Both the position numbers and the translations under genes were made by a program. Positions 1-64,000 of a stretch of 64,000 bases of DNA are shown one piece after another. Positions within the stretch are counted from its first letter, which is position 1, and each line of letters starts with the position of its first letter. The DNA is from Methanocaldococcus infernus ME. GTDB taxonomy: Archaea > AGJL01 > Methanococci > Methanococcales > Methanocaldococcaceae. Location of the stretch: positions 124,001 through 188,000 of the forward strand of contig NC_014122.1 in assembly GCF_000092305.1 (NCBI RefSeq), written 5' to 3'. A model generated the notes under the pieces. It made no database searches. It saw only the letters and a list, made by a program, of their open reading frames with translations, and had not been told where the DNA came from.

Positions 1-478
1 AGCTTTATTTAAGAGATAGAAGGCTCTTTCATCAGTGTTATCTAACTCATAAATTTCAGTGTCAAATACACCCTTTGGATCCTCTATAATTGCTACCTTA
101 GGAGAGAACTTAGCCAAGAACTCTGGCTCTACTCCACCTAAGCCAGTTAAGTCTATTAATAAATCTGGATTTACCTCATTTTTCATCATCTTTAACTTTA
201 AGTCATTTAAGCTTAAGAACTTGGCATTTGTATTAATAAACTCTTTCATAAACTCATGTATATCAACTAAGTAAATATTTTCAGCATAGCCACTTAACTT
301 CTGTGCCACCAAGTTCCCCCAGAGGTAGACTCCAAAGATTATAGCTTCTTTAAATTCCTCTCCTTCTAAAAATCTTTTTATAGCATTAAATTTTTTTTCA
401 GCTATGCTTTGTATTACATCAATAACCTTTGTTTTTGTTTCAATTGTTAAAACCTTTTCAGTGATTCCCTGTTTCATA
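1..478 (-). CDS. hcgC: HcgC, FeGP-cofactor guanylylpyridinol methyltransferase (partial, C-terminus outside window)
   Basis: The reverse strand opens with ATG at 478 (MKQGITEKVLTIE) and stays open to the left edge, giving about 159 residues. It matches my memory of the HcgC/DUF1188 family, a SAM-dependent C-methyltransferase that modifies the pyridinol of the iron-guanylylpyridinol cofactor of [Fe]-hydrogenase (Hmd). Visible segments include the Rossmann-like IIFGVYLWGNLVAQKL and YLVDIHEFMKEF, then DLTGLGGVEPEFLAKF and EDPKGVFD. The start overlaps the hcgB stop by 5 bp, so the two are cotranscribed. Family proteins are longer than this, so the missing part lies beyond base 1. Confidence 0.85.
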
Positions 479-950
479 ACCCCACCCTTCTTAGAGCATC
501 TTTAACCTCTTTCTCTATCCTTCTTTCTAAGCTCTCCTTGTGAATTGCTGAACTCTCAGAGAGAGAGGCTGTTAATATTCTCCCCTTACTATCCATAATA
601 ACCAACATAGAGCCAGAGCCAGGAACTCCTAATCTTCCTCTGGCTATGTAGAGATCAGCATCTTCAACATCTAAGGCTATTAACCCCTTTGCTATGGCTG
701 GCATTCTTGAGAGATCAGCTACTTTAGTATCTAAATCTATCATTTTTATTTCAGCATCACAAATCTCTGAAATAATATTCTTTATTACTTTAAATTTCTT
801 TTCATTGTTTGTTGCTACAACAATTTTTTTAGCACTTTTTATAGTTTCCCTTATAGCTTCAACCTCTTCCTCTCTATCCCCCTCTCTCTCCCCTTTAAGA
901 GATTGTAAATAAGCTCTCTTTATAAGGTTAGATAAGTCTCTGTTGCCCAT
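474..950 (-). CDS. hcgB: HcgB, FeGP-cofactor guanylyltransferase (DUF3236)
   Basis: This 158-residue protein resembles HcgB/DUF3236. The family joins GMP from GTP to the pyridinol precursor in synthesis of the FeGP cofactor of Hmd hydrogenase. Recognisable segments are the N-terminal MGNRDLSNLIKRAYLQSL, the central VVATNNEKKFKVIKNII and the glycine-rich IARGRLGVPGSGSMLVIMDSKGR. The ATG at 950 follows GGTGTGAGAT on the reverse strand. It begins inside the last codons of hel308 (23-bp overlap) and runs by a 5-bp overlap into hcgC, so hel308-hcgB-hcgC may be one transcript. Having hcgB and hcgC together indicates an Hmd-using hydrogenotrophic methanogen. Confidence 0.88.
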   Translation of the reverse strand: MGNRDLSNLIKRAYLQSLKGEREGDREEEVEAIRETIKSAKKIVVATNNEKKFKVIKNIISEICDAEIKMIDLDTKVADLSRMPAIAKGLIALDVEDADLYIARGRLGVPGSGSMLVIMDSKGRILTASLSESSAIHKESLERRIEKEVKDALRRVGL

Positions 951-2940
951 ATCTCACACCAAGCTCTTCAAAGATTTTTTTACTAATCTTCTCTCCTAAT
1001 ATATTAGCAACCTTCTTAGGATTTTTTATAATATCTTCTCTATTCCTTATTCCAGCTGAGTAAAGTTTCCTTGCTCTAACCCTACCAATATATTTAATTT
1101 TTAACAACTCTAATAGCTCTTCCTTAGCTCCATACTCAAGCCTTAACTCTAAATTAGGAACCTCTTTATTCAAAATTTTGGCTATCTCCTTCAAGCTATA
1201 GCTTAACCACTTAGCTACTTCAACCTTGTATCTTAAAATCCCTGGCTCAACCTTATAGGTTTTTAAAATCTCATCTTCAGGAACCTCATTGATCCAGTCA
1301 TAGAGCATCTTAGCAGTCTTAAACTCTTCTAAATTCTCATAGCTAATAAAGATTTCATAATTTAACAGCTCTTCAGCAAGCTCTTCTTCCTCTTTTCTAT
1401 AAACCCTTAGTAAAGGCTTCATTTCAATACATTTACATAGAATATATAGAAGGTGGAGATCATCTTTAACCTCTATGTTGTCAATCATTATCTTAGCTGA
1501 GAGGGGATCTAAGTAAAGGTTGGACACTTTTTTCCCTAAGGGAGTGACTTCAAAATTTTTAATAAAGTTACAATCTTCAAGAAATTCTATGATTTCTTTA
1601 ATTTTCTTTTTAATCTCATCTAAATTCTTATACTGATAGGCATAGAAAGTATTCTTTATAAATTCTTCAAGGTCATACTCATCTAACACATACCTTGTAG
1701 CTATCAACCCTAAAATTTGGGTTCTTAAAACAGAGTCATTAGATAACTTTGAATATATTGGCTCAGGCTTTTGGGTTAAGCACTGTAAAGCTCTAAGATA
1801 GTCTCTCTCATCCTTAGCCACTAAGATCCCTTCTCCATACTCATCCAACCCTGGCCTTCCAGCTCTTCCTATGCACTGTTGAACTTCCATAATTGGAATG
1901 TAAGTTAAGCCTCTCCTTGTGTATCTCTTTAGCTCACTGATAATAACTCTTCTACATGGTAGATTTAAGCCAAATGCTAAGGTTGTTGTTGAGCAAATAA
2001 CTTTTAATATTCTCTCTCTAAAAGCCTTCTCTATAATTTTCCTATGCTCATAGGTTAAGCCAGAGTGATGAAAAGCTATTCCCTTTCTTACACAACTGGC
2101 TAATTTTTTACAAAGCTCTGTAGGGGGGTCAAATAAGGATAAGAGCTCTTCACTAATCTCCTCTAACTTTCTTTTTTCACTCTTCTTTAGTAGATCAGAG
2201 AGGTCTAAGCTTAAAGCTCTATTTTCAGCCTTTTTCTTTGTTGGGCAGAAGATAATGACACTACCATTATCTTTAACAACCTCTTTAACAATATCTTGAC
2301 ACTCCTTAACTTCTCCATCTAAATACTCTATAACTCCTTCTCTGTAAATTCCCTTCCTTAACTCTACTGGTCTCCAGTTGTCTAATAGGAGTTCAGCATT
2401 TAGCCACTCACTTAACTCCTCAGGATTTCCTATAGTTGCAGACAACCCTATAATTTGAACATCAAGCTCTTTCAGCTTGGTTAATAAAACCTCTAAGGTT
2501 CCCCCTCTTTCACTATCTCCAATAACATGAATCTCATCAACAACAACCACTGAAATATCACTTAACTTAATCCCATGCCTCCAGAGAGAATCAAACTTTT
2601 CAGCAGTTGTTATTATTAAGTCATAATTCTCTAAGTCTTCATCTTCATCATAGTCTCCAATTGATAAAGCCACCCTAACCCCAAACTTCTCATACTTTTT
2701 CTTAAATTCCTCATACTTCTCAGAGGCAAGAGCCTTTAATGGAACTATATAAACCCCTTTCTTCCCCTTATCTAAGAGAAGATGGTTAATTAATGCCATC
2801 TCAGCTATTACTGTTTTCCCAGCCCCTGTTGGAATTGAGATTAAAAAATTTTTCTTCTTATCTAAAATTCCCAACTCTAAAGCTTTCTTTTGTGGAGGCC
2901 TTAACTCTTTAATGCCTAAAAATTTTAATATCTCATCCAT
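928..2940 (-). CDS. hel308: ATP-dependent DNA helicase Hel308
   Basis: Superfamily 2 (ski2-like) DNA helicase of 670 residues; Hel308 unwinds lagging-strand forks and acts in archaeal fork repair. Motifs in order: Q-motif-like LRPPQKKA (13-20), Walker A PTGAGKT (37-43), DEIH near 135, SATIGNPEE near 170, HHSGLTYEHR, and GRAGRPG near 358. The region SEWLNAELLLDNWRPVELRKG is typical of Hel308, and the C-terminus carries a helix-hairpin-helix (IKYIGRVRARKLYSAGI). It is slightly shorter than the usual 700 or so residues. No clear Shine-Dalgarno precedes ATG 2940, so the transcript may be leaderless. Its promoter must overlap the divergent small gene starting 26 bp away. Confidence 0.92.
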   Translation of the reverse strand: MDEILKFLGIKELRPPQKKALELGILDKKKNFLISIPTGAGKTVIAEMALINHLLLDKGKKGVYIVPLKALASEKYEEFKKKYEKFGVRVALSIGDYDEDEDLENYDLIITTAEKFDSLWRHGIKLSDISVVVVDEIHVIGDSERGGTLEVLLTKLKELDVQIIGLSATIGNPEELSEWLNAELLLDNWRPVELRKGIYREGVIEYLDGEVKECQDIVKEVVKDNGSVIIFCPTKKKAENRALSLDLSDLLKKSEKRKLEEISEELLSLFDPPTELCKKLASCVRKGIAFHHSGLTYEHRKIIEKAFRERILKVICSTTTLAFGLNLPCRRVIISELKRYTRRGLTYIPIMEVQQCIGRAGRPGLDEYGEGILVAKDERDYLRALQCLTQKPEPIYSKLSNDSVLRTQILGLIATRYVLDEYDLEEFIKNTFYAYQYKNLDEIKKKIKEIIEFLEDCNFIKNFEVTPLGKKVSNLYLDPLSAKIMIDNIEVKDDLHLLYILCKCIEMKPLLRVYRKEEEELAEELLNYEIFISYENLEEFKTAKMLYDWINEVPEDEILKTYKVEPGILRYKVEVAKWLSYSLKEIAKILNKEVPNLELRLEYGAKEELLELLKIKYIGRVRARKLYSAGIRNREDIIKNPKKVANILGEKISKKIFEELGVRYGQQRLI

Positions 2941-2966
2941 GGTTATACACTTATTTAGGTGATAAA

Positions 2967-3209
2967 ATGGAGCTCATGCTAATAATAACTCTACTCATGC
3001 TTTTTATTTTCTTTCTATCTATAGTAGCCTTAGTATTAAAAAGAGATAGAAAAGAAAGAGTGGTTAGAGAAAATAGTGATGACTTCTTAAAAACGGCTGC
3101 TGCTGTAGCCACTGGGGTAGTTGCTGGTGAGTTAATAGCTGATGCTATTGAAGATATGGTTGAAAAAGATATAGATGAAGAAGAAATTGATGACTATAGT
3201 GACTTTTAA
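2967..3209 (+). CDS. Small single-span membrane protein, function unknown
   Basis: An 80-residue ORF with RBS AGGTGAT before ATG 2967. Residues 2-24 (ELMLIITLLMLFIFFLSIVALVL) form one transmembrane helix, followed by a basic KRDRKERVV patch that predicts a cytoplasmic C-terminus. An alanine/glycine-rich stretch (TAAAVATGVVAGELIADAIED) and a strongly acidic tail (EKDIDEEEIDDYSDF) follow. No family was recognised. It sits divergently from hel308 and converges on glnK with 3 bp between stops. The good RBS and charge layout support a real gene; the function cannot be inferred. Confidence 0.65.
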   Translation: MELMLIITLLMLFIFFLSIVALVLKRDRKERVVRENSDDFLKTAAAVATGVVAGELIADAIEDMVEKDIDEEEIDDYSDF

Positions 3210-3212
3210 ATA

Positions 3213-4720
<1,508 letters not shown>

Positions 4721-4775
4721 TTTTTCACCTCAGTTAATTTTAAATTTTAAAATTTACTAAGTTTAAATGTATATA

Positions 4776-4789
4776 GGAACTCTTCTTCC
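4776..4789 (-). promoter_or_regulatory. NrpR-type operator (GGAA-N6-TTCC) of amt-glnK
   Basis: The bases GGAA-CTCTTC-TTCC form a perfect copy of the GGAA-N6-TTCC operator known for the methanogen nitrogen repressor NrpR. It abuts the TATA-like element (about 4769-4776) of amt on its upstream side. A weaker GGAA-N6-TTCT lies at 4839-4852. Together these suggest two NrpR sites, as at nif and glnK promoters of Methanococcus. The motif is seen; its use by NrpR is inferred from family knowledge. Confidence 0.75.
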
Positions 4790-4910
4790 CATCTGTAGCT
4801 TTTCCTATTTCCTAAATGGCCTATAAAAAAATTCCTAAGGAAATGAGTTTCTTTTTTCCTAATTAGAAAGTAAGAAAAGCTTAGAAGTAAAAATATTAAT
4901 TGTGATGTCT

Positions 4911-5525
4911 ATGCTCTACATAGAGTTAAAGAAAATAGACTTAGCCCTTTACAGAGACAGCATTCTGAAATTTTCAGACATGATTCATGTTATAGCTAAA
5001 GATTATCCAATATTCAAGAAGTATATTAGGGAAGATATTAACTTCAATAGAGTGGCTAAGAAAACAAGAAAGTTAAGAAAGCTAATAAGATATGACTTAA
5101 AGAGACCTGAGAAGGATGAAGATTTAGCAAGCTACATACTTCTAAATATAAAAAAGGATGTAAGTAACTCCCTACTGACAGACTATATTATAGCTCTAAA
5201 AACTATTGAATATTTAAAAAAATCTATTATAGTTCCAGAGGCTTGGTTAAACACTTGTTATAAATTCTTCCCAAATTCTTTAGCTTTTGTCTTAAAAAAA
5301 TTTGGAATTAGTGTTAAGAGAAAAGAAAGGAGAATTAGTGATTATGAAACCATCTACTTAGAGGATTTACTACCCTATATTTGGTTCTCCTACCTCTCTC
5401 AATATTATCCAAACCTCAATGAGGTTATGAAAAAAGTTAAAAAAGAAACTCCTTGGCTCACTGAGGAGAAGAGAGAGTTTTGGGAGGTTGTGAGAAGAAG
5501 ATGTCATGAAAATTTAAGAGCTTAG
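4911..5525 (+). CDS. Uncharacterised helical protein
   Basis: About 204 residues, not recognised. GTG at 4902 and ATG at 4905 are also open, but the GTGAT at 4902-4906 is better read as the RBS for ATG 4911 (MLYIELKKIDLALYRD). The protein looks alpha-helical and basic, with RKTRKLRKLIRYDLKRP near residue 50 and KRKERRISDYE near 140; there are no transmembrane spans or metal motifs. It faces away from the amt promoter and its 3' end overlaps the convergent ski2-type helicase gene by 12 bp. Codon and CpG use match the neighbours, so it looks native and lineage-specific. Confidence 0.6.
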   Translation: MLYIELKKIDLALYRDSILKFSDMIHVIAKDYPIFKKYIREDINFNRVAKKTRKLRKLIRYDLKRPEKDEDLASYILLNIKKDVSNSLLTDYIIALKTIEYLKKSIIVPEAWLNTCYKFFPNSLAFVLKKFGISVKRKERRISDYETIYLEDLLPYIWFSYLSQYYPNLNEVMKKVKKETPWLTEEKREFWEVVRRRCHENLRA

Positions 5526-7889
5526 TATCTTCTCCTTCATCTCAGCTATCTTCTTAGCATACTTCTTATTGTAAATGTTTGCTATCCTCTCAATAGCATC
5601 TAAGAGATTTAAGAGATGCTCTAAGTAGTAGTAGAGATCTCCAGAGTATATTTGAATTCTAAAGTCTTCATAGAAGATCTTACAAATTTGCCCAACACTT
5701 TTTTTATTGGCTCTTAAGTTAATAATCTTCTCTAAAACTCTCTCAAAGCCAGCTCCTTCAAACTCCATAAGGATAGGGATTAAGATATTTTTTAACTTCT
5801 TATCTCTAATTTTTTCCATATTCTCCTTAATCACCTCCAAGGCATCAAAAAACTTTATTGGAATGTTTATTTTTAAAACCTTTTTTAAATTCTCTCTTAA
5901 ACTATGAGATAGATAAATATTTTCAAGTGGCATAATCTCAGAGATCAGTAATAGAGGATCTTCATCTTTTAACACTCCCTCCTTTATCCTCTCAGCCACC
6001 CTTGGGTATAAGAAAGAGATGGAAACAGCTCTCCCATATCTTGTTATCTCTCTTCCCTTAACCATTCCATAACTCTCCAACTTTCTTAATATCTTCTCTG
6101 TTGAGTAATTTCTTCCTAAGTAAGGAACTTCATCTATCTCCTTAATCCCAGCTGATAGTGTAGCAAGTATTTGCTCCTCCTCTTCATCTTCATTATATAC
6201 TATATTAACATTCTCAGGCTGAGCATTTAGTAGCTTAAAAGCTACTTCATCTTCACTCTCTTCCATCTTTGCATGATACTTTTTTCCAATCTCTATTAGT
6301 AAATAAACCTTTCCAAGCTCATGCATTCCTTTCCTTCCAGCCCTTCCACAGATCTGTTGGAATTCTGCAGGCTTTAGCCAATCTCCTCCCATGGCTAAGC
6401 TCTCCAAGATAACAGCTGAAGCTGGGAAGTCAACACCAGCAGCTAAGGCTGCAGTAGTGACTACACACTGTAACTTCTGCTGAGCAAACTCTTCCTCTAT
6501 TCTTCTCCTTCTACTATACTCTAAGCCAGCATGGTAGAACTCTGCCTTTATCCCTTTACTTTTTAAATGTCTTGCTATATACTCAGCTCTCTTCCTTGAG
6601 TATGTGAATATTAAGCTCTGTCCTCTATAGCCAAACTTAGAGACATTTTTCCACTCACTTAATACAATATCCCTAATGAAGTTTAGCTTAGTAAATTCAT
6701 TCTTACAAAAAATGATATGCCTTTCCAAGGGAACAGGCCTTCCCTTATAGAGGACTAAGTTAGAGTTTAACTTCTTAGCCAGCTCCTTAGGATTTCCTAT
6801 AGTTGCAGATAAATAGATCATTTGAGCATTAAACTTATATCTCAACCTTCCAATTAACCCATCTAATCTTGCTCCTCTCTCTTCTAAGTTTAGAGAATGA
6901 ACTTCATCTATCACAACTGTTCCTACATCCTTCAACTTGTTACTTCTAATTAAGTAATCAATTCCCTCATAGGTTCCAACTATAATATCAGCATCTAAGG
7001 AAGTGTTAATATCTCCTTTCTTACTCAGCCTTCCAATTCCAACCCTTAAAGAAACCTCAAATTCTTTATATCTCTCCCTAAACTCATTATACTTCTGATT
7101 GGCTAAGGCTACTAAAGGAACTAAAAATAAAAATTTCCCTTTACCTTCAATTAAATTTTTAATGCCAGCAAGCTCTCCAATCAAGGTTTTTCCTGAAGAT
7201 GTGGCTGACACAACCAATAGATCTTTTCCCTCCAAGAGGCCAGCCTTTACAGATAGAGTTTGAACAGGAAGGAGTTCATAAATATTTCTCTCCTTTATCT
7301 TCTCCTTTAAATAGTCTGGAATGTTTAGCTCATCAATCTTTAAATTCTTTATCTCCTTTTCTTCTCCAACAATAATATCATATCTTGTTAGCTCACTCTC
7401 CTTAGATGGTCTCTTTATACTCAAAAGCTTTAAAACCTTGTCAACATCCCTAAATTTCCTTAAAAATCTCTCTATAAATTCCTCTTTTATGTTGATCTCT
7501 TCCTTAACCTCATTTATAGCACAACTCAAACAGATGTAAAAAGAGGAGTATTTTACTTTGTTACTATTTGTTAATTTTTTATAGACATTTTTTAAAAGGC
7601 AAAAAGGGCAAAGATCTATTTCCTTAACCTTTATCCCTAAGCTTTCTAAGATCTCCTTGGAATCATCTAAGCAATAAACCTTTTCAGATTTTAATAGATT
7701 TAAAACTTTAGATGGCTGTATTAACTTGTCTCCTAACCTACATCTATATAACTTATACTTCTCTCCAACCTTCTTATAGCTGGCAAAGATCTTCTCTTTA
7801 TTTTTAACTTCCTCCCCTTCCTCTACATTGTTAACTCTAACTATCTCAATCTCATCCTTCTTTTTCTTTGGCTTTCTTACAATTATCAT
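5514..7889 (-). CDS. Ski2-type DEAD/DEAH-box helicase
   Basis: 791-residue superfamily 2 helicase resembling the uncharacterised M. jannaschii ski2-type helicases. The N-terminal third has a four-Cys pair (LCPFC near 92, CLSC near 122), likely a zinc-binding module. The helicase core follows: LLPVQTLSV, Walker A SATSSGKT near 228-235, IDEVHSL near 327, [21 protein letters not shown], and [11 protein letters not shown] near 515. The roughly 250-residue C-terminal part is helical and not recognised. It overlaps the shikimate kinase gene by 4 bp, placing it at the end of a transporter/radical SAM/aroK transcript. The substrate (RNA or DNA) is unknown. Confidence 0.85.
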
Positions 7890-8719
7890 AATACTCTTGC
7901 CCCTTCATTGTTAACTCTTGTCTCTATAACTTTTCCTAACCCCTCTAACTTCTCTCTAATATCTTCCTCAGCTATAGCTATATAAGATGGTCCAGTCCCA
8001 GATAAGCCAGCTGTTATAGCTCCAGCTTCAAGGCATTTTATAGCTATATCAGTAGGGAAATTTAAGGCTGAGCTGTAAAGAAGTCCATTTAAAAATAGAG
8101 CTTTAAAATACTCTCCATTAAGGGCTAAGTTGAAGACAGGTTCAACAAAGTTTTTTAAAAGTTTCATTCTTTTGACATCAACATTCTTCTTAAGGTTTGG
8201 TAAGATGACATAAATTTTTAAGTTTTCTCTTAACCTATCTCTCTTTAAAATTTCCCTCTTAATGTTGTCAGTGATACAAACCCCACCATAGTAAGAGGCT
8301 GTGGCATCATCATAGGCTCCAGTAACTGTTAATTTTTCATCAAAGCATGACTTTATAGCCAAGTCTAAAACAACTTTGTCATCAACCTTCTCTCCAAGGG
8401 CTGAGATAGTAGCTAAAACTGTGGCATTTGAGACTGCTGAGCTACTGCTTAGCCCAGACTTTATAGGAATCTCTGTTCTTGTCTCAACATAGGCAGAGTA
8501 GTTATAGCCAAAGTATTCTAAAGTATTCTTAACACACCTAACTATTAAATTTGGCTCTATTTTATGGTCTAAAACTTTTCCCTCAATTCTATTTTTACCA
8601 TCATCTATTAACCTAACCTTGGCATAAACCTTTAAGTCTAAACCAAAAGCCCCTCCTTTTCCTGTGGCTATGGCATTAATGATAGTTCCAGAAGCTAATG
8701 CATAAGCCTCTCCTTCCAA
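7886..8719 (-). CDS. aroK: Shikimate kinase, archaeal GHMP type
   Basis: About 277 residues of a GHMP-fold kinase that phosphorylates shikimate in aromatic amino acid synthesis and replaces the bacterial AroK fold. Visible motifs: [20 protein letters not shown] near the N-terminus, the ATP-binding [29 protein letters not shown], and the C-terminal [13 protein letters not shown]. The reading frame is open to a TTG at 8734, but the TTG at 8719 ([11 protein letters not shown] read from Met) lies seven bases after GAGGTG and matches family starts, so I prefer it. It is coupled upstream to the radical SAM gene and downstream to the helicase. Confidence 0.9.
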
Positions 8720-8730
8720 ATAGATGCACC

Positions 8731-9720
8731 TCAAATTAGCTTTAATTTATACTTTTCAGCAAGCTCTAAAGCTTCTCTCATCTCTTCATATGTTAGAGTT
8801 CTATTTATATCCTTATAGTAAATAGCTAAATACTCTGGTCTATATTGAAACATGACATTAACATAGAAGTCAAATTTTGAGAGGAATTTAAATATTCTCT
8901 CAGTACAGCAGTAGAGATGGTTGGGCATAACTAAGTGTCTTACAATGACATCAACATCTAACAAACTATGGTTTCTTGACACAATGTCAAAGTAATTCCT
9001 TATCTTTGAAAGTCTTTCAGCACACTCATTATTTCCAAACTTAAAATCTGTTAGATAGAGGTCAACAACTCCATCTAATAAATTGAGAGCTTCTAAGGTT
9101 AGGTACATGTTTGAATTCCAAACAACTGGGATATTTACATTAGTATATTTTAAAGTTTTTAATATACTCAATAGATGAGGAGTTGGCTCTCCTCCTACAA
9201 AATTGACATTTTTTGATAAAACTCTTCTAAACTCAATAATCTTAGCCATCTTTTTCTCATCATACTTTAAGCATCTATTCTTTATTTTTGGGTTAAAGTA
9301 AACTTGAGAAATATCCCAATTTTGACAAAAGACACATTTAAAGTTACACCCACAGAAAAAGATTGTATGAGAAGGGATTAAAATTTTCTCCTCCCCATAG
9401 TGTAAAAATTCTGTTGCATAGTAGCTTTCCTTTATTCTACAAAAACCCCTCTCCTTCTCTCTATTTATGTAGCATCTATGCTCACAAAAGCAGCAATTTC
9501 TATAATACTCTTCAGCAATCTTAATTTTTAAATCTAATAGGTTAGGCTCTACAAAGCTAATATCTTCCAAGGAATAGCTTTCAAAATTTATCCTACTTAA
9601 TAGCTTATCATGTATCTTAATAAGCTCTTCAAGCTCTAAGTCAAGAGTTTCTATAGGAATAGATTTTAAAATTAAAAATCTTGCTGGCTTCTCATTGTTG
9701 GCTATTTCCAAGTATCTCAT
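8731..9720 (-). CDS. Radical SAM protein, PflA/PflX-like
   Basis: 329-residue radical SAM enzyme with the canonical CNFKCVFC (C-x3-C-x2-C) in [18 protein letters not shown]. An upstream cysteine cluster, [20 protein letters not shown], is typical of PflX-like (COG1313) proteins. [17 protein letters not shown] matches the GGEP motif that holds SAM. The substrate is unknown; the family is usually annotated as pyruvate-formate-lyase-activating-like. ATG 9720 overlaps the upstream transporter stop (ATGA), and its stop overlaps the open frame of aroK, so all three are translated from one message. Confidence 0.85.
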
Positions 9721-10772
9721 AGGAATCCCCTTACTAATAGATAGATGGTTAAAGTAGTGAGGTGAAGGAAGTAAATTAAAAAGCTATACTTTAGGAATTT
9801 AGTGATATCAACCCTTCCTTCAGAGAGCCTTATAGTTATTAAATTTGCAAAAGAAGCTATTAAACTTCCATTTCCTCCAACATTAACCCCATAGGCTATT
9901 GCTAACCAATTATCATAGAGGTTTGAGAGTAGTATAGCTGTAGGAACATTGGAGATAACTTGAGAGAGTAGGGAGGAGTAGGTCATAATAATAATGTCTT
10001 GGCTAAAGTTGATTTTAAAGATCTCTATAATTCCCAATCTCTTCAAGCCCTCAATATCTATAAATAGTGAGCAAAAGGTTAAGAGGAAAAGAATGTCTAC
10101 CCTAATTCTCTTTTTTACTAAGATGTATAAGATGATTGGCAAGAGGTAAAGAGAATTAATAATATTTAGAACTGACAAAATGGTTAAGATAAAAATGAAT
10201 ATATAAATTAACCAAACTTTTTTAAATTCCTTCTCCTCTAACCTTTTCACACAGAATTTTTTAAAGTCTAAGAAAGGGAGTATAACAAGGATTCCTAAGA
10301 CTTCAAAAGGAATCATGTTAATAACAAATTCTGTAAAGTTAAGATGGTAGTGATAAAAGATAAATAAGTTCTGAGGATTTCCAAAAGGAGTTAATGAAGA
10401 GCCAATATTTGCAGCAATTCCCTCTAAGATAATAATCTTATTTAGCTCTAAATTACAGTATCTTGCTAAGATTAAGGTTAGAGGAACTATAATAAATAGT
10501 GAAATATCATTAGTTACAAACATGGACAGAATTAAAGTTAAGAAGATTAGGGTTAGAAATATTCTTCTTGTTCTTTCAATAATTTTTATTGAGAGATATT
10601 CTAAAAAGCCAGAGTCTTTTAGTAAGTTAACAATAACCATAATATAGAATAGGCTAATAATTGTTTTCCAATTTATAACTAAGAGAGCTTCCATAGGATT
10701 TATTAAAAATATCAAAAATACTATGGAGAGAAGGATAAAGAAGGAGAAGATGAGTTCATCAGCTTTTAACAT
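9717..10772 (-). CDS. ArsB/NhaD/SLC13-type ion transporter
   Basis: About 351 residues with ten or so transmembrane helices. Signatures of the ArsB/NhaD/CitM permease superfamily are two similar halves with re-entrant motifs: FVTNDISLFIIVPL and ANIGSSLTPFGNPQNLF in the first, and QVISNVPTAILLSNL and YGVNVGGNGSLIASFANLI in the second. The cargo (arsenite, sodium/proton, or a dicarboxylate/sulfate) cannot be told from sequence. The frame is open to 10841, but that would overlap divergent moeA; the ATG at 10772 (MLKADELIFSF) is the more sensible start. It heads a message with the radical SAM and aroK genes. Confidence 0.8.
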   Translation of the reverse strand: MLKADELIFSFFILLSIVFLIFLINPMEALLVINWKTIISLFYIMVIVNLLKDSGFLEYLSIKIIERTRRIFLTLIFLTLILSMFVTNDISLFIIVPLTLILARYCNLELNKIIILEGIAANIGSSLTPFGNPQNLFIFYHYHLNFTEFVINMIPFEVLGILVILPFLDFKKFCVKRLEEKEFKKVWLIYIFIFILTILSVLNIINSLYLLPIILYILVKKRIRVDILFLLTFCSLFIDIEGLKRLGIIEIFKINFSQDIIIMTYSSLLSQVISNVPTAILLSNLYDNWLAIAYGVNVGGNGSLIASFANLITIRLSEGRVDITKFLKYSFLIYFLHLTTLTIYLLVRGFL

Positions 10773-10816
10773 AAAAATCCCTATATCCTTGGATATTAAA
10801 AGCCTTAAGTGATAAC

Positions 10817-11974
10817 ATGCTAATAAAAAGTGTAATCTCATATAAAGAGGCTTTAGAGATAGTAAAGAAACATTTTAAGCCAAATATCTCAGAGGTTAGT
10901 TTAATCAACTCCCTTAATAAGATTTGTGGAGAGGACATTAAAGCTTTAATCTCTCTCCCTTACTTCAAAAGCTCAGCCATGGATGGCTATGCAGTTAGAG
11001 CTGAGGATGTTAGAGGAGCAAGTGAAACAAATCCAATTATTTTAAGGTTGGTTGATAAAGAGGAGATTGATGAAGGAGAGGCTAAGAAAGTATTTACTGG
11101 CTCTCCTCTGCCAGAGAATGCTGATTCAGTTGTAATGAAAGAGTTTTGTAGAGAAGATAATGAATTAGTCGAAGTTTATAAAACTGTATTTAAAGGAGAG
11201 AATGTTAGAGAGATTGGAGAGGATGTTAAGAAGGGAGAACTTATCTTAAAAAAGGGAGATAAGATTAGAGGTTTTCACTTAGCTCTACTCTCTTCCTTAG
11301 GGGTTAGGAAAGTTAAGGTTTATGACTTAACCTTTGGGATTATAAATACTGGAGATGAACTTATAGAGTTGGAAGAATTTAATATTAATAAATTAAACCA
11401 CAAGATAGTTAACTCTAACCTCTTTTTACTCTCTGGCTTAATTAATGAGTTGGGCTTTAACTACAAATACTATGGAATTGTTAAAGATGACCCAGAGAAA
11501 TTAAAAGATGTTATTAAAAAGGCTATAGATGAGGTTGATTCTCTAATCATTACTGGAGGTACATCTGTGGGAGAGAGAGACTATAGTGTAAAAGTAGCTA
11601 AGGAGCTTGGAACTTTGTTAATACATGGAGTTAATACAAGGCCTGGCAAGCCCTTTGCCTTCTCTTTAATAAAGGATAAGCCTGTCTTCCTACTCTCTGG
11701 CTATCCTGTTGCCCTACTAACACAGTTTGAGCTCTTTATCTATAGGTTAATAACCAAGAGAAAAAAAGTTAAGTTACCCCTCTCAAGAGGAGTAGCTTCA
11801 GAGCTTGGAAGATTAGATCTATTAAGAGTTAAGGTTTATGACAAAGTTGAGCCTCTAAGGATAGGAGGAAGTGGAATTATAAGCTCTTTAATTAAGAGTG
11901 ATGGCTATCTTCTAATCCCTGAAAATGTTGAAGGCTATGAGAAAGGAGAAGAGGTAGAAGTGTATCTATGGTAA
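10817..11974 (+). CDS. moeA: Molybdopterin molybdenumtransferase MoeA
   Basis: 385 residues. MoeA inserts molybdate or tungstate into adenylated molybdopterin, needed here for formylmethanofuran and formate dehydrogenases. Visible: SAMDGYAVRAEDV near the N-terminus, IFTGSPLPENADSVVMKE-like sequence, LNTGDEL-type INTGDELIE, the MoaB-fold signature LIITGGTSVGERDYS, and RPGKPFAFSLI followed by LSGYPVALLTQFELF. RBS GTGATAAC precedes ATG 10817. It overlaps the next gene (ATGGTAA) and is functionally related to the tungstate/molybdate transporter at 45-48 kb. Confidence 0.93.
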   Translation: MLIKSVISYKEALEIVKKHFKPNISEVSLINSLNKICGEDIKALISLPYFKSSAMDGYAVRAEDVRGASETNPIILRLVDKEEIDEGEAKKVFTGSPLPENADSVVMKEFCREDNELVEVYKTVFKGENVREIGEDVKKGELILKKGDKIRGFHLALLSSLGVRKVKVYDLTFGIINTGDELIELEEFNINKLNHKIVNSNLFLLSGLINELGFNYKYYGIVKDDPEKLKDVIKKAIDEVDSLIITGGTSVGERDYSVKVAKELGTLLIHGVNTRPGKPFAFSLIKDKPVFLLSGYPVALLTQFELFIYRLITKRKKVKLPLSRGVASELGRLDLLRVKVYDKVEPLRIGGSGIISSLIKSDGYLLIPENVEGYEKGEEVEVYLW

Positions 11975-13134
11975 TCTATATAATCTTAGGCTCCCTCTGT
12001 GGAATCTTTACAGGCTTAATTCCAGGAATACATCCTAATAATATTGTAGCTCTCTCTTTTATCTTCTCTCCATTACTTGGAGAGAATTATCCTTACTTCT
12101 TAGTTTCTTTGGTTATTACTCACTACTTTATCAACTTCATTCCCTCAGCTCTCTTAGGAGTTCCTGATGATGAAACAGCCATGTCAGTGTTACCTATGCA
12201 TAAACTAACCCTAAAAGGAAGGGCTTATGAAGCCATCTTCTTAGCTGGCTTAGGAAGTTTTTTAGGAGTTATCTTCTCCTTAGTGATAAGTTTAATTATA
12301 GTTCTCTTAAGTTTTGACATAAATAAGGTTTATTTAGTGATCAAGCCCTTCCTACCAATAATTTTGTCTCTCTTTATTTTACACCAAATTTTAACATCAA
12401 AGAATATCTATGATCTTCTAACCATTTTCCTCTCAGGAATCTTTGGGATAATCATCTTCTACTTAAACCCAAGTTTTAACTCAACTTTAACAGCTGTCTT
12501 TACTGGGATGTTTGGAATTCCCCTACTTTTAAACAACCTAAAAGAGCAAAAATTTATAACTCAGCATATTAAAGAGGTAGAATTTAAATTAAGCTATTTA
12601 AAATCCATCTTCTTCTCTTCAGTTGTTGGCTTCTTCAGAATGTTCCTTCCAGCAGTTAGTGGGGCTCAGTTAAACTATATCTTAGGGAAAATCATAAAAG
12701 AGGAAGATATAGAGAACTTTTTAGTCTCTCAAGGCTCTATAGTGTTGTCTAATGAAGTCTTTTCCCTATTAGCTGTCTTTTTTATAGGCACTGGGAGAAG
12801 TGGAACAGCCAAGGCTTTAGAAACTCTTAACTTGAACTTACTTTCTCTTTTATTGGCCACATTTTTAGCATCAACTTTAGCATTCATTATATTGATTAAC
12901 TTATCAAAATATCTAATTAAAGTTCTACAGAGGGTTAATTTTAAAGTAGTTTCAGTTTTCTTTATATTCTTATCTTCCTCTATAGTTATCATCATCTCCT
13001 ATAATCATCTCCTCTATCACTTAGTTGTCTATCTAACCTCTATAGCCATTGGCTTAATAGCTACAAGGGGGAATATGTCAAACATGATTAATGTCTTGAC
13101 ATTTCCAACTATATTAATGTTGGTGAAACCATGA
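11968..13134 (+). CDS. TctA-like multi-span membrane protein
   Basis: 388 residues with about ten or more transmembrane helices, resembling the archaeal TctA-related family (COG1784/DUF112-like). Typical features are the N-terminal [14 protein letters not shown] (TctA GxxPGxxP/H motif), [26 protein letters not shown], and a second-half repeat with [19 protein letters not shown]. In bacteria TctA is the large membrane subunit of a tripartite tricarboxylate transporter, but no TctB/TctC partner is present here, so the substrate is unknown. It lies in an overlapping string moeA-this-serS; its stop overlaps the serS ATG. Confidence 0.75.
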
Positions 13135-14654
13135 AATTCCTCTTAGATGGAAAACTAATTTTTAGTAAAGAGATTGATGAAGAAGCTAAAGAAGAGATAA
13201 AGAGGTTCTTAGAAGGAGAAGCTAAAGAGTTGCTGAAGAAAGGAGTTCCTAAAGGAAAAGAAGGAGCTAAAATAGTTGATTATAAAGTTGAGGGGAACAA
13301 ATTACTCCTAACCATAGAATCTGGAAGATATGCAAGGGCTCATGACTCTATATTAAGGTTAAAGAAAGCTTTATCTCAACTCTTAGGGAAGAAGTATAGG
13401 ATAGGAGTTAGAAAGGTGGAGATTGATCTATATAAGGTTGAGATTGAGACAGATAGAGAAATTGATATAAAGATTCCTGAGTGTGAAGTCATTTCTGAGA
13501 AAGATAAAGTAGTCTTAATCTTTAAAGACATGTCTGAGAGTGATATAAGGAGAAATGTTATAGATAGAGCTGTTAAACTAATATTAAGTGAGCTTGAAAA
13601 AGAGGAAGATTTAACTAAAAAAGTTTGTAAGATACCACCAGGAACTATAGTTAGAGAGTACAAAGCCAAGAGAAAGATAACCTTTGATGAGGATGTAACT
13701 GATGTTGCTGAAAGGCTTGGCTGGATAAAAAAGTTCCCTGGAAGAGGACAGTGGTTTTATGCTCCACCTATGGCCTCTCTATTTAGAGCATTTGAAGACT
13801 TGATAGTTGAGAAGATTAAAAAAATTGGATTTGTTGAAGCTCTATTTCCTAAGTTGATTCCATTAGAGATTATGTATAAGATGAGATACTTAGAGGGCTT
13901 ACCAGAGGGAATGTTCTATGTTTGCCCTCCAAAGAGAGAGCCTGAGCTTTTTGAAGAGTTTGTTAAGGAGATGATGATAAAGAAAGAGATCCCAATAGAG
14001 AAATTGAAAAGTCTTTTAAGAAATCCTTCCTATGTCTTAGCTCCAGCACAGTGTGAGCCATTCTATCAATTCTTAGAGGGGGAGTTAATAGATGTTGATA
14101 AACCAATTATGTTTTTTGACAGAAGTGGATGGACATACAGATGGGAAGGTGGAGGAGCAAGAGGTTTAGATAGGGTTAATGAATTCCTCAGGGTTGAGTG
14201 TGTCTGGGCTGGTTCCCCTGAGGTTGTTGAAGAGATAAGGGATAAAACTTTAAAGGTTGCTGAAGAGCTTGCTGAAGAACTTGACTTAGAGTATTGGGTT
14301 GAGGTCGGAGATGATCCTTTCTACTTAGAAGGTAGGAAGAAGGAGGAGAGGAATATAGAGTTCCCAGAGGTTCCTAAGTATGAGATGAGGCTCTATCTTC
14401 CATATATAAAGGATGAGAGGAAAGGGGTGGCTGTAACCTCAGCTAATGTCCATGGAACCCACTTTGTTGAGGGCTTTAAAATTAAAGATTATAAGAATAG
14501 GAAAGTTTGGACAGGCTGTACTGGTTATGGAATAACAAGGTGGGTTGTTGGTTTCTTGGCACAGTATGGATTTAACTTTGATGACTGGCCAGAGAAGGTT
14601 AAGAAGAGAATAGGAAAGCTTCCAGAGGTTCCTAAGTTAGTAAGTTGGCCATGA
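13131..14654 (+). CDS. serS: Seryl-tRNA synthetase, methanogenic type
   Basis: 507-residue class II synthetase of the rare type-2 SerRS found in methanogens. It charges tRNA-Ser (and tRNA-Sec where present) and holds a catalytic zinc. The N-terminal 170 residues form the family-specific tRNA-binding domain ([23 protein letters not shown]). The core shows [21 protein letters not shown], the zinc-ligand region [11 protein letters not shown], motif 2 around [28 protein letters not shown], and motif 3-like [19 protein letters not shown]. Translation is coupled to the upstream membrane protein gene. The 3' end overlaps the convergent CobQ-like gene by 23 bp. Confidence 0.95.
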
Positions 14655-16011
14655 ATTTATCAAGCTCTTTTAAAAACTCTTCCTCTTCAACCTCTCTTAA
14701 GCTAATTTTTGGAATCTCCAACTTTAAGTTTAACTCCTTAGCCTTCTTACAAAATTCATGGTAGTCTATTTCAACCTCAGGGATTAAGCCTCTCTTCTCC
14801 TCACCAAGCTTTTTAACACCACAAACTTTAATATTGTATTTTTCAGCCAACTTTTTTATCTTCTCAAACAATTCAAAATTATAAACCTTATTTAAAATAA
14901 TTCCTTCAACTTTCACACCATTCTCTTCTAAGAATTTTTTATAGATTAAACTTTCTAAGAAAGCCCCTTCTATCCCTGATAGGTTACAAGAGGCTATAAT
15001 ATAAACAGGAAATCCAAGCTTCTTAGCCACTTGATAGGAAGAGATATTCTTTAAAGCTCCTGTTAATACTCCCATCACTCCCTCTACAATATAGTAGTTA
15101 TATTTAGAATTTTTAACAAATTCTTTAAACTCTTCAACAGAGCACCAACCTCTTCCTCCTATCTCTATGCTGTTATACTTACTCATCTCCTCCCTTAGAA
15201 GATAGAGAGAGGGAACTATATCTCTAACATCTCCACCAATCTTAGCCACAAAAACTTTCCCATCTAAGTGATAAGTAAGAGATGTTGTCAATAGGGTTTT
15301 CCCAGCATTGGAGCTTGTTCCTAATAAAACTACTCCTCTCTTTCCCAAGCTTTCCTTATACTCTTTATATGCTAAAGCCCTTTTTCTTAACTCTTCTCTC
15401 AAAATTTTATTTTTTTTAAAGATCTCTTCTTTCTCTTCCTCAGAAACCTTAAAAATCTCAAAAAACTTATCTCTAACCTCTCTATTGTCTAAAAATCTAT
15501 GCACTAAGGTGCCAAAAACCTTATTTTTATAAGCTCCAGAAATAATTTCCTTCTCTTCAAACTTATAATTTAGCTTCTTAACCTTTGAAACTGTCAAAAC
15601 CTTGGTTTTCCCATAAATTTTAACATCTCCATAGGTGTGACAGTGAAAGCCCTCTCCCTCTATGTTGTCAAAAGCTTTAAACTTAACCCAATCAGTACAA
15701 ACCAATGGAGAGAATTCAACTTCCAATAAGCCTAAGCCCTCAACAATTTTCGGCTTTTCACTCTTTCTTCCTATATCTATCCTTTCTCCCAAAATTTGAA
15801 AGCCACTACAGATTCCAATTATGTAGCCATCAAACTCTCTAATAACTTCTAAATTAACCCCTCTCTCTATCAATGAACCTCCAGGGATTATTAGAGCATC
15901 TAAATTTTTAATTTCATTTAGGTTATTTTCATCAACTATCTTAGTTGGCAGATAACCAAAGGTTTCAAAGCATGGGAGAGAACTCTTAATATCTAAGATC
16001 CCTATCTCCAT
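14632..16011 (-). CDS. CobQ/CobB-like amidotransferase-ATPase with reversed domain order
   Basis: About 459 residues. Residues 1 to about 190 are a CobQ-type class I glutamine amidotransferase domain: [10 protein letters not shown], nucleophile Cys in [25 protein letters not shown], and a catalytic-type His in [11 protein letters not shown]. From about 225 a DTBS/CobQ-type P-loop domain follows: [42 protein letters not shown]. Canonical CobQ/CobB have the ATPase first and the amidotransferase last, so the order is inverted. It probably amidates carboxylates of a corrinoid, tetrapyrrole or similar substrate; the real substrate is unknown. ATG 16011, one base after the apgM stop and behind GGGG, is preferred over the longer in-frame ATG at 16032. 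Confidence 0.75.
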
Positions 16012-16012
16012 C

Positions 16013-17212
16013 TTAAGCCCCAAACTTCTCATTTCTATTTGTTAAGTCTAAAAGAATTCTCATTAAATGCTCTCCCTTAATCCAATGTAAAGAGCCTTTA
16101 GCACAGCTGAATTCATCAAAGTTCTTAACATCATCTCTTCTAACACTCTTCCCCCAGATAACTATAGGAACAGGATCAGCTGAGTGGTCTTTAACTTCTA
16201 TTGGTGATGAGTGATCAGAGGTTAGAACAAAGTAAAGCTCATCTTTTGATATATTGTTAAATATAATGTTTAAGAGCTTATCAATCTCTTCAATAATCCT
16301 CTTCTTCTCTTCATACTTTCCATCATGGCTTGCCTCATCCGCAAGCTTGACATTTACTAAGGTGAAGTCATACTTCTTAATCTTATCAATGATTATCTTA
16401 GCCCTCTCTTCAACACTCATCTTTTTCTCATTAATTTCATATGTATCTAAACCCAACATCTTACCAATTCCCATTATTAAGGCTGTGCCAGCTATACAAC
16501 AGCCTCTCATTCCATATCTTTCATAAAATTTCTCAACCTTAGGAACCTTCCCCCCACCTCTTGGTAAGACAATATTAGCCTTTGGTAACCCTCTCTTAGC
16601 CCTCTCTATGTTGATTGGATGCTTATCTAACTTCTCATAAACAATCTTTAACAGCTTGTTCAAAACTTCAGCTGTCTTCTTTCCCTCTTCACTTAGAGCC
16701 TTAACCTCTGGAACCTCTCCCTCTTTGTGTGGATCTCCATCACTAACCTTATCAGAAACATCTCCTCTTAAAACCAATGCTCCCCTATAACCCTTACTTT
16801 TGAATAAAATTTTAACTCCATCTATCTCCAACCCATCAATTTCCTTCTCCAACTCTTTAGCTTCCTCTTCACTTATCCTTCCAGCCCTTCTATCAACAAC
16901 TTTAAAATTTTCATCAACTGTTGCAAAATTACATCTAAAGGCTACATCTCCCTCTTTCAACTCCATTCCTAACCCAAAAGCCTCTAATGGACCTCTTCCT
17001 GTATATACTTTATAAGGATCATAGCCAAGTATGGCCAAGTGTGAAGTGTCACTTCCTGGCCTAATTCCAATGTCTATAGCATTCATCAACCCACAGATCC
17101 CTTCTTCAGCAATCTTATCCATAGTTGGAGTCTTAGCCTCTTTTAAAGGAGTTAATCCCTTCTCATTAGGCCTATCTCCAAGGCCATCAATGATAAAGAT
17201 AACAATTTTCAT
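16013..17212 (-). CDS. apgM: 2,3-bisphosphoglycerate-independent phosphoglycerate mutase, archaeal type
   Basis: 399 residues of the alkaline-phosphatase superfamily ApgM, interconverting 3- and 2-phosphoglycerate in gluconeogenesis/glycolysis. Metal-binding segments are visible: [21 protein letters not shown] at the start, the Ser-containing [46 protein letters not shown], and [25 protein letters not shown] near the end. Start ATG 17212 follows GGAGGATTGAT. It overlaps the antiporter stop (ATGA) upstream and is one base from the CobQ-like gene downstream, so the three form one operon. Confidence 0.95.
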
Positions 17213-18351
17213 ATCAATCCTCCTCTCAAGTAGTTCTTTAACACTGTAGGGATTAAGGTTGAAGAAATTACTGATAGAGCTATAATTGAAATAAATACAC
17301 TTTCATTAATAATATTTAGGTTTAATCCTATGTATGCAGCCACTAAGGATGCTGAGATCTTAGGAATTGTTAGCATAGCCCCAACTATACACTCTCTTTT
17401 ATCATACTTTAGTAGTTTAAGAGCAATATAGCCAGACAAGAACTTTAAAATGATGGATGAAACTATAATAATAAAGATGATTTCAAAGTAATTGAAGTTT
17501 ATAGCCCTAATATTAACCTCCATTCCAAGCTTTAAAAAGAATATTGGGATAAAAAAGCCATAACCAATGGCATTTAAATTTTTATTTAATAGTTTATCAT
17601 GCTCCTCCTTTGTTAGAGCTTCACTTATGGCTAAGCCAGAGATGAAGGAGCCAACTATTGGATGTAATCCTAAGAGCTCACCAGCAAGGATGGAGATGAA
17701 GAGGATAAAGAGAACAAAGTGAATTCTTTGAGCATGTAACTTCTCAAATAACTTTAGGATATATTTAGAGACCAGTGGGATTAGTAGAAGTAAGATAATA
17801 ATATAAAAAAATGTGAGGAAAACAAAGCTTCCTATTTCTCCACCTAACTTAAGTTTAATGACTACAGAGAGCAACAATAGAGTTAAGAGATCAGTGGTTA
17901 CAGTAGAGCTTAATATTAAAGTTCCTAACCTACTCTTAGTAAGATTTAGCTCATCTAAGAGAGAATAGACAATAGCTACTGAGTGGGAGGCAAAGATAAC
18001 AGTTAATAACAAAGATCCTAAAAAATCCAAACCTAAAAATTTCCCTACTATATAACCTCCAATTCCTGGGATAGTGATGGAGAAAAAAGTTAATATCAAA
18101 GAATTCTTAAACTCATTTTTCAAGGTTTCATTATCCACTTCCAAGCCTGCTAAGAACATTAGCATAATAGCTCCAAACTCTCCAAAGGCTTTTAAGGTTT
18201 CATCTACTTGTAATATGTTTAACCCATAGGGCCCTATTATAATCCCAGCCAAGATTAGAGAAGTGATACTTGGAATCCTAAATTTCTTTAATAGATTGGG
18301 AACTATAAAGATAATGGACATAATAATAAAGAAAAATGCATATAAATCCAT
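17209..18351 (-). CDS. CPA2-family cation/proton antiporter
   Basis: About 380 residues with roughly twelve transmembrane helices, of the NhaP/KefB/MJ1275-like monovalent cation:proton antiporter-2 family. Typical stretches: RIPSITSLILAGIIIGPYGLN, FGAIMLMFLAGLEVDNETLK, LTVIFASHSVAIVYSLLDE, GLHPIVGSFISGLAISEAL, and IFFLKLGMEVNI. Asp in AGLEVD and the SH/AT dyad region fit ion exchange. There is no C-terminal TrkA/NAD-binding domain. The frame opens at TTG 18366, but ATG 18351 behind GGATGGGTC is the simpler start. It heads the apgM/CobQ-like transcript. Confidence 0.85.
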   Translation of the reverse strand: MDLYAFFFIIMSIIFIVPNLLKKFRIPSITSLILAGIIIGPYGLNILQVDETLKAFGEFGAIMLMFLAGLEVDNETLKNEFKNSLILTFFSITIPGIGGYIVGKFLGLDFLGSLLLTVIFASHSVAIVYSLLDELNLTKSRLGTLILSSTVTTDLLTLLLLSVVIKLKLGGEIGSFVFLTFFYIIILLLLIPLVSKYILKLFEKLHAQRIHFVLFILFISILAGELLGLHPIVGSFISGLAISEALTKEEHDKLLNKNLNAIGYGFFIPIFFLKLGMEVNIRAINFNYFEIIFIIIVSSIILKFLSGYIALKLLKYDKRECIVGAMLTIPKISASLVAAYIGLNLNIINESVFISIIALSVISSTLIPTVLKNYLRGGLI

Positions 18352-18420
18352 AAATGACCCATCCAATTTTATAGCTAATTCTAAGACTATAAGAATTATA
18401 AAAATGTTTTGTGATGTTTT

Positions 18421-19449
18421 ATGTATCTTGTTCTCATTGTTGATTTAGATGATGATGTTGGAAGAAAAGCAGGGTTAAAAACCCCTATATTGGGAAGAGA
18501 GGAATGTATAAAGGCAGCTATAAAGTTAGGGCTTTCTGATCCAGGGGATAGTGATATCAACTCCATACTTGGAGGAGTTAAGCTATATGATGAGCTAAAA
18601 AAGGAAGGGGCTGAGATAGCAATAGTTTCCGGGTCTAAGGATGTGGAATCTAAGGAGTGTGCTGAAAAGATTAAAGGACAGTTAGACTTTCTACTAAATC
18701 TATATTCTCCTAAGTTCATTTATGTGGTTTCTGATGGAAAAGAGGATGAGCTAATTATTAACTACTTAAAAGGGCATGATATTTTTGTCTGGAAAAAGAG
18801 GATTGTAGTTAAACAGAGTGAAACCTTAGAATCAACTTACTACTTACTACAGGAGTTTATAAAAAAGACTATGGAAGAATATATCCCTTTAATCTTAACC
18901 TTTGTAGGCTTCTCTTTCCTACTCTATGCCATCTTTGCAGACATGGGTTGGAGATTAGTTATTGGAATTTTAGGGATCTATATATTAGCTGAGGCCAGTG
19001 GGGTTAGAAAAAAGTTATTTAATAGGTTAGATGAGGGCTCTGAACTCATAAACATTGAGCCTATAAGTTATGCTGCCTTCATTGTTGTTATCTTATTGGG
19101 AATTCTATATTCTTATAGTGTAACTCCAAAGTTTGATAATTTAAATTTATATATTGGAGAGTTTATATTAAACTTTTTAGACCCTCTAACTCTCTCTCTC
19201 ATTATTCTCTTGGTTGGTAGATTTATCAGTAGAGTTATTAATTTAGAGGAGAATATATTTTCATTAATTAAGAGATATATCTTTTATCTAATCTGTATAT
19301 TTATACTTAGAGAGTTCTTAGCCAATGGGGCAAAGTATATTATGGGAACTCTAAGTTTCTTAAACTTCTCTCTCTATGTCATTGTTTATTTAATAGTTAT
19401 TATAATATTGACAGTTATCCTATTCTCTAAAGAATCTGGGAAAAAATGA
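18421..19449 (+). CDS. DUF373 family membrane protein
   Basis: 342 residues. The N-terminal 150 residues are a soluble domain with VLIVDLDDDVGRKAG, DPGDSDINSILGGVKLYDELKKEG, IAIVSGSKDV and IYVVSDGKEDE, the signatures of archaeal DUF373. The C-terminal half carries about six hydrophobic helices. The nucleotide/phosphate-like acidic loop (DLDDD) suggests ligand binding, but the function of the family is not known. ATG 18421 sits behind GTGATG. It overlaps corA by 4 bp, so the two are translationally coupled, and the soluble sensor-like domain might relate to ion transport. Confidence 0.8.
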   Translation: MYLVLIVDLDDDVGRKAGLKTPILGREECIKAAIKLGLSDPGDSDINSILGGVKLYDELKKEGAEIAIVSGSKDVESKECAEKIKGQLDFLLNLYSPKFIYVVSDGKEDELIINYLKGHDIFVWKKRIVVKQSETLESTYYLLQEFIKKTMEEYIPLILTFVGFSFLLYAIFADMGWRLVIGILGIYILAEASGVRKKLFNRLDEGSELINIEPISYAAFIVVILLGILYSYSVTPKFDNLNLYIGEFILNFLDPLTLSLIILLVGRFISRVINLEENIFSLIKRYIFYLICIFILREFLANGAKYIMGTLSFLNFSLYVIVYLIVIIILTVILFSKESGKK

Positions 19450-20390
19450 TAAAGATCATAGGAGTTAAAGAGAAGTGTATTGAACAAATAGAAAGCTTAG
19501 AAGATTTGAAGCCTGAGAAGTATAATATAGTTTGGATAGACTGTTATGACCCAAGAGATGAAGAGCTCTATAAAATTTCAAAATTTTTAGGGATTTCTAT
19601 AAGTGATCTACAGGCTGGGCTTGATGATCAAGAGATCCCAAGAATTGAGGAGGAAGAAAATTATTACTTAATAATTTATAGAACTCCTCTTTTAGAGGAA
19701 TATAGTACTTCAATCCTTGGAATTTTTATAAAGGATAATATTGTTCTAACTATCCATCCTGAAAAGATTAAGTCAATAGAGAGAATTTATAACATAGTAA
19801 TAACAAGAAATCCTAATGTTTTTAAGAGCATTGGCTTCTTTATTTATGTAATTCTAAATGAGGTTACAAGAAGTTACTCAAGGATATTGGTTAGCTTAGA
19901 GGATGAACTGGAAGAGCTTGAGGATAAAATTATAAGTGGCTTTGACCAAAAAATTATTGAAAAAATTTTACATTTAAGAAAAACATTAGTTTATTTTCAT
20001 AAAGCATTAATAGCCAATAGAGATGTGTTAGTCCTCCTTAAAAGGAAATATTTACCAATAATTGGGAAAGAAGATAAGGAGAACTTTGAAGATCTTTATT
20101 ATGACACATTACAGCTTATAGACATGTCAGCAACATACAGAGAGGTTTTAACCTCAATGATGGACATAAGCTTATCTCTTGAAAATATAAAGATGAATCA
20201 GATAGTTAAGATCTTGACTATGGTTACTACCATCTTTGCCATCCCTATGTGGATCACTGGAATATTTGGGATGAATTTTGAATACATGCCTTTAATTTCC
20301 TCCCCATATGGATTTTGGCTATCTTTTACATTTATGCTTATATCTATAATCTTCTTCATCTATGTGTTCAAAAAGATGAGGTGGATCTAA
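19446..20390 (+). CDS. corA: CorA-type magnesium/cobalt channel
   Basis: 314 residues. A large N-terminal cytoplasmic domain (NIVWIDCYDPRDEELYKISKFLGI, then a long stalk helix ending in KMNQIVKILTMVTTIFAIPMWITGIFGMNFEYMP) leads to two C-terminal transmembrane helices. The GMN motif that ends TM1 is present in IFGMNFEYMP and a basic tail (FKKMRWI) closes the protein, both hallmarks of CorA. It conducts Mg2+ (or Co2+/Ni2+) into the cell. ATGA overlap with the DUF373 gene upstream; srp19 follows after one base. Confidence 0.93.
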   Translation: MIKIIGVKEKCIEQIESLEDLKPEKYNIVWIDCYDPRDEELYKISKFLGISISDLQAGLDDQEIPRIEEEENYYLIIYRTPLLEEYSTSILGIFIKDNIVLTIHPEKIKSIERIYNIVITRNPNVFKSIGFFIYVILNEVTRSYSRILVSLEDELEELEDKIISGFDQKIIEKILHLRKTLVYFHKALIANRDVLVLLKRKYLPIIGKEDKENFEDLYYDTLQLIDMSATYREVLTSMMDISLSLENIKMNQIVKILTMVTTIFAIPMWITGIFGMNFEYMPLISSPYGFWLSFTFMLISIIFFIYVFKKMRWI

Positions 20391-20391
20391 T

Positions 20392-20652
20392 TTGATCATC
20401 TGGCCCCAATATATAGATAAAAACAAGAGCAGAAAAGAGGGTAGGAAGGTTAGTAAAGAGATAGCTGTTAGAAATCCAAGCATAAAGTTGATTGAGAAAG
20501 CCCTAAAGAAAATGAATTTAAATTATAAAATTTATAGTGATAAGAGATATCCAAGAGAACATTGGGAGAGGGTTGGATATATAGAGGTTGAATATAATGG
20601 TAAGAAGTTAGAGTTTTTAAAAAAGCTATGTAAGGTTATAAGAGAGCTGTAA
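20392..20652 (+). CDS. srp19: Signal recognition particle protein SRP19
   Basis: 86-residue archaeal SRP19, which binds 7S RNA and helps SRP54 assemble for cotranslational targeting. The N-terminus MIIWPQYIDKNKSRKEGRKV and the central KRYPREHWERVGYIEV are diagnostic. The start is TTG at 20392, decided by the excellent RBS GAGGTGGATC just upstream inside the corA end. The 3' end overlaps the convergent cbiT gene by 17 bp. Confidence 0.95.
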   Translation: MIIWPQYIDKNKSRKEGRKVSKEIAVRNPSIKLIEKALKKMNLNYKIYSDKRYPREHWERVGYIEVEYNGKKLEFLKKLCKVIREL

Positions 20653-21172
20653 TTATATAGATAGGGTTGTGAGAGAAAAAGATATAGCCAGGAGAAATTT
20701 TTTTAGCCTTTGAAATATTTGCTAAGACAATATCTAATTTATAATTATAGCTCTCCAAGAGCTTTACTATTTTTAAAGTATTTTCTAACACTATAGTGTT
20801 AGCAACTATATGACTTACTTCTTTTTCAGCCAATATCTTTATAATCTCTTCAATATTTTTAGTGCCTCCAATGAAGGCTTTGTTGAACTCTAAATTTTTT
20901 ATAGCTTCTTCAGCCTTTCCATGGATAATTTCACAATTTTTTATATTAAATTTTTTTAAATTCTCCTTCAAATTTTCTATAGCCTCTCTATTTAGATCTA
21001 TTGAATAAACCTTCTTAGCCCTTAAAGCTATCTCTACACTCATCCCTCCAGCTCCTGAGCCTATGTCAGCTACAATATCATCCTTAGACAAACTTAATTT
21101 ATAAAGTGAGATAGCCCTAATCTCCTCTTTTGTTAGTGGCACTCTCTTAACAAATTGGTCATCAGGGATCAA
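20636..21172 (-). CDS. cbiT: Cobalt-precorrin-6B C15-methyltransferase CbiT
   Basis: 178-residue class I SAM methyltransferase. CbiT methylates C15 and decarboxylates the C12 acetate of cobalt-precorrin in anaerobic corrinoid synthesis, needed for methanogenic B12 factors. Motifs: MIPDDQFVKRVPLTKEEIRA at the N-terminus (typical of CbiT), SAM loop VADIGSGAGGMSVEIAL, YSIDLNREAIENLK, and IHGKAEEAI followed by AFIGGTKNIEEII. TTG start at 21172 behind GGTGACG. It stands alone and divergent from an HTH regulator. Confidence 0.93.
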   Translation of the reverse strand: MIPDDQFVKRVPLTKEEIRAISLYKLSLSKDDIVADIGSGAGGMSVEIALRAKKVYSIDLNREAIENLKENLKKFNIKNCEIIHGKAEEAIKNLEFNKAFIGGTKNIEEIIKILAEKEVSHIVANTIVLENTLKIVKLLESYNYKLDIVLANISKAKKISPGYIFFSHNPIYIITALL

Positions 21173-21245
21173 AAATCGTCACCTATATATAATCCTTAAT
21201 TTTAAAAATATTATATATAAAAGAAATTTAAAGATGGTGATATTA

Positions 21246-21734
21246 ATGATTCCCTTAGTGCCAACTTCAAGGACTGAAATAGATAGGTTAGAGCATGTAC
21301 TAATCTTAGGTACTTTGTTCAGGCCAGAGATCTTAGAGTTAATTAAAGATCCAGTAGAGAAAGTTACTTGGGTTGACTCCTTAGCCATAGCTGCTGGAGC
21401 CTTGGCAAGGGAGAAGGCTGGCTACACTATAAAAGAGATTGCTGATGAGCTTGGTAGAACTGAGCAAACTATTAGAAAGCATCTAAGAGGAGAGACTAAG
21501 GCAGGGAAGTTAGTTTTAGAAACCTATGAGATGTTAAAGAAAGGAGAACTTAACATAGAAGAGGTTGAGAAATTCTTAGAAACTGTTGCAAGGAAGGAGG
21601 AGTTAGAGGAGAAGTTGAAGGATATTAAAGCCTTGGAAGAAGAGCTTAATAAGGTTAAGAAGGAGAAGGAAGAGTTGGAGAAGAAGTTAATGAAGGTTAA
21701 AGAGGAGCTTAAGAAAATTGTTGAAGAGTTATAG
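21246..21734 (+). CDS. Archaeal HTH protein with C-terminal coiled coil
   Basis: 163 residues from the ATG at 21246, chosen over ATG 21234 because GGTGA sits at 21236-21240. A helix-turn-helix of the GYTIKEIADELGRTEQTIRKHLRGETKAG type occupies about residues 60-90. From 110 to the end is a long charged coiled coil (EELNKVKKEKEELEKKLMKVKEEL) for dimerisation. It fits the conserved archaeal COG1318-type predicted transcriptional regulators; targets are unknown. The next gene starts 2 bp downstream, so the two are cotranscribed. Confidence 0.8.
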   Translation: MIPLVPTSRTEIDRLEHVLILGTLFRPEILELIKDPVEKVTWVDSLAIAAGALAREKAGYTIKEIADELGRTEQTIRKHLRGETKAGKLVLETYEMLKKGELNIEEVEKFLETVARKEELEEKLKDIKALEEELNKVKKEKEELEKKLMKVKEELKKIVEEL

Positions 21735-21736
21735 CT

Positions 21737-22525
21737 ATGCTTGGCTTAAAAATAGAGGATGCTATAAAGATTAATAAAAATTTGGAAAAGTATGCTATTA
21801 AGAAGGATGGAAAAGTTAGGCTAAATTTTAAAGATAAGAAGGCTCTTATTGAGTACAATAAAACTATTTTAAAACATCTTTTTAACTTGGATATGGATTT
21901 TCATGAATCAGCCTTAGTTCCAACTCCAATAAGTAGATATCTCTTTTTAGATTCTGTAACTAAAGAGTTGAAAAGAATTAAGAATAAAGATAAATTTAAA
22001 ATGTTAGAAATTGGGACTGGGTCAGGGATTATAGCTTTATTGGCTGCTAAGATCTTTAACTATAATGTTGTAGCTACAGAAGTTATTGAAGACTATTTAA
22101 AACTTGCTGAGCAGAATATTTTAAAAAACTCCCTTAGTGAAAATATAAGGTTAATTAATTCAAGAGGAAAGATTATTAGAGGAATTCATGAGCTTGAAGG
22201 GGAAAAATTTGACATTATCCTCTCTTATCCTCCTTTCTATGATGACAATGCTGTAGCCAGTGGGAGAAAATTTGCTGGAGCCTTGGCTAAGGAGGTAGAG
22301 CTAATAGGTGGAGGAAAGTTTGGAGAGAAGTTCTCTTTAAGGTTGATAGAAGAGGGATTAGACTATTTAGAGAGGAAGGGGATAATATCTATAATGCTAC
22401 CAAAAAAGCCAGAGAAGAGGAGAGAGATAATAATAAAGAATATGAAAGAGCTAAGCTTAGAGGTTAGGGTAGATGAAATAAATGTTGGAAAGAGAGTTAG
22501 ATATGTAATAAAAGGAATATATTGA
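21737..22525 (+). CDS. SAM-dependent methyltransferase, RlmF/METTL16-like
   Basis: 262 residues. The SAM-binding loop is MLEIGTGSGIIALLAAK and the catalytic loop is SYPPFYDD, which replaces the usual NPPF/DPPY of N6-adenine methyltransferases. The FDIILSYPPFYDDNAVASGRKFAGA region and the upstream ESALVPTPISRYLFLD resemble the RlmF/METTL16 group of rRNA/snRNA adenine methylases. The likely target is RNA, but the first catalytic residue being Ser rather than Asn/Asp makes the target base uncertain. It is coupled 2 bp after the HTH gene. Confidence 0.75.
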   Translation: MLGLKIEDAIKINKNLEKYAIKKDGKVRLNFKDKKALIEYNKTILKHLFNLDMDFHESALVPTPISRYLFLDSVTKELKRIKNKDKFKMLEIGTGSGIIALLAAKIFNYNVVATEVIEDYLKLAEQNILKNSLSENIRLINSRGKIIRGIHELEGEKFDIILSYPPFYDDNAVASGRKFAGALAKEVELIGGGKFGEKFSLRLIEEGLDYLERKGIISIMLPKKPEKRREIIIKNMKELSLEVRVDEINVGKRVRYVIKGIY

Positions 22526-22650
22526 GCCTCTTTAATGAAGATTCGGAAATTGTTAAATATTATTTTTACCTTTTACCTTTGTGAAAACCTGTTCTCAATT
22601 TGTAACCTTTTTTATCACTAAATATAAATTAATGGAATTTGGTGAAAGAG

Positions 22651-25445
<2,795 letters not shown>

Positions 25446-25561
25446 TCATAATAGATTTATTTTAGAGGAAAAATTTATTAAACTTTCTATTTAGAGTTGT
25501 ATAAAAAAATATTTATACCTCAAAAATTTCTTAATTTCGGCTATTAGAGAAAGTGATAGCT

Positions 25562-25954
25562 ATGTATGAGGTTGTTCCAGACACAAATTTTTTAATTTAC
25601 TGTTTTAAGCATAAGATTAACTTTGACTATGAAATTGAGAGAGCTTTGAATACAAAATTTGAAGTGGTTATTTTAAAGCCTATTAAGGAGGAGCTTGAGA
25701 AACTATTAAGTTCTAAAGATATTAAAGGAAAAGAGAAATTAGCTATTAGCTTAGCTCTCTCTAAGATAAAAAATTATAAATTTTTGGATATAGAGGGATA
25801 TGCTGATGAAGTTATATATAGATATGCTAAATCTAAAAAAAATGTGATAGTAGCTACAAATGACAAGGAGTTAAAAAATAGATTGTTAGAGAGCAAGATC
25901 CCAGTGATGTGTGTTAGACAGAAGAAATATTTTGAGGTTTTTGGATTGATTTAG
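25562..25954 (+). CDS. PIN-domain ribonuclease, Fcf1/VapC9-like
   Basis: 130 residues. PIN-fold acidic residues are visible in VPDTNFLIYCF, LKPIKEELEKL, and VIVATNDKELKNRLLE, with a basic C-terminal tail. It is close in design to the single-domain archaeal Fcf1/Utp24-like PIN proteins linked to rRNA processing. The ATG at 25562 follows GTGAT; the upstream GTG is less likely. A TATA-like ATATTTATACC at about 25509-25519 would serve it. No antitoxin gene is next to it, so a housekeeping nuclease is more likely than a VapBC toxin. Confidence 0.75.
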   Translation: MYEVVPDTNFLIYCFKHKINFDYEIERALNTKFEVVILKPIKEELEKLLSSKDIKGKEKLAISLALSKIKNYKFLDIEGYADEVIYRYAKSKKNVIVATNDKELKNRLLESKIPVMCVRQKKYFEVFGLI

Positions 25955-25960
25955 AAAAGA

Positions 25961-25970
25961 ATATATATTT
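25961..25970 (+). promoter_or_regulatory. TATA-type promoter of the CRISPR effector operon
   Basis: ATATATATTT lies about 50 bases ahead of the cmr4 ATG, in an AT-rich 60-bp gap after the PIN gene. An archaeal start site is expected about 25 bases downstream, near 25990, leaving a roughly 25-base leader with GGTG as RBS. No other good promoter is apparent in the six-gene string, since all gene junctions overlap or are a few bases apart. Confidence 0.55.
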
Positions 25971-26014
25971 TTAGTATTAAAAATATTTAATAAATTTATA
26001 GGTTGGTGTTAATC

Positions 26015-27295
26015 ATGCATAAGGATGTTGAAATATATGCTTTAGCTTTAGATCCTATCTATATAGGAACTGGAGGTTATAAAATAGGGAGAGTTGATAA
26101 TACAATAGTTAGAGATCCTTCAACAAATGAACCAAAGATTCCAGGAAGCTCTTTAGCTGGAGTTTGGAGGTACTATAGTGTTTTGAGAATTGCAGAAGAA
26201 ATAAGAAATAATTTAGATAATGAATTTAATGAAATTGTTAGTTATTTAAAAGATAAAGGAGCTTTAAATGATGAAGAAGTAGATAAATTGAAAGATCAAA
26301 AAGATAAATTAAATTTTTTCTTTCCAAAGTCTCTACTTTTTAGCGTCTTTACTATTTTAAACCTATCAGATTCAGATAAAGATAAGAAAGACAATATAAA
26401 AAATGCCTTTTATGAGTATCTAAGTAATCATATATTTAAAAATAATGGGAGTTATATCTTTTTTGAAGGAAATAGGTTTATTGGAATAAAATGTGCTGGA
26501 CAGGATGATGCTCCTAATCTTAGTATTGAAGATGTAAAAAAGGAAGATAAACCAACTGGACATTGTGGTAGTTGTATAGTTTGTAAATCCTTTGGATTTT
26601 CTAAAAAGGACTTAAGTTGGCAAGGATTAATTTTCTTTAGTGATTTAGAAATTTTATTTTTCCCAGTTTTTACCTATAAAGGGACTAAGTGGGTAACTAC
26701 TAAGAAGAAGCTGGAAAGAGTAGAGATTAATTCTAAAGAACCTTCAAGTATTGATAAAATTTTAGCTAAAGAAAGTGATTATCTTAACTTAGGCTGGCTT
26801 TATTTAAAAGTTGAAGGAGATCATGAAATTAAAGAAGAGGATTTAAAGAAATTAGATTTAGATCTTGAATTAAAACCAGAAGATATAGTTATTGTCTCTG
26901 AAGAGTTGTTTTCTCAAATTGTTAATTCAAATTTAGAGGTTAGAACTTCAGTTTCTATTGATCCAATTACAGGAGCAGCTAAAGAAGGGGCATTATTTAC
27001 TTCTGAAGCAATTCCGAGAGGAACTATATTCTTTGGAAAAATTAGGATTTTTGACAAAACATTCTTGGAAGGTATTGAGGAAAAAATAAAACCAATTCCT
27101 GAAACTGAATTAATTGAGAATATGTTAGAAGATAGTAAAAATTATTTTGAAATTTTTGGAATTGGAGGGATGACAACAAGAGGGTTTGGAAGGCTAAAGA
27201 TAGCCTTAATTAAAGAAAAGAATGAAGAACAAGAAAATAGTGAAGAGGAGCAAATAGAAACCACTTCTCAAGAAAATGGTGGTCAGAATGAATAA
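26015..27295 (+). CDS. cmr4: Type III CRISPR backbone subunit Cmr4 (Cas7)
   Basis: 426 residues of the RAMP/Cas7 superfamily. The N-terminal pattern IYIGTGGYKIGRVDNTIVR followed by IPGSSLAGVWRYY matches Cmr4. Asp28 in RVDNT corresponds to the Asp that cleaves target RNA at 6-nt intervals, so slicer activity looks intact. A cysteine cluster, GHCGSCIVCKSFGF (C-x2-C-x2-C), may bind zinc. The C-terminal FGIGGMTTRGFGRLKIAL is the glycine-rich RAMP loop, followed by a low-complexity Glu/Gln tail. ATG 26015 is chosen over upstream TTG/GTG because of the GGTG spacing. First gene of the effector operon; overlaps cmr5 by 8 bp. Confidence 0.85.
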   Translation: MHKDVEIYALALDPIYIGTGGYKIGRVDNTIVRDPSTNEPKIPGSSLAGVWRYYSVLRIAEEIRNNLDNEFNEIVSYLKDKGALNDEEVDKLKDQKDKLNFFFPKSLLFSVFTILNLSDSDKDKKDNIKNAFYEYLSNHIFKNNGSYIFFEGNRFIGIKCAGQDDAPNLSIEDVKKEDKPTGHCGSCIVCKSFGFSKKDLSWQGLIFFSDLEILFFPVFTYKGTKWVTTKKKLERVEINSKEPSSIDKILAKESDYLNLGWLYLKVEGDHEIKEEDLKKLDLDLELKPEDIVIVSEELFSQIVNSNLEVRTSVSIDPITGAAKEGALFTSEAIPRGTIFFGKIRIFDKTFLEGIEEKIKPIPETELIENMLEDSKNYFEIFGIGGMTTRGFGRLKIALIKEKNEEQENSEEEQIETTSQENGGQNE

Positions 27296-27677
27296 TTCCT
27301 TAGAGAGTTTAATTCAAGGAACTGCTTTTAATATTATAGAGAAAATAAATGGAGTTGGAGATAAAAATAAAAAGAAAAAATTATTTAATTTAATAGAAAA
27401 ATCCTTGGGTGTTTTAACTAATAATGGTGTTTATGCATATTATATCTTTGTTAAATATAAAGAATCTGAAGAGTTTCTATTAGATCCTTTATTTCCTTTA
27501 ATAGATAACATCTTTGGGAAGTTAGACTATAATGGAAAGAAAATAACATTTAAAGATAATAAAGAAGAGTATCTTCAGAAAATCTCAGAAAATATTTATA
27601 AATTATTATTTCTTAAACAAGTCTTGGAAAAGGTTTTAATTTATGCAAGGTATCATGCAAGAGCCCTAAGTGATTAA
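27288..27677 (+). CDS. cmr5: Type III CRISPR small subunit Cmr5 (Cas11)
   Basis: 129 helical residues. Size, position after cmr4, and the C-terminal KVLIYARYHARAL (compare the Cmr5 end helix) support the small subunit that lines the crRNA-target duplex in type III complexes. The middle (LLDPLFPLIDNIFGKLDYNGK) is less typical. ATG 27288 behind GGTGGT is preferred to ATG 27276. It overlaps cmr4 and is followed after one base by the next RAMP gene. Cas11 subunits are poorly conserved, so identity rests partly on context. Confidence 0.7.
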   Translation: MNNSLESLIQGTAFNIIEKINGVGDKNKKKKLFNLIEKSLGVLTNNGVYAYYIFVKYKESEEFLLDPLFPLIDNIFGKLDYNGKKITFKDNKEEYLQKISENIYKLLFLKQVLEKVLIYARYHARALSD

Positions 27678-27678
27678 A

Positions 27679-28536
27679 ATGACATGGTATAGACTAATAT
27701 TTAAGCAAAATCAGCCAATTCATATTGGAGGACTAAAATGGGGAGTTTTGAATGAAACCTTATTATTTATCCCTGGCTCTACAATGTGGGGAGCTTTAAC
27801 TAATGCTTATTTACTAAAGAACAAGCCTTCTTCTAAAGAAGAATTGGAAAAAATAAAAGAATATTTTAAAGTAATAACTTGCTTTTATCCTTGCTTTGAT
27901 AAGGAAGGAAATAAAGTATTATTTCCTAAATTCAATGGAGGAAGGTTTTACCTTGGAGATTTTTTAGAAGAGGAGTTTAGGTTTTACTTCACTGACTCTT
28001 TGGTTAGAACAGCATTAGAACCTATGGGAAGGGGAGCTAAAGAGAATGCTCTTTATGAATTGGAGTTTATTTTATCAAAACCTAAGAAAGGATTTCATGA
28101 GGATATAAGAAGTTTATATTGGGTAGGTGTTATAAAGATTGATGAAGCAGTTAAAGAGATAATTGAAAAAGAAAGTTTTTTAAAAGAAGGTTTAAAAGTC
28201 TTCATTGGAGGAGATGTTAGATATGGCTTTGGAGAATTAGAATTGGTAAAAAAAGATAATGATATTGGTAATGAAGAATTAGAAAAATGGAATTTAAATG
28301 AAAATGGGACCCTTGAGATTAAAGAATTAACTTTAAGGAATTTTTTAGAGTTTGATAATAAAATAAAATTTGAAGGAAAACTTCTTTTAGTTCCTGAATT
28401 AGATTTTAAGGAAAATATTGCTAAAGTTCAAGATGCTAAATTCTTTATTAGCCCAGGAAGTAAGATCTCAGAAGATTTAAAAAACAAGGATAAGTATAAG
28501 CTTATTAAAGGAAGATTTATCTTAAATGGTGAATAA
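27679..28536 (+). CDS. Type III RAMP protein, probable Cas5 (Cmr3/Csx10-like)
   Basis: 285 residues with RAMP hallmarks: an opening strand WYRLIFKQNQPIHIGG, a helix motif FIPGSTMWGALTNAYL, and the glycine-rich loop GGDVRYGFGELELV near residue 180. A C-terminal second fold (KIKFEGKLLLVPEL) follows. In a six-gene type III module, the member that is neither Cmr1, Cmr4 nor Cmr6 should be Cas5/Cmr3, which caps the 5' handle of crRNA; III-C systems are known for very divergent Cas5. The assignment is by elimination. ATG 27679 behind GTGAT. It ends LNGE and couples to cmr1. Confidence 0.6.
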   Translation: MTWYRLIFKQNQPIHIGGLKWGVLNETLLFIPGSTMWGALTNAYLLKNKPSSKEELEKIKEYFKVITCFYPCFDKEGNKVLFPKFNGGRFYLGDFLEEEFRFYFTDSLVRTALEPMGRGAKENALYELEFILSKPKKGFHEDIRSLYWVGVIKIDEAVKEIIEKESFLKEGLKVFIGGDVRYGFGELELVKKDNDIGNEELEKWNLNENGTLEIKELTLRNFLEFDNKIKFEGKLLLVPELDFKENIAKVQDAKFFISPGSKISEDLKNKDKYKLIKGRFILNGE

Positions 28537-28537
28537 A

Positions 28538-29860
28538 ATGAAAAAAGAAGTTGAAGTAGTTTTTGAAACAATAACTCCTCTTTGGACTGGAGATGCTTGG
28601 GGCGAATGTAAGGAAATAAGACCTTCATCTTTAATAGGTAGTTTAAGATTTTGGTTTGAAGTTATTTGTTATTTCTCGGGAGTTTGTAATGGAGATGATT
28701 TTAATGCTTCTTTAAGAAGATTTGAAAAGGAGGTGAATAGGAAAAAATTAAAAGAGTTTATTGAAGAAAATGGGAATAATATTGAGGTTATTTTAAAATA
28801 TTTAGCAAATGATCAAGAAATTCCTATCCCAGCTATTGTTTTTGGAACAACTAATTGGAGAAGTTTAATTGAAATAAAAAGTATAACACCTATTAAAGAT
28901 TATTGTTTTGGAAATAAGTTAAATTTACCATATTCAATAGGAATAAAAAAAGAAAATTTAAAAATTGAAGAATACAAATTAAGAGAAGATTGGTTATATA
29001 AAATAAATTCTTATAGTGGAAAATATTTTAAAGATAAACTAAATAACGCTAAAAAAGAGTATTCTTTCTTTTTCTTTCCTCATCCATATTTTTATGGAAA
29101 ATTTAAAGTTATTTTTAAAGTAGAGGAGAAAATATTGGAAAGTATTTTTTATCCTTTATTAAATTTTATGGAAAAGTATGGTTTCTGGGGAGGAAAGTGG
29201 AATATTGGATATGGTAGGTTAAAAGTGTTAAAAGTAGAGGAAAAAGAAGGTGAAAGTTGGGAAGAAAAAAGTGATTGGAGAAAAGATGAATTTAATTTTG
29301 AAATATTTAATGATAAAGATAAATTAAAATTTAGAAAAATTAAAATTAATGATGTAATAACTGAGAAAATACTAAATAAAAACTCTGATTCTTCAGAGTT
29401 TTTAAAGGAGTTTTTGGAAGTTGATAATTTCCACTGTAACATGGATAAAAAACTTGAAGAAATAAAGAATAAGATTCCTAAAAATATAACATTTCTAAAC
29501 ATTGAAGATTTAAAAGATAAAGATTTCTTAAATTTAATAAAAGAATTATTAAAAATTAAAGTGAAAATGAGAAATTGTCTAAGGCATGAATGTGAAAAAC
29601 TATTTGAAAAATGTTTTGAAGGAAAAAATGGAAAAAAGGAGTTTAAACCAGATAAAGAAATTCTATGTAATAGCAAAAAAATAAAATGTAATGAATTAAA
29701 ACTTTGGAGAAATTTGAGACATCGGCTTTTAGGAAGTAGAGGAGGAGATGGTTCTAAAATACTACCTTTTATTTGTAAAGAAGGTAGTATTTACAAAGGA
29801 GGATTTATCTCTATAGCAGGAGTTTTAAATCTTTATGAGAATAAAGGTGAATCAAAATGA
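28538..29860 (+). CDS. cmr1: Type III CRISPR subunit Cmr1
   Basis: 440 residues. The N-terminal ITPLWTGDAWGECKEIRPSSLIGSLRFWFEVI is the Cmr1 signature (T-P-L-x-T-G-G/D then R-x-S-S-L-x-G-x-L-R-x-W), and GFWGGKWNIGYGRLKV is its glycine-rich loop. Cmr1 is a Cas7-type cap that contacts the 3' end of the target and crRNA. The second half is Lys/Asn/Glu-rich, with cysteines (CLRHECEKLFEKCF) and a late GSRGGDGSKILPFI segment. ATG 28538 sits behind GGTGA inside the preceding stop region; the ATGA overlap leads into the next gene. Confidence 0.85.
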   Translation: MKKEVEVVFETITPLWTGDAWGECKEIRPSSLIGSLRFWFEVICYFSGVCNGDDFNASLRRFEKEVNRKKLKEFIEENGNNIEVILKYLANDQEIPIPAIVFGTTNWRSLIEIKSITPIKDYCFGNKLNLPYSIGIKKENLKIEEYKLREDWLYKINSYSGKYFKDKLNNAKKEYSFFFFPHPYFYGKFKVIFKVEEKILESIFYPLLNFMEKYGFWGGKWNIGYGRLKVLKVEEKEGESWEEKSDWRKDEFNFEIFNDKDKLKFRKIKINDVITEKILNKNSDSSEFLKEFLEVDNFHCNMDKKLEEIKNKIPKNITFLNIEDLKDKDFLNLIKELLKIKVKMRNCLRHECEKLFEKCFEGKNGKKEFKPDKEILCNSKKIKCNELKLWRNLRHRLLGSRGGDGSKILPFICKEGSIYKGGFISIAGVLNLYENKGESK

Positions 29861-30996
29861 ATTATGATTTTTATTTCAATTATAAGACAAATAGTGATCA
29901 GATTTTTAGAGAAACAAATAATAAATTAAAGTCTTATGTAAAACTTAAAGGGGGTTTTGTTAAAAATAAAACTAAAGAATTAAATGGCCATAAAAATTTT
30001 GTTAAAAGCTATGGTAATACATATACGATAGGTGATATAAATAAAATCAAACAAATATCTAGAATTTTTGATAATTTTGAGAATTTTGCAAATTACTTGG
30101 AGAAATTAAATCTCCCAAAATATTCTTTTGGAATTTGGATAAAATTTAAATTAAATGCTCCATACTTTTCAAAAGATGATGATGAATTTTATATTATTCA
30201 AAATCCAATTATTAAAGATTATGCTTTCAAAGTTCCTATGGTTAGACCTTCCTCTTGGAAAGGAGCTTTAGCTAATACTTTTAGGGAAATATTAAAAGAG
30301 AAGGATCTAAGTGAAAAAAGAATATTAATTGAAAGCTACCTAAGAATTTTTGGAGCAGGTTCTGAAGAAATAAAAACTATTGAAAATTATTTAAAAGAAA
30401 AAAGCAAAAATTTAGATAAATTAAAAAAGTCTATTATAAACTTTATTTTGTTTGAGTTAGGTTTAACTTTAGACATTGAAACAATTAATAAAATAAAAAA
30501 TGCAAATTCTGAAACACAATTATTTGAAAATTTAAAAGATAAAATTTCAGAGAAGTTAGAAGATCTAAAGAAAGATAAATTCTATCCTACTGAATTTCAA
30601 ACCCATAAAGGGAGATTAATAATTTTTCCCACTTATTTTGATCAATTAAGTTTAGAAATTATAAATTATCATGATAGAAGAAAAAGAGCTGGAATAAATC
30701 CTGTTTATTATGAAGTAGTTCCTAAAGAAGCTGAAGGAATTTTGCAAATGGTTTATGTTCCTTATGATGGCTTATTAAAAAGTGGTGATGAACTTAAAAA
30801 AGAGATGGAACAAGATTTAAAATATTTATGTCAAGCAATTAACAAATTAGCAGGCTTGGGCATAGGAGCTAAAACTAAGTTAGGTTGGGGAAGATTTGAG
30901 TTAGAAGAAAAATTTTGTTTAGTTTTAAGCAACTTAGAAAATGAAAGTGAGATAAATAAATTAGGATTTGAAATAAGAGTTATTAATGGTGAATAA
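29857..30996 (+). CDS. Type III RAMP protein, Cmr6-like (Cas7 group)
   Basis: 379 residues. RAMP features: IWIKFKLNAPYF, VPMVRPSSWKGALANTFREIL (the PGSSxKG-like helix start), GRLIIFPTYFDQ, and a strong glycine-rich loop LAGLGIGAKTKLGWGRFEL at the end. This layout, with a late G-loop and an adjoining Cas10 gene, fits the Cmr6 position. The segment NYHDRRKRAGINPVYYEVVP looks conserved and may touch the neighbouring large subunit. Start ATG overlaps the cmr1 stop; the protein ends INGE and is coupled to the cas10-like gene by the same 16-base junction as at the cmr3-like/cmr1 boundary. Confidence 0.65.
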   Translation: MNYDFYFNYKTNSDQIFRETNNKLKSYVKLKGGFVKNKTKELNGHKNFVKSYGNTYTIGDINKIKQISRIFDNFENFANYLEKLNLPKYSFGIWIKFKLNAPYFSKDDDEFYIIQNPIIKDYAFKVPMVRPSSWKGALANTFREILKEKDLSEKRILIESYLRIFGAGSEEIKTIENYLKEKSKNLDKLKKSIINFILFELGLTLDIETINKIKNANSETQLFENLKDKISEKLEDLKKDKFYPTEFQTHKGRLIIFPTYFDQLSLEIINYHDRRKRAGINPVYYEVVPKEAEGILQMVYVPYDGLLKSGDELKKEMEQDLKYLCQAINKLAGLGIGAKTKLGWGRFELEEKFCLVLSNLENESEINKLGFEIRVINGE

Positions 30997-30997
30997 A

Positions 30998-33900
30998 ATG
31001 TCCAAGTTGGAAAAATTAAGAGATTACAAAGATGAAATTTTAAAAGCTGAAATAGGGGCTTTACTTTTTAATCTTGGGAAAACTCATATAGGGTTTGGGT
31101 TTTGGAGGAAATATTTCCCTGATAAAGCATCAGAATTTAAGTTTTCCTCTTATAAAGAATATGCAGAAAGTTATTTTTATAGAGAATTAGAAGAAATTTC
31201 ACTACAACTAAAAAACTTCTTTGAAAATATAAACATAAATTTGGGTTTTTGGAACACAGAATTTTTAGAAGTTCTTAAAGGTGGAGAAAGCAGAGAGAAT
31301 TTTGTGAAAAAAATATTCTTTAGAGGTTGTGAAAATATAAATTCAGGAATAGATAAAGGCTCCCCTAATAAGCAATTGGAGCCGCCTTTATGGCTCTCAA
31401 ATGCCTTTGGAAGCTATAAAAGAATCATAGATTCTGACTATTTTGACTGTAAAAGAAGATGCTTTTTTGACGCTTTAAATAACTTTTTGGAAGGAACAGG
31501 AAATAAGCAAAATCAAAGATGGAATGAAATTAGAGAGTTTATTTTTGATTACATTAAAGAATGGTATTCTAAACTTTTAAGTGATTCAAGATTTCCAATA
31601 AATGATGTATCTCTATGGGATCAAGCATATATGACTGCTTCCATGTTTAAGGCTGTTTTGGCACAACTCGTTATGGATAATTCTAAATTAGAAAAATATA
31701 TGAATAATCCCTCTTCAATAAAGTGGAGAATTTTAGGAATTCAATATGATAAATTGGGTTTAGCTGAAAAGGGATTAAAAGTTGCCCATATCCAGTTTTA
31801 TAGAAAATTAGCTGAAGAGATAGATAATGAAATAAAAAATCTTTTAGAAGTTAAGTATCCAATAGGAAATGAGATTTATAGAGATGAAACAGGAATTTAT
31901 TTCTTAGTTGGTGAAGATTTAGGGGATGATCTAAATGATAGAAGTAACCTCGTCAAATTAAAAGAAGATTATAAAGAACTTGAAGATAAAATATTGAAAA
32001 TCTTCAAAGAAAAAACTGAAGATGAGTTCTATCCAGCTATATTTTTAACTGAGGCTTCAAGAGGTTTAATGAACTTAGGTTATTTATTAGAAAAAGCTAA
32101 AGAAAACTTTTTAAAAGCTGATTTAAGCAAGAAAGATAAAGATTTATGTCTTTTAAGAACAGTAAAAGGACGTGCTGTTGGTGTATGTCAAGTTTGTGGA
32201 ACAAGATTAGTTTATGAAAATAGAGAATATGAAGAAAAAATCTGTGAAACTTGTTATAAAAGAAGAAAAGGTAGGATAGATAATTGGATAAATAATTTAG
32301 AAGGAGAAACTATTTGGATTGACGAATTAAAAGATAACAATAATAACATAGCCTTAATAACTTTGAAATTTGAGCTTCAAGATTGGTTAAATGGAAATAT
32401 GTTGAATAGTTTATTGGGAAATAGAGGATTAGAAAATTATGATAATGAATTAAAAAAAATAAAAGAACTTATTAGAAATGGAATTATTGAAGAAGAAAAA
32501 AATAGAATATTAAACTATATTGAAAATTATTCAGATTTAAATAATCTATTAACTTTAAAAAATGAATTAGAAAATTTTACTAATAATACTGATAATATTA
32601 AAAATGTAATTATCAATGAACTGAAAAATACTGAGCTAAAAAAACTAATTTCTAGTTTTATAAGCTTTTTTAATAGTAATAATGTTAGTGATTGTGATTA
32701 TGTTAAAGAAAAAATAGATCTACTCATGGAAAAATTAAATAAAATAAGAACCTCCAATGAGTTATTTCATCTAGTAAAAAAACTTACAGAAAATATGAAT
32801 TTAAAAAAAGAAAAAGAATTAAAAATAATTGTCGAGGATTTAAAAGAAATTAATGAGAAAATATCTAATATTCACAAAAAATTGTTAAACGTGAATGACC
32901 TAGACAAAGAGTTAGAAAAAATACAGAATAATGATTTAAAATTAATAATCAAAAAATTGTCAGAAATAAACATTTGCTACAACAAGATTACTAAAGATCT
33001 TATATTTATGTTGTATCCTTTTACCATTAATAAAGAATTATTAAATTACTATAAAAAATATGACAGCATTTACGATTTCTTTGAAAAAATCTTTTTCGGA
33101 TCAATTATAGGAACACAATGGGAAAATTGGATAAATCAAACCTCACTAAATGAAAAAATTGATTGGCAAAATGAAAAAATAAAATGGGATAAACTAACAA
33201 ATGAAGATATAGAATTCTTAGCAGAACTAATTTTACAATTCTTATTAAGAAAGAATCCATCACCAGCAAGATTAAGAAGAATTTGGGAAAATACTCAAGA
33301 GTTCTTTGAAGAGTTAGAGAAAAATATAGTCAATATACTAAATATCCCAGAATGGAGAAGAAAAAGATTAATCTTTGAATTAGATAAAAATATTCCTGAA
33401 GGAGAATATGAATATAAAGGAGTTTTATTCTGGGCTAAGAATAAGAAACTCTATCTAATCTCTTCAATTGAGGACTTTTTAAGAACTTTTGTAAATGAAA
33501 AAGTTAAAGATATGTTTAAAGATTTAAAGAAAAATAATGAAGAAGCTAACAGAAAAATTTTAGACTATATAAATACTAAGTTAAAAGAAAAAGAATTTAA
33601 TTTTAAACTAATTGAACTAAATAAAAAAGAAGATAAAGAAGTAAAAGCTAAAATCATCTCTATAAAAGAGTATAAGCCTTACTTCTCAATAATAAAACCA
33701 ACTCCAATATCTTGGCAATTTATAATCCCTGCTGAATATGTTCCAAACTTGATAGACAATATAATGAGAAAATATGATGAAAACTTTAAATTTGTTTATG
33801 GAAAGCTTCCTCTACATATTGGAATTATAGTTCAGTACTATAAATCTCCTCTATATATAGGAATAAAAGCTCTAAGGAAAATAAGGAGAGACAATATAGA

Positions 33901-34597
33901 TATAGATGATTTATATCAAGAAACACCTATTGGGGAATTTTGTGTAATACAAAGAAAGAAATTAGCCAACCAAAAATTAGAGGAAAAAATAAACAATACT
34001 GAAAAATATTATTCTCTATATTGGAACAATAAAGACAATAAAGAAGAATATAATTTCTACATAAAGCCTAATAACAATTGGAAAAAATGGATCTCTACAT
34101 TGGATAAGTTTCCAAATAATAGCAAAATTTATATAATCCCAAACACTTTTGACTTTGAATTTTTAGAGACTAATATAAGAAGGAATGATATCTTTTACAA
34201 CAAAAATGGAAAAAGAGTTTTGGAATTAAAGAGTAATAGACCTTACAACATAGAACTACATTGGGAAAAATTCAAGCTATTTAAAGAAGCTTTCTCAGAA
34301 GATGCAACTAAAACATCTCTACACAAGCTAATAGAGAAGCTCTATGATCTTGCATTAAGGAGAGAGCTAAATGAGCAGAAGGAATATGTAGCCACTCTAT
34401 TTATAAACATCCTAAAGCTAAACAAAAATAAAGAACTAACTAAAAAACTTTGTAAAATATTTGACTTAGAAGAAACTGAAAATGTAAAAGAGTTTCATAA
34501 ATATTTAAGAGAATTAAACGAAAAAGAGCTTAAAGAGAGAATCTTAATGTTCTTGGATATGTTTGAATTCTGGCACTACTGTTTAGGGCAAACTTAA
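30998..34597 (+). CDS. Cas10-family large subunit, Csx11/type III-C-like, motif-degenerate
   Basis: 1199 residues. The N-terminal HD region reads [14 protein letters not shown], so the His-Asp pair expected after ALL is Phe24-Asn25; a later [11 protein letters not shown] matches the conserved Cas10 A-D-x-x-S-G-x-D block. Palm 1 ends in [14 protein letters not shown] (294-307) instead of GGDD. A treble-clef zinc finger follows (C397, C400, C416, C419). Residues about 480-690 form a Lys/Asn-rich coiled coil. Palm 2 (about 895-960) carries [16 protein letters not shown] and [13 protein letters not shown] without GGDD. The layout suggests Csx11 (MTH326-like, III-C), probably lacking DNase and cOA synthesis. 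The stop overlaps that of the convergent DUF389 gene. Confidence 0.75.
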
Positions 34598-35460
34598 CTC
34601 CTTTTAATCATATAACTAATCCCTATATAGCCACCAACATCCAGTAAAATAATGTTAATCACAAGCAAGATAAAAGATAGTAAAATATAATGCTCATTTA
34701 AAGTTGCTAAGGATAGGCCAAAGAGGATAGAGGGGAGTAGGATAGAAACATCTATGGTAACTCCAATCATCTCATACTCCTTTCCTCCAGCTATACTTAA
34801 CCCCCCAGAGATCCCAGCCACTAAGGCAACAATGGCACTAAATAATAAAGGAGATTCTTCCAAATATATCTTTAAGGTTTTCTCTGGAACATGGAAGATA
34901 TAGGCTAACAAGAAAGATAAAAAAATGATAATAAAGACAAAAAACAACTCTTTAGCCATTCCCTTAATAAAAAGTTCTTTACTCTTCAAAACTGAGCCTA
35001 TAGCACTGGCCATAACAGTATCAACAAGTGGAGCTATAATCATAGCTCCTATCAATGTAGGAATACTATTTTCTAATAATCCAATAACTCCCATAATTGT
35101 AGCTAACACAACCTTTATAATAGTTTTCTCAGAGATCTTAACCATATCCTGGGCTTTGTAGAAAAGCTCTAACTTAGAGAGCTTAGTGTCTGATAAACCC
35201 TCATCTCTACATGAGAATGTTATATTGGCTGGCATCATGATTAGAGAGCCATAACCCTTCTCTCCTAAGCCAAGCTCTCTTAATTTTATAATAATCTTCT
35301 CAGCATCCTTTGGCTTGGCATTACATGTAATTATAACCCCATCTTTTATAGAGCATCTGATAGGCTCAACCACTGAGATGGAATAGGCATTATTATCCTT
35401 TAAAATTCTTTCAACATCATCCAGCAAGTTCTTAGGAATGATCATCTTTATATATCTCAT
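34594..35460 (-). CDS. DUF389 family membrane protein
   Basis: 288 residues. The first 95 are a soluble ACT/ferredoxin-like domain ([22 protein letters not shown]). Next comes a six-or-so-helix membrane domain with the DUF389 signatures [34 protein letters not shown] and [17 protein letters not shown]. The function is not established, though transport or sensing is plausible. The start region overlaps hisI by 29 bp, so it is the last gene of the DUF99-ubiX-hisI string. The stop codon overlaps that of the cas10-like gene (shared TTAA). Confidence 0.85.
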
Positions 35461-35803
35461 CTACAACCCACTTCCCATTTTTTAACTTATAGTGAAAGCA
35501 AGAGTAGTAACCTTCATGACAAGCCACTCCCTTCTGATCAACTATGAATAGTAAGCAGTCTCCATCACAGTCTTTATAAATCTCTAAAACCTTCTGATAG
35601 TTTCCACTCTCCTCTCCTTTCTTCCATAGCTTTTTTCTACTTGTTGAGTAGTAATGCATGTAGCCAGTTTCTAAAGTTTTTCTTAAAGCTTCTTCATCCA
35701 TAAAGGCAGTCATCAATATATTCTTATTTTTGTCACAGGCTATAGCTATAATTAATCTCTTCCCCTCTATATTTCTCCACTTTAAACCCTCTAACATCTC
35801 CAT
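35432..35803 (-). CDS. hisI: Phosphoribosyl-AMP cyclohydrolase HisI
   Basis: 123 residues; opens the adenine ring of phosphoribosyl-AMP in histidine synthesis. Signatures: [39 protein letters not shown] and the metal-binding [28 protein letters not shown] with its three Cys. It is the single-domain form, without HisE. Either ATG 35803 or ATG 35797 is possible; GGAG spacing favours the latter. It overlaps ubiX upstream and DUF389 downstream, giving dense coupling of unrelated functions. Confidence 0.95.
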
Positions 35804-36339
35804 CTCCTAAATAAGTTATTCTCAATATTTAATAGATCTAAGATTCTCCCAACAACAAAGTTAACTATATCCTCTAAGCTCTTAGGCTTAAAGTAAAAGG
35901 CTGGACATGGAGCTAAGATAATAGCTCCTAAGTTAGAGAGCTTTAACATATTTTCCAAGTGTATACTACTAAAAGGCATCTCCCTTGGAGCAATTATTAA
36001 CTTTCTCCTCTCCTTTAGAGAGATGTCAGCAACCCTCACAATGAGAGAAGAGCTATAACCATTGGCTATAGCTGAGAGTGTTTTCATAGAGCAAGGGATT
36101 ATTACAAAGGCATCAAACTTATTTGAGCCAGAGGCTAAGGGAGAGAAGAAATCTCTATTATCATGCAAGGTTCCAAATTTTTCAAAGTATTTATAACTTA
36201 GCCCTAACTCCTCCTCAATTATTTTTTTTGCTGTATCAGAGATAATAATATCTAACTCAGCTTTCTTATAAAGTTCTTCCACTAACCTCTTGGCATAAAT
36301 AACTCCACTGGCTCCACTGATTCCTATAACTATCCTCAT
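35791..36339 (-). CDS. ubiX: Flavin prenyltransferase UbiX
   Basis: 182-residue UbiX/Pad1 flavoprotein that makes prenylated FMN for UbiD-type decarboxylases. Typical: [20 protein letters not shown] at the start, the central [47 protein letters not shown], and [15 protein letters not shown]. In archaea prenyl-FMN serves the UbiD-like anhydromevalonate phosphate decarboxylase that feeds isopentenyl phosphate to IPK, and an ipk gene is present at 54.4 kb. ATGA overlap with DUF99 upstream, overlap with hisI downstream. Confidence 0.94.
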
Positions 36340-36890
36340 TCTCTCTCCTTTTTTAAATATAGGAACCCTCTACCAATTAAATGAGCCACTCTTAAACACT
36401 CTGGCACTTTACTTTTTAACCTACAAATATCTACTATTCTTTTTAGCCTCTCCCTATCTATCCCAAGATACTGTACATAGATCCCATCCATATACTCAGG
36501 AGCTGGAGCTTTTTCTATCAAACTCTTTCTCTCCTCAAAGTCTTTAAAGTGTTTTAAGGCTTTAAATATCTTTTCAAAGTTGGGCTTTTTATCAATAACA
36601 ACAACTGTTGGCTTTTTAGTTTCCTCATATATCTTATGAATATCAGCTATATTAAAGCCTCCAAAGGTTATACCATAGAGAAAGATAACCTTTATCTTAG
36701 GATAGTGCTTATCCTTAACAACCTTAATTATCTTATTGGTTACATCTAACCCATCCTTCTCAAACTCTGAAAAATAGATATTATCTATTATTCTATTCCC
36801 TCTCATATAGACAGAGATTAATATACACTTTTTATCCTTTTTATTAAAAGGAGCATCATCAAATCCAATAACTTCAATTTCTTTTTTCAT
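36336..36890 (-). CDS. DUF99 (UPF0215) protein
   Basis: 184 residues of the archaeal DUF99 family. Visible: VIGFDDAPFNKKDKKCILISVYMRGNRIIDNIYF, VIFLYGITFGGFNIADIHKIYEETKKPTVVVIDKKPN, and HFKDFEERKSLIEKAP. The fold is reported to be related to endonuclease V, but the biological role is not settled. It is the first gene of the DUF99-ubiX-hisI-DUF389 transcript, with a short AT-rich gap separating it from the divergent ATPase pseudogene. Confidence 0.85.
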   Translation of the reverse strand: MKKEIEVIGFDDAPFNKKDKKCILISVYMRGNRIIDNIYFSEFEKDGLDVTNKIIKVVKDKHYPKIKVIFLYGITFGGFNIADIHKIYEETKKPTVVVIDKKPNFEKIFKALKHFKDFEERKSLIEKAPAPEYMDGIYVQYLGIDRERLKRIVDICRLKSKVPECLRVAHLIGRGFLYLKKERE

Positions 36891-36959
36891 AAAAGTACCC
36901 TAAAATTTTAATTTAAATTTTATTAAATTAAAAAATAAATAAGATTTTTGGTGATCTAA

Positions 36960-37978
36960 TTGAAATTCTACAATAGAGAGAAAGAAGTTAGATATCTAAA
37001 AACTTATTGCCAGTTGGAGCCAAACTCTATTTTATTCGTTTATGGCCCTAAATCTTCTGGAAAAACGACAGTGATGCTTAAAGTTATTGAAGAACTTAGA
37101 AATAAAGATATAGTGTTTTTCTACTATGATTTAAGGAAATATGCTACACCAACAAAGGAAGAGTTTTTTAAAATATTTTTTGAAAGATCTGATAAAAAAT
37201 ATGTTCCTAATAAGCTGGAATTTAACTTAGGAGTCTTTAAATTCGGAGTTGAGAGAGAGCTAAATTTTAAAGAGTTCTCTTTAAACGATGTTTTTGCTAA
37301 GATAAATGAAAGTATTAATGAAGTTATAAAAGAGGGGAAAAAGCCAGTTTTAATTATAGACGAGCTTCAAAAGTTAAAAAATATTTACTTTAATGGAGAA
37401 AAATCTTTATTAAACGAGCTATTTAACCTCTTTGTACATCTAACCAAAGTTAGACATTCGTGCCATGTCATCTGCTTAACTTCTGACACTCTATTTATTG
37501 AAGAAATTTATAGAAATTCTTCCTTAAAAAACGCTTCCGAATACTATTTAATTGATTGGTTAGAAAAAGAAGACATTAAAAAATCTTAAAAGAAGAGAAC
37601 TTCAGTGAAGAGGAGATAGATTACGCTATAAACTACCTCTCTTTACCATATGAAATAACTGAACTAATAAATAATAAAAAACTTGGCTTAACAGTTGAAG
37701 AAACCATAAAAAAGTGGATAAATATTGAGAAGGACAAGCTTTTATATCTATTGGCTAACGCTAACGTTGATGAAGATAAAATAAACACTATCCTATCTAA
37801 ATTTAAAAATAATGTTAAAGTTGAGGCTAAGGAACTTATTAAAAAAGAACTTATAAACGAATTTAAATTCTTAGTAAATAATGAAATTTTATTTTATGAT
37901 GTAATTAACAGCATAGTAAAACCAACATCAATAATTGAATGGCACGCTATAAAAGAGATAAAATATAAAATCAATTAA
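36960..37978 (+). pseudogene. Frameshifted archaeal AAA ATPase (MJ multi-copy type)
   Basis: TTG start at 36960 behind GGTGATC. The first frame gives 209 residues with Walker A YGPKSSGKTTV, Walker B LIIDELQKL and sensor-like VICLTSDTLF, typical of the archaeal PF01637-type ATPases that form a multi-copy family in M. jannaschii. It stops at 37587-37589 just after an A6 run (37578-37583). Adding one A restores ILKEENFSEEEIDYAINYLSLPYEI and continues open to 37978, giving about 339 residues. So a one-base deletion, or a read error, splits the gene. It holds 14 CpG in 1019 bp, far above its neighbours, which suggests transfer. Confidence 0.8.
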
Positions 37979-37983
37979 TAGCA

Positions 37984-38748
37984 CTAAAAGAGAGATCTAA
38001 CAGCAGCATGAGATAATTCAAAGATGGCTCCACCAAGTTCATTACCAATATCTTGAATATCAGAAAGAGAAAGCTTTAACTTTTCCTCCTCTATGCTTAG
38101 AGCCACTGGAAGATATTTATAGGCTAAGATAAATAAGTCTAATGGCTTACATAAGATATCTAACCCTACAAAGCCCTCAAATCCTTTCTCAGCTTCATTT
38201 ATTGTTGCCACTTTCCTAACTTTAATGTTGTCTTCCTCTAAGGTGTAAATTAAATTTCTCAGTACAGTTTCTTCATCCTTTCCTCTTCCTTCTAACACTA
38301 TTTTAGCCCTTACATAGCCTTCATTTAAATAACTTAAAATTTCTTCCTCACCAAGCTTTCCTTTCTTGTACTCTTCAACATTTAAATTAATATTTTCTTT
38401 CATAATGACATTAAATCCTATCCTATACTTATTTATGAACTCTCTGAAGAAAACTATGATATAGCTTAAGATGTCATTAACTTCTTTAACATCCAAAACT
38501 AACTTATCTGGTTTTAAAACTTCAACATCAGGAGTGTATTTTAAGCAAAAGTCTATATACTCCTTAAAATTATTAAATTCTACTTCAAACTCTCCAATTT
38601 TTGTATATAACTCATTTTCTTCTTCCTCTTCATACAATAGCTTAGCCTTATAGTTCTTTAATATCTCTTCAGTCAGTTTTTTAAATTCCTTCACAACTAA
38701 CTCCTTTGAATTTCCTCTAACTTCCTCTAAAGCAGAAATCTTTATCAT
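37984..38748 (-). CDS. Uncharacterised acidic protein
   Basis: 254 residues, not recognised. It starts ATG 38748 behind a strong GGTGAGG. It is acidic, mixed alpha/beta, with no membrane span or cysteine cluster: EEVRGNSKELVVKEFKKL, KPDKLVLDVKEVNDILSYIIVFFREFI, RAKIVLEGRGKDEETVLRNLIYTLEEDNIKVRKV, and a C-terminal SDIQDIGNELGGAIFELSHAAVRSLF. Its promoter region is shared, divergently, with the translation factor gene eif2g. Low CpG and ordinary codon use indicate a native gene. Confidence 0.65.
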   Translation of the reverse strand: MIKISALEEVRGNSKELVVKEFKKLTEEILKNYKAKLLYEEEEENELYTKIGEFEVEFNNFKEYIDFCLKYTPDVEVLKPDKLVLDVKEVNDILSYIIVFFREFINKYRIGFNVIMKENINLNVEEYKKGKLGEEEILSYLNEGYVRAKIVLEGRGKDEETVLRNLIYTLEEDNIKVRKVATINEAEKGFEGFVGLDILCKPLDLFILAYKYLPVALSIEEEKLKLSLSDIQDIGNELGGAIFELSHAAVRSLF

Positions 38749-38833
38749 TTGTTCCTCACCTATAAGATTTTAAATAGTTAAAGTTTAAATTTATTTATAC
38801 TTCTCATATTTATTCTTGAATGGGGTGATAGCC

Positions 38834-40069
38834 ATGGGAAGAAAAAAGAGTGCTAAACAGGCTGAGATCAACATAGGGATGGTTGGGCATGTTGATCATG
38901 GGAAAACAAGTTTAACCAAGGCATTAACAGGGGTTTGGACAGATAGGCATAGTGAAGAGCTTAGAAGAGGAATATCTATAAGGTTAGGGTATGCAGACTG
39001 TGAGATAAGGAAGTGTCCAAGCTGTGGAACTTACACAACAAAGCCAAGATGTCCTAACTGCTTGGCTGAAACTGAATTTTTAAGAAAGGTTTCCTTTGTA
39101 GATGCTCCTGGACATGAGACATTAATGGCTACTATGCTAACAGGAGCTGCTTTAATGGATGGAGCTATCTTAGTGATAGCTGCTAATGAACCTTGCCCTC
39201 AGCCACAGACTAAGGAGCATTTAATGGCTTTAGAAATTATGGGAATAGATAAAATAATTATTGTACAGAACAAGATAGATTTGGTTGATGAAGAACAGGC
39301 CTTAAAGAACTATGAACAGATAAAAGAGTTTGTTAAGGGAACCATAGCTGAGAATGCTCCTATTATCCCAGTTTCAGCCCACCATGAGGCTAATATAGAT
39401 GTTTTATTAAAGGCTATTCAGGATCTTATCCCAACTCCTAAGAGAGATCCTAAGGCTACTCCAAGGATGTATGTGGCAAGAAGCTTTGACATAAATAAGC
39501 CAGGGACAGAGATTAAAGATTTAAAAGGTGGAGTTTTAGGTGGAGCCATTATACAGGGAGAGTTTAAGGTAGGGGATGAGATAGAGATAAGGCCAGGGAT
39601 TAAGGTTACTGAAGGGCATAAAACATATTGGAAACCTTTAAGGACTAAGATAGTTTCCTTAGCAGCTGGAGACACCATGTTAAAAAAGGCTCATCCAGGA
39701 GGTTTAATAGGGGTTGGGACTGAACTTGATCCTTACTTAACAAAATCTGACTCTCTTGCTGGCTCAGTTGTTGGCTTGCCAGGAACATTACCAGAGATTA
39801 GGGATAAGATAACTATTAAGGCTCATCTCTTAGAGAGAGTTGTAGGTTCAAAGGAAGAGCTTAAGATGGAGCCATTAAAGACTGGAGAACCTTTAGTCTT
39901 GAATGTAGGGACAGCCACAACTGTAGGGGTTATAACTTCAGCAAGAGGAGACATAGCAGATATAAAATTAAAGTTGCCAATCTGTGCTGATATTGGAGAT
40001 AAAGTAGCCATAAGTAGAAGGTTTGGATCAAGGTGGAGACTAATAGGTTATGGAGAAATTATAGGTTAA
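38834..40069 (+). CDS. eif2g: Translation initiation factor aIF2 gamma subunit
   Basis: 411-residue GTPase that delivers initiator Met-tRNA to the archaeal small subunit with alpha and beta. G1 GHVDHGKTS, switch [14 protein letters not shown], a zinc knuckle ([16 protein letters not shown]), G3 DAPGHE, and G4 NKID in [11 protein letters not shown] are all intact. Domains II and III follow ([20 protein letters not shown]). ATG 38834 is placed by GGGGTGAT; an earlier in-frame codon at 38816 is unlikely. The glyS start lies 11 bp after the stop. Confidence 0.97.
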
Positions 40070-40080
40070 GAGGGAGAATT

Positions 40081-41793
40081 ATGGATTTATATGACAAAGT
40101 TATGGATTTAGCTAAGAGGAGAGGCTATTTATGGAGTTCTTTTGAAATATATGGGGGAATTGCTGGTTTTGTTGATTATGGTCCCCTTGGCTGCCTACTA
40201 AAAAATAATATTATTAATAAATTTAGAGAGAGGTTTATAGTTAAAGAGGGATTTTATGAGATAGAAAGTCCAACTGTAACCCCTTATGAGGTTTTAAAAG
40301 CCTCTGGGCATGTTGATAACTTCACAGATCCAATAGTTGAGTGTAAGAATTGCTTAGAAAACTTTAGAGCTGACCATATTATTGAAGAGCAGGTTGATAT
40401 AGACACTGAAAGCCTCTCTTTAAAGGAGCTTGAAGAAGTTATTAAAAAGTATAATATAAGATGCCCTAAGTGTGGAGGAGAATTTGGAGAGGTTAAAAAA
40501 TTTAATTTGATGTTTGTCACTTCCATAGGGCCTGGAAAGGGAAGGAGAGGATTTTTAAGACCAGAAACTGCTCAGGGAATATTTATACAATTTAAAAGAT
40601 TAGCTCAATTTTTTAGGAATAAGTTGCCTTTTGGAGTAGTTCAGATAGGAAAGAGTTATAGAAATGAAATTTCCCCAAGACAGGGAGTTATAAGGTTAAG
40701 AGAATTCACTCAAGCAGAGATTGAATACTTTGTCCATCCTGAGAAGAAAGAGCATGAGAAATTTGATGAAGTTAAAGACTTAATCCTTCCTCTACTTCCA
40801 GCTGAGCATCAGTTGGAGGGAAAGGGAATTATAAAGATGAGCTTGGGAGAAGCTGTTGATAAGGGAATAATTAGACATCAAACTATAGCCTATTTTATGG
40901 CTCAAACTATGAAATTTTTAGAAGAGATTGGGATAGATAGGGAGAAGATAAGGTTTAGACAACACCTTCCAAATGAAATGGCACACTATGCCATAGACTG
41001 CTGGGATGCTGAGATTTACACAGAGAGATTTGGCTGGATTGAGTGTGTAGGAATAGCTGACAGAACAGATTATGATTTAAAGAGCCATATGGCACACAGT
41101 GGGGAAGATTTAAGTGTATTTGTTGAAGGTGAGGAGAGAGAAGTAGAGGATTATGAGATTGAGCTGAACTATAAAGTTGTTGGAAAAATTTTTAAGAAGG
41201 ATACAAAGGTTATAGAGAGCTATTTAAAAAATTTAGGAGTTAGTGATAAAGAAAAATTGGTTAAAGAGCTTAATGAGAAGGGAGAGGTAGAGATCTGCAT
41301 AGGAGATAAAAGTTTCAAATTAACCAATGAGCATTTAAAGATTGAGAAGGTTAAAAGAGTGATAAAGGGAGAGAAAGTAGTTCCTCATGTAATTGAGCCA
41401 TCATTTGGGATAGATAGAATCTTTTACTGTCTATTGGAGCATTCATATAGAGAGGAAGAGGATAGAGCTTACTTAGACTTAAAGCCTGAGATAGCTCCAA
41501 TTAAAGCTTATGTCTTCCCATTGGTTAATAGGGAAGGGATGCCTGAGTTGGCTAAGAGGATAAGGGATATGTTAAGAGAGAATAAGATAATTGCTGAATA
41601 TGATGACAGTGGAGCTATTGGTAGGAGATATATGAGAGCTGATGAAATTGGAGTTCCATTCTGTATAACTGTAGATGGCCAAACCTTAAAAGATAACACT
41701 GTGACAGTTAGGGATAGGAACACAAGAGAGCAAGAGAGGGTTAAAATAGAGGAGTTAGTTGATTATTTAAGATCAAAGATTTCATCATTGTAA
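40081..41793 (+). CDS. glyS: Glycyl-tRNA synthetase, archaeal/eukaryotic alpha2 type
   Basis: 570-residue class II synthetase. Motif 1 region YEIESPTVTPYEVLKASGHVDNFTDP, a four-Cys zinc site (VECKNC with IRCPKCGGEF), motif 2 with SYRNEISPRQGVIRLREFTQAEIE, and motif 3 EPSFGIDRIFYCLLEHSY are clear. The C-terminal anticodon-binding domain includes AYVFPLVNREGMPELAK and DDSGAIGRRYMRADEIGVPFCITVDG. ATG 40081 behind GGGAG is preferred to an upstream in-frame ATG at 40033 that lies within eif2g. Cotranscribed with eif2g; the 3' end overlaps the convergent gene by 31 bp. Confidence 0.97.
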   Translation: MDLYDKVMDLAKRRGYLWSSFEIYGGIAGFVDYGPLGCLLKNNIINKFRERFIVKEGFYEIESPTVTPYEVLKASGHVDNFTDPIVECKNCLENFRADHIIEEQVDIDTESLSLKELEEVIKKYNIRCPKCGGEFGEVKKFNLMFVTSIGPGKGRRGFLRPETAQGIFIQFKRLAQFFRNKLPFGVVQIGKSYRNEISPRQGVIRLREFTQAEIEYFVHPEKKEHEKFDEVKDLILPLLPAEHQLEGKGIIKMSLGEAVDKGIIRHQTIAYFMAQTMKFLEEIGIDREKIRFRQHLPNEMAHYAIDCWDAEIYTERFGWIECVGIADRTDYDLKSHMAHSGEDLSVFVEGEEREVEDYEIELNYKVVGKIFKKDTKVIESYLKNLGVSDKEKLVKELNEKGEVEICIGDKSFKLTNEHLKIEKVKRVIKGEKVVPHVIEPSFGIDRIFYCLLEHSYREEEDRAYLDLKPEIAPIKAYVFPLVNREGMPELAKRIRDMLRENKIIAEYDDSGAIGRRYMRADEIGVPFCITVDGQTLKDNTVTVRDRNTREQERVKIEELVDYLRSKISSL

Positions 41794-42584
41794 ATTTTCT
41801 CAATCTCTTCTAAACTTTCTTCATCCTTCTTTTTGTTTGCTATCTCTCTAACCTTCTCCAAGATTTTTAAGGTTTTGTTGGTTAAGAGCTTATACTCCTT
41901 ACAATATTTTATAATACTTTTATACTCATTCTCTATAATCCTACTATTAACCCTTGAAAGCTCATAGGCTAATAAGCCTCTTAAAACTTCATCATCAGAG
42001 AACATAAAGACAGGATGCACCCAGATAGTTATATTTTTCTTATCTCTCTCTACAAAGTTCTCAAGAATCTTAGGGTCAATAAAGACATCTAAATGGACTG
42101 AAATATTCTTCCTAAATTTGGTTTTTTTCAAGATATCTTCTAAAATTTTGTTTATTCTACTGTCAAAGTCTATAATTTCCTTATCTAACTCATCATCACT
42201 CTTCTCCATCCACTTTAAAATCCTCTCTTTAAAATCAACTGTTACATTTTCTCTTGGAGTTGGATATACCACTTTATAATTATCTCCTCTAAACTTATAG
42301 TTAGAGCTTTTCCTTGAGGAGAGGGTTATTAACACTAAGCCCATGTTGAGATTCTTTAAATTTACACTCTTTAATATATATTCTCTCTCCATAACATCAA
42401 AGTCTTTTAAATTGTCAACATCATCTAAACTTTTTATATAAACCTTCTCTCCCTCCTTTCCTTCCAAGTAGAAGCCTTTAAATTTAATGTCTGCAAGGTC
42501 TCCTCTTATAACATCTTTGGAATATTCATCTAAGTGTTTATAAATATCTAAAAGAATTTTTTTTACAAGTTCTTTAGATCTCAT
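41763..42584 (-). CDS. Uncharacterised protein with a degenerate peptidase-like helix
   Basis: 273 residues, family not recognised. Near residue 195, DDEVLRGLLAYELSRVNSRII has the spacing of an HExxH metallopeptidase helix (compare GHELSHV) but lacks both His, so if related it is inactive. The preceding VHLDVFIDPKILENFVERDKKNITIWVHPVFMFS looks like the beta-strand that leads into that helix in M48-like folds. No transmembrane span. It ends as a charged helix (KKKDEESLEEIEKIYNDEIF). It is the last gene of the nac-cofG-comC string and overlaps glyS antisense by 31 bp. Confidence 0.6.
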   Translation of the reverse strand: MRSKELVKKILLDIYKHLDEYSKDVIRGDLADIKFKGFYLEGKEGEKVYIKSLDDVDNLKDFDVMEREYILKSVNLKNLNMGLVLITLSSRKSSNYKFRGDNYKVVYPTPRENVTVDFKERILKWMEKSDDELDKEIIDFDSRINKILEDILKKTKFRKNISVHLDVFIDPKILENFVERDKKNITIWVHPVFMFSDDEVLRGLLAYELSRVNSRIIENEYKSIIKYCKEYKLLTNKTLKILEKVREIANKKKDEESLEEIEKIYNDEIFDLK

Positions 42585-42587
42585 ATG

Positions 42588-43613
42588 CTATTCCCTCTCA
42601 AAATAGGTATTAATGTCTAACCCTACTTTATCACAAATATCTTTTAACATTTTATATAAGTTTTCATCTACTTCAATTCCTTCTTTTAGTCTTTTCTTCT
42701 TATTATTCTCTTCAATCTCCCCAGGAATTAGGGCATTATCTCTTTTGATTTCCTCTAAAACCTTATCAACCTTCTTTTTAAACTCCTCCTTCCCTATAAA
42801 AAAGTCAGGATTTATAACTATAAAGAGGTCTCCTTTATTGCACTTCTCCTTTGGGTTGGCTGTCCCTTTTACATCACTTCCAACTTCTCCTCCACCAATA
42901 GCTGCTAAAACCTCTATGGCTAAGGCTAAGCCATAACCCTTAGGTCCTCCAAATGGTAGGATAGAGCCTTCTAAAGCTTCTTTTGGATCTGTTGTTATCT
43001 TCCCCTCTTTATTAATAGCACATCCCTCAGGAATTTTCATTCCCTTCCTTAAAGCTTCTAAGATTTTCCCCCTTGCTATTGAAGAGGTAGCCATATCTAA
43101 GGAGAACTTATACTTATTCCCCTTAAATGCTATGGCTATTGGATTTGTCCCTAAGATCTTTGTCTTCCCACCATAGGGAGCCATGGCTGGCTCAGTGTTT
43201 GTTATAACTATCCCAATTAAATCTCTTTCCAAAGCCATCTCTGAGTAAAAGCTGGCTATTCCAAAATGTCCTGAGTTTCTTGTAGAAACTGCAGAAATTC
43301 CAAACTCTTCAGCCTTTTTTATAGCTAACTCCATAGCTTTCTTCCCAACAACTTGCCCAAAGCCAAGGTCTCCATCTATGATGGCTGTAGCCTTTAAATC
43401 TTTAACAACTTTAATGTTAGGTTTAGGATTTAAATTTCCAAGTTCTAAAGCTTTAATATACTGTGGAAATCTCCCCAGGCCATGGGATGTAAATCCCTTT
43501 AAGTCAGCTTCAACTATACAGTTGGCTACAACTTTAGCATCTTCCTCAGGTAGAGAATATTTTTTTAGAATATCTACTATTAACTCCTTTTCCATCTCTG
43601 GTTTAATCTTCAA
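42588..43613 (-). CDS. comC: L-sulfolactate/2-hydroxycarboxylate dehydrogenase ComC
   Basis: 341 residues of the LDH2/malate dehydrogenase (type 2) family. ComC oxidises sulfolactate to sulfopyruvate in coenzyme M synthesis, and the same enzyme reduces oxoglutarate in methanopterin/coenzyme B routes. Visible: [39 protein letters not shown] (catalytic His), GTNPIAIAF, and [24 protein letters not shown] start at 43613, decided by GGGTGGAAA inside the cofG end. It is coupled to cofG. Confidence 0.9.
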
Positions 43614-44676
43614 TTTTCCACCCTAAAGCTTTAATTTTATTATAGACTTTTTCACTTAACCACTCTCTACTTATATACTTATCATAAACTGGTAATCTTA
43701 GCTTTAACTTTAATCCAAGCTCTTCACTCCATCTTCTTAACTCTTCCTCCTCTGGCCACTCAGCTTCAGGATTCACATAGTCTTTAGTTAGTGGAGAAAT
43801 CCCTCCCCAGTCATCAACCCCAGCAAGTAAAAAGAGTTGGCCAGTCTCTTTATTTAGATTTGGAGGGATCTGTATAGAAATGTCTTTTAAAATAAGCTTA
43901 GCTAAGATAATAACCTTAAGCATCTTCAAAGGAGAAGGTTCTCTAAAGTTTTCCATTGGTATGCCTTTCTTTGCCCTAAAATTTTGTATGATAACCTCTT
44001 GTATATGCCCATACTTATCATGAATCTCTTTTATCTTAAATAAGCTGTCTACTATTTCCTCCTCAGTTTCACCAATTCCTATTAACAAACCTGTAGTAAA
44101 GGGAATCTTTAACCTTCCAGCATTTTCTATCATCTCAATTCTTAACCTTGGCTCTTTCCCAGGGCTATATTTGTGTGCTACAGTGTTCATTAACCTCTCA
44201 GAAATATTTTCAAGCATTAACCCCATTGAGGCATTAACTTCCTTTAATAACTTAAGCTCTTCATAGCTTAAGATCCCACAGTTTGTATGTGGTAAGAGGT
44301 TAGTGTTCTCTAAGGTCCAATCTTCTAAGTAGTAGAGATACTCTAAAATGTTAGAAAAGCCCATCTTTTTTAACTCTTCTTTTATCTCCTTATTCTCATC
44401 AACTTTCTCCCCAAAGGTGAATAGAGCCTCTCTACATCCTAACTTATCTCCCTTAATTAAAATCTCTTTAACCTCATTAGGCTTCATAATCTTAGCTTTT
44501 TCTTCTCTAAAGATACAGTAGCCACATCTATTCCTACACCACTTTGATAAGGGAATAAAAACATTTTTAGAGTAGGTTACATAGCTTTTTTCTTCCTTAA
44601 TTAGGTTAAGATATTTGATAATCTCCTCTCTACTTTTAGACTTCAAAAACTTTATAGCCTCTTCTCTATCCAACAC
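43603..44676 (-). CDS. cofG: 7,8-didemethyl-8-hydroxy-5-deazariboflavin synthase subunit CofG
   Basis: 357-residue radical SAM enzyme. With CofH it builds the F0 chromophore of coenzyme F420. The cluster motif is [14 protein letters not shown] (C-x3-C-x2-C); further family segments are [45 protein letters not shown] and [17 protein letters not shown] start at 44676 directly after the nac stop, with GGTGAGTAA as RBS. The location between nac and comC gives a short F420/CoM biosynthetic string. Confidence 0.95.
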
Positions 44677-45030
44677 TTACTCACCTTGCAACTTTAATAT
44701 GGCTTCAGCAATATCTCCATTACACTCTTCTAAAGCTTTCTTAGCCTCTTCCTTTGAAACATTACATTGTTCAGCCACTAAGTTGATGTCTTCCTCTGTT
44801 ATCTCAACCTTAACCTCTCTCTTAACCTTCTTAGGCTTTCCCATAACTGAATAACTTTTTATTCCAAAAAGCTCCATCTCCTGAACTTTTGGCTCTTCAA
44901 AGATCCACTCCTCTTCATCAAAGATAAAGACAACTCTCCTAACTTTCAAATCCTTAGCATCCATCTCAAAGTCTTTCATCATCTTCTGCATTTTCTTTAT
45001 CATCCTTGGATTAAGCTTTCCTGGGAACAT
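44677..45030 (-). CDS. nac: Nascent polypeptide-associated complex protein (archaeal NAC)
   Basis: 117 residues: the NAC beta-barrel (MFPGKLNPRMIKKMQKMMKDFEM, KVRRVVFIFDEEEWIFEEPKVQEMEL, YSVMGKPKKVKRE) followed by a C-terminal UBA domain (EEDINLVAEQCNVSKEEAKKALEECNGDIAEAILKLQ). The homodimer binds ribosomes and emerging chains. ATG 45030 follows GGGGTGAAGAG. It heads the string nac-cofG-comC-unknown. Confidence 0.95.
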   Translation of the reverse strand: MFPGKLNPRMIKKMQKMMKDFEMDAKDLKVRRVVFIFDEEEWIFEEPKVQEMELFGIKSYSVMGKPKKVKREVKVEITEEDINLVAEQCNVSKEEAKKALEECNGDIAEAILKLQGE

Positions 45031-45103
45031 CTCTTCACCCCTTTCAAATTTAAAATAAAAATTATAAAAAAGATGTCATATATAATTTGCTTAAAAAATA
45101 GAT

Positions 45104-46144
45104 TTAAATTAAAACAGCTCTTGATATACAGATTTTAACTTCCTTCCCTCTTCTTAAGTTCATTCTATAAGCTTTTGATCTTATAACCTCTGAGTATAAC
45201 TTAGTGCCATCAACATCTAAGATAACTCTAACAGTTGATAAACTTAAAGGATAGACATCTAAAACTTTGGCATTAAAAATATTATCTTTTTTATAGAATC
45301 TACAACCTCCTCCATTCCCAACTAATATTATATCCTCTGGCCTTATGGCTAAGAGGCCATTATTATCTTTAACCTCATTCTTTTCAAGTGTAATACATAA
45401 GTCTCCATCAAATACAATTTTTCCATCTTCCTCTCTAACCTTACCCTTCAAAAAGTTTTTATAGCCTACAAACTTAGCCACAAATTCATTTTTAGGATGT
45501 TTTATAACTTCTTCAGTTTCTCCAAATTGTTCAATTCTTCCCTCTCTAATAATAGCTATTTTATTTGATAGAGCTAAAGCTTCTATGAAGTCATGGGTTA
45601 CATGAATAAAGGTTATCTCAGAACTTTCATGAATATTCTTTAGCTCAGAGATTAGGGCTTCATGGTTTAACCTATCTAAAGCATTCAGTGGCTCATCTAA
45701 TAAAATAACCTCTGGCTCCAAAACTAAGGCTCTTGCTAAAGCTACTCTCTGCTGTTCCCCACTACTTAAAGTTTCAGGCTTCCTATTTAGGAGATGAGAG
45801 ATTCCTAAGGCTTCACTCACTTCCCTAACCTTCTTTTCTCTAACCTTTTTATCTCTAATTCCAAAGCCTATATTGTCAAAGACTGTTAGGTGAGGGAAAA
45901 GATATTTTCCATGGCACATAACTATTTTTCTCTTATTTATTGGCTTCTCTGTAATGTCTTCTCCATTTAATATTATCTTTCCCTCATCCAACTTTCTAAA
46001 TCCTGCTAAGATCTCTAAAAAAGTTGTTTTTCCAGAACCACTCAAGCCAAGTAGGACAAAATAGTCATTTTTGTTTATCTTTAAGTGGTCAATACTTAAA
46101 GTGAAATGAGCTAATCTTTTCTTTAAATTTATAACCTCTAACAT
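45104..46144 (-). CDS. wtpC: Tungstate/molybdate ABC transporter ATPase (WtpC/ModC-like)
   Basis: 346 residues. Walker A LGLSGSGKTTF, signature LSSGEQQRVALARAL, Walker B VILLDEPLNALD and switch His in IHVTHDF are intact. The C-terminal 120 residues form a MOP/TOBE-like oxyanion-binding extension (LAIRPEDIILV, NIFNAKVLDVYPLSLSTVRVILD), which favours molybdate/tungstate over other cargo. ATG 46144 behind GGAG is chosen over 46162. Last gene of the operon wtpA-wtpB-DUF364-wtpC. Tungstate versus molybdate cannot be told from sequence. Confidence 0.88.
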   Translation of the reverse strand: MLEVINLKKRLAHFTLSIDHLKINKNDYFVLLGLSGSGKTTFLEILAGFRKLDEGKIILNGEDITEKPINKRKIVMCHGKYLFPHLTVFDNIGFGIRDKKVREKKVREVSEALGISHLLNRKPETLSSGEQQRVALARALVLEPEVILLDEPLNALDRLNHEALISELKNIHESSEITFIHVTHDFIEALALSNKIAIIREGRIEQFGETEEVIKHPKNEFVAKFVGYKNFLKGKVREEDGKIVFDGDLCITLEKNEVKDNNGLLAIRPEDIILVGNGGGCRFYKKDNIFNAKVLDVYPLSLSTVRVILDVDGTKLYSEVIRSKAYRMNLRRGKEVKICISRAVLI

Positions 46145-46145
46145 C

Positions 46146-46850
46146 TCATCTCCCCAATACACAGAATCTTTCCAAGTTTAACAGCTTTGATATCCCAGCT
46201 ATGGTTGTGCCATAGAAGATAATTCTTTTATTGTACTTCTTAGCCAAGTTGTAAATTTCTTCAAAGGTTCCATTAACTATGGTTGAGCCTGTAGCTAAAA
46301 CAATGTCAGATTTCTTTATTAGCTCTTCATTGTTACTTCCATGGATAACCTTAACTCCATACTTCACCTTTCCAACATTCTCAGGGTTTAGGTCAGAGAC
46401 TATAACATTCTCAGCTCCAAAGGTTTTAACTAACTCCTTAACAAAGGCTGGCTGAAAGCCAATAATCCCTACTCTCTTTATATTCTCTTCCTTCAACATC
46501 TTAGCCAACTCTTTTGCACACCTCTCTGGCTCATCCCCTTTACAGTGTTCAGTCTTATCAGTAAGGTTGAGATATTTCATAACAGCATTTAGCACAGCTA
46601 CAAGCTCTTGAATATTATTTCTCTCTAAAACCTCTCTTATAGTTCCTTCAAACTCTATAGGCTTGTCTGTAAAAGCCTCTCCTTTACAGTCTTTAAGGTA
46701 AGCTCTTAACAAAACTTCTTTTCCAGTAACTAAGGGATAATCCTTTATCCTCTTAGTGTCAAGCTTTGGATCAGCTACTTTAATAACCACTTTCTCATCA
46801 AGTAAATTATATTTCTCAACCAAATCTTCTAAAAATTTTTTAACATTCAT
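46146..46850 (-). CDS. DUF364 protein inside the oxyanion transporter operon
   Basis: 234 residues. The C-terminal half is a DUF364 Rossmann-like domain: RVGIIGFQPAFVKELVKTFGAENVIVSDLNPENVG, IKKSDIVLATGSTIVNGTFEEI and KRIIFYGTTIAGI. The N-terminal half resembles DUF4213 (VIKVADPKLDTKRIKDYPLVTGKEVLLRA) and holds a Cys pair (CKGDEPERCAKEL). The family is sometimes annotated as a heavy-metal chelatase-like protein, but no reaction is proven. It sits between the permease and ATPase genes, overlapping the former, so it is likely to handle molybdate/tungstate or a metal cofactor. Confidence 0.8.
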   Translation of the reverse strand: MNVKKFLEDLVEKYNLLDEKVVIKVADPKLDTKRIKDYPLVTGKEVLLRAYLKDCKGEAFTDKPIEFEGTIREVLERNNIQELVAVLNAVMKYLNLTDKTEHCKGDEPERCAKELAKMLKEENIKRVGIIGFQPAFVKELVKTFGAENVIVSDLNPENVGKVKYGVKVIHGSNNEELIKKSDIVLATGSTIVNGTFEEIYNLAKKYNKRIIFYGTTIAGISKLLNLERFCVLGR

Positions 46851-47619
46851 AACTTCTCCCTAAGATTAGTTTTATTGACAAAATAACTAAGATAGCTATA
46901 ACAATGTGAATTAGAGAGATGGTTAAAGCCAAATCTATATTCCCAATTGAAACATTTAAAAATATTGCTGTTGGTAAAGTCTCTGTCCTGAACTTTGTAG
47001 CTCCAGCCAGCATTAGAGTGGCTCCAAACTCTCCAAAGGCTCTTGCCCAGCCTAATATGATGCCAGCAATGATTCCATTTTTAGCCATGGGTAAGAGAAC
47101 TCTGAAGAAGCTTTCAAGCTTTGAACACCCTAAGCTTTGGGCTATATACTCATACTTTATATCAATACTTTCAAAGATAGCCCTTGAAGTTTTAATGATA
47201 AAAGGAGTTGCTATAAAGAATTGAGCTAAAATTATTCCATTTGGAGTAAAAATAAGAGGTAGAATAGAATTAACAAACTTTCCAATTGGGGAGTTTCCTA
47301 AGAATATGAGTAGAGAGAACCCTGAAACTAAAGGAGGAAGAAGAATAGGAAGGTTTATTAAGCTATCTATGACCTCTCTCCCAGGAAAGGAGTGTCTTGC
47401 TAAGAAATAGGCTGATGGAACTCCTATGAGAGAGGCTAAGAGAATAGCAACAATTGAACACTTAATACTTAAGAGTGTGGCAAATCTAACTTCATCAGAG
47501 GTTAGTGAGTGTAAGAGAGAATTTATAGAGATGTTTAAGAAGATAGTTAATATTATGGTAAGAACAAACAATATAAAGAATGCTAAAGTAAGTAGGGAAA
47601 GAGATTCTAAAGCTTTCAT
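46840..47619 (-). CDS. wtpB: Tungstate/molybdate ABC transporter permease (WtpB/ModB-like)
   Basis: 259 residues, six transmembrane helices. The ABC permease coupling motif is EYIAQSLGCSKLESFFRVLLPMAKNGIIAGIILGWARAFGEFGATLMLAG, where the RAFGEFGATLM ending is typical of molybdate/tungstate/sulfate permeases. The ATG at 47619 overlaps the wtpA stop (ATGA) and follows GAGGTTATAGA. The 3' end overlaps the DUF364 start. Confidence 0.92.
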   Translation of the reverse strand: MKALESLSLLTLAFFILFVLTIILTIFLNISINSLLHSLTSDEVRFATLLSIKCSIVAILLASLIGVPSAYFLARHSFPGREVIDSLINLPILLPPLVSGFSLLIFLGNSPIGKFVNSILPLIFTPNGIILAQFFIATPFIIKTSRAIFESIDIKYEYIAQSLGCSKLESFFRVLLPMAKNGIIAGIILGWARAFGEFGATLMLAGATKFRTETLPTAIFLNVSIGNIDLALTISLIHIVIAILVILSIKLILGRSYEC

Positions 47620-48380
47620 TCTATAACCTCAAATCCATACTTTTTAAAAATTTTCTTCCCCTCAGTTAAAACAAAGTTGTAAAACTTCTCAGCATCTTCC
47701 TTATCTTTTGTAGTCTTCAATATTGCAATAGGGACAGTTTTAATTACATTGTATTTAGGCTCTATTTGAATGACATCAACCTTATTTTCATAACCTGTTA
47801 CACTTGACTTCCACACTATTCCAGCATCAGCATCACCTTCAGCAACATAAAGAAGAACTTGGTTAACTGTAGCCCCCTTAACAACAATATTTTTCTCTAT
47901 TTTTTCTTTTAGTGTTGGATAGTCTTTTCCAAACTTTTCCATGATTTTTTTAAAGGCTCTACCAATAGCTATATGCTCATCTCCAACAGCTAACTTAATA
48001 TTAGGCTTAGCTAAATCCTCTAAACCTTCTATATGCTTAGGATTTCCTTTTTTAACAACAATAACAGGAATGTGCTTAGTTAAATTTGCATATTTTAAAA
48101 TATAGCCCTTCTCTTTTAATTTTTCAACATAAAAATAAGCTCCAGGCATGAAGATGTCTCCTTCCTTGGTGGCTAAGATCTTAGCATATAGGTAGCCAGA
48201 GCCTGCATAGTCAAATTTAACCTTAACTCCATACTTCTCTTCAAACAACTTCCCAATCTCATCCATAGGCTTCTGCATCCCAGCCCCAACATAGGCATGA
48301 ATCTCTTTCTCTTCTTTAGTAGTAGTACAGCCACAAATTAAAACTAAAAGAAGTAAAATAATAAGAAGGAGTTTCTTCAA
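47616..48380 (-). CDS. wtpA: Tungstate/molybdate-binding lipoprotein (WtpA/ModA-like)
   Basis: 254 residues. Signal peptide with lipobox-like LILLLLVLICGC places the lipid Cys near 17 for membrane anchoring outside the cell. The mature part is a type 2 periplasmic binding fold of the ModA/WtpA group: IHAYVGAGMQKPMDEIGKLFEEKYGV, DYAGSGYLYAKILAT, IKLAVGDEHIAIGRAF, VKGATVNQVLLYVAEGDADAGIVWKS. TTG start at 48380 with GGTGG upstream. The promoter region holds a perfect GGAA-N6-TTCC site. Confidence 0.9.
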   Translation of the reverse strand: MKKLLLIILLLLVLICGCTTTKEEKEIHAYVGAGMQKPMDEIGKLFEEKYGVKVKFDYAGSGYLYAKILATKEGDIFMPGAYFYVEKLKEKGYILKYANLTKHIPVIVVKKGNPKHIEGLEDLAKPNIKLAVGDEHIAIGRAFKKIMEKFGKDYPTLKEKIEKNIVVKGATVNQVLLYVAEGDADAGIVWKSSVTGYENKVDVIQIEPKYNVIKTVPIAILKTTKDKEDAEKFYNFVLTEGKKIFKKYGFEVIE

Positions 48381-48419
48381 TATAGCCCACCTATATAGTT
48401 TATATAGTTTTCGGAATAA

Positions 48420-48433
48420 GGAAACTTATTTCC
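48420..48433 (-). promoter_or_regulatory. NrpR-type GGAA-N6-TTCC site upstream of wtpA
   Basis: GGAA-ACTTAT-TTCC is a perfect match to the NrpR operator and lies 40-53 bp upstream of the wtpA TTG start, among TATA-like elements (CTATACTATATA reverse strand at about 48434-48445, and another at 48396-48405). It also forms part of a larger imperfect palindrome from 48413. In the opposite direction TTATATATAAAA (48450-48461) would serve the MBL gene. Regulation of oxyanion uptake by nitrogen status is inferred, not shown; about half a chance match is expected in 64 kb. Confidence 0.5.
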
Positions 48434-48494
48434 TATATAGTATAGAAAATTATATATAAAACTTACGGCAATAGTTTTCCTTAAAGGTGGTACT

Positions 48495-49088
48495 ATGCTA
48501 AAGCTTCTATATAATGGAGAGCTAATAAGAGAAAATGATATCATAAAGAAAGCTTCTTCCTCAGTAACTCTAATTCAGACAAAGGAGCATAATATTATAG
48601 TAGATACTTCAACAAAGGATAAGAGAGAATTAATAATAAAAGAGCTAAATAAGCTAAATTTGGAGCCAAAGGATATAGATGTTGTCATCAATACACATAG
48701 GCACTATGATCACATAGAAAATAATGATCTATTTAAGGAAGCTATAGTTTATGCCTCTCCAAAGGAGTGTGTAGAGAGGTGTAAAGGCTGCTTAGTGTAT
48801 AAAAAATTAGATGAGATAGAAGAGTTTGAGCCCATAGAGAACTTTAAAGATGATGAGATAACAATTATAAATACTCCTGGGCACACCTATGGCTCTATCT
48901 CTGTTATTTATAAAGACTATGTGGTTGTTGGAGATGCCATTCCTTTAAGAGATAATCTATTTAAAAATATCCCTCCAAGGGTTAGGGTTGATTATAGATC
49001 AGCTATGGGAAGCTTAAAGAGGATAAAGATGTTAAAAAAGAATATTGTTACTGGCCATGATGGAATCATCTATAAGGATGAGTATTAA
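48495..49088 (+). CDS. Metallo-beta-lactamase-fold hydrolase
   Basis: 197 residues. Zinc-ligand motifs of the MBL fold are present: NTHRHYDHIENN (HxHxDH), TPGHTYGSISVIY, VVVGDAIPLRDN and the final VTGHDG. It looks like the small MBLAC1-like/glyoxalase-II-like group; the substrate is unknown. ATG 48495 follows GGTGG, and TTATATATAAAA at 48450-48461 is a good TATA box. It is divergent from wtpA and convergent, with 4-bp overlap, with the C5-epimerase-type gene. Confidence 0.85.
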   Translation: MLKLLYNGELIRENDIIKKASSSVTLIQTKEHNIIVDTSTKDKRELIIKELNKLNLEPKDIDVVINTHRHYDHIENNDLFKEAIVYASPKECVERCKGCLVYKKLDEIEEFEPIENFKDDEITIINTPGHTYGSISVIYKDYVVVGDAIPLRDNLFKNIPPRVRVDYRSAMGSLKRIKMLKKNIVTGHDGIIYKDEY

Positions 49089-49981
49089 GTCCATTTATTA
49101 TAATATTTTAAGTAAATTTTATCTCCTGTTAAATTATAGAGAGTTAATAAGAGTTGCTTATGCAACTTCTCATAATGCTTATTACAGAGCTTATTAAGAG
49201 AGTCATAATAACTCCAAGTTCCAGCATCATATTGAGGGAGAAATGCTTTTATTGACTTTAATCCCTCTTCATATAAGAACTTAGCTTTTTCATTCCCTGT
49301 TTTGTTGGCAAACTCTCCTATCCAAATAACAGAGGTTATAAAGCCATTTAATACATAAGGAGGATTTTTAGAAGCATACTCTGGGAACCAGTAATAGCTT
49401 TCATTTCCAAGCTTCCTTATTTTTAATAATCCACCATTTTCAACTGGAACTGTAAAGGCATTTAAGGCTTCATTTGCTAACTTTAAATATCTTTTCTCTC
49501 CAGTGGCTTCATAAGCAAGATACAAAGTTTTTAAACATCCTGCTTGACAAAGAGATCCAGCCCAACCCTTTGATAAGTTGTAAATAGGAAAGTCAAAGTT
49601 ATATCTCCAAATAATAAATGTTGTGCCATTAACTTCACAATGATCAGCCTGAGAAATTAAATACTCTGTTAGAAATAAGGCTCTTTTTAAATATTCCTGA
49701 GCCTTCTCAGGGTCTTTATCCTTTAGTTCAAAGTATTTATAAAAGCATCTTCTTGCCTCATCATTTACATTATGAGGAGTTATCTGATATCCTATATATT
49801 CTCCCTTAATAGTTCCATAGTAAGTAACTGGCATTAGAACATCTTCAACCTTAAAAGGAGTTGGATTTTTAAAGTACATGGAGCAATTATTAACTTCTTT
49901 ATGACTTGAATATCCTAAGAGAAGTCCTGAAAGAAAAGAAATAGGAATAAGGAAAATTAAAAATAAAACTTTTTTATCCAT
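49085..49981 (-). CDS. Membrane-anchored D-glucuronyl C5-epimerase-domain protein
   Basis: 298 residues. One N-terminal transmembrane/signal segment (KKVLFLIFLIPISFLSGLLLGY) puts the rest outside the membrane. The body resembles the C-terminal domain of D-glucuronyl C5-epimerase: NFDFPIYNLSKGWAGSLCQAGCLKTLYLAYEATGEKRYLKLANEALNAF, then FVPVENGGL-like sequence and YDAGTWSYYDS. In animals this domain flips glucuronate to iduronate in heparan sulfate. Here it may act on a surface glycan or S-layer sugar. It is immediately downstream of the transketolase gene, one base away. Confidence 0.75.
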   Translation of the reverse strand: MDKKVLFLIFLIPISFLSGLLLGYSSHKEVNNCSMYFKNPTPFKVEDVLMPVTYYGTIKGEYIGYQITPHNVNDEARRCFYKYFELKDKDPEKAQEYLKRALFLTEYLISQADHCEVNGTTFIIWRYNFDFPIYNLSKGWAGSLCQAGCLKTLYLAYEATGEKRYLKLANEALNAFTVPVENGGLLKIRKLGNESYYWFPEYASKNPPYVLNGFITSVIWIGEFANKTGNEKAKFLYEEGLKSIKAFLPQYDAGTWSYYDSLNKLCNKHYEKLHKQLLLTLYNLTGDKIYLKYYNKWT

Positions 49982-49982
49982 T

Positions 49983-50924
49983 TTATCCCTTTATCCACTT
50001 TATAATTCTCTTAGCTATTCCCTCTCCATCTAAGCCATAGTATTTTAAAAGCTCATCAGCCTTTCCACTTCTTCCAAACTCATCAGGAATTCCTATTCTT
50101 AATAGCTTTTTCCCTCCAATCTCAGCTAAAACCTCTGAAACTGCTCCACCTAAGCCTCCTATAATGCTGTGGTCTTCAACAGTTACAATTAAGTCATTAG
50201 CCTCCTTTATGGCTTTCTCATCTATTGGCTTAATGGTAGCCATCTCTATGACTTCAGCATCAATTCCTTTCTCTTTTAATATTTCCTTAGCCCTTAAAGC
50301 CTCTGGAACCTCTTCTCCAGTGGCTATTATTGTTAAGTCTTCTCCCTCAGCCAAAACCTTAGCTTTTCCTAATTTAAACTCAGCCTCTTCCTCACTTTCA
50401 TAAATAATTTCAGTATCTCTCCTTGGCATCCTTACATAGAAAGGTCCATCTATATTGGCTATCTCTCTAATTATATTCTTTGTATGGTAGTAATCAGAAG
50501 GAGCTATAACTCTCATGTTTGGGATAGCTCTCATTATTGCTATGTCCTCACACATCTGATGAGAGGCTCCATCTTCACCAACTGTTATCCCTGCATGTGT
50601 AGCCACAACTTTAACATTTAGCTTAGGATAGGCTATTAAATTTCTAATAATCTCCCAAGCTCTTCCAGAGGCAAACATGGCAAAGGAAGAGGCAAAAACT
50701 ATTTTTCCAGTTGTTGCCAACCCTGCAGCCATTCCTATCATATTTTGTTCAGCAACTCCAGCATTAAAAAATCTGTCAGGGAATTTCTTAGCAAACATAG
50801 CTGTCTGTGTTGAGGATGAGAGATCAGCATCTAAGACAACCAAATTTTTATACTTCTCTCCAAGCTCAACCAATGTTTCTCCATAACCTTTTCTCATTCC
50901 TTTATATAATCCTGTCAATTTCAT
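49983..50924 (-). CDS. Transketolase C-terminal subunit
   Basis: 313 residues covering the pyrimidine-binding and C-terminal domains of transketolase: LVVLDADLSSSTQTAMFAKKFPDRFFNAGVAEQNMIGMAAGLATTGK, ATHAGITVGEDGASHQMCEDIAIMRAIPNMRV, and VTVEDHSIIGGLGGAV. The TPP-binding N-terminal subunit is a separate gene in archaea and is not next to it here. With rpe it makes pentose phosphates. ATG 50924 behind GGTGGAG is chosen over 50933. It overlaps rpe by 23 bp. Confidence 0.92.
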   Translation of the reverse strand: MKLTGLYKGMRKGYGETLVELGEKYKNLVVLDADLSSSTQTAMFAKKFPDRFFNAGVAEQNMIGMAAGLATTGKIVFASSFAMFASGRAWEIIRNLIAYPKLNVKVVATHAGITVGEDGASHQMCEDIAIMRAIPNMRVIAPSDYYHTKNIIREIANIDGPFYVRMPRRDTEIIYESEEEAEFKLGKAKVLAEGEDLTIIATGEEVPEALRAKEILKEKGIDAEVIEMATIKPIDEKAIKEANDLIVTVEDHSIIGGLGGAVSEVLAEIGGKKLLRIGIPDEFGRSGKADELLKYYGLDGEGIAKRIIKWIKG

Positions 50925-51576
50925 TTTCTCCACCTACACTTTCTCTTAAAGCTTTTACAGCCTCTTTTATATCCTCTTTTCCAAATATTGCTGAAGCAGC
51001 TATGATAGCATCAGCTCCAGCTTTTACTGCTAAAGGGGCTGTTTCAGTATTAATTCCTCCATCAACAAATATCTTAACATCATGCCCTCCTTCTACTATC
51101 ATGCTCTTTAACTTCCTTATCTTCTTAACCATAATTGGAATAAACTTCTGCCCAGCAAATCCTGGCTCAACTGTCATAACCAAAACTCCATAGACTTCAT
51201 CTAATATATACTCTATCCTTCCTATTGGAGTTGCTGGATTTAAGGCAACAATTGGCTTAGCTCCAATTTCATTAATCTTATTTATTATTCTAAATGGAAA
51301 CTTAACAGCTTCAATATGGAAAGAGATATAATCCATATCTTTAAACTCATTTATGAATAGATCTACATTCTCAACCATTAAATGAACTTCCACTGGAAGA
51401 GAGGTTAGCTTTTTAACATGCTTAGCTATTCCAATTCCCATACTTATGTTAGGAACAAAGTGGCCATCCATCATATCCACATGGAAGAAATCTACCCCAG
51501 CCTCTTCAGCTTTTTTTAATTCCTCTTTCAAATTACTGAAATCAGCTGACAATATAGAGGCTCCTATTAAAACCAA
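50902..51576 (-). CDS. rpe: Ribulose-phosphate 3-epimerase
   Basis: 224-residue TIM barrel. Family signatures: GASILSADFSNLKEELKKAEEAGVDFFHVDMMDGHFVPNISMG, VEVHLMVENVDLFI, VLVMTVEPGFAGQKFIP, and IFVDGGINTETAPLAVKAGADAIIAASAIFG. TTG start at 51576 behind GGTGAG. The upstream region holds TTTTTATAATTATAAA (reverse strand, about 51628-51645), a reasonable TATA element. Translation is coupled to the transketolase gene. Confidence 0.95.
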   Translation of the reverse strand: MVLIGASILSADFSNLKEELKKAEEAGVDFFHVDMMDGHFVPNISMGIGIAKHVKKLTSLPVEVHLMVENVDLFINEFKDMDYISFHIEAVKFPFRIINKINEIGAKPIVALNPATPIGRIEYILDEVYGVLVMTVEPGFAGQKFIPIMVKKIRKLKSMIVEGGHDVKIFVDGGINTETAPLAVKAGADAIIAASAIFGKEDIKEAVKALRESVGGENEIDRII

Positions 51577-51924
51577 ATTCTCACCTTTTAGTAAAAATTT
51601 TAAATCCTAAATGCAAATTATGTAAGGTTTATAATTATAAAAATTTTAGTTGATATTAGGAAAATTTAAAAATTAAAAATTGTAGATAATACAATATAAA
51701 AGTGAACCCTATAAAAAAGATTGTCTAAGTTATCTTGGCTTATAATATCCTTAACCTTAGCTCTCTATTTTAAAAAGTAATAAGCCATAGAACAACCTAA
51801 GCTATTTTCTAAATTCAAAAATTAAAATTTACTTATCCAAAATGAATACTTTCATATAACACTAAGCCCTATATCTTCATGTCATAAGTATAATTTAAAA
51901 ATCTACATATATTAAGGTGGTAGT
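51577..51924. other. 348-bp AT-rich intergenic region between rpe and radA
   Basis: The longest non-coding gap in the window. It should hold the divergent promoters of rpe (TATA-like at about 51628-51645, reverse) and radA (AGTATAATTTAAAA at about 51887-51900, forward). The middle 200 bp has no ORF, no tRNA-like fold that I can see, and no C/D-box order. A small RNA gene cannot be excluded. Confidence 0.6.
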
Positions 51925-52887
51925 ATGGATGATCTAACTAAACTTCCTGGAGTTGGGCCTTCAACAGCTGAAAAGCTTAAAGAAGCTGGTTTTACTGATT
52001 TTATGAAGATAGCTACAGCTTCCATAGGGGAGCTTTGTGAAGCCACTGGCTTAGGGGAGAAGGCAGCAGCTAAGATAATAGAGGCTGCAAGAGAGCTATG
52101 TGACTTAGGATTTAAAGATGCCTTAGAAATTTTAGAGCAGAGAAAAAACCTATGGTGGTTATCTACAGGAAGTAAAAACTTAGACTCCATCTTAGGAGGA
52201 GGGTTAGAGAGCCAGTCAGTTATTGAATTTGCTGGGCCTTATGGTTCAGGGAAGACACAGATAGCACATCAGGCATGTGTTAATTTACAGTGTCCTGAAA
52301 GGATTATAGCTGATGAAAAACTTAAGGAAGAGATTTTAGATAATCCAAAGGCTGTTTATATAGACACTGAAGGAACCTTTAGGCCAGAGAGAATTATAGA
52401 GATGGCTGAAGCTATTGGCTTAGATGGAAAAGAGGTTTTAAAGAATATAAAAGTTGCAAGAGCCTATAACTCAGATATGCAAATGCTATATGCTGAAAAG
52501 GTTGAAGAGCTTATACAGAAGGGAGAGAATATAAGGTTGGTTATAGTTGATTCCCTAACATCTACATTTAGAACAGAATATACAGGAAGAGGGAAGTTAG
52601 CTGAGAGACAGCAGAAGTTAGGTAGGCATATGGCTACATTAAATAAGTTAGCTGATCTCTACAACTGTGTAGTCCTTGTCACCAACCAAGTGGCTGCAAG
52701 GCCTGATGCAATCTTTGGCCCAGCTGAGCAAGCCATTGGTGGGCATATAGTTGGGCATGCTGCAACATTTAGAGTATTTCTAAAGAAGACTAAAGGAGAT
52801 AAGAGGTTAGCTCGTCTCTATGATTCCCCATACTTACCAGATGCTGAAACAACCTTTAGAATAACAGAGAAGGGGGTTCATGATTGA
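51925..52887 (+). CDS. radA: DNA repair and recombination protein RadA
   Basis: 320-residue archaeal Rad51/RecA homologue. N-terminal helix-hairpin-helix domain ([20 protein letters not shown]), polymerisation region, Walker [16 protein letters not shown], Walker [19 protein letters not shown], and loop regions [14 protein letters not shown] and [13 protein letters not shown]. No intein is present. ATG 51925 follows AAGGTGG. It overlaps bioD by 4 bp, the start of a radA-bioD-sucD-ipk string. Confidence 0.97.
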
Positions 52888-53522
52888 TCTTTATAACTGG
52901 CACTGATACAGGAGTTGGGAAAACTTATGTCTCTTCAATTATTGGGAGAGAGCTGAAGAAAGAGCTTAATGTTGGCTACTTAAAACCTATAGAGACTGGA
53001 GGGAGAGAAGACACTTTAAAGTTAAAGAAGACTTTAAATTTAGAGGATCCACTGGAAATAATTAATCCAATAAACTTATCTCTCCCTCTATCCCCAAATA
53101 TTGCCTTTGAAGTAGAAAATTATAATATAAGTTTAGAGGAAATACTGAAGAGGATTGAAGAGGCTTACAATTATTTAAAAAATAAGTATGATTTCCTAAT
53201 TGTTGAGGGTGCTGGTGGAGTCTGTGTTCCTATTAAGGGGAACTTTTTAATGTCAGATTTAATAAAGTTTTTAGGGTTACCAGCAATAATAGTTAGTAGG
53301 CCAAACTTGGGAACTATAAACCATACTCTTTTAACTATAGAGCATCTAAGAAATAAAGGAATAGAAGTGAGAGGAGTTATTATTAACTGTATAACTCCAC
53401 TTAAGGAAGTTCTCTATTATGAAAAAACCTTTGAAACCATAGAAGAGGTTGGAGATGTAGAGATTATAGGAGTTGTAGAAAGTGACAAATACTGGATAAG
53501 GATGGAGAAGGTGAAATATTGA
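52884..53522 (+). CDS. bioD: Dethiobiotin synthetase BioD
   Basis: 212 residues of the P-loop BioD family, closing the ureido ring of dethiobiotin with CO2 and ATP. Clear motifs: [42 protein letters not shown], and [26 protein letters not shown] with INC. Other biotin genes are not nearby. The ATG overlaps the radA stop, and the stop overlaps the sucD TTG. It is a little shorter than the bacterial enzyme. Confidence 0.9.
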
Positions 53523-54373
53523 TTCTATTAAATGAGAAAACAAGGGCTATAGTCCAGGGAATCACTGGGAGACAGGGAAGTTTTCACACAAAAAAGATGT
53601 TAGAAGCTGGAACTAAGATAGTTGGGGGAGTTACTCCAGGAAAAGGAGGGCAAGAGGTTCATGGAGTTCCTGTTTTTGACACTGTTAAAGAGGCTGTAGA
53701 TGAAACCAATGCCAATGCTTCAGTTATCTTTGTCCCTGCTCCCTTTGCTAAGGATGCTGTATTTGAAGCTATGGATAGTGGGATAGAGTTAATAGTTGTT
53801 ATAACTGAGCATATTCCAGTACATGACACTATGGAGTTTGTAAATTATGCTGAAGACTATGGAGCTAAGATCATAGGCCCCAATACTCCTGGGATAGCTT
53901 CTCCAAAGGTTGGGAAGTTGGGAATTATCCCTATGGAGGTTCTCTCTGAGGGGAATGTAGGAATTGTTTCAAGGAGTGGAACCTTAACTTATGAAGTAGC
54001 CAATCAAATAAAGAGCTTTGGAGTTTCCACCTGTGTAGGGATTGGTGGAGACCCAATAGTTGGATTGTCATATGTTGATATATTAAAGATGTTTGAAGAG
54101 GATAAGGAGACTGAGGCAGTTGTATTAATAGGAGAGATTGGAGGCTCTGCAGAGGAGAGAGCAGCTGAGTATATAAAAGAGATGAGTAAGCCAGTTATAG
54201 CATATATAGCTGGAAGATCTGCTCCAGAAGGGAAGAGAATGGGACATGCTGGAGCTATTATAGAGGGAGGAAAAGGAACAGCTAAGAGTAAGATGGAAGC
54301 CTTAAAAAAGGCTGGAGCTTATGTAGCCAACTCTATCATAGACATTCCTAAGATATTGGAAGAAATTCTTTAA
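53519..54373 (+). CDS. sucD: Succinyl-CoA synthetase alpha subunit
   Basis: 284 residues. CoA-binding Rossmann domain ([45 protein letters not shown]), then [42 protein letters not shown], and the phospho-His loop [23 protein letters not shown]. It forms succinyl-CoA in the incomplete reductive TCA path. TTG start at 53519 (TTGA overlap with bioD), preceded by GGAGAAGGTGAAA. The beta subunit sucC is not in this window. Confidence 0.95.
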
Positions 54374-54389
54374 AATTTTTAGGGATAGA

Positions 54390-55163
54390 ATGTTAGCCAT
54401 CTTAAAGTTAGGGGGGAGTATATTATCAAATAAAAAAATTCCTTTCTCTGTAAATTGGGATAACTTAGAGAGAATTGGGTTAGAGGTTAGAGAGGCTTTA
54501 AATTACTATAGAGAGAAAGGGGAGAAGTTAAAGTTAATTATTATCCATGGTGGAGGCTCTTTTGGCCACCCTATTGCAAAGAAATATTTAAAGGAAGATA
54601 AGTTTTTAAACATGGAAAAAGGATTTTGGGAGATTCAGAGAGCTATGAGGAGGTTCCATAATATTATTTTAGACACTCTCCACTCCTATGATCTTCCAGT
54701 TGTTTCTATTCAACCATCTTCCTTTTCCTTCTTTGAGCATGGTAAGTTAATGTTTCCAACAAGAACAATAGAAGAGTTTTTAAAGAGAGACTTTATTCCA
54801 GTGGTTCATGGAGATATTGTTTTAAATTTAGATGGGAACTATAAAATTTTGTCAGGAGATCATATACTTCCCTACTTAGCTAAGGAGCTAAAGGCTGACA
54901 TTAATCTACATGCTTCCAATGTTGATGGAGTTCTTGACAGTGAAGGAAAAGTGATAGAGGTTATAAATAAAAATAATATTGATAAAATCTTAAGCTCTTT
55001 AAGAGATGCTGAAGGCATAGATGTTACTGGAGGCATGTACTTAAAGGTTATGGAAACCTTTAATTTAAAAGTGAGAGCCATTATTTTTAATGGGAACAAA
55101 AGAGGAAATATTTATAAGGCACTGATTGGAGAGAAGGTAGGAACCTTAATAGATCCCCAATGA
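54390..55163 (+). CDS. ipk: Isopentenyl phosphate kinase
   Basis: 257-residue amino acid kinase-fold enzyme making IPP from isopentenyl phosphate in the archaeal mevalonate pathway. Signatures: AILKLGGSILSNK, LIIIHGGGSFGHPIAKKYL (with the catalytic His), PVVHGDIVLNLDGNYKILSGDHILPYLA, and GIDVTGGMYLKV. ATG 54390 after AGGGATAGA. The UGA stop at 55161-55163 is embedded in box C of a C/D-box sRNA that begins in the last codons. Confidence 0.93.
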   Translation: MLAILKLGGSILSNKKIPFSVNWDNLERIGLEVREALNYYREKGEKLKLIIIHGGGSFGHPIAKKYLKEDKFLNMEKGFWEIQRAMRRFHNIILDTLHSYDLPVVSIQPSSFSFFEHGKLMFPTRTIEEFLKRDFIPVVHGDIVLNLDGNYKILSGDHILPYLAKELKADINLHASNVDGVLDSEGKVIEVINKNNIDKILSSLRDAEGIDVTGGMYLKVMETFNLKVRAIIFNGNKRGNIYKALIGEKVGTLIDPQ

Positions 55164-55212
55164 TGAAAGTTACCCCCACTGATTGATGATGAAATCGGCA
55201 CTAACTGAGGGG
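55155..55212 (+). ncRNA. C/D-box guide sRNA overlapping the ipk stop codon
   Basis: All elements of an archaeal C/D sRNA occur in order: a CCCC/GGGG terminal stem (55155-55158 with 55209-55212), box C ATGATGA (55160-55166), a 12-nt guide (55167-55178), box D' CTGA (55179-55182), box C' TGATGA (55187-55192), a 12-nt guide (55193-55204) and box D CTGA (55205-55208). The 4-nt spacer between D' and C' is typical. By the N+5 rule it would direct 2'-O-methylation of the G at position 5 of UGGGGGUAACUU and the U at position 5 of UUAGUGCCGAUU. The target RNAs are not identified. Confidence 0.85.
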
Positions 55213-55214
55213 CA

Positions 55215-55910
55215 CTAAATATTTAAGATGTTCCTTACCTTCTTCAAATACTTACTATAAATATCTTTATTTTTACTATCTCCCAACCTTCCAAAGAACC
55301 TCTTCCCCTTCCAAGAATTCTTTTCTACATTCTTATAAGAAAAAATTTCTTTCTTAACCTTCTTTAACTCTCTTAATAACTCTTTTGGATTTTCCTTATC
55401 AAAATCATCCACCAATAAATAAGCATTCCCTAACTCCCAAAAAAAGTGGGAATCACTTCCAAATGATACATAGAGATCATGTTTTTTAGCATACTCCAAA
55501 GCCTTTATGTTAGGCTCTAAATTTTTACATCTACTATTAAAGACTTCAACTATGTCAATATATTTTATAAATTCCCTGTCCTCTAAGATGTTGGATTTCC
55601 CTAAACTCCTTCCTCTTTTATAGTCAAAGGGATGAGGTAGACAAATTAATCCATCTTGCTCCTTAACTTTGTCAAAGGCTTCATAGATATTTAGCCCCTT
55701 AGGGATCTCTTCCTGAATAAAGAGGGCTAAGAACTCTCCTTTATCTGTGGCCACCTCTTCCCCAGAAATGGCAAAGTCAAGCTTTGTTAGATGGTTATGG
55801 TCACAAACTGCTGGTAAAATTTTATACTTTCTACAAAGCTTCCTTAAGAGCCAGATAGGGTTTAGGGAGCATTTACTTTTAATAGTATGGACATGTAAGT
55901 CTAATTTCAT
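55215..55910 (-). CDS. PHP-domain phosphoesterase
   Basis: 231 residues. PHP metal motifs in order: DLHVHTIKSKCSLNP, AVCDHNHLTKLDFA, Glu in SGEEVAT, CLPHPFDYKRGRSLG, and SFGSDSHFFWELG. It is a stand-alone PHP protein, perhaps a phosphatase acting on a nucleotide or sugar phosphate; the substrate is unknown. ATG 55910 follows GGAGAGAGTAG. It converges on the C/D sRNA and ipk, ending 3 bp past the sRNA. Confidence 0.85.
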   Translation of the reverse strand: MKLDLHVHTIKSKCSLNPIWLLRKLCRKYKILPAVCDHNHLTKLDFAISGEEVATDKGEFLALFIQEEIPKGLNIYEAFDKVKEQDGLICLPHPFDYKRGRSLGKSNILEDREFIKYIDIVEVFNSRCKNLEPNIKALEYAKKHDLYVSFGSDSHFFWELGNAYLLVDDFDKENPKELLRELKKVKKEIFSYKNVEKNSWKGKRFFGRLGDSKNKDIYSKYLKKVRNILNI

Positions 55911-56027
55911 CTACTCTCTCCACCTTAAGAGCTTTTATATAATTAAACAATTTTTTAAATTTATAATAAAAGACTATTTATTATATTTTCTTAAGCTACA
56001 AAGATTTTTTATTATTTTGGTGGGAGG

Positions 56028-56609
56028 ATGAGGGTTTTAATTATAGATAATATAGACTCATTTGTCTGGAACTTGGTTCAGTATGTTGGAACCTTAGGCT
56101 GTAAGGTTAAGGTTGTAAGTAATAAAGTAAGTTTGGAAGAGATTAAAAAGATTGACCCTGATAGAATCATTATAAGCCCTGGACCAAAGACTCCAAAGGA
56201 GGCTGGGAATTGTATAGAGGTTATTCAAGAAGTTGATATCCCAATCTTAGGAGTTTGCTTAGGGCATCAGTGTATTATAGAGGCATTTGGAGGAAAGGTT
56301 GGAAGGGCTGAGAGAGTTGTGCATGGAAAGGCAAGTTTAATAGAGCATGATGGAGAGGGAATATATAAAGATCTCTCCAACCCCTTCTTTGGAGGAAGGT
56401 ATCATTCATTAGTAGCTAAAGAGGTTCCAAGGGAGTTAAAGGTTACTGCAAGGAGCTTAGATGACAACTATGTAATGGGAGTTAGGCATAAGAAGAGGAT
56501 GATAGAGGGCTTACAGTTTCATCCTGAGAGTATATTAACAGAATCAGAAACTTTGAAGTTTCCTAACTTTGGGCTTAAGATGATAAAAAACTTCTTAGAG
56601 TGGGAGTAA
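56028..56609 (+). CDS. trpG: Anthranilate/aminodeoxychorismate synthase glutaminase subunit
   Basis: 193-residue class I glutamine amidotransferase. DNIDSFVWNLVQYVGTLG, ISPGPKTPKEAGN, nucleophile Cys in GVCLGHQCIIEAFGG, GRYHSLVAKEV and the His-Glu pair in GLQFHPESILT are as in TrpG/PabA. It gives ammonia to chorismate for anthranilate (Trp) or 4-amino-4-deoxychorismate. No trpE or pabB is next to it. ATG 56028 behind GGTGG. The H4MPT gene mptE starts at the next base after the stop. Confidence 0.9.
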   Translation: MRVLIIDNIDSFVWNLVQYVGTLGCKVKVVSNKVSLEEIKKIDPDRIIISPGPKTPKEAGNCIEVIQEVDIPILGVCLGHQCIIEAFGGKVGRAERVVHGKASLIEHDGEGIYKDLSNPFFGGRYHSLVAKEVPRELKVTARSLDDNYVMGVRHKKRMIEGLQFHPESILTESETLKFPNFGLKMIKNFLEWE

Positions 56610-57278
56610 ATGTATTATTATGAGATACTGAAAGACTTTAACTTCAGCATGGAGAAAGATATTGAAAGTGCCAAAATTCTAAATTCAATGATAAAGAGAG
56701 ATGAAGAGCTTCTAAAAGAGGTTGAGTCAATAATTAAAGATAGAGTGGTTTATGTTTATGGAGCTGGTCCCTCTCTATTGAGGCATATAGAATATTATAA
56801 ACATCCTTTAGTTGTGGCTGATGGAGCCTGTAAAGCTTTTTTAGAGAATGATATTATCCCAGATATAATAGTCTCTGACTTAGATGGAGACCTAAATGCT
56901 TTAAAAGAGTGTAATAAAAAAGGCTCTATTGTTGTTGTCCATGCACATGGAGATAACATAGAGAGAATAAAAAGTGAAGTGCCTAAGTTAAAAGATGTTA
57001 TTGGAACCCATCAAGTTCCTGATCTTAAGTTAGAGAATTTAATTTATGTTGGTGGATTTACTGATGGAGATAGGGCTTGCTACTTCTCTAAATACTTTGG
57101 AGCTAAAAAGCTAATACTTGGAGGCATGGACTTTGGAGAATTTATAACCAAATACTCAAGACCTAATTTAAAGAGAGATGTGGAGAGGGGAGATGAGATT
57201 AAAATTAAAAAGTTGAGGTGGGCTAAGAGATTGATAGAGCTGTTAAGTAGAGAGATAGAGATTGAATTTTTAAGGTGA
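56610..57278 (+). CDS. mptE: 6-hydroxymethyl-7,8-dihydropterin pyrophosphokinase MptE
   Basis: 222 residues of the DUF115/MptE family, which pyrophosphorylates 6-hydroxymethyl-dihydropterin in tetrahydromethanopterin synthesis and is unrelated to bacterial FolK. Visible: VYVYGAGPSLLRHIEYYK, VVADGACKAFLENDIIPDIIVSDLDGD, VVVHAHGDNIERIKSEV, and VGGFTDGDRACYFSKYFGAKKLILGGMDFG. The start directly follows the trpG stop (GGGAGTAAATG), and the metallophosphoesterase gene follows after 4 bp, so the three are cotranscribed. Confidence 0.9.
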   Translation: MYYYEILKDFNFSMEKDIESAKILNSMIKRDEELLKEVESIIKDRVVYVYGAGPSLLRHIEYYKHPLVVADGACKAFLENDIIPDIIVSDLDGDLNALKECNKKGSIVVVHAHGDNIERIKSEVPKLKDVIGTHQVPDLKLENLIYVGGFTDGDRACYFSKYFGAKKLILGGMDFGEFITKYSRPNLKRDVERGDEIKIKKLRWAKRLIELLSREIEIEFLR

Positions 57279-57282
57279 TTTT

Positions 57283-57912
57283 ATGAACATATATGGGATA
57301 ACCGACTTACATGGAAGGTTTCCAAGTAGGATAAGGGAGATGAGGGATAAGATAGATGTCTTAATAGTTTCTGGAGACATAACCCACTTTGGAGAGGGGT
57401 TAGAGGTTATAGAAAAGTTAGCTGAGCTATCTGACTATATGGAAGTTCTCTGTGTTCCTGGGAACTGTGATAACTTAGAGGTTGTTGACCTCTTAGAAGA
57501 GTATAAGTTAAATGTAGATGGAAGGGTTAAGAAGATAGAGAATTATAACTTTGTAGGAATAGGGGGAAGTAATGAAACTCCTTTCAACACACCCTTAGAG
57601 TTTAGTGAAGAAGACTTATATGATAAGGGTAAGAAGCTATGTAAAGGCTTAAAAAATATTATTTTAATTACCCATGCCCCTCCCTATGGCACTATGTTAG
57701 ATTTAGTTGGAGAGAAACATGTGGGAAGTAAAGCCATAAGGAAGATTATTGAAGAAGAAAATGTTATTTTTAATGCCTGTGGGCATATACATGAGTGTAG
57801 GGGGATAGATAAGATAGGGAAAACAATAATTGTTAACCCCTCACCAAAAAGCTTTTTTGTTTATCAGCCAAGTAAGAGAGTTGTTATTTTAGAAGATTAC
57901 ATAGGTTTATAA
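57283..57912 (+). CDS. Calcineurin-type metallophosphoesterase
   Basis: 209 residues. Metal motifs: GITDLHGRFPS (DxH), VSGDITHFG (GDxx), CVPGNCDNLE (GNCD), ITHAPPYGTMLD and CGHIHECRGI (GHxH). A homodimeric archaeal phosphodiesterase/phosphatase of unknown substrate. RBS AAGGTGATTTT before ATG 57283. It lies two bases before mcm and 4 bp after mptE; a role in pterin synthesis is possible but only by position. Confidence 0.85.
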   Translation: MNIYGITDLHGRFPSRIREMRDKIDVLIVSGDITHFGEGLEVIEKLAELSDYMEVLCVPGNCDNLEVVDLLEEYKLNVDGRVKKIENYNFVGIGGSNETPFNTPLEFSEEDLYDKGKKLCKGLKNIILITHAPPYGTMLDLVGEKHVGSKAIRKIIEEENVIFNACGHIHECRGIDKIGKTIIVNPSPKSFFVYQPSKRVVILEDYIGL

Positions 57913-57914
57913 CC

Positions 57915-59894
57915 ATGGAGGAATTTAGAGATAGCTTAGTTGAATTCTTAAGAAACTCTTACTTAAATGAAATTATAGAGGAGGAAAAAGAAGTAACAAT
58001 AGATTTAAATAAGCTTTATCTTAGTGGCTTTATGGAGGTTGTTGAGTTCATAGTAAATAATCCCTTTGATGGGCTAAAGTTTATTGAAGAATGTTATAAA
58101 GAAGCCTATTTCATCTTAAAAAGTGAAACCTTAGATGAGGTTAAGATAAAATTTAAGAATATTCCTAAGATCTTTAGGGGAGAGAGGTTTAACATAAAGG
58201 ATATTGGGAGTAAATACATAAATAAGTTGGTTGAGTTTGAAGCTCTCATTATCTTAGCCTCCAAGAGAAAACCTATTTTAAAAAAAGCTTACTACTACTG
58301 TGAAAAGTGTGGCTCAAGCTTAAAAGAAGAAATTGACATATTCAACTTCTCTGAGGAAAGGGTTTGTAAGTGTGGCTCAATAATGAAGCTAATTGAGGAT
58401 AAATCAGAATTTACAGACTTTCAAGAGCTTAAGGTTCAAGAGCCTTTAGATCTCTTAGAAAATCCTGATGAGCCACCTAAGTATATAACTGTTATCTTGG
58501 AAAACTCTCCTGGAATCTATGCAGGAAGGGTTAGAATTGTAGGAGTTCCAATAAAGATAAGGAAGTCTAAGAAGTTGCCAGTCTATGACTTGGTTGTTAA
58601 AGCCTTAAGTTGTGAAGTACTTGATGGAGAAGTGAAGATTAAGCTCAGTAAGAAAGATGTGGAGAAGATAAAGAAGTTGGCTAAGAGAGATGATATAATA
58701 GATATCTTATCAGATAAGCTAATCCCTGAAATTAAAGGACACTCAATAATAAAGAAAGCTATCTTCTTACAGCAAATTAAGGGGGTTAAAAAACCTGGGA
58801 AGAGGGCTGATATTCATATCTTACTAATAACCGACCCTGGGATTGGGAAGACTGTAATGCTGAGAAAAATAGCAGAAATTCCTGGAAATATATATGGCTC
58901 TATCACCACAGCTACAGGGGTAGGGCTAACTGCAGCAGTTGTTAAGGAGAAGACTGAGATAGGGGAAGAGAGTTGGGTTATTAAACCAGGTTTGTTGGTA
59001 AAGGCTAATAAAGGAACAGCCTGTATAGATGAGCTAACAGTGAATAGAGATATATTAAGCTATGTCCTGGAAGCTATGGAGAGTCAAACTATCCATATAA
59101 GTAAAGGAGGAATCAATGCCAAACTACCAGCTGAATGCTCTGTCTTAGCAGCTTGTAATCCAAAGTATGGAAGATTTGACCCTGATAAAAGTGTATCTGA
59201 GCAAATAAATATTCCAGCTCCTCTATTAAGTAGATTTGATCTGATCTTTCCACTAAAGGATGTTCCAAATAAAGATGAAGATAGGGAGATAGCTGAGTAT
59301 ATAGTAGATTTACATAGAGCTTACTTAGATAAAGAGGTTAGTAAAAAGATGGGATTGGAAGAGTTTGAGGTTGATGGGATTAAGATAGATAAAGATTTAT
59401 TGATAAAATATATTTTCTATGCAAGAGCTTTAAAACCAGTGATTAGCGAGAGGGCTAAAGAGCTTTTAATAAACTACTATGTAAATATGAGAAAGAAACA
59501 CCAGATAACTGCAAGGCAGATAGAAGCAGCTATAAGAATAGCTGAGGCTCATGCTAAAGCTAAGTTAAAGGAAGAGGTTGATGAGGAAGATGTTAAAGTA
59601 GCTATCAATATTATAACTGAGTGCCTAAAAGAGATTGCCTATGATCCAGAGGAAGGAATTTATGACATTGATAAAATTGTAGGAATGTCAAGAAAAGATA
59701 GGGAGAAGGTAGAGATTGTTTATAATGCTATAAAAGAGCTCTCTAAGAGGAATGAGTTGGTTAGTTACTTGTCAATAGTGGAGATGGTTAAAGACAAAAT
59801 TAAAGAAGAGGAGATAGACAGCATTATAAAGAGACTAATAAAGTATGGAGACATAGATGAGCCAAAGCCTGGGAGATTTAGAATTTTGGAGTGA
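57915..59894 (+). CDS. mcm: MCM helicase paralogue
   Basis: 659-residue replicative minichromosome-maintenance ATPase. The N-terminal part holds a four-Cys zinc site (YYCEKCGSS, then VCKCGS). The AAA+ core starts near 270 (IKGHSIIKKAIFLQQIKGV) with Walker A TDPGIGKT (306-313), where most MCMs have GDPGTAKS, Walker B ACIDELT, sensor 1 ECSVLAACNPKYGRFDP, and Arg finger LLSRFDLIF. A winged-helix tail follows (IVEMVKDKIKEEEIDSIIKRL). Methanococcales carry several mcm paralogues; whether this is the main one is unclear. No strong RBS before ATG 57915. Confidence 0.88.
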   Translation: MEEFRDSLVEFLRNSYLNEIIEEEKEVTIDLNKLYLSGFMEVVEFIVNNPFDGLKFIEECYKEAYFILKSETLDEVKIKFKNIPKIFRGERFNIKDIGSKYINKLVEFEALIILASKRKPILKKAYYYCEKCGSSLKEEIDIFNFSEERVCKCGSIMKLIEDKSEFTDFQELKVQEPLDLLENPDEPPKYITVILENSPGIYAGRVRIVGVPIKIRKSKKLPVYDLVVKALSCEVLDGEVKIKLSKKDVEKIKKLAKRDDIIDILSDKLIPEIKGHSIIKKAIFLQQIKGVKKPGKRADIHILLITDPGIGKTVMLRKIAEIPGNIYGSITTATGVGLTAAVVKEKTEIGEESWVIKPGLLVKANKGTACIDELTVNRDILSYVLEAMESQTIHISKGGINAKLPAECSVLAACNPKYGRFDPDKSVSEQINIPAPLLSRFDLIFPLKDVPNKDEDREIAEYIVDLHRAYLDKEVSKKMGLEEFEVDGIKIDKDLLIKYIFYARALKPVISERAKELLINYYVNMRKKHQITARQIEAAIRIAEAHAKAKLKEEVDEEDVKVAINIITECLKEIAYDPEEGIYDIDKIVGMSRKDREKVEIVYNAIKELSKRNELVSYLSIVEMVKDKIKEEEIDSIIKRLIKYGDIDEPKPGRFRILE

Positions 59895-59899
59895 TTTAA

Positions 59900-61216
59900 A
59901 TGAAAATCTCTATCATAGGAGGAACTGATGGGCTTGGGAAATGGTTGGCTAAGTTTTTGAAGAGTAGAGGATTTGAGGTTATAGTTACTGGAAGAGATAT
60001 AAAGAAGGGTAAAGAGGTTGAGAAGGAGTTAGGAGTTAGGTTTTTAAATAACAATGTTGAAGCCGCTAAGTTGGGAGATATTGTTATTATTTCAGTTCCT
60101 ATAAATGTCACTGAGAGGGTTATTAAAGAAGTAGCACCTCATGTTAGAGAAGGCTCTCTTTTAATGGATGTCACATCAATAAAGGAAATTCCTTCCAAGG
60201 CTATGGAGAAGTATGCTAAAGAAGGAGTTACAGTTATTCCTTCTCATCCAATGTTTGGCCCTACAGCTCCATCTCTTGAGAGGCAGGTTGTAATATTAAC
60301 TCCTTCAGAGAAGCATAAAAAGAGTGAGTGGTTCAATAAAGTTTATAACTTCCTTAAGAAAGAGGGGGCAAGGGTTTATATCCTAAAGCCAGAGGTTCAT
60401 GATAAAATTATGGCTGTTGTTCAAGGTTTAACCCACTATTCAATAATCTCTTTAGCTTCAACTTTGAAAGAGTTGAATGTAGACATTAAAGAGTCAAGAA
60501 AATTTGCCTCTCCTGTTTATGAACTCATCCTCTCCCTAATAGGTAGAATTATAGGGCAAAACCCCTACCTATATGCTGATATCCAAATGTTTAATCCAAG
60601 GATAGAGAAGATACATAAAACATTTATAAATGAATGTATAAAAATACATGAGTTAGTTAAGAGCAAAGATAGAGAGGGCTTTGTTAAGCTGATGAAAGAG
60701 GCAGCTAAGCACTTTGGTAATGAAGCTAAGAGAGGAGCTTACTACTCAGATAAGGCCATCTTTGCCTTAACAAGAGAGATAGAGGAGTTGAAGAAGAACA
60801 TAGGGAAAGAGATAGCTGTGAAAAACTTAGACTCTGAAAATATACATATAGGGACACTAAAGGAAGTTGAGGATGACTATTTAACACTAAAGAAGAATGG
60901 GAAGGAGGTTAAGTTAAATATCTTAAGGACTGAGGTTTATTATAATGTTGATGAGATTAAAAAGAAGCTCTTTGAAAGGAAATACTTTGATATCTCAGTT
61001 TTATTTAACAAAGATGTTAATGAGAAGATTATTGAAGAGCTTTTAAAGAAACTATTTGACCTTGAAATTATTGATATATATGAGCTAAATGATAAGAAGA
61101 GTGTAACCTTTAGACTATATGGATATAGTAAAGAAGAGCTTAGAGAAAAGGAGAGGAAATTTAAAGAAATTATTAAAAATATTGGGGGGAGCTTGAGATA
61201 TGAAGATAGGAGTTGA
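59900..61216 (+). CDS. tyrA: Prephenate dehydrogenase TyrA with C-terminal extension
   Basis: 438 residues. The first 280 are a prephenate dehydrogenase: Rossmann IIGGTDGLGKWLAKFLKSRGFEVIVTGRD, ISVPINVTERVIKEVAPHVREGSLLMDVTSIKE, SHPMFGPTAPSLERQVVIL, VQGLTHYSIISLASTL. The remaining 150 residues (LKEVEDDYLTLKKNGKEVKLNIL and a ferredoxin-like KSVTFRLYGYSKEELREKERKFKEIIKNIGG) are an extension seen in methanococcal homologues, perhaps regulatory. RBS GGAGTGAT. It overlaps rnhB by 17 bp. Confidence 0.92.
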   Translation: MKISIIGGTDGLGKWLAKFLKSRGFEVIVTGRDIKKGKEVEKELGVRFLNNNVEAAKLGDIVIISVPINVTERVIKEVAPHVREGSLLMDVTSIKEIPSKAMEKYAKEGVTVIPSHPMFGPTAPSLERQVVILTPSEKHKKSEWFNKVYNFLKKEGARVYILKPEVHDKIMAVVQGLTHYSIISLASTLKELNVDIKESRKFASPVYELILSLIGRIIGQNPYLYADIQMFNPRIEKIHKTFINECIKIHELVKSKDREGFVKLMKEAAKHFGNEAKRGAYYSDKAIFALTREIEELKKNIGKEIAVKNLDSENIHIGTLKEVEDDYLTLKKNGKEVKLNILRTEVYYNVDEIKKKLFERKYFDISVLFNKDVNEKIIEELLKKLFDLEIIDIYELNDKKSVTFRLYGYSKEELREKERKFKEIIKNIGGSLRYEDRS

Positions 61217-61871
61217 TGAAGCTGGGAGAGGGCCAGTTATTGGCCCTTTAGTTGTGTGTGCCTATGCCTCAGAGGAGGAGATAGAGGCTGAAGATAGTAA
61301 AAAATTGAGTAAAGAGAAGAGAGAGAAGTTAAGGAAAGAATTGGAGAAAAAAGGAATTTTTGAAATTGTAAAGGTTTCAGCTGAAGAGCTTAATAGGTTA
61401 ATGAAGAGTAAAAATTTAAATGAGATTGAGGTTGAGTTATTTGCCAAGGCTATTAAAAATTTGATAGAGAAGCATAACCTAAAGGATGTTGAGATCTATG
61501 TAGACTCTTGCTCTCCAAATAGAGAGAAGTTTAAGAGAAAGTTACTGAGTAAGTTGAGAGGCTTAAGTATAAAGGACTTGATAGTTGAGCATAAGGCTGA
61601 TGAGAAGTATAAGGTTGTATCAGCAGCTTCAATTATAGCAAAGACTGAGAGAGATAGGGAGATAGAGGAGCTAAAAAAGATATATGGAGACTTTGGCTCA
61701 GGCTACCCTTCTGACCCTAAAACTAAGAGGTTTTTACTATATTATTACAATGAATATAGAGAGTTTCCAAGCATTGTTAGAGAGCATTGGGAAACCTGTA
61801 AGAGAATAAAGAAATCTTTAGAGTTCCCTCTTATCCTTAGCCTTATATCAGACTTAAAGCATAATAGATAA
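61200..61871 (+). CDS. rnhB: Ribonuclease HII
   Basis: 223 residues. Active-site motifs: GVDEAGRGPVIGPLVVCAYA (Asp-Glu), EIYVDSCSPNREKF (Asp), and HKADEKYKVVSAASIIAKTERDREIEEL with the third Asp. GSGYPSDPKTKRFL and FPSIVREHWETCKRI complete the archaeal form. It removes RNA primers and misincorporated ribonucleotides. ATG 61200 behind GGGGGGAG, translated within the tyrA end. The 3' end faces the DUF2085 gene with one base between stops. Confidence 0.95.
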   Translation: MKIGVDEAGRGPVIGPLVVCAYASEEEIEAEDSKKLSKEKREKLRKELEKKGIFEIVKVSAEELNRLMKSKNLNEIEVELFAKAIKNLIEKHNLKDVEIYVDSCSPNREKFKRKLLSKLRGLSIKDLIVEHKADEKYKVVSAASIIAKTERDREIEELKKIYGDFGSGYPSDPKTKRFLLYYYNEYREFPSIVREHWETCKRIKKSLEFPLILSLISDLKHNR

Positions 61872-61872
61872 A

Positions 61873-62673
61873 TTAAACCTCCCCCTTATCTTCAAATATT
61901 ACATTATATAGTTCCAAGTTATATTTCTTAGCTTCTTGGTAAGCATCAAATGTACTCCAGATCCAAACACCCAAATAAGTGAAGAAACCAATACAAATAG
62001 AAAATAATATAAGGCTAATTATAGCTAAAGCTATCATTAAAACAGCTTTTCCAACATTTCCTAAGTATAATTGGCCTAATCCAGGAAATAGGAAAGAAAG
62101 GATAATAGCTAAAGCTTCAGACTTCTTAAACTTTTCATAAATTTCCATCTTTTCAGTATCTGATTTACCCTCAGCCAATTTTTTAACCTTTTCTAACTCA
62201 AACTTGTCCATAATATCCCTTAATCTTTTTATTAAATCTATGTATATTGGAACTATATAAAATATTGTTACTGAACCAGCTAAAAATCCTGTTATAAATC
62301 TTAGTAAGTTAAAGCTCTCCCTCAACCCAAGATATTGGGTTATCCCATCTATAGCCATTGGAGTTAGGGCTAAGATAAGATATATTTTTCTTGGCAAATT
62401 TGTATTTTCAAGTCTTTTTAAGAAAGGATAAATTAGTAAAGAAAGTAAAGCTCCTGTATATATCCCAAAGCATCTGGCACAGACAGCCATTTTATGGTTA
62501 AAGATGAAAAAGCTTCTCTCTGGAAGTTGGTGGCAGATTGGAGAATAGAGAGAGTAGAGAAGAAAAGATAAATTTTTAAAACCCAAGTAAGAGAGATAAG
62601 GGGCTAAGAGAATTCCAAGATAGAAGAGGAAAAAGAGGAATACAAAAATGAAGTAATAAGTTTTTAACTTCAT
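61873..62673 (-). CDS. DUF2085 membrane protein fused to a TM2-like domain
   Basis: 266 residues. Residues 1-150 match DUF2085: a helix, then SPICHQLPERSFFIFNHKMAVCARCFGIYTGALLS with its C-H and C-x2-C residues, and GITQYLGLRESFNLLRFITGFLAG. A charged linker (EKVKKLAEGKSDTEKMEIYEKF) leads to a TM2-like hairpin, ALAIILSFLFPGLGQLYLGNVGKAVLMIAL, plus another helix. The conserved Cys/His may bind metal or redox partners in the membrane. Function unknown. ATG overlaps the stop of the flavoprotein gene upstream (TAATG). Confidence 0.75.
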   Translation of the reverse strand: MKLKTYYFIFVFLFFLFYLGILLAPYLSYLGFKNLSFLLYSLYSPICHQLPERSFFIFNHKMAVCARCFGIYTGALLSLLIYPFLKRLENTNLPRKIYLILALTPMAIDGITQYLGLRESFNLLRFITGFLAGSVTIFYIVPIYIDLIKRLRDIMDKFELEKVKKLAEGKSDTEKMEIYEKFKKSEALAIILSFLFPGLGQLYLGNVGKAVLMIALAIISLILFSICIGFFTYLGVWIWSTFDAYQEAKKYNLELYNVIFEDKGEV

Positions 62674-63263
62674 TATTTCTTCTCTAATAGAGTTTTATAG
62701 AACCTATTCAGTGTCTTTCTTAAAGACCTCATTCCTTCTTCATCTTCCTTAACCCCTTCTTCCCCCCTATCCCTTGACCAAAATGTAGCTCCTAAGTTTG
62801 CTCCAAAGGAGCCACCACTTACTGGGATCATCTCATTTATTAAATAAAAGTCATGTATTGTCCTTAAAGCTATTTCCTGTCCTCCACACCTATCTCCACC
62901 AACAGCTATGCCCATCCCAACTTTGCCACTTAAAACCTTTGGGTTCTTTGCTACTAAAGCCCTTAATCTATCCATCAAAGTCTTTAACTGCCCTGTTACA
63001 TTTCCCTGATAAACTGGAGTTCCTATTATTACACCATCAGCCCACTCAAGGGCTTTATAAACCTCTTCCATATCATCCTTAAAGACACAGCCCTCTCTCT
63101 TCTTCACACAAAAGTCACAGTGCCTACAGAAATTTATCTTCTTCTTATGTACTGTGAAGTACCTAACTTCAGCTCCTTTCTCCTTTAGATAGTTGAGAGA
63201 ATAGTTAACTAAGTAATGAGTTCCTTCCAATCTTGGACTTCCACTGATTCCTAAGATTTTCAT
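62673..63263 (-). CDS. Iron-sulfur flavoprotein (Isf-like NADPH-dependent FMN reductase family)
   Basis: 196 residues. Flavodoxin-like FMN site GISGSPRLEGTHYLVNYSL and GTPVYQGNVTGQLKTLMDRL. The compact cysteine motif FCRHCDFCVKKREGC (C-x2-C-x2-C-x6-C) binds a [4Fe-4S] cluster in the Isf family of methanogens, which pass electrons from ferredoxin and help remove O2 or peroxide. C-terminal GGDRCGGQEIALRTIHDF and SFGANLGATFWSRD fit too. ATG 63263 overlaps the nadX stop (ATGA). Confidence 0.9.
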   Translation of the reverse strand: MKILGISGSPRLEGTHYLVNYSLNYLKEKGAEVRYFTVHKKKINFCRHCDFCVKKREGCVFKDDMEEVYKALEWADGVIIGTPVYQGNVTGQLKTLMDRLRALVAKNPKVLSGKVGMGIAVGGDRCGGQEIALRTIHDFYLINEMIPVSGGSFGANLGATFWSRDRGEEGVKEDEEGMRSLRKTLNRFYKTLLEKK

Positions 63264-64000
63264 AGTACCACTATGTAATCATTTAGATCCTTTAATAATC
63301 TCAATAGGGAGTAAGCAGCCAACTTAGAGGTTTTAGGATTCTTTTCAAATGGGACATTCTCAACTCTAATATTAACCTTGGCTATCTCTCCTATAATTTC
63401 AATCTCATGGATATTTCTTTCTACACTTGGATCAGCTATAACCCAAACCTCAGCTGGAGCTTTAGCTGCTATTGAGAGGGTTACAGAGACATTAACATTA
63501 GCTGGAAACCTCTCAATGGCTTCAAAGACACTCCCTTTAAATAGTATCTTTCTCTCACCTATATTTAAGTTGAAAGCTTTAGGATTCTTTATAGTCCTTA
63601 TAACAATTTTTTTAATGTCTCCAAACTTTAAAGCCTTTATAATGTCTAAGCCACCAATAGCCCCAGAGGGTAAGTAAACCCTTTTATTGAACTTCTTTGA
63701 TAAATTATATAAATAAAGATATAACTCTTTATCTGCAAGAGCTCCAACACTCATTAAAATAACATCCTTTCCATTGGTAAGGGATTTTTCAGCCACTTCC
63801 TTCACAGCCCTGACTGAAGCAGCTTCAACAACTACATCTAAGTCTTCCTTAACAAGCTCATCTATGCTTTCACAAACCTTAGCTTTAGCTATCTTAGCCA
63901 CTTCTTTAGCCTTCTCAAGATTCCTATCATAGACAGCTGTAAGCTCACAGTTAGCTTTTTTAATATTCTCAGCTAAAAAACTACCAATAGCTCCACAGCC
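63260..64000 (-). CDS. nadX: L-aspartate dehydrogenase NadX (N-terminus outside window)
   Basis: The reverse frame is open from the right edge: GCGAIGSFLAENIKKANCEL (Rossmann nucleotide loop), VYDRNLEKAKEVAKIAKAKV, VVEAASVRAVKEVAEKSLTNGKDVILMSVGALAD, and the catalytic-domain segment VYLPSGAIGGLDIIKALKFGDIKKIVIRT. About 247 residues are present; only the first few of the protein are missing. It makes iminoaspartate for NAD synthesis. Coupled to the iron-sulfur flavoprotein gene. Confidence 0.92.
   Translation of the reverse strand, partial: GCGAIGSFLAENIKKANCELTAVYDRNLEKAKEVAKIAKAKVCESIDELVKEDLDVVVEAASVRAVKEVAEKSLTNGKDVILMSVGALADKELYLYLYNLSKKFNKRVYLPSGAIGGLDIIKALKFGDIKKIVIRTIKNPKAFNLNIGERKILFKGSVFEAIERFPANVNVSVTLSIAAKAPAEVWVIADPSVERNIHEIEIIGEIAKVNIRVENVPFEKNPKTSKLAAYSLLRLLKDLNDYIVVL

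Follow-up and report, generated by a model that had tools for sequence, protein, structure and literature searches.

A domain-swapped amidotransferase of Methanocaldococcus infernus as the probable a,c-diamide synthase of archaeal B12 synthesis

The window analysed here is a stretch of 64,000 nucleotides from Methanocaldococcus infernus ME (NC_014122.1, positions 124,001 to 188,000 of the forward strand), and coordinates refer to it unless another locus is named. On its minus strand it carries a gene of swapped domain order, which we call T together with its protein, and the features that bear on its interpretation are as follows.

14632..16011, minus strand: T, a cobyrinate a,c-diamide synthase-like protein of family NF004921/PRK06278, 459 aa plus stop
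15442..16011, minus strand: N-terminal class I glutaminase domain of T, residues 1-190, CobQ-type by sequence
15808..15810, minus strand: predicted nucleophile Cys68 (GICSGFQ), invariant in alignments of 30 and 53 sequences
15499..15501, minus strand: predicted catalytic His171 (GTLVHRF), invariant in the same two alignments
14707..15348, minus strand: C-terminal BioD/CobB-like ATP-dependent amide synthetase domain, residues 222-435
15298..15300, minus strand: P-loop Lys238 (GTSSNAGKT), likewise invariant in both alignments
15220..15243, minus strand: K257-x-G259-G-D261-V-R263-D264, by alignment the counterpart of K-x-G-P-D-Y-I-D in CbiA/CfbB
15073..15084, minus strand: E310-G-V-M, by alignment the counterpart of EGVMG in CbiA
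16013..17212, minus strand: apgM, directly upstream of T with a 1-nt gap
20636..21172, minus strand: cbiT, a corrin-pathway gene (TIGR02469 CbiT, 89.9 bits, cut-off 78.3)

The reading frame of T is unbroken and its stop codon ends at 14632; the start is placed at the ATG at 16009-16011, which is conserved across relatives, and a longer ORF extends to 16032. A serS gene of the serS_MJ type (13131-14654) converges on T, the 3' ends overlapping by 23 bases. An earlier note on this DNA saw no clear clue in the coupling of T to apgM and an antiporter gene, and the pairing was indeed not seen at the other methanococcal loci; a functional tie of T to apgM, the antiporter or serS was dropped because the arrangement is not conserved in the neighbourhoods of relatives. 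The context of apgM and the antiporter gene is uninformative, yet cbiT lies on the same strand as T at a distance of 4.6 kb. A gene for a CorA magnesium/cobalt transporter (19446-20387) sits between the two.

The protein had been read in that note as a complete glutaminase domain preceding a complete DTBS/CobQ P-loop domain, and both Pfam and an AlphaFold2 model agree. Pfam places GATase_3 at residues 34-178 (5.2e-11) followed by AAA_26, best at residues 301-398 (1.3e-10), both above their cut-offs, and the model, made with 53 sequences, has a mean pLDDT of 92.7 and a pTM of 0.91. Residues 1-196 of the model match the glutaminases HisH, PdxT and GatD (best Z 17.6, to HisH), and residues 221-434 match dethiobiotin synthetases (best Z 16.2), with no CobB or CobQ structure among the matches listed (Foldseek/VIA); BioD shares the fold of residues 221-434 but has no glutaminase domain. 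The Cys in GICSGFQ, the His in LVHRF and the P-loop GTSSNAGKT had also been singled out, and their invariance as Cys68, His171 and Lys238 in the alignment of 30 sequences bears this out; T has the fold of a class I glutamine amidotransferase as well as its Cys and His. The motif around His171 aligns with GTY-[LF]-HG of CobQ, and there is no Glu two positions past the His (VHRF). In the ATP domain K257, G259 and D264 are invariant, and D261 and R263 are conserved in at least 90%, of the 30 aligned sequences.

Over residues 1-457 of 459, T matches NF004921/PRK06278 with 676.1 bits (cut-off 354, E 2.9e-203), and by sequence it is a member of that existing family, which has the same domain order and length. 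The reversed order is therefore how a family that already has a name is normally built. The domain-order search proposed in the earlier note thus leads to a known architecture, but a report characterising the family was not found. The NCBIfam name, which gives a role in cobyrinate a,c-diamide synthesis, is an annotation, and a literature search covering open-licence papers found no published test of it; a search by gene name brought up one resequencing paper, on MMP1477/1478, and one unrelated hit, and a search for essentiality data from M. maripaludis gave no paper. Models of related enzymes score below their cut-offs on T, by a wide margin for canonical CobB (46.5 bits against 261.4 for TIGR00379 and 53 against 254 for NF002204), CobQ (70.8 against 273 and 43.2 against 309.9) and CfbB (35.8 against 560 for NF033195), and also for bioD (26.9 against 83.3).

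The genome of M. infernus also holds a canonical CobB-type gene (L002) and a CobQ-type gene (L001), separate from T and with the ATP domain first, in agreement with the claim that the order in T is opposite to that of CobB and CobQ. CfbB makes Ni-sirohydrochlorin a,c-diamide for coenzyme F430. Its ATP domain is homologous to that of T, but it has the canonical order and its own gene, L002, in the same genome. With CbiA/CobB, T shares the ATP domain with its K-x-G-P-D-x-x-D and EGVMG motifs, the proximity to cbiD and, in one genus (g38), the place that the canonical enzyme takes over; it differs in lacking the ATP-first order, in a glutaminase half that is nearer to CobQ, and at two motif positions, where Thr317 stands for the Asp of EGVMGLxDG and Arg for the Ile of DYID. 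With CobQ/CbiP it has the glutaminase domain in common, but the order is different, the ATP domain lacks the CobQ motif FKSQNMSLNS, and a separate CobQ is encoded in the same genome.

The two halves of T thus resemble different enzymes, the ATP half being CobB-like and the glutaminase half CobQ-like. Outside the family, the glutaminase half searched on its own matches CobQ PRK00784 most strongly (9.4e-14), and no CobB model reaches E <= 1e-4. For the ATP half searched in the same way the strongest such match is CobB PRK01077 (1.1e-14), with no match to a CobQ model, and its K-x-G-[PG]-D-x-R-D aligns with the K-x-G-P-D-Y-I-D of CbiA/CfbB, not with the F-K-S-Q-N-M of CobQ. Unrooted trees of 55 chosen rows set the groups apart and nothing further. 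In trees rooted with BioD or PdxT (32 of the 55 rows plus 4 BioD or 5 PdxT rows, the outgroup stretches L233, which has no ATG ORF of 120 aa, and L243 being omitted), the in-tree groupings have support of 66.7 and 86.5 and the alternative groupings are not rejected (p-AU 0.57-0.82). A historical origin of T as a CobB/CobQ chimera is not claimed, and "chimera" is a description and not a demonstrated history, because the rooted trees leave the branching undecided.

The likeness of the glutaminase half to CobQ fits a reading in which CfbB, a canonical and CbiA-like enzyme, or some other enzyme makes cobyrinate a,c-diamide and T performs a different corrinoid amidation, such as part of the CobQ reactions. 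A full CobQ is nevertheless present in M. infernus and in nine other genomes whose CobQ gene was read, and together with the distribution described below this makes such a division of labour improbable.

Presence in the following surveys means detection, some of the genomes being incomplete. A scan of genome contigs with the single sequence gave no confirmed relative; a profile scan of the contigs picked up 137 of 155 stretches, the best 80 of which were kept. Named matches come from Methanocaldococcus, Methanothermococcus, Methanobrevibacter, many Bathyarchaeota and a few other archaeal MAGs. In its own phylum, Methanococcota, T exceeds the cut-off in 33/36 genomes, the three misses being 54-81% complete, and cbiD is found in 35/36, the exception being G003 (85% complete), which has T. 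Among Methanobacteriota (the phylum of G037) the cut-off is passed in 120/151 genomes, and 123/151 have T at E <= 1e-30, the threshold used for the T-positive class below. When archaeal relatives at least 85% complete are considered, T exceeds the cut-off in 48/297, all 48 of them Methanococcota or Methanobacteriota, and among 14 control genomes M. jannaschii alone passes the cut-off.

An association with B12 synthesis is seen in the gene order that is usual in the Bathyarchaeota. On one side of T lie hemA, cbiXC, cbiD, cbiE, cbiT and cbiL, as far as the contig reaches; on the other, T is followed in most loci by met8, hemB, hemL, hemC, sumT and hemD, of which hemL, hemC and hemD were named from reading the sequences. 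A divergent hemA adjoins T in 27/32 loci; four loci do not have the hemA cluster (L084, L096, L106 and L124) and L082 begins at T. For one locus, L087, NCBIfam backs nine of the neighbours, the cbiC half falling below its models' cut-offs. Reading of the sequences places T downstream of a cobalt-uptake set with a CbiM-like first gene in L124, and downstream of an iron/B12-type ABC uptake set in L096. In a sample of 250 genomes from the phylum of G441, which includes the Bathyarchaeota, T exceeds the cut-off in 20, all of which have cbiD (T without cbiD, 0/20), and in 19 of these T lies within 4 kb of it. The methanogen loci do not show such clustering. Of 29 methanococcal loci, among which at least three regions occur twice (L039/L075, L054/L074 and L055/L079), four have a tetrapyrrole gene near T. 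One of the four is the cbiT of the window, and another is hemL by a weak match (90 bits), possibly a different aminotransferase. None of 18 Methanobacteriota loci has such a gene near T. In Methanobacteriota T is often immediately preceded by gatA on the same strand, with touching ends in L066 (7981-9366).

In the same 250 genomes T and the canonical enzyme are mostly found apart. Canonical CobB above the cut-off is absent from 16 of the 20 genomes with T, and the 92 genomes with cbiD divide into 16 with T only, 68 with the canonical enzyme only, four with both and four with neither (Fisher p 6e-11, a value that ignores the kinship of the genomes). Of the 68 canonical-only genomes, 44 have the canonical gene no more than 10 kb from cbiD; of the four with both (G437, G444, G446 and G695), none does. 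In the last three, which are Bathyarchaeum-type, no tetrapyrrole gene was recognised around the canonical gene; the Bathyarchaeum-type loci L199, L200 and L201 have a second, canonical-order CobB homologue outside the cbi cluster, among genes that read as radical-SAM-like. The genomes with cbiD and neither enzyme are G507, G528, G628 and G686, the last with a divergent full-length relative of 300.6 bits. Among 30 genomes picked for holding T, mostly Bathyarchaeota, canonical CobB/CbiA/CfbB above the cut-off is missing from 25, and synthesis of F430 by the known route is therefore unlikely in those; one of the 30, G448, is assigned to Methanobacteriota because its canonical gene occupies the same place as in G201.

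These neighbourhoods also bear on whether T might amidate another tetrapyrrole, for instance sirohydrochlorin or siroheme in the manner of DsrN, or an F430 precursor in the manner of CfbB. The Bathyarchaeota cluster includes met8 and sumT, which are common to siroheme synthesis, and CbiA, CfbB and DsrN, the last a siroheme-amidating enzyme tied to dsr genes, are described as homologues with differing tetrapyrrole substrates (PMC10504309). Against a siroheme role stands the presence of cbiD in every T genome of the 250-genome sample, and against an F430 role the 25 picked genomes without canonical CbiA/CfbB. The lack of any canonical CobB in most T genomes of the Bathyarchaeota phylum is likewise at odds with a share in the CobQ reactions.

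Methanobacteriota provide evidence of replacement. T and cbiD occur together in 116 of the 151 genomes, and among the matches listed none of the 116 has a second canonical CobB of the type scoring about 385 bits, a count in which a second copy below about 331 bits would escape notice. Two canonical matches were recorded in ten T-positive genomes, all ten of which are scored as without a second CbiA: in G111, G117 and G136 both visible matches are of CfbB strength or a fragment of such, and in G070, G071, G073, G089, G114, G132 and G166 at most one match is visible. By contrast, 17 of the 23 genomes with cbiD and no detected T have a second canonical CobB among the matches listed, these being 16 of genus g38 and G193. 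In g38, 17 of 19 genomes have cbiD without T, and 16 of these 17 have the second canonical enzyme. In 14 of the 17 genomes, all of them in g38, the second copy and cbiD are no more than 7 kb apart; that of G193 is not beside cbi genes. In the three g38 loci examined (L193, L194 and L197) it is part of an operon, cbiL-cbiD-(methyltransferase)-cbiG-(methyltransferase)-cbiJ-cbiET-CbiA-cbiC, for which, in L193, cbiG, cbiJ and CbiA were named by family search and the remaining genes by BLAST. In its accessible text, a survey of lateral transfer in Methanosphaera does not mention cbi genes (PMC3445992).

Exceptions to this arrangement amount to 13 of the 151 Methanobacteriota, counts that cover related genomes and hence are not independent events. 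In seven of the 123 T-positive genomes cbiD was not detected (G074, G089, G090, G119, G125, G166 and G167); G119 and G166 are more than 90% complete, and G089 and G090 (82% and 64% complete) are the remaining two genomes of g38. The T of G089 (L065:3671-5302) has altered ATP-domain motifs, GSNIKD and IEGEKG, and is possibly decaying or repurposed. In six of the 23 genomes with cbiD and no T a second CbiA was not seen (G098, G128, G133, G169, G175 and G200), G128 and G169 being 95% and 93% complete; the cbiD of G097 is a fragment (77 bits). Genus g43 has five genomes in which neither T nor cbiD was detected. A canonical CfbB-type enzyme separate from T is present in 117 of the 123 T-positive genomes, and no canonical CobB, CfbB included, was found at E <= 1e-40 in the other six (G069, G074, G077, G090, G150 and G181), of which G069, G077, G150 and G181 have both T and cbiD. 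Since these six show not even CfbB, misses from fragmented genomes do occur.

The Methanobacteriota pattern is what would be expected if T and CbiA did the same job, and the change from T to CbiA implies that the two are equivalent in function, which argues against a part in the CobQ reactions; that the CbiA taking over from T lies within a cbi operon speaks against siroheme as well. With a separate CfbB-type enzyme in those 117 genomes and in M. infernus itself, a role for T on some other tetrapyrrole, F430 precursors included, seems to us hardly probable.

The occurrence of T, the genes around it and the way canonical CbiA replaces it together point to the a,c-diamidation of anaerobic B12 synthesis as its function. 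We consider it probable that T is the B12-pathway a,c-diamide synthase of these archaea, doing the job of CbiA in a reversed build; reaction and substrate are what we infer from these data. The role most likely covers Methanococcota, most Methanobacteriota and many Bathyarchaeia. What is new here is that gene linkage and the takeover by canonical CbiA lend support to the annotated function of a named family. The carboxylate on which the earlier note left the enzyme to act, perhaps that of a tetrapyrrole or corrinoid, is likely to belong to such a compound, and what was left open can be narrowed to this one diamidation.

The mechanism would follow that of CbiA/CobB, a reaction summarised in PMC7242693. 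Ammonia would be set free from glutamine at Cys68/His171 of the N-terminal glutaminase. Cobyrinic acid, or a cobalt-corrin intermediate close to it, would be phosphorylated on its a and c acetate side chains by the C-terminal CobB-like domain with ATP. The ammonia would then pass between the domains and displace the phosphate, the transfer, a channel and the order of reaction all being presumed. In methanogens, T acting on B12 would leave the single canonical enzyme, CfbB, free for F430. Alternatively, the amidations might act on an earlier cobalt tetrapyrrole and not on finished cobyrinic acid, with an order of the B12 route unlike the bacterial one; this would then be why the heme/cobalamin cluster has a separate, reversed enzyme at its centre in place of CbiA, though we think such an order unlikely.

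T is a candidate for a step that otherwise seems to be missing, since most T genomes of the sampled Bathyarchaeota phylum have cbiD without canonical CbiA. Cobalamin genes are reported for some Bathyarchaeota subgroups in one paper, in the text of which the word amidotransferase was not found (PMC7110647). Hydrogenotrophic methanogens typically show just one canonical enzyme to serve both F430 and B12. In a 2011 inventory of Methanothermobacter, one gene, MTH1460, is listed as CbiA, and the B12 genes of methanogens are described as not clustered (PMC3087415). Should T have the role proposed here, our guess would be that MTH1460 is probably CfbB, with the NF004921/PRK06278 family as the real B12 enzyme. 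T would then also show clearly how a reversed domain order can give the same reaction, one lineage having naturally gone over to the canonical form.

A divergent relative with the same domain order, T2, is found in five Thermoproteota-type genomes at 238-255 bits, below the cut-off. Its loci are as follows.

L209:6607-8013: T2
L210:6038-7471: T2
L211:6032-7444: T2
L212:6575-7993: T2
L213:6856-8271: T2

The T2 neighbourhood is conserved in these five genomes of the 250-genome sample and contains no tetrapyrrole genes; canonical CobB exceeds the cut-off in four and is present as pieces in the fifth, and cbiD occurs in two of the five. In unrooted trees T2 is one branch among T and not outside it. 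These facts would suit a family with no fixed corrinoid role, in which co-occurrence with cbiD is a matter of shared ancestry and substrates vary by lineage. The link of T to cbiD is physical, beyond phyletic, in the 19 genomes noted above, and it is CbiA in a cbi operon that replaces T, such that we regard this explanation as very improbable and keep to a,c-diamidation for T. In L211, T2 lies downstream of a protein that weakly matches a cis-3-hydroxy-L-proline dehydratase model.

Follow-up and report, generated by a model that had tools for sequence, protein, structure and literature searches.

Explanations of type III CRISPR immunity usually invoke collateral DNA cutting or cyclic-nucleotide signalling. 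A six-gene type III operon of Methanocaldococcus infernus ME raises the question of which complex it encodes, which activities that complex could retain and where its guides would come from. The operon lies in a 64-kb window (the whole stretch of DNA analysed, bases 124001-188000 of the single-contig genome of 1,328,194 bp) and comprises six plus-strand open reading frames (26003-34597; Table 1), whose successive overlaps measure 20, 8, 11, 4 and 11 nt. It is preceded by a PIN-domain gene and followed by a convergent DUF389 gene. The single promoter originally proposed for the six genes fits these overlaps; sigma-70 promoter and terminator scans stayed at shuffle level, but their models describe bacterial sites and tell nothing about an archaeon.

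Table 1. Features of the III-C operon, in window coordinates
Feature	Position	Strand	Basis
cmr4 (Cas7 backbone)	26003..27295 (probable start ATG 26015)	+	TIGR02580 111.5 bits; PADLOC Cmr4 1e-42
Cmr4 slicer aspartate D32 in GRVDNT	26096..26098	+	PDB alignment to P. furiosus Cmr4 D26
cmr5 (Cas11 small subunit)	27276..27677	+	PADLOC III-C small-subunit Cmr5 model 3.7e-34
cmr3 (Cas5)	27670..28536	+	PADLOC Cmr3 2e-76; Pfam RAMPs
cmr1 (Cas7-type RAMP)	28526..29860	+	PADLOC Cmr1 2.9e-138; TIGR01894 above cut-off
cmr6 (Cas7-type RAMP)	29857..30996	+	PADLOC Cmr6 2.2e-90; Pfam RAMPs
csx11 (III-C Cas10, 1203 aa)	30986..34597	+	TIGR02682 648 bits, E 2.6e-194; PADLOC Cas10c 7.3e-139
HD-motif position, FNLGK instead of HDxGK	31067..31081	+	Alignment of 33 Csx11
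PTPISWQF, proposed site of palm GGDD hairpin (inferred placement)	33698..33721	+	Csx11 alignment

The original prediction of a complete six-gene effector module was borne out, as every subunit family was matched by TIGR, Pfam or PADLOC profiles, and Cmr1, Cmr3, Cmr4, Cmr5 and Cmr6 are all encoded in a single operon with csx11. Cmr5 had no Pfam or NCBIfam match in the profile search. Csx11 matched TIGR02682 from end to end, above the cut-off of 249 bits, and PADLOC returned Cas10c only. At E<=0.001, every structure retrieved with the AlphaFold model of Csx11 (mean pLDDT 71.6, pTM 0.70) was a Cas10 (Csm1 chains); in PDB sequence searches, the Csx11 query gave no match and the Cmr3 query nothing relevant. 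Subtype III-B was rejected, given no Cmr2 model match even at E<=10 and no palm2 match genome-wide; III-A was likewise rejected, given no Csm1 or Csm2 model match, the Csm1 likeness of the fold being that of Cas10 in general. The operon shares with III-B (Cmr) the Cmr1 plus Cmr3–Cmr6 set and the slicer aspartate of Cmr4, whereas its large subunit is Csx11, GGDD is missing and the genome has no Csx1. All profile tests thus pointed to III-C, as first proposed, and none to a III-A or III-B Cas10, with each RAMP recognised. Together, the profiles and the predicted Csx11 fold settle the identity of the operon as subtype III-C, and both identity and completeness of the complex are directly supported by sequence. 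It is a member of a catalogued subtype rather than a new one, sharing with III-C (Csx11; MTH326-type) the six subunit families, the Csx11 signature, the inactive palm and a locus without array or adaptation genes. As a correction to the original prediction, the subtype is already catalogued, and most of its loci are known to lack arrays (PMC12669027).

To assess the enzymatic sites of the large subunit, 33 near-full-length Csx11 proteins were aligned. The palm GGDD was present in none of the 33, the window protein included, and all GG(D/E)(D/E)-like strings fell outside the palm. Absence of cyclase sites and of attached known effectors has been reported for III-C (PMC11229360), and the 2025 classification lists it among the inactive-palm subtypes (PMC12669027). 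At the HD-motif position, neither H nor D was found in 20 proteins (window protein included), HD in 9 and H only in 4; the first scan used C-terminal patterns favouring the HD-less clade, and 20 of 33 is therefore not a frequency. Active-HD type III systems carry HDxGK near the Cas10 N-terminus, whereas the window protein reads FNLGK and all 20 of its clade lack HD; all 20 have E at a nearby conserved position where the other 13 have H or D. In this the window differs from the roughly half of III-C Cas10 proteins with a recognisable HD (PMC11229360); a review also notes that some III-C or III-D variants have an inactivated HD or none (PMC7694759). Window Csx11 thus appears to have lost both of its usual enzyme sites, HD and GGDD, as its sequence directly supports. 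The loss of the HD on top of an inactive palm is the main feature absent from the original prediction; III-C itself, its dead cyclase and the absence of HD in about half of its members are already published. In the literature searched, with most subscription journals outside it, neither an experimental study of III-C nor any treatment of a doubly inactive clade was found. The possibility that a new conserved catalytic motif had taken over the HD position was considered and rejected, as FNLGKTH is not shared by the whole clade (some members read SLFALWDK, FILMDKT or the like).

Relatives were drawn from 22 loci on genome contigs and from 23 of 399 genomes of one bacterial phylum. In a quick Csx11 tree with long branches, built without the HD-motif columns, the 20 HD-less proteins formed one side of a single branch (SH-aLRT 100), such that one change suffices for all 20. 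Their hosts include Methanocaldococcus, Bacillota, Aquificota, Thermotogota, Thermodesulfobacteriota, Cloacimonadota and several candidate phyla; close relatives are thus widespread in thermophilic bacteria, contrary to the earlier view of III-C as mainly a methanogen system. Csx11 occurs in 5 of 14 genomes of Methanocaldococcus (the window genome and 13 others). The nearest rows to window Csx11 were a WOR-3 bacterium and a Clostridia bacterium, whereas the Csx11 of congener L022 grouped with an Aminicenantes bacterium. Because these bacterial neighbours differ, the genus probably gained III-C more than once, as far as a quick tree with long branches can indicate. An HD-containing III-C also exists in the genus: in L021, csx11 occupies two overlapping frames (L021:6498-9855) and is split just before the zinc finger, either naturally or by a frameshift.

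The window order cmr4-cmr5-cmr3-cmr1-cmr6-csx11 was the sole case among about 40 loci. Complete relatives read cmr1-cmr6-csx11-cmr4-cmr5-cmr3, of which the window order is a rotation; in every readable fetched locus except the window, csx11 is followed by cmr4 with at most two genes between. This csx11–cmr4 gap is the slot of other extra genes in related loci, including a gamma-glutamyl-cyclotransferase-like gene (AIG2/GGACT) at L022:17420-17878. Elsewhere, an insertion between cmr1 and cmr6 consists of genes for a SIR2-like protein, a small protein and an SMC-like (LmuB-like) ATPase (L038:2614-7091), and an MJ1010-like ATPase gene appears to be split by a transposon that carries two genes on the reverse strand (L014:2357-4157); a short homologue of this ATPase (209 aa) is encoded at window positions 36960-37589.

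The HD-less clade may have gained a catalytic site in Csx11, or target binding may recruit a host nuclease, giving an uncharted killing activity that we consider unlikely. Several polar residues (K16, E112, N115, Q249, K252, D276, R963 and others, in N-terminally trimmed numbering) are invariant in the HD-less clade and absent or rare in other Csx11 proteins, and in congener L035 a gene for a NucC-like PD-(D/E)XK nuclease (L035:1716-2459; DUF6602; PADLOC NucC 5e-13) sits between csx11 and cmr4. However, no known catalytic motif was recognised in Csx11, the invariant residues may serve structure or RNA binding instead, and no additional gene is present in the window operon. The L035 Cas10 has no cyclase motif despite its NucC-like neighbour.

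Unlike the sites of Csx11, the slicer site of Cmr4 is retained, again directly from sequence: D32 is the counterpart, in the alignment, of P. furiosus Cmr4 D26, which is known to cut target RNA, and this aspartate is kept in every aligned Cmr4 across all relatives. Like the III-E gRAMP (Cas7-11), the window complex would cut RNA under guide direction by Cas7 sites alone, yet it is multisubunit, keeps a Cas10 and has no fused Cas7. It resembles III-G in its inactive palm and lack of adaptation genes, III-G guides also being proposed to come in trans (PMC12669027), but the losses are reversed: III-G keeps the HD and loses the Cas7 aspartates, whereas the window system keeps the aspartate and loses the HD.

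Guide supply was examined across the genome. Neither a CRISPR-type repeat family nor the genome's own array repeats occur within the window, and the claim that it holds no array, cas1, cas2 or cas6 was upheld: the cas1 genes map to 833 k and 1080 k, and cas6 maps to 1119 k. The parallel claim about CARF effectors held for Csx1 (TIGR01897), absent genome-wide with control genomes positive, and otherwise for the best 25 of 78 PADLOC families matched by window frames, among which no CARF appeared. No Cas10 palm2 domain was detected elsewhere in the genome, control genomes again being positive, and III-C appears to be the host's sole type III system. Each of the two cas1 genes belongs to a type I-B locus (Cas8b/Cas7b profiles), and Cas6 has one match genome-wide. 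A pattern search located 15 arrays with 156 repeats and 140 spacers. Their repeats fall into two families, GTAAAATAACGCCCCTAAGGGGATGGAAAC and GTTTGAATCGCCAGTCCATTAAAACAAGGATGGAAAC; two arrays carry a one-base variant of GTTTGAATCGCCAGTCCATTAAAACAAGGATGGAAAC. Both families share the repeat 3' end GGATGGAAAC, except in a few degenerate copies, and all 15 arrays share the 8-nt handle ATGGAAAC. An identical 21-nt stretch in spacers of different repeat families (L050 spacer 10 and L053 spacer 3) suggests that one invader was sampled by both I-B systems.

With no local array or cas6 and with arrays elsewhere, the III-C complex would have to borrow its guides, as had been proposed; one Cas6 match, 15 arrays and one shared handle fit this model, and the I-B arrays are a plausible source. 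Guide sharing is further supported because two related loci (L033, L039) hold III-C genes within I-B operons, combining them with Cas6 and I-B cas8b, cas7, cas5, cas3 and cas1 in one run; of 18 genomes that host an HD-less III-C, 16 also carry Cas6. The handle speaks both for and against this model: some III-C loci have arrays of their own nearby, and the handles of these, ATTGAAAC or ATTGAAAT, are close to ATGGAAAC but differ from it by one or two letters. Spacers of two arrays searched against phages, and of one array against plasmids, gave no match, and RNA targeting by these guides is thus a prediction. With both Cas10 sites lost and guides from I-B arrays, the complex could instead bind without useful cutting and regulate the I-B systems or host genes, as a transcript silencer or a crRNA sponge. 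Such a role is quite improbable, as the Cmr4 aspartate is conserved in all loci and the stretches of the host's own genome searched gave no convincing spacer match beyond short chance-level ones.

A relic, or a recently transferred module that is unexpressed or non-functional in this host, would account for the order rearranged in the window only, the missing local array and the decay of csx11 in two congeners, where an in-frame TAG (L020:2397-6188) or an N-terminal frameshift (L023:9723-13251) breaks the gene. We regard this as very improbable for M. infernus, in whose one-contig genome six open frames, their overlaps and their motifs are intact, though the broken congener copies mean that the system may be dispensable.

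The explanation that we favour, with a probability of roughly 0.68, is a complete and probably functional III-C effector that takes its crRNAs in trans and cuts RNA without DNase or cyclic-nucleotide signalling. In this model, which presumes expression of the operon and a purpose in defence, the single detected Cas6 would trim the transcripts from both families of I-B arrays, yielding crRNAs with a 5' AUGGAAAC handle that would be held by the Cmr3/Csx11 foot, while Cmr4, Cmr1 and Cmr6 would coat the guide and Cmr5 would fill the groove. Complementary foreign RNA would be bound, after which the Cmr4 aspartates would cleave it at intervals; this cleavage is predicted to be the only enzymatic activity left. 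Because Csx11 lacks the HD and GGDD residues, neither collateral DNA cutting nor a cyclic-nucleotide alarm would be expected, and Csx11 would serve as a structural, handle-reading subunit; the chance that it has gained a new active site counts against this explanation.

More broadly, and tentatively, a long-lived, horizontally spread III-C lineage of thermophilic archaea and bacteria may have either become a pure RNA slicer sharing guides with I-B after losing both Cas10 activities, or replaced the HD site by a new activity residing in its clade-specific invariant residues. If the favoured explanation is true, a widespread III-C lineage without DNase or signalling, in a host without another detected type III system, would allow a direct test of whether RNA cutting alone protects, and would provide a simple natural RNA slicer from a hyperthermophile.

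Follow-up and report, generated by a model that had tools for sequence, protein, structure and literature searches.

The closest described systems are archaeal C/D-box guide sRNAs, many of whose genes run into neighbouring genes. According to Tripp et al. 2017 (as given in PMC7994747), about 25% of the archaeal C/D genes studied overlap the 3' end of an open reading frame (ORF), and in almost half of these overlaps box C contains the stop codon; the flanks of C/D sRNAs can be exchanged without loss of maturation (PMC7994747). In Pyrobaculum, most rRNA-targeting C/D sRNAs are dual guides whose targets lie within 100 nt of each other (PMC7994747). Helices 68, 69 and 71 are methylation hotspots (PMC4644070), and a Gm has been mapped experimentally at H. 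marismortui position 1950, which corresponds to E. coli 1909 (PMC2584109). Grosjean et al. 2008 (PMC2584109) predicted a C/D sRNA candidate for this Gm1909 site and reported its homologues from 25 archaeal genomes. We set aside the equation of Gm1950 with E. coli 2251 (PMC11542601) because it conflicts with PMC2584109 and with the LSU alignment made here.

We analysed a 64,000-nucleotide stretch of the Methanocaldococcus infernus genome (the window). Reading of the sequence reveals a complete C/D-box guide RNA at 55155-55212 on the plus strand, with its boxes in the order C-D'-C'-D and a CCCC/GGGG stem. With a probability of roughly 0.93, judged from sequence comparison, the locus is a double-guide C/D sRNA with predicted methylation targets G2012 and U1959 of 23S rRNA, a putatively new position at the end of the ipk gene, probable maturation from read-through transcripts, and a link to ipk that has no conserved function. 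The features of the locus are as follows.

55155-55212, plus strand: C/D-box guide sRNA, whole (sequence; 14 of 14 family genomes; model R1 in 36 of 36 class genomes)
55155-55158, plus strand: terminal stem, 5' arm CCCC (pairs with 55209-55212; covaries in relatives)
55159, plus strand: single A between stem and box C (sequence)
55160-55166, plus strand: box C, ATGATGA (invariant in 13 of 13 distinct aligned sequences)
55161-55163, plus strand: ipk stop codon TGA, within box C (ORF 54390-55163)
55167-55178, plus strand: D' guide AAGTTACCCCCA (55168-55177 form 10 bp with the organism's own 23S rRNA; C55174 is the fifth base before D')
55179-55182, plus strand: box D', CTGA (sequence, alignment)
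55186-55192, plus strand: box C', ATGATGA (sequence, alignment)
55193-55204, plus strand: D guide AATCGGCACTAA (55194-55202 form 9 bp, one of them G-U, with the organism's own 23S rRNA; A55200 is the fifth base before D)
55205-55208, plus strand: box D, CTGA (invariant in the alignment)
55209-55212, plus strand: terminal stem, 3' arm GGGG (stem covariation)
54390-55163, plus strand: ipk-like gene (AA_kinase, Pfam E 7e-33; the edge of the sRNA supplies the last residues, DPQ, and the stop)
55215-55910, minus strand: PHP-family gene, convergent (its stop codon starts 3 nt past the sRNA)

The sRNA reads, 5' to 3', CCCC-A-ATGATGA-AAGTTACCCCCA-CTGA-TTG-ATGATGA-AATCGGCACTAA-CTGA-GGGG, and the spacer between D' and C' is 3 nt (TTG); taking C' as TGATGA makes it 4 nt. 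Features expected of an archaeal double-guide C/D-box sRNA are present in the sequence and the genome: RUGAUGA, CUGA, UGAUGA and CUGA in order, a terminal stem that closes off the C/D k-turn, a guide complementary to stable RNA immediately before each of D and D', and fibrillarin and Nop5 encoded by the genome. A pattern scan found no second C-D'-C'-D arrangement within the window. The first-pass annotation had proposed a double-guide C/D sRNA here, which its boxes, stem, guides and family-wide conservation bear out, and had placed the ipk stop codon in box C, as is indeed the case: ORF 54390-55163 ends in TGA at 55161-55163. The ipk gene belongs to a tight gene string, radA-bioD-sucD-ipk, in the same orientation as the sRNA. 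The gap between ipk and the convergent PHP-family gene, whose stop codon falls at window 55213-55217, is almost wholly taken up by the sRNA.

To find targets of the two guides, we scanned the rRNAs of the same genome together with 30 of the 37 tRNAs, using loci located by family search. For both guides the best stable-RNA match falls in 23S rRNA, at sites 53 nt apart in domain IV. The D' core AGTTACCCCC forms 10 of 10 Watson-Crick pairs with LSU 2009-2018 in helix 69, placing the fifth base before D' (C55174) opposite G2012, which the alignment equates with E. coli 1909; this is the position that defines the Gm1909-guide family. The D core ATCGGCACT forms nine pairs, one of them G-U, with LSU 1957-1965, and the fifth base before D (A55200) stands opposite U1959, or E. 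coli 1841 by the alignment. A full 12-nt complement was absent for either guide, the pairing cores being 10 nt (AGTTACCCCC) and 9 nt (ATCGGCACT). The first-pass annotation had made its reading depend on complementary sites in rRNA or tRNA, and such sites were found in the 23S rRNA. Only 17 of 2,000 shuffled guides reached a 10 bp D' core, and in none of 150 shuffles did both guides match at those lengths within 100 nt. tRNAs were rejected as targets, with at most 8 bp including a G-U among the 30 of 37 scanned.

The target stretch is present in both rRNA copies of each of the nine family genomes in which the pattern was found. Across the order, the seventh base of the rRNA stretch CAGUGC[C/U]GGU is either C or U, and the guide base is G or A accordingly. 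In Methanocaldococcus the rRNA CAGUGCCGGU is paired with the guide ..CGGCACU, and in most other Methanococcales the rRNA CAGUGCUGGU is paired with the guide ..CAGCACU. The exception is one genome (G021), in which the guide is unchanged despite the change in the rRNA and a G-U pair is retained. Of all the evidence for the second target, that of the D guide, this co-change of guide and rRNA is the strongest. The sRNA most likely directs ribose methylation at these two neighbouring 23S sites: L7Ae, Nop5 and fibrillarin would bind it, and by the N+5 rule the D' guide would direct methylation of G2012 (E. coli 1909, helix 69) and the D guide that of U1959 (E. coli 1841).

The sRNA element was found by BLASTN in all 13 other genomes of the Methanocaldococcaceae (n = 14), with E-values from 9e-17 to 8e-9, and in the alignment the boxes and both guides are near-invariant among the family genomes. 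The terminal stem is paired in 64 of 64 cells; three of its pairs are altered on both sides, giving 12 double-change cells, and neither its pairing nor its covariation score was equalled in any of 500 shuffles. A covariance model (R1) built from the family sRNA sequences matched in 36 of 36 genomes of the class at a threshold of E <= 1e-3 (weakest match 4e-4), where some of the weak matches can be other C/D sRNAs, such as that in G033, whose guides are different. A search at the level of the phylum yielded no genomes beyond the same 36.

In a public genome collection, the pattern of box C + AGTTACCCCC + C occurs in at least 119 stretches, at least 112 of which also contain boxes D' and D. The matches listed come nearly all from Methanomicrobiales, haloarchaea, Methanosarcinales and Methanococcales, and the few bacterial records with box C and AGTTACCCCC are chance matches or, possibly, mislabelled bins. 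In the homologues from Methanomicrobiales, haloarchaea and Methanosarcinales (L157-L275) the D' guide is kept and the D guide is swapped, for example for GCAGGGG. The rate of evolution therefore differs between the two guides. Three ORFs from Methanomicrobia (L229, L245 and L261) that seemed to share this ending in box C were excluded, as they resemble shadow ORFs without coding function.

The position of the sRNA is far less stable than its sequence. Only in the window's own genome do ipk and the sRNA form a single BLASTN match; in 13 of 13 other family genomes they lie in separate places. Each of these 13 relatives has an ipk gene closed by a TAA or TAG of its own, in most cases following ...GTEIDFSE or a similar ending, and the product here ends ...GTLIDPQ, with the stop within box C. 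Eleven relatives carry the sRNA in front of a conserved gene that encodes about 450 residues, and no sRNA or remnant of one was found upstream of the orthologue of that gene here (G000:957239-957409, minus strand). Within one genus, at least four different neighbourhoods of the sRNA are seen with its sequence hardly altered (L033-L045; ipk in L006-L018). In a tree of ipk, the window genome and G012 form a group (support 0.72) on a long branch.

Among the 30 loci examined, a sense ORF of at least 100 residues ends no more than 30 nt before box C at 12 loci other than this one, and the genes differ. The upstream sense neighbours elsewhere include presumed MBL-fold-like, ribosomal protein L10e and IMP-dehydrogenase-like genes, as named by sequence recognition. 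At six Methanothermococcus-type loci (L112, L113, L114, L115, L118 and L119), the sRNA stem begins at or immediately after the end of a 497-residue ORF, which we take to be IMP-dehydrogenase-like from its sequence in L186, and at L106 a ribosomal protein L10e-like gene precedes the sRNA. Because the adjacency of a sense gene recurs while the identity of that gene varies, these loci favour maturation from whatever transcript is available over a link to the ipk operon maintained by selection. The sRNA gene would have come to the 3' end of ipk in the M. infernus lineage, with box C now providing the ipk stop. A fuller version of this history, in which a wandering guide gene reached the end of ipk, replaced its last codons and stop, and now depends on transcription of the operon, is one that we hold only tentatively, at slightly less than an even bet. 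If true, it would show, in a single genome, how overlaps of this kind arise naturally.

We found no specific sRNA promoter above background, using a small scoring matrix built from 18 tRNA promoters, which a weak promoter could escape. Only about 20% of archaeal C/D genes show a promoter-like motif of their own (PMC7994747). Because no promoter rises above background here and most archaeal C/D sRNAs lack one, release of the sRNA from read-through transcripts is plausible in M. infernus; it is probably matured from transcripts running through ipk and shielded by the sRNP proteins. The main competing account, that a promoter inside the end of ipk drives the sRNA independently of the operon, seems to us unlikely. 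It draws on an AT-rich stretch, AGGAAATATTTATAAGGC, about 47 nt upstream of box C, and on three relatives (G007, G009 and G013) in which no sense gene lies close upstream of the sRNA, so that another promoter must exist there. However, 19% of background windows score at least as high as AGGAAATATTTATAAGGC (3.9), and the ipk genes of several relatives with no adjoining sRNA score equally high or higher, up to 11.6; the AT-rich stretch is therefore explained by the protein sequence.

A regulatory role for the overlap fares much worse. The first-pass annotation had suggested that sRNA output is tied to radA-bioD-sucD-ipk, and this did not hold up, the link being absent in 13 of 13 relatives, where the sRNA has other neighbours and ipk its own stop. 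A selected coupling, in which sRNA output follows operon transcription or L7Ae at the k-turn controls the ipk mRNA, would be in keeping with the sense overlap with the tight gene string and with reports that L7Ae represses some mRNAs via k-turns in leaders or coding sequence (PMC5539422). Nevertheless, with the overlap missing from all 13 relatives, the sense neighbours elsewhere being unrelated genes, and the k-turn located at the 3' end, where overlaps are reported to be neutral or slightly negative for the gene (PMC7994747), we consider such coupling very improbable. The link to ipk has no conserved function, and the overlap arose by accident of position in one genome; regulatory coupling to isoprenoid metabolism is not supported. 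Finally, boxes C and D and gene ends often contain TGA, so that strings partly resembling a C/D sRNA are to be expected (PMC7994747). That the element at the end of ipk is such a chance string can nevertheless be dismissed: the pattern occurred in none of 40 first-order random sequences, guide and rRNA change together, and the idea is refuted by homologues at unrelated loci that have conserved guides and a stem that covaries.

Compared with known families, Rfam at gathering scores gives no match over the window, and a permissive threshold yields sub-threshold C/D families only; our analysis thus annotates an sRNA that Rfam misses at those scores. The Rfam family sR12 (RF01147, Pyrococcus) shares the D guide core GGCACUGU and the box layout with the window sRNA, but its D' guide, GUUUACCGG, is unlike the one found here, and the window copy scores 26.7 bits against a gathering score of 38, outside the family. 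A Methanothermococcus-type homologue (L112) does reach that score (38.2 vs 38). Immediately 5' of helix 69 lies CCGGUAAAC, which the sR12 D' guide GUUUACCGG would match.

The guide family for Gm1950 (E. coli 1909) in Haloferax volcanii (PMC2584109) has the same predicted site and the same kind of guide, a likeness of site and kind rather than of compared member sequences, and the second (D) guide differs between orders. Two methylation sites are predicted in the 23S rRNA of Methanocaldococcus, one of them known to be methylated in haloarchaea. The C/D sRNAs with a stop codon in box C at an ORF 3' end (Tripp et al. 2017, as given in PMC7994747) show the same arrangement, with ipk as the host in this case. 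Such overlaps are documented as common, and the present case fits the known picture in every respect tested. The shifting neighbourhood across the 14 closely related genomes illustrates in miniature how guide-RNA genes move and come to provide a host gene with its stop codon. The window sRNA is an ordinary, well-supported new member of a known guide RNA family.
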